This document shows, in pieces, positions 1 to 14,636 of a DNA stretch of 14,636 nt. Each line of letters starts with the position of its first letter. Within the stretch, counting starts at the first letter, position 1. The notes under the pieces were generated by a model. It did not search any database and was not told the DNA's origin. It saw only the letters and a list, made by a program, of their open reading frames with translations. The position numbers and the translations under genes are program-made. The DNA is from Candidatus Bathyarchaeota archaeon (GTDB lineage Archaea; Thermoproteota; Bathyarchaeia; 40CM-2-53-6), in assembly GCA_005888755.1 (NCBI GenBank), contig VBBQ01000022.1, positions 1 to 14,636 on the forward strand. The letters are read 5' to 3'.

Positions 1-692
1 AGCAAAGGTTGCACCCGGTTCCTCTGCTTCTGTCCATACTTGGAAAAGACGCCTGTCCTTAGTCGAAAATCGTTTCGCTTGAACCGGCTCTTAACATAAC
101 GACAGTCACTCTTGATCCTTGTTGCACTTGACAGGTCGAATCTTTGGACGGTCTGGTCTGTCGATACGACTGTCACATTGTCTAGGTTACGGTCTATCCC
201 AATGTATCCCTCTGGCTTGATCTCGACTGTTTCTCTTGAGTAGCTTATGCTGAGCGACCGTCGGGTCAGAGTGACCGAGCGAACGTTTAGACCGGAGAGT
301 GATTGGAGAGTGTGACTGTTCAGCTTAACGTAGATGTATTCTCGTGGTTTGACCGGCAGTCTGAGACATCCATTCTGTATCTTGAACCCGTAACATGTAG
401 TCAACATCATTCTTTTCGCATATGGGAACCTTGTCTGCGGTTTCCTCTTCTTGGCCTTTCGATAGTTGCGAAGTATTCCAGTGGCTACGCTGATGGCTCC
501 GAGTCTGTAGTAGCCGAGGATGTCACTGCTGAGACGATGATAGGATCTCAACGAGAGAGTCTTGAGGCTGGAAACGTTCTCTTCTATCCCAACCGCGATG
601 CAGACGTTCACCACGCGCCTGAACTCGTCAAGGAGACGTAGGAGCTCGGGTGAGACCTGATGTTATTCCCTGACCGTCTTCAGGGCGAGCAC
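1..692 (-). pseudogene. tnpB: TnpB-like RNA-guided nuclease of an IS200/IS605-type element, 5' part only, with in-frame stop
   Basis: Read by eye on the minus strand: codons from 662 down to the window edge form an open frame of about 220 residues. It contains KATG-less text typical of archaeal OrfB/TnpB: LLRLLDEFRRVVN, GILRNYRKAKKRKP, LTTCYGFKIQNG, VRSVTLTRRSLSISY and, near 205-180, GYIGIDRNLDN, the first RuvC catalytic motif (Asp in GID). The remaining RuvC motifs, the zinc finger and any guide RNA would lie beyond position 1. The family N-terminus seems to begin at a GTG at 692-690 (LALKTVRE), but a TAA at 665-663 interrupts it before SPELLRLLDEF. Either the copy is inactivated by a nonsense mutation, or translation starts later (GTG codons near 617). 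No TnpA gene is seen in the window. The family assignment is firm; the state of the gene is uncertain. Confidence 0.8.
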
Positions 693-872
693 CAGAGACG
701 CGAAACAAGAGAGTCCGTTTCTTGTCTAGATAGGGCCGAGAGGATTGTGAAAGCATCGGGCACCCACAACCACAATTCAGACAAGAGTCAATACCCCCTC
801 GACTTGACGAAGAGTTAGTAGAGCTGATTTAGGTAGAGATTACCGTTCCTCGATCATCAAGGGAGCTTGCAC

Positions 873-880
873 TTTTATAC
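873..880 (+). promoter_or_regulatory. TATA box of the aminotransferase gene
   Basis: TTTTATAC lies about 35 bases before the ATG at 912, so transcription should start near 902-908 and give a very short leader. The TTG at 867 would place this TATA box inside the coding region, which argues for 912 as the start. Confidence 0.6.
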
Positions 881-911
881 CCGGAACACTCATTTCTCTT
901 TCTGGACATTT

Positions 912-1838
912 ATGGCGGGGAAGGAACCGTTCGTCTATATTGACGGTGAATACCACCCCAAAGGCGAAGCTAAGATCTCGGTCTACGATCACGGGCTTCT
1001 ATACGGAGACGGGGTCTTCGAAGGCATCCGAGCTTACAACGGCACGGTCTTCCGACTGCGCGAACACGTAGAGCGCTTATTCGAAGGACTACGCGTGATT
1101 AGAGTCAACATCTCTCTCACCAAGGAGCAAGTCATGAACGCTATCGTCGAAACGCTTCGACGAAACAATCTGTCTGACGCGTACATCCGGCTAGTAATCA
1201 CCCGTGGCCGCGGAAACCTTGGACTGGACCCGCGAAGCTGCCCCAAGCCCTCTGTCATAATTATGACTGAACCGGTACTCCCGGCCCACGGCAAGGAAGC
1301 CCGGGAGAAAGGGGTAACCGCTGTCATCTCCAGCCTAAGACGCGACATGGTCGACGGAACAAGCCACGAGGTCAAATCTCTCAACTACATCCAGAGCGTC
1401 CTCTCCAAGTTCCAAGCGATAGATGCAGGTACCGACGAAGTGGTCATGCTCGACCACAGAGGCATGGTTTCCGAATTCCACGGCTCAAACCTGTTCATCG
1501 TCAAACAGGGAATAGTCCATACCCCAACATCAGCAGCCGGAATTCTTCACGGAGTCACAAGAGCACGGGTCATGAAGCTCGCCGAGGAGCTGGGATACGA
1601 GGTCCGCGAGAGAGATATTACGCCCTACGAGCTCATGACTGCTGACGAAGCCTTCCTAACTGGAACAATGGCAGAGGTCGTTCCTGTCGTCAAGATTCAT
1701 GGAGTAGTAATAGCGGAGGGCAAACCGGGACCGGTGACAAGGGAGATTATCAGAGGATTTCAGAGAATAATCCAAGACCCGAAAGAAGGCGTCCCGATTA
1801 GAGAGACGATCGCGATCCCGGCCAAGACGAGAAGCTAG
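912..1838 (+). CDS. ilvE: Branched-chain amino acid aminotransferase (class IV, PLP-dependent)
   Basis: Predicted to transfer the amino group between glutamate and the 2-oxo acids of leucine, isoleucine and valine, the last step of their synthesis, in the cytoplasm. The fold-type IV pattern is clear: YIDGEYHPKGEAKISVYDHGLLYGDGVFEGIRAY at the N-terminus (quoted in two parts: YIDGEYHPKGEAK, then YDHGLLYGDGVFEGIRAY), the PLP-binding lysine in SHEVKSLNYIQ (about residue 155), a SEFHGSNLFIV segment near 188, and a phosphate-binding GILHGVTR near 210. The 308-residue length is normal for the family. I chose the ATG at 912 because MAGKEPFVYIDG matches family starts and a TATA box sits just upstream. 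The gene stands alone and converges on the membrane-protein pair. D-amino-acid aminotransferase or aminodeoxychorismate lyase are related alternatives, but FEGIRAY and the overall length favour IlvE. Confidence 0.88.
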   Translation: MAGKEPFVYIDGEYHPKGEAKISVYDHGLLYGDGVFEGIRAYNGTVFRLREHVERLFEGLRVIRVNISLTKEQVMNAIVETLRRNNLSDAYIRLVITRGRGNLGLDPRSCPKPSVIIMTEPVLPAHGKEAREKGVTAVISSLRRDMVDGTSHEVKSLNYIQSVLSKFQAIDAGTDEVVMLDHRGMVSEFHGSNLFIVKQGIVHTPTSAAGILHGVTRARVMKLAEELGYEVRERDITPYELMTADEAFLTGTMAEVVPVVKIHGVVIAEGKPGPVTREIIRGFQRIIQDPKEGVPIRETIAIPAKTRS

Positions 1839-1878
1839 ATACTTTTTCAAGCTCGAGATCGTTGAGAGCTTCGTTAGG

Positions 1879-2310
1879 CTAAGGCCCGCTAGAGCCTATC
1901 TTTCTACCTAGAATGTTCAAGTGGTATAGAATGTAGACCACCAGCCCGCCGACCGCGTCCATAGCTACGGCGCCGGCGACAAGGGTGATGTCGTTGACTA
2001 TCCCTGCTTGAAGATATGCTGCCCATTGCTGAACAGCACCCCATATTGACCCAACCGCTACAGCAACGCCGATTGCCAGCAGCGCTCTTTTCTCAGCCGG
2101 AAGTTTCACCTTCAGGTTGAGCACCCAGCTCGAAACGACGATAGCCCAAACGAGATGGAGCAACAGGGTGAAGGGAGTGATGTTGAAAGGGTCGAAGAGG
2201 TTCAGAACAAATCCGACACCTGATATTAGTAGAGCGCTGGATGTTGAGACGAGAGTTATACTCAGCCATCTGGGAGTCGTGTCCAACAAGCGTTGAGCTG
2301 TAAAGGTCAT
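1879..2310 (-). CDS. Small four-helix membrane protein, unknown function
   Basis: The protein has 143 residues and about four hydrophobic segments (roughly 17-38, 45-64, 76-92 and 106-130), with no catalytic motif that I recognise. It starts with an ATG only three bases after the stop of the upstream membrane protein gene (stop 2316-2314), with GGATTAGAG just before the ATG, so the two are almost certainly translated from one message. Helix 3 ends in a short GSIWGAVQQW turn and the C-terminus is polar (GRKIGSSGP). The tight pairing suggests that the two proteins act together in the membrane; that is inference only. Confidence 0.7.
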   Translation of the reverse strand: MTFTAQRLLDTTPRWLSITLVSTSSALLISGVGFVLNLFDPFNITPFTLLLHLVWAIVVSSWVLNLKVKLPAEKRALLAIGVAVAVGSIWGAVQQWAAYLQAGIVNDITLVAGAVAMDAVGGLVVYILYHLNILGRKIGSSGP

Positions 2311-2313
2311 TCT

Positions 2314-2784
2314 CTAATCCTCTCGCTTCTTCGTCACGACCACAGCGGATTGGTGAAGATGGAAAGGCAACGTGAAGCCTATCTTGTGCTGCTTCAGGAA
2401 CAAGCTCAAACGGGGCCAGTGCTGCACTGCAACAACGGCTCCAACAATTCCGCCTGACAACGAGAGAATCGCATAGGTGGCAGTCAAGATTCCTACCGCC
2501 GTCTGGAAGGCGACAGACCAGAGACCGCTAGGAAGGCTCAGAAGATTCGTTGCTACCCATAATCCGATACTTGCCAGTCCTCCTAGGGTCCCTGCGAAGA
2601 AACCCGCGAGGGCCCCTTTCCAAGGTCCCTGCTTGATGATCACACCCGCAACCAGTCCCGCGACGAACGGCCCTATTTCGGGCAGGGCGACACCAATGAT
2701 CAGGTTGATGAGGAATCCCACTCCAATCGCCAGCAAAAGATCTCCCTTGGTATCAGGAGGCGACTGGGAGCTTGTGGTACCCAT
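2314..2784 (-). CDS. Membrane protein with glycine-rich helices, DUF5518-like
   Basis: From the ATG at 2784 the product is 156 residues, beginning MGTTSSQSPPDTKGD and followed by glycine-rich hydrophobic segments at about 15-33, 36-50, 57-75 and 93-122. The spacing of GPFVAGLVAGVIIKQGPWKG and ALAGFFAGTLGG resembles the small archaeal DUF5518 membrane family, whose function is unknown. A longer reading frame reaches a TTG at 2880, but that would overlap the divergent HAD gene and adds a polar stretch unlike the family, so I prefer 2784. It heads a two-gene operon with the next membrane protein. The family call is by pattern memory and is moderate. Confidence 0.65.
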   Translation of the reverse strand: MGTTSSQSPPDTKGDLLLAIGVGFLINLIIGVALPEIGPFVAGLVAGVIIKQGPWKGALAGFFAGTLGGLASIGLWVATNLLSLPSGLWSVAFQTAVGILTATYAILSLSGGIVGAVVAVQHWPRLSLFLKQHKIGFTLPFHLHQSAVVVTKKRED

Positions 2785-2860
2785 TGCACGCTCGTCCTTA
2801 GTCTCAAGAACAGTGAACCCAGTTTCGTGATATTCTGCTCGTAACCTCAAGCAAACCCAT

Positions 2861-3607
2861 ATGGTTACATTCGGACGCAATTCCCGCGTGGGAGCTTTGA
2901 AGGGTGCAATCTTCGACTGGGACGGAACCCTCGCCCAGATTGACGATCGCGAGTTCTACTGCATCAACCAAACACTTACGGCACATCACTCAAAGCCCAT
3001 AGATCGAGAATTTCTCGTCAAGAACTACTATCAGCGCGCGTATGAGATCGGCACCGGGCCGCGAATGGTGCTGGAAGCCGCCCTATCGCGAGAAAATAAT
3101 GCCCGAGTCGACGTGGTCTATGAGACTTATCGAAAACTATTCCGGGACACTGTGGACAAGGCAAAGCTCCAGACAGGTGCACTCGAACTCCTATCCACGC
3201 TGAGGACGCAGGGATTCAAACTTGGGATTGCAACAATGCGATTCACGCGGTCGGTAGTGGCCGCCGAGCTGGACCTGTTGAGAGTCAGCCCGCTAGTCGA
3301 GGTACTGTTCACCCGAGAGGATCTCGGGCCAGCACGCGGAATGGAGTCGCTAGAGGAGGTCGTTGACAAGAGGAAACAGCTTGTAATGCGAGCCTTGGAT
3401 AGGTTGAAGCTTCGCGTCGAGGGCGCGTTTCTAGTTGGCGATTCCTGGTGGGATGTGCGAGCGGGAAAGAAGCTTGGAATACGAACCGTGTTGGTGCAAA
3501 CAGGATTCGCGCGCTACAATGATTTTTCGAAGGAAGGCGCTCACGTGACAGTCAATTCTCTCGTGGAACTCGAGGATCTGTTAGGGTCGAAAGGTTGGGA
3601 ACTATAG
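2861..3607 (+). CDS. HAD-superfamily hydrolase, phosphoglycolate-phosphatase-like
   Basis: A probable cytoplasmic phosphatase acting on a small phosphorylated metabolite. All main HAD motifs are visible: motif I IFDWDGTL with nucleophile Asp19 and acid Asp21, motif II Thr125 in GIATMRFT, a lysine around 170-172 for motif III, and motif IV FLVGDSWWDVRAG with Asp194 and Asp198. The helical cap between motifs I and II (about residues 25-105) is the C1 type seen in phosphoglycolate phosphatases and beta-phosphoglucomutases. The substrate cannot be told. The ATG at 2861 lies about 28 bases after a weak AT-rich box (GATATTC, 2829-2835), which fits leaderless expression; a GTG at 2888 (GALKGAIFDWDGTL) is the alternative. 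Its last codons overlap the convergent Nudix gene. Confidence 0.8.
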   Translation: MVTFGRNSRVGALKGAIFDWDGTLAQIDDREFYCINQTLTAHHSKPIDREFLVKNYYQRAYEIGTGPRMVLEAALSRENNARVDVVYETYRKLFRDTVDKAKLQTGALELLSTLRTQGFKLGIATMRFTRSVVAAELDLLRVSPLVEVLFTREDLGPARGMESLEEVVDKRKQLVMRALDRLKLRVEGAFLVGDSWWDVRAGKKLGIRTVLVQTGFARYNDFSKEGAHVTVNSLVELEDLLGSKGWEL

Positions 3608-4084
3608 AACGCTACGGTAGGACGAGCCGCGGCCCCTTGCCAGATACCTATCAAGCGTCTTCCTGGTGAATGAGTCTAGTTTCAGGTTGTATGCGGCGCC
3701 TGGATAGACCCAGATGTAATGCTGTATTTCATCCTGGTCAAGTTTGACCTGTTGATCCTTGGATTTGCAATAGAAATCGATGAAGATGAAATGTCTCTTC
3801 TTGTAGAACTCTGGGGCGAAGATTGCTTCTTGCACCAGAAGCATCTCCACCACTTCCACGTCGAGGCCGACTTCCTCTTTAACCTCTCTTCTGACCGCCT
3901 CTATCATGCTCTCTCCGACTTCGATGTGTCCGCCGGGGAGAGTGTACTTGTCGAACCATTTGTGAGACTTCGCCAATAGGATCTTCCCTTCGTTGTTGAC
4001 AATCAGAGCTCCTACAGTTGGTTCGGGAAACACTTGCTTTACCGGCGTCTTGGTGAGGGCTGGTTGCTGGTCGGGGGAGGTCAA
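3602..4084 (-). CDS. Nudix hydrolase
   Basis: A 160-residue single-domain Nudix protein. The Nudix box G-x5-E-x7-REV-x-EE-x-GL is complete at residues 52-74, starting GHIEVGE and ending REVKEEVGL, so a metal-dependent pyrophosphohydrolase is expected. The substrate is some nucleoside diphosphate linked to another moiety. The preceding strand ALIVNNEGKILLAKS and the LPGG lead-in are typical. The start is a TTG at 4084-4082 overlapping the TGA of the NIF3-like gene by two bases, which suggests coupled translation; a GTG at 4033 is the alternative. It is the last gene of a probable fumarase-NIF3-Nudix operon. Its stop and that of the convergent HAD gene share the palindrome CTATAG. Confidence 0.85.
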   Translation of the reverse strand: MTSPDQQPALTKTPVKQVFPEPTVGALIVNNEGKILLAKSHKWFDKYTLPGGHIEVGESMIEAVRREVKEEVGLDVEVVEMLLVQEAIFAPEFYKKRHFIFIDFYCKSKDQQVKLDQDEIQHYIWVYPGAAYNLKLDSFTRKTLDRYLARGRGSSYRSVL

Positions 4085-4890
4085 TTGAGATCAGTGGTCG
4101 TAATCGGTTCTACTCCCTTCTTCTCAAGCTCGCGGAGGAGCCTGTTTATTCCGAGCCAGTCACTCGCAATATGCCCTAGAACGATCAGATTTCCGGAGGG
4201 CTCGTTTGCGAGCCTTGTGAGATCGGCTTCTGCAATGTGAATGTAGGATAACGTGCCTACGCCGTTTTGGAAGTACGTCTTGGCTATCTCGTAGCCTCCG
4301 TTAGTGTAGGCAGCGTGGCTGATCGCGATCTTTCCGGCTTTGTTCGTTGAGGAGCCCAACCGCACTTCGATCTTGGATACGGCTTTTCGATACTCAGGAA
4401 AGCGTCCGATTCTAGAGACGACATCCCTTACTATCGAATTTTCATCAAAGCCCTTCAAAGCACTCAGAATTATCTTTCGACCAATCTCATCACACGGACT
4501 GTGAATTGACACGAGCGGCATGCGAAGCTTCTTGGCGGCGCTAGGTGTCTGGTCGTAATTGTCAGGATGATGCTGAAGCTCTAGGACGCGTAGCTTTGGC
4601 CGAACGGCCTCCCTCGCGACTTCTTCTGGAACACCGGCTTCCCTCAGCTGTTCGATGTGGCGAAGGAATACCTTGTAGCCCTCAAGTCTAGCCCTTCCAC
4701 CAGCCGGGTGGTGAGCGATGACCGCATCGCAGCCCAATTCGCGGGCCAGAAGGAGCTCGGCCACTCCGACATCGATTGCGACGAGAGGTTTCCGAACCTT
4801 CTTTCCTTTGACGTGAATCTCGCTGTCAGCGGGGACGGTCCTAAAACCTGCCAGCTTTAGCGATGTCCGCATTATCTGATGCGTGTCCAT
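4081..4890 (-). CDS. NIF3-like / DUF34 protein
   Basis: 269 residues. It shows the NIF3 pattern of a conserved AIDVGVAELLLARELGCDAVIAHHP segment (His60-His61, a likely metal-ligand pair; quoted here as AIDVGVAELL then GCDAVIAHHP), a second metal-site segment SIHSPCDEIG (His130, Asp134) and a C-terminal LGHIASDWLGINRLL with another histidine. NIF3/DUF34 proteins are widespread, bind two metals and are often annotated as GTP cyclohydrolase I type 2 without good support; a damage-control or hydrolase role is the common guess. I set the start at the ATG at 4890; a TTG sits directly before it. It lies 33 bases downstream of the fumarase stop and overlaps the Nudix start. Pairing with a Nudix enzyme fits a role in metabolite clean-up, but this is inference. 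Confidence 0.78.
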   Translation of the reverse strand: MDTHQIMRTSLKLAGFRTVPADSEIHVKGKKVRKPLVAIDVGVAELLLARELGCDAVIAHHPAGGRARLEGYKVFLRHIEQLREAGVPEEVAREAVRPKLRVLELQHHPDNYDQTPSAAKKLRMPLVSIHSPCDEIGRKIILSALKGFDENSIVRDVVSRIGRFPEYRKAVSKIEVRLGSSTNKAGKIAISHAAYTNGGYEIAKTYFQNGVGTLSYIHIAEADLTRLANEPSGNLIVLGHIASDWLGINRLLRELEKKGVEPITTTDLN

Positions 4891-4923
4891 CAAACACTGT
4901 CATCCCTCACGGGATTGGAGGAT

Positions 4924-6330
4924 CTAGGATCTTCCGCCCTTGGTCATCTTTTTGAGATCGAGAACTTCGTCAAGCTTTTCCTTTGGAAGAATCTTCTCTT
5001 CGAGAATCACCTGTCGTACAGACTTGTTCTCCGCGACGGCTTTCTTAGCAACCTTGGCCGCGTTGTCGTAGCCGATGTGCGGTGTTATCGCTGTCACAAC
5101 CATCAGACTTCTGTCCGCGTAACTGTAGCATCTCTCGCGGTCCGCCGTGATCCCCGAGACACATTTCTCCGATAAGACCCTAGACCCGTTCGCTAGTATC
5201 TCTATCGACTGGAGGAGGTCATAGGCGATGACAGGCATCATGATGTTGAGTTCCAACTGGCCCAGTGAACCGCAGATCGCTATGGCCGCATCATTCCCGA
5301 TAACTTGAGCTGCGATCAGGTTGACAGCTTCGGGAATAACTGGGTTGACTTTTCCCGGCATTATACTTGATCCAGGTTCTGTGGCAGGCATGTCTATTTC
5401 TCCTAGCCCGGTCCGCGGTCCAGAGTTGAGCAGCCGGAGGTCGTTTGCAATCTTCATGAGGCTGGTAGCGATGGTCTTCAGAAGCCCGCTGGCCTCGACG
5501 CAGGCGTCTTTTCCCTGCATCGATTCGAACACGTTCTCAGCTCTCTTGAAGTTGAAGCCGGTAAGCCTGTTGACTTCCTTTATTGCTACCTCGGCATATT
5601 TGGGGTGGGCGTTCAGACCCGTGCCCGTGGCAGTTCCACCGAGCGGAAGCTCTAACAGTGTGTCCCGCGCCATTTCCGCCCGCTTGATACCATGTCGGAT
5701 CATACTGGCAAAGGCGCCGAACTCCTGGCCGAGTGTAACGGGTACCGCATCCTGGAGATGGGTTCGTCCAGCCTTGACGATGTCGTCAAACTCGACCGTC
5801 TTATTCTCCAGTGCCTTGGCGAGTGATTGTAAAGCCGGGATTAGTTTTCTCCCGATCGCTTCTGCTGCCGAAACATGGATCGCGGTGGGGAAGACGTCAT
5901 TTGTTGATTGGCACATGTTCACGTGGTCGTTCGGATGAATGAGCTTCTTGTCTCCACGTTTTCCGCCGAGAAGTTCGATTGCACGATTCGCGATCACCTC
6001 GTTAGCGTTCATGTTGGTCGAGGTGCCGCTACCGGTCTGAAAGATATCAACCACAAACTGCTCATAGAGTGAGCCCTCCATGACCTCCTTAGCAGCGGAG
6101 ACAATAGCCTCGCCCTTTTTCGGTTCCAAGAGCCCAAGCTGCATATTCGCCTTCGCCGCAGCCAATTTGATCAGAGCCATGGCCCTGATGAAATCTTTTG
6201 GTAAACGAATTCCTGAGATCGGGAAGTTTTCGACAGCCCTCTGTGTCTGAGCACCGTAATACGCGGAGTTCGGGACCTTGACCTCTCCCATCGTATCGCT
6301 CTCGACCCGGTATTCCTCAACCGTTACCAT
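4924..6330 (-). CDS. fumC: Class II fumarate hydratase (or aspartate ammonia-lyase)
   Basis: A homotetrameric lyase of the fumarase/aspartase superfamily that interconverts fumarate with malate (or aspartate). The three conserved regions are present: GSGTSTNMNANEV near 100, GRTHLQDAVPVTLGQE near 188-203 with the substrate-site histidine, and the catalytic loop signature GSSIMPGKVNP near 320. The length of 468 residues is normal. The stretch PVIPEAVNLIAAQVIGND after the signature is also common in aspartases, so sequence reading alone cannot exclude AspA; I favour fumarase because of the THLQD segment and the GTATGTGLN loop. I use the ATG at 6330 (MVTVEEYRVESDTMGEV); a TTG at 6342 would add four residues. 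It heads the operon with the NIF3-like and Nudix genes. Confidence 0.85.
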   Translation of the reverse strand: MVTVEEYRVESDTMGEVKVPNSAYYGAQTQRAVENFPISGIRLPKDFIRAMALIKLAAAKANMQLGLLEPKKGEAIVSAAKEVMEGSLYEQFVVDIFQTGSGTSTNMNANEVIANRAIELLGGKRGDKKLIHPNDHVNMCQSTNDVFPTAIHVSAAEAIGRKLIPALQSLAKALENKTVEFDDIVKAGRTHLQDAVPVTLGQEFGAFASMIRHGIKRAEMARDTLLELPLGGTATGTGLNAHPKYAEVAIKEVNRLTGFNFKRAENVFESMQGKDACVEASGLLKTIATSLMKIANDLRLLNSGPRTGLGEIDMPATEPGSSIMPGKVNPVIPEAVNLIAAQVIGNDAAIAICGSLGQLELNIMMPVIAYDLLQSIEILANGSRVLSEKCVSGITADRERCYSYADRSLMVVTAITPHIGYDNAAKVAKKAVAENKSVRQVILEEKILPKEKLDEVLDLKKMTKGGRS

Positions 6331-6365
6331 TGCTTGAGTCAACCAAACGACTCGGGGATTTGGCG

Positions 6366-6375
6366 GATTAAAAAG
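6366..6375 (-). promoter_or_regulatory. TATA box of the fumarase operon
   Basis: On the minus strand CTTTTTAATC (6375-6366) is centred about 40 bases ahead of the ATG at 6330, placing transcription start near 6345 and a leader of roughly 15 bases. Confidence 0.55.
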
Positions 6376-6713
6376 ACTCTCTATCTACGCAAGGAACAGT
6401 ACATCAGAAACAGCCTAGCGGAAGGGCTGGGCGCGAATTAGTTTCGGTTCTCTCTACGGTCTAAACAGACATACCCGCTCTGCTGACACGGGTTGCTTTC
6501 GGTAAAGAAGATTCAACAGAACAGCATCGTCCTACGCAGACAAACTGAACAGGTTACATCTCTTCTCAAACAAATCGATCACGACCGCAAGACCATCCGT
6601 CGCACCAATCGTCACTAATCTCCTCCCGGGGCTCGAAGATGCGATTTCCCGCGGGCAAGCTGTAACATTTACATTCCCAATCCACTTGGTCCCAACCACC
6701 TAGGGATCACACA
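6376..6713. other. Intergenic region between divergent fumarase and FAH-family genes
   Basis: About 340 bases with no confident gene. Its left end holds the fumarase promoter. Its right end (around 6662-6673, GTAACATTTACA) may be the promoter of the FAH-family gene, though the spacing of about 45 bases would leave a 15-20 base leader. A 41-codon frame at 6493-6618 is listed separately. No RNA gene or long repeat was seen. Confidence 0.5.
6493..6618 (+). CDS. Possible small basic helical protein, unknown
   Basis: A 41-codon frame from a TTG to TAA reads MLSVKKIQQNSIVLRRQTEQ followed by VTSLLKQIDHDRKTIRRTNRH. It is strongly basic, proline-free and shows heptad-like hydrophobic spacing (V, I, I, L, V, L, I), so a single amphipathic helix or coiled coil is plausible. 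There is no clear ribosome binding site and only a weak AT-rich box upstream, so it may be chance or the relic of a longer gene. Confidence 0.25.
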   Translation: MLSVKKIQQNSIVLRRQTEQVTSLLKQIDHDRKTIRRTNRH

Positions 6714-7658
6714 GTGAGGCTAGTTAGATTTCAGCAGAAAACAGGAGAGAACAGAATCGGCGTCATGATAGGCGCAGACCATGTCACGGAGATGACCGGT
6801 GTGAAGTCCTCCGCGGAACCACTTCTCGACTTCCTTAAGGATCCAAAGGCAGAATCCAAAGCCCAACTAGCCGCAGATTCTGCAAAGAGGCATTTCGACG
6901 CGGGGAAACAAAACGAGAAGGGGTACTGGAACCTTGACTCAGTAACGGTCCTGCCACCCATAGCACATCCGACAAAGATCATCTGCATGGGCGGTAACTT
7001 CTCAGACCATTTGGCTGAAGGAAGTAGTTCGCTCCCGCCCTTTCCGATATCCTTCCTCAAATCACCCACATCACTAGTAGGTCATAGGGCGCCTGTAATC
7101 TATCCGAGGAAGGTCAAGCTTCTTGACTACGAAGTCGAACTTGCCACTATCATCGGGAAAAAATGTAAGGATGTTTCGCGAGAAGACGCTCTACAGTACG
7201 TTGCAGGCTTCTCAGTTTTTAACGACATCAGTGCTCGTGATATTCAGTTTGCCGAGATGAAGCGAGGGTTCTGCAACCTAGGCAAGAACTTCGACACTTT
7301 CGGTCCAATGGGACCCTGCATGGTAACTCCGGATTCGGCGGGAAACCCGGACAACCTTGGGATGGAACTTCGGGTGAACGGTCAGGTGCGTCAGCTATCA
7401 AGCACCAAGAATATGGTGTTCAAGGTTCGAGAACTGGTAGAGTTCTTCTCATCGATGACATTGGAGCCGGGCGACATCATAACATCCGGAACGCCATCAG
7501 GCGTGGCGATCTACAGGAAACCAGACAAAGATCCCTTCCTCCTCAGACCGGGAGATGGAATAGAGGCGAAGGTCGAAAACCTGGGACGCCTCCAGAATAC
7601 TGTGGTAGACGCATCGCGAGCCCCAGACACTCCTGAGTTACTACGATCCAGAAACTAA
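6714..7658 (+). CDS. Fumarylacetoacetate hydrolase (FAH) family protein
   Basis: 314 residues from a GTG start. The N-terminal portion (MRLVRFQQKTGENRIGVMIG) is the small domain seen in FAHD-type enzymes; the catalytic domain begins at about residue 87 with KIICMGGNFSDHLAE (catalytic His99). It continues with the metal ligands Glu140 and Glu142 in DYEVELATIIG and Asp171 in NDISARD, Lys191 in LGKNFDTFGPMGP, and ends with GDIITSGTPSGVA and RPGDGIEAKVENLG. Family members hydrolyse, decarboxylate or isomerise 2-oxo or 2-hydroxy-dienoic acids such as fumarylpyruvate, oxaloacetate or homoprotocatechuate breakdown products; the substrate cannot be read from sequence. The usual GxNYxDH is changed to GGNFSDH. 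It is monocistronic and converges on the ribbon-helix-helix gene with a two-base gap. Confidence 0.88.
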   Translation: MRLVRFQQKTGENRIGVMIGADHVTEMTGVKSSAEPLLDFLKDPKAESKAQLAADSAKRHFDAGKQNEKGYWNLDSVTVLPPIAHPTKIICMGGNFSDHLAEGSSSLPPFPISFLKSPTSLVGHRAPVIYPRKVKLLDYEVELATIIGKKCKDVSREDALQYVAGFSVFNDISARDIQFAEMKRGFCNLGKNFDTFGPMGPCMVTPDSAGNPDNLGMELRVNGQVRQLSSTKNMVFKVRELVEFFSSMTLEPGDIITSGTPSGVAIYRKPDKDPFLLRPGDGIEAKVENLGRLQNTVVDASRAPDTPELLRSRN

Positions 7659-7660
7659 AC

Positions 7661-7897
7661 CTACCCTACCTTGAAGGCCCGCTCCTCGAGCCTCTTAGGG
7701 AACGAAGCAACCAGAGGTCTAGCGGTCTTGCTTCCCTCTTGGCCACGGGTCATGTAAGAGTCCCAGCCCATCTTGACGATATGGCTGAGTATAGCTGAGA
7801 ATGTGGGCTTAGGCGGATCCATTCTATCGTAGTATCTCCTCATCTCATCGAGCAAGTCTTTCGGGATTCTAACAGAGTAGGGAATTGTTGTGGGCAA
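7661..7897 (-). CDS. Ribbon-helix-helix (CopG/MetJ-type) DNA-binding protein
   Basis: 78 residues beginning at a TTG (MPTTIPYSVRIPKDLLDEMR). A short beta strand (TIPYSVRIP) is followed by helix KDLLDEMRRYYDRM and a second helix SAILSHIVKMGWDSYM after a PTFS turn, the layout of a dimeric ribbon-helix-helix repressor. A basic tail (residues 52-78) follows. No toxin partner lies beside it: the neighbour on one side is a convergent enzyme gene, and on the other side is a divergent small gene. An in-frame stop lies a short way upstream of the TTG, so the start cannot be much earlier. It may control itself and the divergent gene at 8025 through the repeats between them, which is inference. Confidence 0.68.
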   Translation of the reverse strand: MPTTIPYSVRIPKDLLDEMRRYYDRMDPPKPTFSAILSHIVKMGWDSYMTRGQEGSKTARPLVASFPKRLEERAFKVG

Positions 7898-7905
7898 ACT
7901 TGTAG

Positions 7906-7923
7906 CACACTACACTACACTAC
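7906..7923. repeat. Short tandem CACTA repeats in front of the ribbon-helix-helix gene
   Basis: Three to four consecutive copies of the five-base unit ACTAC/CACTA lie directly upstream of the TTG start of the ribbon-helix-helix gene. Ribbon-helix-helix dimers often bind adjacent short repeats cooperatively, so this is a candidate operator; a chance microsatellite is the alternative. Confidence 0.45.
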
Positions 7924-7968
7924 GCACTTCTCTCCTCAGCACAGTCGAGTGTTTTTGGTGGTGTTGTA

Positions 7969-7990
7969 ACTCGCCCCTTTAATCGCGAGT
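7969..7990 (+). promoter_or_regulatory. TATA box enclosed by a 6-bp inverted repeat
   Basis: ACTCGC and GCGAGT form a perfect inverted repeat around the ten-base centre CCCTTTAATC, which contains a good archaeal TATA box. Transcription would start near 8005, leaving a leader of about 20 bases that carries the GAGGTGAT ribosome binding site at 8011-8018 before the ATG at 8025. A protein bound to the repeat would block TBP. Confidence 0.5.
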
Positions 7991-8024
7991 AACGGGTATT
8001 GTTGCGATTAGAGGTGATGACTAG

Positions 8025-8213
8025 ATGAAAGAGATCGAGATGAAGCGATATGCTAACAAAGATGTTGTGGGACAGGGGCTTGACGGGCTATTCATAGAAG
8101 GACACGTGGAAGAGAAGCAGGGAATCCCTCATGTTGTCGAGGAAGGCAACGATGGAAAGTGTATTCCATACGACCAGATCAGATGGCTGGCGCGAGCCTA
8201 CCGATATTGCTAG
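8025..8213 (+). CDS. Small conserved-looking protein, unknown function
   Basis: 62 residues (MKEIEMKRYANKDVVGQGLD then GLFIEGHVEEKQGIPHVVEE at the N-terminal two thirds), mixed charge, no membrane segment, ending KCIPYDQIRWLARAYRYC. I do not recognise a family. It is supported as a real gene by a TATA box at 7977-7983, a strong Shine-Dalgarno sequence GAGGTGAT at 8011-8018 and an ATG six bases later. It is divergent from the ribbon-helix-helix gene and lies 50 bases before the tRNA half-repeat at 8264, so it may belong to the native flank of the tRNA gene. Confidence 0.6.
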   Translation: MKEIEMKRYANKDVVGQGLDGLFIEGHVEEKQGIPHVVEEGNDGKCIPYDQIRWLARAYRYC

Positions 8214-8263
8214 CCGGAAGCCCCCCGAATTCTTTTTTCAACGCCCGTTCGTAGCGACCCGTA

Positions 8264-8285
8264 GGGCCCGTAGCTCAGCCAGATC
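8264..8285 (+). repeat. Left direct repeat: copy of the tRNA-Lys 5' half
   Basis: Twenty-two bases identical to 9484-9505. The repeat starts at tRNA nucleotide 1 (GGGCCCG acceptor strand) and contains positions 8-9, the D-stem GCTC, the D-loop AGCC exon end and the first five bases of the D-loop intron (A plus GATC). Identity stops at both edges: 8263 is A against T at 9483, and 8286 is A against C at 9506. The bases that follow (8286 onward) do not continue as a tRNA. It marks the left end of the 1.2-kb insertion. Confidence 0.9.
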
Positions 8286-8286
8286 A

Positions 8287-8326
8287 CCTTCGCATATCTT
8301 CGAATGTTATAGTTGCAGGTCGAAGG
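8287..8326 (+). repeat. Inverted repeat at the left end of the element
   Basis: CCTTCG (8287-8292) and CGAAGG (8321-8326) can form a six-pair stem directly after the left tRNA half. The loop contains GTTATAG (8306-8312), a possible TATA box for the nuclease gene, with a start near 8336 and AGGAA ahead of the GTG. It may be an intron-type stem, a terminus of the element or an operator. Confidence 0.4.
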
Positions 8327-8348
8327 GTAGACTGGAAGCCAGGAACTC

Positions 8349-9455
8349 GTGAGCGCGGGCAGAGCAGTATTTGCTAAGGGAAAGCAAAGAGAATTTCTCA
8401 AGCACGCAAAAGAATTGTCTAAGCTGAATTGGGAGCTTTTTGCCTCTCATATCGGAATATCCAGCTACAACGTTCTGAGAGCTACCTATCTTAATGAACG
8501 CAACACACTGCCTGTCGCCGTCCTTAGCAAGGCTGCTCATTTGTTCAAAGATGCAACGCTGTGCAGTCAGATTGTAGGTTTTCGCCCTGCGCATTGGGGA
8601 CAGTCCAAGGGAGGGAGTATCTCTTTGAAGAAATGGCATGCGACAATGCGCAAGAAACCGAAGTCATATCACGACCTACAGAGCCGTCGCTTCCTCAAGG
8701 CTCGGTCCTATAATTACGAGACGTCTATGGCTATGAAGTGCGGTCTCTACACGAGTTGCTGGTTGCCGAGAATCTCATTGCCAATGGGGTCTCACACTGG
8801 TATGAACCAGCTTTACGCTGCGGAAACCACACTCTGTTTCCAGATTTCCTCGCAAACACCGTTTTCGGAAAGGTCCTGGTCGAGGTTTCTGGTTTTCGCT
8901 CTCCGCGGACATGGATACGGTTACTGGAAAAACTCCGGCTGTACCTGTCGTACAAAGCGGCAGATCGAATATTGGTCGTTCATCTCGAACAGGATAGAGA
9001 AACTGCGTTAAAGGTTGCCAGACAACTAGGTTCACTCGTTAAGATGATTCCTATCAGCGACATGGGAGATCTAATTCACACCGTTACAAGTTCAAAAGAC
9101 TCACTCGGGAATGTTCGAATCATATCGATAGCACAGGCCCTCCAGGCTTGCCGCCGTATGAGCGGGAAACGATTTCATTGGTATCAACTGATTCAGAAAG
9201 TGCCCAAAGGAAGAATGGGTTGCTATTCTGGTCCGTTGTGGCCTCTCACGGGCCGACATTGAGAAGGTTCGAACGGTAACTGATCTGAAAAAGCGATTGA
9301 TTGAGGCGACCCGCCTAGCCGATAGCAATCGGCTCGTTCCACGGCAAGCCATGGTCGAAATGATCGCAGGTGCTTATCAGAGTTCTGTGTGCCACCACTT
9401 CGGTTCAATGAGTAATCTTGTTCTTGCCGCCCTGGAGGAGCTGGGAAAAGCTTAG
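8349..9455 (+). pseudogene. PD-(D/E)XK homing-endonuclease-like protein, broken by two compensating frameshifts
   Basis: The frame from GTG 8349 gives an HTH-like N-terminus (KLNWELFASHIGISSYNVLR, then RPAHWGQSKGGSISLKKWH). Near 8714-8722 the coding signal moves back one frame: VYGYEVRSLHELLVAENLI, HWYEPAL, then FPDFLANTVFGKVLVEVSGF. The Asp of PDF (about 8843) and the Glu of VEV (about 8882), with an upstream Glu in SLHE, make a PD-(D/E)XK core; the usual E-x-K lysine is Ser, but a Lys in the following helix may replace it. Near 9202-9210 (CCCAAAGG) the frame returns and ends in DLKKRLIEATRLADSN plus FGSMSNLVLAALEELGK, a pattern like the homing-endonuclease-associated repeat. The two shifts cancel, giving about 368 residues. 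It could be a decaying gene, assembly error or recoding. I see no close match to a named enzyme. Confidence 0.72.
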
Positions 9456-9483
9456 CTAGGGTTTGAGACTAATCAATTTCTGT

Positions 9484-9505
9484 GGGCCCGTAGCTCAGCC
9501 AGATC
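9484..9505 (+). repeat. Right direct repeat: tRNA-Lys 5' half, part of the complete tRNA gene
   Basis: Identical to 8264-8285. Here the sequence continues into the rest of the D-loop intron and the full tRNA. Confidence 0.9.
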
Positions 9506-9525
9506 CCAACATGTGGATCCTGAAT
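9501..9525 (+). other. tRNA-Lys intron 1, in the D-loop, 25 bases
   Basis: BHB motif: central helix TCAG 9495-9498 with CTGA 9520-9523, bulges CCA (9499-9501) and ATA (9524-9526), inner helix GATCC 9502-9506 with GGATC 9515-9519, and a loop of eight. Cutting each bulge after its second base gives the D-loop AGCC/AGGTA. Repeated bases at the ends would allow a shift of one or two positions, but the motif favours these ends. Confidence 0.85.
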
Positions 9526-9539
9526 AGGTAGAGCACCGG

Positions 9540-9566
9540 AGGAGCGGCATCAAATGCTCTGGTGAG
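9540..9566 (+). other. tRNA-Lys intron 2, in the anticodon stem between positions 30 and 31, 27 bases
   Basis: Full BHB: outer helix AGAG 9530-9533 with CTTT 9568-9571, central helix CACC 9534-9537 with GGTG 9561-9564, bulges GGA and AGG, inner helix GGAGC 9541-9545 with GCTCT 9556-9560. Splicing joins CCGG to G and completes the anticodon stem. Confidence 0.88.
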
Positions 9567-9573
9567 GCTTTTA

Positions 9574-9587
9574 GCCTTCAGAGGGAC
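9574..9587 (+). other. tRNA-Lys intron 3, canonical position 37/38, 14 bases
   Basis: The central helix pairs CTTT 9568-9571 with AGGG 9582-9585 (two G-U pairs), with bulges TAG and ACA. Removal gives the loop CTTTTAA closed by CCGGG/CCCGG. At 14 bases it is very short. If it were shifted by one, base 38 would be G in place of A. Confidence 0.8.
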
Positions 9588-9657
9588 ACCCGGCTGTCCC
9601 GGGTTCAATTCCCGGCGGGCCCGCCAACATACGGGCGTTTGGTTGTCACTGTTTCCG

Positions 9658-10266
9658 CTAGGATGGTTTTGTTGGCAGGGGTGGGAGCCGAGGCTTGTCA
9701 GGACCTTCGTAGCGGATTAGGCCCTTCGCTTCCAAGGTTTCTTGTAACTTGTTTACCGCGATATGTACTTGGATCTCCTTTTTCGCTCCAGTGCAAACCA
9801 ACTTCCCGCTAGCAAACACAAGAATCACTACCTTCGGCTCGTCCATCCTGTAGATCAGTCCTGGAAACTGTTCCGGTTCATACATGGTCTTCTTCAAACC
9901 ATATACTGCTTTTTCTAGATCAATGTGGCCTCCAAGTCCACACGATGCGACAATGTTCTGTATCATGATTTCTGGCCTGCCAAGGATCACGATTCCGTCC
10001 CTCTTCAGTTCGTCAACGACTTTCAAAACAGCCTGGCGTGCTTGGCGTTCAGATTTTGCCCCGGTGCACACCATTTTTCCGGAGCTGAAAATTAATGTTG
10101 CAGTTTTTGGCTTCTTGAGTCTGTAGACTAGGCCTGGAAATTGTTCGGGTCGGTATTCGACTCCAGGGAAGACTCGGACGATTGCGTTGAGGTCTATTCT
10201 CTGCTTCAGTGTGGCTGAAGCAACCACGTTCTCGATATTGATGAAAGCCCTGTTTTTATCTGACAA
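9658..10266 (-). CDS. tbp: TATA-binding protein (TBP)
   Basis: A general transcription factor that binds promoter TATA boxes and recruits TFB and RNA polymerase. The 202-residue protein is a clear two-fold repeat: INIENVVASATL...FPGVEYRPEQFPGLVYRL...TLIFSSGKMVCTGAKS in repeat 1 (about 8-95) and IMIQNIVASCGLG...YEPEQFPGLIYRM...ILVFASGKLVCTGAKK in repeat 2 (about 98-185). The DNA-contacting FPGLVYR and SGKxVCTGAK segments occur in both halves. A proline-rich tail (GPDKPRLPPLPTKPS) extends past the fold in place of the acidic tail common in some archaeal TBPs. The start is a TTG, as no ATG is available before the conserved region. It converges on the tRNA-Lys gene, whose CCA ends 31 bases from the TBP stop. 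Confidence 0.95.
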   Translation of the reverse strand: MSDKNRAFINIENVVASATLKQRIDLNAIVRVFPGVEYRPEQFPGLVYRLKKPKTATLIFSSGKMVCTGAKSERQARQAVLKVVDELKRDGIVILGRPEIMIQNIVASCGLGGHIDLEKAVYGLKKTMYEPEQFPGLIYRMDEPKVVILVFASGKLVCTGAKKEIQVHIAVNKLQETLEAKGLIRYEGPDKPRLPPLPTKPS

Positions 10267-10307
10267 AATCCGCCAACACTCTTGTTTTGGAGCCCAAAGT
10301 TGTCCCG

Positions 10308-10331
10308 CCTTAAAAGGAGGTCCCTTATATA
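10308..10331 (-). promoter_or_regulatory. Two TATA-like boxes upstream of tbp
   Basis: On the minus strand TATATAA (10331-10325) and CCTTTTAAGG (near 10317-10308) lie about 60 and 45 bases before the TTG. The nearer one predicts a leader of about 20 bases. Either or both could serve as promoter. Confidence 0.45.
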
Positions 10332-10441
10332 GAGACGATTGGTCGAAATCGCACTAGGGCTAAAGTGCCCATTTGGGCCTTTGCGGCAGGGTTTTGAGGT
10401 CTCGGAGCCGGCTGGAAAGCTACGTTGGTGGTCTCTCGGTC

Positions 10442-10750
10442 TTAGGGGATTTCTACCATAACTGAGCCGTCCTGCTCTTTGACATTGTAGGATTTTACTT
10501 TCAAGGTTGGAATAACGGTGAAAGCACCCGTGCGAACGTCAAACTTCCACCCGTGCCAGGGGCAGGTGACCACGGAGCCGCTAAGGCTTCCCTCTCCTAA
10601 GGGTCCGCCACGGTGTAAGCAGGTGTTCGCCAACGCGAAATACTCGTCCTTGACTCGAAACAGGGCTATGCTTCTTCCTTCAACGTTCACGACCTTGCTG
10701 AACCCGTCTGTTAATTCGCTTTTTTCTGCGACTCTAACGAACCTTGCCAA
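10442..10750 (-). CDS. Rieske [2Fe-2S] ferredoxin
   Basis: 102 residues holding a full Rieske cluster site: Cys44-x-His46 in NTCLHRGGPLGEG and Cys63-x2-His66 in VTCPWHGWKF, with 16 residues between the His and the second Cys. The length and lack of a signal or membrane anchor make it a soluble ferredoxin of the NirD/dioxygenase-component type, an electron carrier. No oxygenase or nitrite reductase is nearby, so the partner is unknown. The start is a TTG (MARFVRVAEKSELTDG) preceded by CAGGAG; the gene begins 21 bases after the stop of a membrane-protein gene on the same strand, and the two are probably cotranscribed. Confidence 0.9.
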   Translation of the reverse strand: MARFVRVAEKSELTDGFSKVVNVEGRSIALFRVKDEYFALANTCLHRGGPLGEGSLSGSVVTCPWHGWKFDVRTGAFTVIPTLKVKSYNVKEQDGSVMVEIP

Positions 10751-10771
10751 ACCGTGACTCGTTCTCCTGTC

Positions 10772-11473
10772 TCAACCGATTTGGTGCTTCCCGCTGACCT
10801 CTACCATCTCTCGAGGTTCCGTTGGTGCAACTCTGGTTCTTGTATAATTGGTCAGCCATTCTTCAAGAGCCCGAATCTGGACGCTATCCGTTCCGAGGAC
10901 TTCCAGTTCTTCCTTGGTTACTTTCACAGTTTTGAGAATAATATCTTCAATGTGAGATGCGTGGACCTTAGTGGGTGGTTTGGGATAGATTTGGGAGAGA
11001 TACTCAAAATCCTCTTGGAGGTGTTCGATGAATAAAATGATGCTACTCGTAAGATGTGTGATCCTAACTTCCAGAACGTTGTTGTAGACGCCCAGCAGCA
11101 TTTCTAGGTCAGATTGAGCTCCCTTCAGCTTCTCGATGTGAAGGGAAATAAGATCTTTTGACAAGCTCTTCTTCTCCCCCACCGCTGATGTAATGTCGAT
11201 CACCAATGTGATGAGAAACGTGGTGAGGAAACCAACTCCGAGCTTAGATCTCAACCTCTCTTTCGCTAGCTTCTCGACCGGTTCAAGTTTCTTCCTGTCG
11301 TGTCTAGCCACAACACGGTCAACTATCAGGTAGGTTACGGGAATCGTTACCGCGAGTCCGATAAGAGCTGATATTAGGCTCAGGTCAATATCGTCAAGAG
11401 TTATGATCAGCGGCTGAACGACGAATCCGAGCATCGCTAACAGAAGTCTTTCAGATGATTTGTTCGTTCCCAT
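10772..11473 (-). CDS. Membrane protein with N-terminal helices and a cytoplasmic helical domain, unknown function
   Basis: 233 residues. Hydrophobic segments lie at about 10-25 (weaker), 32-51 and 78-95, followed by a long soluble helical part (about 100-215) rich in L, E and K, with a polar tail containing RVAPTEPREMVEVSG. I do not recognise a family. The two helices are separated by a charged loop (RVVARHDRKKLEPVEKLAKE) that may be cytoplasmic. The ATG at 11473 is clear. It precedes the Rieske ferredoxin on the same strand with a 21-base gap; a functional link to electron transfer is possible but unproven. Confidence 0.7.
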   Translation of the reverse strand: MGTNKSSERLLLAMLGFVVQPLIITLDDIDLSLISALIGLAVTIPVTYLIVDRVVARHDRKKLEPVEKLAKERLRSKLGVGFLTTFLITLVIDITSAVGEKKSLSKDLISLHIEKLKGAQSDLEMLLGVYNNVLEVRITHLTSSIILFIEHLQEDFEYLSQIYPKPPTKVHASHIEDIILKTVKVTKEELEVLGTDSVQIRALEEWLTNYTRTRVAPTEPREMVEVSGKHQIG

Positions 11474-11538
11474 ACGGGTTCTTTATGCAACTTACCATTG
11501 AGCAAGGCTAAGATTCCTCATAGGATGAATGAATCGCG

Positions 11539-13281
11539 TTAGCGCTGCACCAGAACGTCGCGTAGCTCGTCGGCATAGGGTTCAATTGTTCTCGGTCCAA
11601 AGTCAAACGGCAACTCGGCAGCCTTGAATAATTCTGGCAATGGTTTCGACCCGCCTAACGCGAGAGCCCGCTGGTAGGCCGAGATTGCCGCGCTTCGGTC
11701 CTTCCGGTATCGTGTCCAAAGACCTAGCGCTCCCATGAACGCGATTCCATATTCAATGTAGTAGAAGGGGACTTCGAACAGATGCAGTTGTCGTTGCCAT
11801 TGGGATTGGAGAAATTCTTCGTATCCGTTCCAGCTCTCAGCTCCACCGAATCTCTTCCTGAGCTTGACCCATTGGTTTTGTCGCTCTTCTCGAGTGTGGC
11901 TCGGGTGAGTGTATATCCAGTGCTGGAAGGCGTCGATAGTGGCGATCCAGGCTAGCAGCTTGACAATTGATGCCACGTGTTCTCGTTTGGAGCGGGCGGC
12001 GTCTTCCTTGTTGTAGAATGTTCCTTCGAGATGTTCTCCTCCAATGATCTCCATTGCTTGTGAGGCGACTTCTGCAATTTCTAGTGGCACGTTCTCTGCC
12101 CTGTATTGGTAGGGGAGTCCCTTGTCTCGAACCGCAAAGACGTGAAATGCGTGTCCTGACTCGTGCAATAGTGTCCATACATCTCCATCGCGTCCAACGG
12201 CATTCATGAATACGAACGGTAGCCTAATCTCTGCCAGCTCCATGTTGTATCCTCCGGGGGCCTTTCCCTTCCTGCTCTCGAGATCTAGGAGGTTCAGTCC
12301 CGCCATTCTCTTGAGTTTCGCGGCGAAATCAGGATTGACCTTCTCAAACACCTTAACACATCCATGTATCAGTTCTGAAGATGTTTTGAACGGGCGAAGT
12401 GCCGGGCGACCTTTGGGGTCAACGGCCAGGTCCCAGGGACGCAGTGGTTCGACTCCTAACCCCTTCTTCCGCTCTTTGTCGAGTTCGTGAATCAGAGGGA
12501 CGATGTGTTGTTCTACGGCCTCGTGGTAGCGGAAGCAATCCTCCGGAGTGTAGTCGAATCGTTCCTTCTTCCGGAAGATGTAGTCTCTGTAATTGTCAAA
12601 ACCTGCGTTTTCAGCGATTCTCTGGCGTAAGGCAATTAGCTGATCGTAGACATGGTTGAGCGTGTCTCTGTCTTTCTGCCTGCGGGACTCGGAGAGCAAC
12701 CATGTTTTCTCTCGGACGCCGCGATCAGGTTCTTCCAAGAAACGTCCCATCTGTTGCATCGTCCTCTCCTGGCCTTCGTAGAGAACCGTCATCGCACCAG
12801 TGGTTTTCTGAAAAGATTGCGCGAGCTTGGTCTCTTCCTTTTCGAGTTCGACATTTTTCTCTCGAAAGAGAGCGACGTTGTTCTCCATTTTCCTGTCAAG
12901 GACAAAGTATTCCTCGTGTGGAAGACTTTTCCGAGCCGGGGTGCCGAGATACTTGCGGTCCAGCTGGGAGAATCCTAACTTCGCTTCCGGTTCTACGTTT
13001 TCGATAAAGAACAAGTAGTCTCTCTCGCGAGCGGGGTCATCGGTTTGACAAGTCATCCTCGCGTATCGAATGGATTGCTCTTCTGCAAGAGCCGATGCGA
13101 GTTCAGATTCGTCCTTGAGCCACTTTTCAAGATCAGATGCCGAATGAACGGGTCGACTCTGCAGATCATGAAAGAGCTCCTTCAGTCTGCTCAGATCTGT
13201 GAGGTCAATCTTGGAAGGAAGAAACTGGCGAGGATACTCATGGGGAAGGTGAGAATACTCGAAGGACAACGCTCTCTCCAT
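11539..13281 (-). CDS. pepF: M3-family metallopeptidase, oligoendopeptidase F-like
   Basis: A cytoplasmic zinc endopeptidase that degrades short peptides, likely finishing proteasome products. Counting from the TTG at 13287, the HExxH zinc site is His375-Glu-Ser-Gly-His379 in WTLLHESGHAFH, and the third ligand is Glu406 in LEIAEVASQAMEI. The long N-terminal helical half covers the active-site cleft as in the family, and the 580-residue length is normal. I use the ATG at 13281, two codons after the TTG: the TATA box CTTTAAGA (13311-13304) is centred 27 bases before it, predicting a leaderless message. The gene is monocistronic and divergent from the cupin gene. Thimet-oligopeptidase-like M3A enzymes are the alternative but are usually longer. 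Confidence 0.9.
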   Translation of the reverse strand: MERALSFEYSHLPHEYPRQFLPSKIDLTDLSRLKELFHDLQSRPVHSASDLEKWLKDESELASALAEEQSIRYARMTCQTDDPARERDYLFFIENVEPEAKLGFSQLDRKYLGTPARKSLPHEEYFVLDRKMENNVALFREKNVELEKEETKLAQSFQKTTGAMTVLYEGQERTMQQMGRFLEEPDRGVREKTWLLSESRRQKDRDTLNHVYDQLIALRQRIAENAGFDNYRDYIFRKKERFDYTPEDCFRYHEAVEQHIVPLIHELDKERKKGLGVEPLRPWDLAVDPKGRPALRPFKTSSELIHGCVKVFEKVNPDFAAKLKRMAGLNLLDLESRKGKAPGGYNMELAEIRLPFVFMNAVGRDGDVWTLLHESGHAFHVFAVRDKGLPYQYRAENVPLEIAEVASQAMEIIGGEHLEGTFYNKEDAARSKREHVASIVKLLAWIATIDAFQHWIYTHPSHTREERQNQWVKLRKRFGGAESWNGYEEFLQSQWQRQLHLFEVPFYYIEYGIAFMGALGLWTRYRKDRSAAISAYQRALALGGSKPLPELFKAAELPFDFGPRTIEPYADELRDVLVQR

Positions 13282-13303
13282 TCTCAAGGAACTGGGGTTC
13301 TAA

Positions 13304-13311
13304 TCTTAAAG
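13304..13311 (-). promoter_or_regulatory. TATA box of the M3 peptidase gene
   Basis: CTTTAAGA on the minus strand, centred about 27 bases before the ATG at 13281, as expected for a leaderless transcript. Confidence 0.55.
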
Positions 13312-13386
13312 TTAACATGGTCTTTCTTACTGCTCGCGCGTGTCCGAGAATGATCTTTGGGCCGAGTTATTCGTTAGAGCAACGAA

Positions 13387-13392
13387 TTTTAA
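13387..13392 (+). promoter_or_regulatory. TATA box of the cupin-hydrolase pair
   Basis: TTTTAA lies about 32 bases before the cupin TTG start; transcription should begin near 13414-13417. Confidence 0.45.
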
Positions 13393-13421
13393 CCCTGAGA
13401 AATCGTAGCTGATGGCGGTGA

Positions 13422-13751
13422 TTGTCGACGATAGTAAAGCATCTTTCCGATGTTCTTCCGGAGCGGGTGGGCGACTTCAGGCGTTGGTATCTATCGAAGG
13501 CGGAACAGGGTCACCAGCTCGCGATGAGATATGTGGAGCTCACCGGAATTGTTACGCCTCACACGCATGACGTCGAGGAGACCATTTTCTACATCGAGGG
13601 CAAGGGATCCGCACGCGTTGGCGAGAAAGAGGTCCTGGTCAAACCAGGAACAATGATCGTGATACCCCCTGGGGTCGTGCACAGCTCTATCCGGGAAGGA
13701 TTTGAGCCGCTGCGGTATCTTGCTATTTTTGTTGGAAACCCAGATCTCTAG
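13422..13751 (+). CDS. Single-domain cupin protein
   Basis: 109 residues with both cupin motifs: GIVTPHTHDVEETIFYIEGKG (His47, His49, Glu53; motif quoted in parts: PHTHDVEET, FYIEGKG) and PGTMIVIPPGVVHSS with His87 as the fourth metal ligand. Such small cupins bind a metal and may be isomerases, dioxygenases or sensors; nothing here selects one. The start is a TTG; an ATG at 13412 lies in another frame and would not give the cupin. The alpha/beta hydrolase gene starts 50 bases downstream on the same strand, so the two are probably cotranscribed. Confidence 0.85.
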   Translation: MSTIVKHLSDVLPERVGDFRRWYLSKAEQGHQLAMRYVELTGIVTPHTHDVEETIFYIEGKGSARVGEKEVLVKPGTMIVIPPGVVHSSIREGFEPLRYLAIFVGNPDL

Positions 13752-13800
13752 TGTACGCGAGCCGGCAGGAGTTTTGAGAGAAGCCGAAGGTCGACTTAGA

Positions 13801-14472
13801 ATGGAACAGTCAAAGATTGTTTCGCCCAAAGGCGGTCATTTTGGAATTGTTTATGCAAATGCCTCCAACCCTAGCGTCGGTCAGACTTGCCTGATAATTG
13901 CACACGGCGCGGGTGGACCAATGTACTCGCCGTTCATCACCTATTTCCACAAGGGCCTTGCCGAGAAAGGATACCTTACAGTGAAGTTCAATTTTCCCTA
14001 CATGGAAGCTCGACGAAAGGTCCCGGATAAGAGAGAGGTCCTGGAAGCAAGTTATCGACAAGTCATTGAAGAGGTCAAGGCCAGCAAATACCAACCTAAG
14101 CGCGTGTTTGTCGGAGGCAAATCGATGGGAGGTCGAATCGCCTCTCAAGTCGTCGCGTCAGGAGTTGATGTCGAAGGATTGTTCTTCCTCGGTTATCCTC
14201 TACACCGACACGGTCAGCCAGAAATGCTACGGGATGAACATCTCTACCGGATCGAGAGGCCGATGCTCTTTCTTTCTGGGACGAAAGATCAATTCGCGAG
14301 AAGAGAACTCCTCGCTGGAGTTGTATCGAAACTAGGTGACAGGGCTGAGATTCATTGGATAGAGGGCGGTGACCATAGCTTCAACACGCACCAAGGGAAA
14401 GACGACCTACTCAAGAGCTACGATGAAGCGATGGAGACACTTGATACTTGGTTGAAAGCCCACAGGGTCTAG
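13801..14472 (+). CDS. Alpha/beta hydrolase of the dienelactone-hydrolase / KANL3-Tex30-like group
   Basis: 223 residues from the ATG at 13801 (MEQSKIVSPKGGHFG). The catalytic triad is visible: nucleophile Ser108 in VGGKSMGGRIA, Asp163 in LSGTKDQF and His192 in GGDHSFN; the oxyanion segment is IIAHGAGGPM (about 33-41). The short insert-free fold matches the KANL3/Tex30-like group of small soluble serine hydrolases whose substrate is not known. A longer frame back to 13702 would overlap the cupin and has no family character. It is the second gene of a pair with the cupin; its stop faces a possible convergent gene. Confidence 0.86.
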   Translation: MEQSKIVSPKGGHFGIVYANASNPSVGQTCLIIAHGAGGPMYSPFITYFHKGLAEKGYLTVKFNFPYMEARRKVPDKREVLEASYRQVIEEVKASKYQPKRVFVGGKSMGGRIASQVVASGVDVEGLFFLGYPLHRHGQPEMLRDEHLYRIERPMLFLSGTKDQFARRELLAGVVSKLGDRAEIHWIEGGDHSFNTHQGKDDLLKSYDEAMETLDTWLKAHRV

Positions 14473-14498
14473 GCGTCTAAAACGGTTGGGTGGGTTCT

Positions 14499-14524
14499 GT
14501 TAACTCTTCGTCGGATGAGTTAAC
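14499..14524. repeat. Perfect 8-bp inverted repeat after the hydrolase gene
   Basis: GTTAACTC (14499-14506) and GAGTTAAC (14517-14524) flank ten bases. It lies 27 bases past the hydrolase stop and covers the last codons of a possible minus-strand gene. A transcript hairpin near the ends of two converging genes is the simplest reading; it lacks the T-run of a classic terminator. Confidence 0.5.
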
Positions 14525-14636
14525 TTCGGGGCATCGACTCGGGGGATTACCGTAGGCGTCGGGTTCCCCTTCATTGCTTCAACTGCCCTGCCTTGCGCCT
14601 CGATGGTTATGGGAGGCCGGGAACGTGCGAACCTCA
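14500..14636 (-). CDS. Possible C-terminus of a gene entering from the right
   Basis: The minus strand has an open frame from the window edge to a TAA at 14502-14500, 44 codons, reading RPPITIEAQGRAVEAMKGNP then TPTVIPRVDAPKLTHPTKS. Its composition looks like archaeal coding sequence with a flexible proline- and lysine-rich tail, and no plus-strand gene competes. I do not recognise the protein, and the fragment is too short for certainty. Confidence 0.35.
   Translation of the reverse strand, partial: RFARSRPPITIEAQGRAVEAMKGNPTPTVIPRVDAPKLTHPTKS

Follow-up and report, generated by a model that had tools for sequence, protein, structure and literature searches.

Why does an archaeal contig carry the beginning of a tRNA-Lys gene twice, in direct orientation, with a single nuclease-like gene between the two copies? 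The window analysed here is the whole of contig VBBQ01000022.1 (GCA_005888755.1, labelled G000:C21) of a Candidatus Bathyarchaeota archaeon from soil, 14,636 nt long; all genomes compared with it are apparently metagenome assemblies. An exact direct repeat of 22 nt is found at 8264-8285 and 9484-9505, at a spacing of 1220. We estimate the chance of an exact 22-nt repeat in 14.6 kb at about 1e-5, as an order of magnitude. The downstream copy opens a complete tRNA-Lys(UUU) gene, while the upstream copy is a 5' fragment only, in which exon 1 covers 8264-8280 (GGGCCCGTAGCTCAGCC), Table 1. Default ARAGORN makes no call for the complete tRNA, which is no surprise given its three introns. Essentially one gene fills the space between the repeat copies. 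No integrase or other cargo was seen there, either in the window or at the two other element-bearing loci (G004 and G010), and Rfam gave no match to a group I intron core in the window. The initial annotation had described a 22-base repeat of the tRNA-Lys 5' end bracketing about 1.2 kb that is nearly all one nuclease gene, without integrase or cargo, and the repeat, the Rfam match and the gene content confirm this description. It overlooked the 25-nt intron in the D-loop of the complete tRNA.

Table 1. Coordinates of the features of the tRNA-Lys locus in the window.
Feature	Position	Strand	Basis
5' fragment of tRNA-Lys(UUU), left half of the presumed target	8264..8285	+	Repeat and orthologue comparison
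Homing-nuclease-like gene, decayed	8349..9455	+	Intact orthologue L003:1111-2223
N-terminal HTH-type module ending WGQxKGG	8361..8633	+	hhalign probability 97.6, E 3.4e-12
Putative PD-(D/E)XK catalytic motif PDF-x11-EVSGF, weakly Bax1-like	8840..8896	+	Weak matches
Complete tRNA-Lys(UUU), three introns; CCA at 9624-9626	9484..9623	+	Rfam (37.6 bits, E 6.6e-6), intron parse and relatives
D-loop BHB intron (AGATCCCAACATGTGGATCCTGAAT), 25 nt	9501..9525	+	BHB parse and intronless alleles
Second intron, anticodon stem, BHB motif	9540..9566	+	BHB parse
Third intron, canonical position 37/38	9574..9587	+	Read by hand; sequence and tRNA consensus alignment

The convergent neighbour of the tRNA-Lys gene is a TATA-binding-protein-like gene (window 9658-10266). 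This neighbourhood is kept in ten species, and other congeners have tRNA-Lys at a different locus.

Three states of the locus are found among the sister species. The element and the D-loop intron occur together in three species of one genus, the window genome (G000), G004 (L002) and G010 (L003). The nuclease gene is absent from seven relatives; four of these (G014, G013, G007 and G017) have the D-loop intron, and the other three (G005, G006 and G015) have neither nuclease nor intron, with the upstream flank joined directly to an intact tRNA. The D-loop intron, of 24-25 nt, is thus present in every element-bearing site and never in the empty ones. An empty site joining the flank that ends at 8263 straight to the complete tRNA had been predicted, and it is seen in G005 and G006. 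According to a FastTree phylogeny of the locus, in which the mutual placement of G007, G015 and G017 is weak (0.26), G010 and the empty G006 are sisters, 94.3% identical across the locus. The nuclease genes of the carriers are 89% and 82% identical, about the same as their flanks, and the carriers may therefore descend vertically from old insertions and not from recent transfers. The gene may thus have been inherited vertically in these species and lost in others.

The D-loop intron has the bulge-helix-bulge (BHB) structure of archaeal tRNA introns, with a 4-bp central helix (UCAG/CUGA), 3-nt bulges on opposite strands (CC^A and AN^A) and an inner helix (GAUCC/GGAUC). Across 13 distinct introns from the order, base pairs form in 99.1% of cells, and both helices show compensatory exchanges, such as CG to UA in step with an exon change from GCTC to GCTT. 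The predicted splice product, GCTCAGCC-AGGTAGAGC, is a canonical tRNA and exactly the allele of the empty sites, whose intronless D-arm reads AGCCAGGTAGAGC.

The left fragments tell which allele the element entered. In G010 the left fragment reads GGGCCCGTAGCTCAGCCAGGT and then TACTTTCG. It ends in AGCCAGGT and TACTTTCG, i.e. it continues with AGGT as the intronless tRNA does, to 4 nt past the intron site, before the element begins. It follows that the insertion was into a gene without the intron, and that the restored copy brought the intron in. The sister genome G006, empty and intronless, matches what is expected of such a pre-insertion state, and the left fragment in G004 is apparently intronless too. 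We also considered an intron-only state older than the nuclease, which for G010 is opposed by the intronless left fragment. In the window the fragment ends in AGATC, which differs from the intronless version in G010 by transitions. The last bases have therefore drifted, and the 22-nt identity slightly overstates the duplicated length: the match is exact as annotated, but its last 5 nt are partly accidental. Taken together, the junctions agree with a nuclease that would cut the intronless and not the intron-bearing allele.

The intron also appears to have passed from one species to another. G007 and G010 have identical D-introns despite being only 84.6% identical to each other. For about 50 nt after the intron, including the second intron, G007 resembles G006 and G010, after which its sequence is again like that of its clade mates (G015, G017). 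A short tract of gene conversion with its start at the D-loop would produce this pattern. An identical D-intron is also found in G000 and G013, even though the nearer relative of G000 is G014. D-introns of similar type, with no nuclease found, occur in other genera of the same order (G018, G021, G025), and D-introns are present at another locus, again without a nuclease, in G002, G003, G011, G012 and G016. In G021 two different tRNA-Lys genes (L105 and L109) contain an identical D-loop intron, AGACCTTCACGGTCCTGAAA, which suggests copying between tRNA genes of that genome.

The nuclease-like gene of the window is a pseudogene. It starts with GTG, has frameshifts near 8730 and 9208, and three frames are needed to reach the stop codon TAG at 9453-9455. 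The orthologue in G004 has a frameshift and a stop of its own, and the one in G010 is intact from its ATG and encodes 370 aa. The dN/dS ratio is 0.19 between the window gene and the G010 gene and ranges from 0.19 to 0.39 over the carriers; the protein was therefore kept under purifying selection before it decayed.

The first 95 residues of the protein, an HTH-like module, match the N-termini of LAGLIDADG proteins from other archaea (L065, E 3e-8; L067, E 2e-7), and profile-profile comparison with these relatives agrees, Table 1. The N-terminal module is all that the window protein has in common with the LAGLIDADG enzymes; the catalytic parts differ. We found no LAGLIDADG motif or domain in the window protein, and the G010 protein has no Pfam match, whereas L065 and L067 match PF14528. 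Searches of Pfam, NCBIfam and PHROGs gave no confident family. Alignments of the PDF-x11-EVSGF motif to the Bax1 nuclease were obtained with three PDB entries and with NCBIfam, at weak E-values (0.05-1). The motif lacks the canonical lysine (no ExK), so that the PD-(D/E)XK call rests on one motif and weak Bax1-like matches. The protein is probably a PD-(D/E)XK enzyme of the Bax1-like type, an unproven and weak assignment. AlphaFold models of the whole protein and of the catalytic part were too poor for a structure search (pLDDT 36). No relatives were found in viral contigs, and a scan of genome contigs returned nothing beyond BA_25, which is the G010 contig itself, and CSMAG_405. Compared with the earlier proposal of a PD-(D/E)XK homing-nuclease gene, the gene is decayed here, the fold assignment is weak, and most relatives of the N-terminal module are LAGLIDADG enzymes.

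Relatives of the L065 LAGLIDADG enzyme were found in 120 of 327 genomes when the L065 organism's own phylum was searched. At 33 of the 34 loci examined, all but L140, the enzyme gene is immediately followed by a tRNA gene in the same orientation (22 found by Rfam, and 11 recognised by eye from acceptor and T-arm sequences). The median gap from enzyme gene to tRNA is -10 nt, so that the stop codon of the enzyme usually overlaps the start of the tRNA. A significant tRNA 5' fragment is present upstream of the enzyme gene at nine of these 34 loci. At L122, L138 and L139 the fragment equals the spliced tRNA to 3-4 nt past the intron site, as at L003. By a strict BHB parser ten of the 34 adjacent tRNAs, of the types Gln, Glu, Val, Pro and Arg, contain a D-arm intron, and about nine further ones seem, as judged by eye, to carry one. 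In five genomes strict D-arm introns were counted in 5/9 adjacent tRNAs and in 5/154 others (Fisher p = 3e-5), the latter being an approximate background since it relies on length screening of Rfam hits. Seven enzyme-adjacent tRNAs are without a D-arm intron (L125, L126, L129, L136, L141, L143 and L144), and protection there would have to work otherwise or has been lost.

In the phylum of the window, two LAGLIDADG genes (L067 and L071) are divergent from upstream tRNA-Glu genes with introns at 10/11. These loci speak for an association with tRNA genes that carry D-arm introns, but their layout is not exactly the same. They (L067 1229-1420 and L071 2480-2750) belong to two archaeal families, their enzymes are 41% identical, the tRNA-Glu introns are of the BHB type, and an extra copy of GCTCCGG precedes each tRNA-Glu. 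Of the matches from a final profile search of this phylum, many fell within rRNA genes or within reading frames of great length, which are probably inteins, and had no tRNA close by; linkage to tRNA genes is therefore not general to LAGLIDADG genes.

Several other arrangements were observed. The order of fragment, enzyme gene and tRNA occurs a second time in the genome of the window, with a LAGLIDADG gene (L209 1310-2390, G000:C13), and a further such locus is L211 (G014). At L209 the fragment contains a D-intron-like hairpin, and the complete tRNA is without that intron but has long downstream introns. In three genomes (G399, G411 and G415; L213, L214 and L215) ARAGORN places a LAGLIDADG frame wholly within a tRNA-Phe intron of about 655-665 nt. 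The tRNAs 3' of the LAGLIDADG gene at L148 (2085-2200) and L139 (2449-2620), on the strand of the enzyme gene, seem to have T-arm introns too.

The initial annotation had proposed a homing unit dedicated to a tRNA gene, and had suggested asking whether homologues also sit beside tRNA genes with partial tRNA repeats. The empty sites in G005 and G006 and the tRNA-adjacent relatives, several with 5' fragments, support this. Two outcomes had been named that would speak against it, nuclease-less relatives with both tRNA halves and homologues that never lie beside tRNA genes, and neither occurred.

We consider it probable that the locus in the window is a tRNA-gene homing unit, now decayed, whose mode of action is collaborative homing. 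The nuclease would cut the D-arm of the intronless tRNA-Lys, presumably close to AGCC/AGGT. Repair from an element-bearing chromosome would then copy in the nuclease gene and a replacement tRNA 5' half, giving the arrangement seen in the window, and the old 5' half is stranded upstream as a fragment, as comparison with the empty sites indicates. An intron at the cut site would be needed because a restored ordinary tRNA would rebuild its own target and be cut. We infer that the BHB intron of the replacement half, by splitting the recognition sequence, would hide the restored tRNA from the nuclease, and that the splicing machinery would remove the intron from the RNA and keep the tRNA functional. 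The nuclease decays later, as it has in the window, and recombination between the direct repeats may delete it and leave the intron-only tRNA found in four relatives, which would be resistant. Several observations weigh against this reading: the nuclease genes diverge about as much as their flanks, D-introns occur in G018, G021 and G025 with no nuclease found, some enzyme-adjacent tRNAs have no D-arm intron, the D-intron-like sequence at L209 is in the fragment and not in the complete tRNA, and the PD-(D/E)XK assignment is weak.

The same footprint of tRNA fragment, insert and restored tRNA is classic for integration, and a relic of a pNOB8-type element would arise if an attP with an intron-bearing tRNA 5' half recombined with an attB tRNA and the integrase was later lost. 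Sugahara et al. 2012 proposed this for a Caldiarchaeum tRNA-Thr with an extra 24/25 intron (PMC3293823). We regard it as unlikely here, since an integrase is absent at all three loci, the sole conserved gene is nuclease-like and under purifying selection, the tRNA-adjacent relatives of its N-terminal module are LAGLIDADG enzymes, and the fragments at these loci, which come from several types of tRNA, stop 3-4 nt beyond the intron site.

We give just as little weight to an old, vertically inherited D-loop intron unrelated to the nuclease, with the nuclease gene merely inserted alongside and the intron lost from the intronless relatives. The nuclease-free D-introns in the other genera and at the other locus would fit it, but the left fragment of the G010 element is intronless, identical introns occur in distant species together with the apparent conversion tract, and in another phylum D-arm introns are overrepresented next to enzymes whose catalytic domain is a different one. 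That the structure is an assembly artefact or a chance tandem duplication is far less probable still: the genomes are apparently metagenome assemblies and the G004 tRNA has an N-run, but the same structure recurs in three separately assembled species that are 82-89% identical, and comparable layouts are found in other archaeal groups.

Beyond this locus, we lean slightly towards a broader reading of collaborative homing, in which tRNA-gene homing units would be a widespread but unrecognised class in archaea, with a shared N-terminal module, interchangeable LAGLIDADG or Bax1-like PD-(D/E)XK domains and tiny D-arm BHB introns as self-protection, and would be a main engine that spreads non-canonical tRNA introns and stray tRNA fragments. 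Homing of this kind gives a single account of D-arm introns, of stray 5' fragments of tRNAs and of LAGLIDADG genes beside tRNA genes, and may explain how odd tRNA introns spread in archaea. The gain and spread of non-canonical archaeal tRNA introns is stated as unknown in PMC4090602. Two open-licence reviews (PMC4090602 and PMC4033280) make no mention of homing for tRNA introns, and one of them calls the transposition mechanism unknown; a published link may exist. Randau and Soll, as cited in PMC4090602, suggested that introns shield tRNA genes from mobile elements, an idea for which direct evidence was scarce. At the present locus susceptible, occupied and intron-only alleles are found together, with a preserved intronless pre-insertion fragment and an apparent interspecies conversion tract, which puts the question within reach of a test that needs a single protein and a pair of short DNA substrates.

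I-Ssp6803I is a PD-(D/E)XK enzyme of a group I intron in a cyanobacterial tRNA-fMet gene. The window unit resembles it as a homing enzyme, putatively of the PD-(D/E)XK type, aimed at a tRNA gene. I-Ssp6803I is encoded in a self-splicing group I intron, unlike the window enzyme. In rRNA, the intron endonuclease of Pyrobaculum oguniense causes co-conversion of a short hairpin intron, as described in PMC4496867. By that description the endonuclease cleaves a site that has no intron, and a short BHB intron nearby is transferred with it, as proposed here, but the enzyme is encoded within an intron and its target half is not duplicated.

The layout itself has a published counterpart. The tRNA-Thr(GGU) locus of Caldiarchaeum subterraneum has a 5' fragment and then about 1.8 kb containing a single ORF that immediately precedes the tRNA, the complete tRNA has an extra D-arm intron at 24/25, and an intron-poor allele exists in the same population (Sugahara et al. 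2012, PMC3293823). By the published description this is the same order of fragment, ORF and complete tRNA with an extra D-arm intron. It was read differently, as a pNOB8-type plasmid-like integration or a transposable element, with an ORF called recombinase-like by SVMProt (PMC3293823). As regards the suggestion that a PD-(D/E)XK unit on an archaeal tRNA gene would be new, an analogous layout was thus published in 2012 with another interpretation.

The closest mechanistic parallel is the cyanophage nuclease F-CphI and the psbA group I intron, where homing is collaborative and the intron prevents self-cleavage (PMC6083498, citing Zeng et al. 2009). As in that account, a free-standing nuclease-like gene adjoins an intron-bearing target gene, intronless nuclease-free alleles exist in close relatives (G005, G006 and G015), and the nuclease would let the intron invade them. 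Unlike the phage system as described there, the intron here is of the BHB type, 25 nt long, and lies in a tRNA gene on the chromosome of an archaeon; the 5' half of the target is duplicated, and the element sits inside its own target. We would file the unit in the window as a probable variant of collaborative homing.
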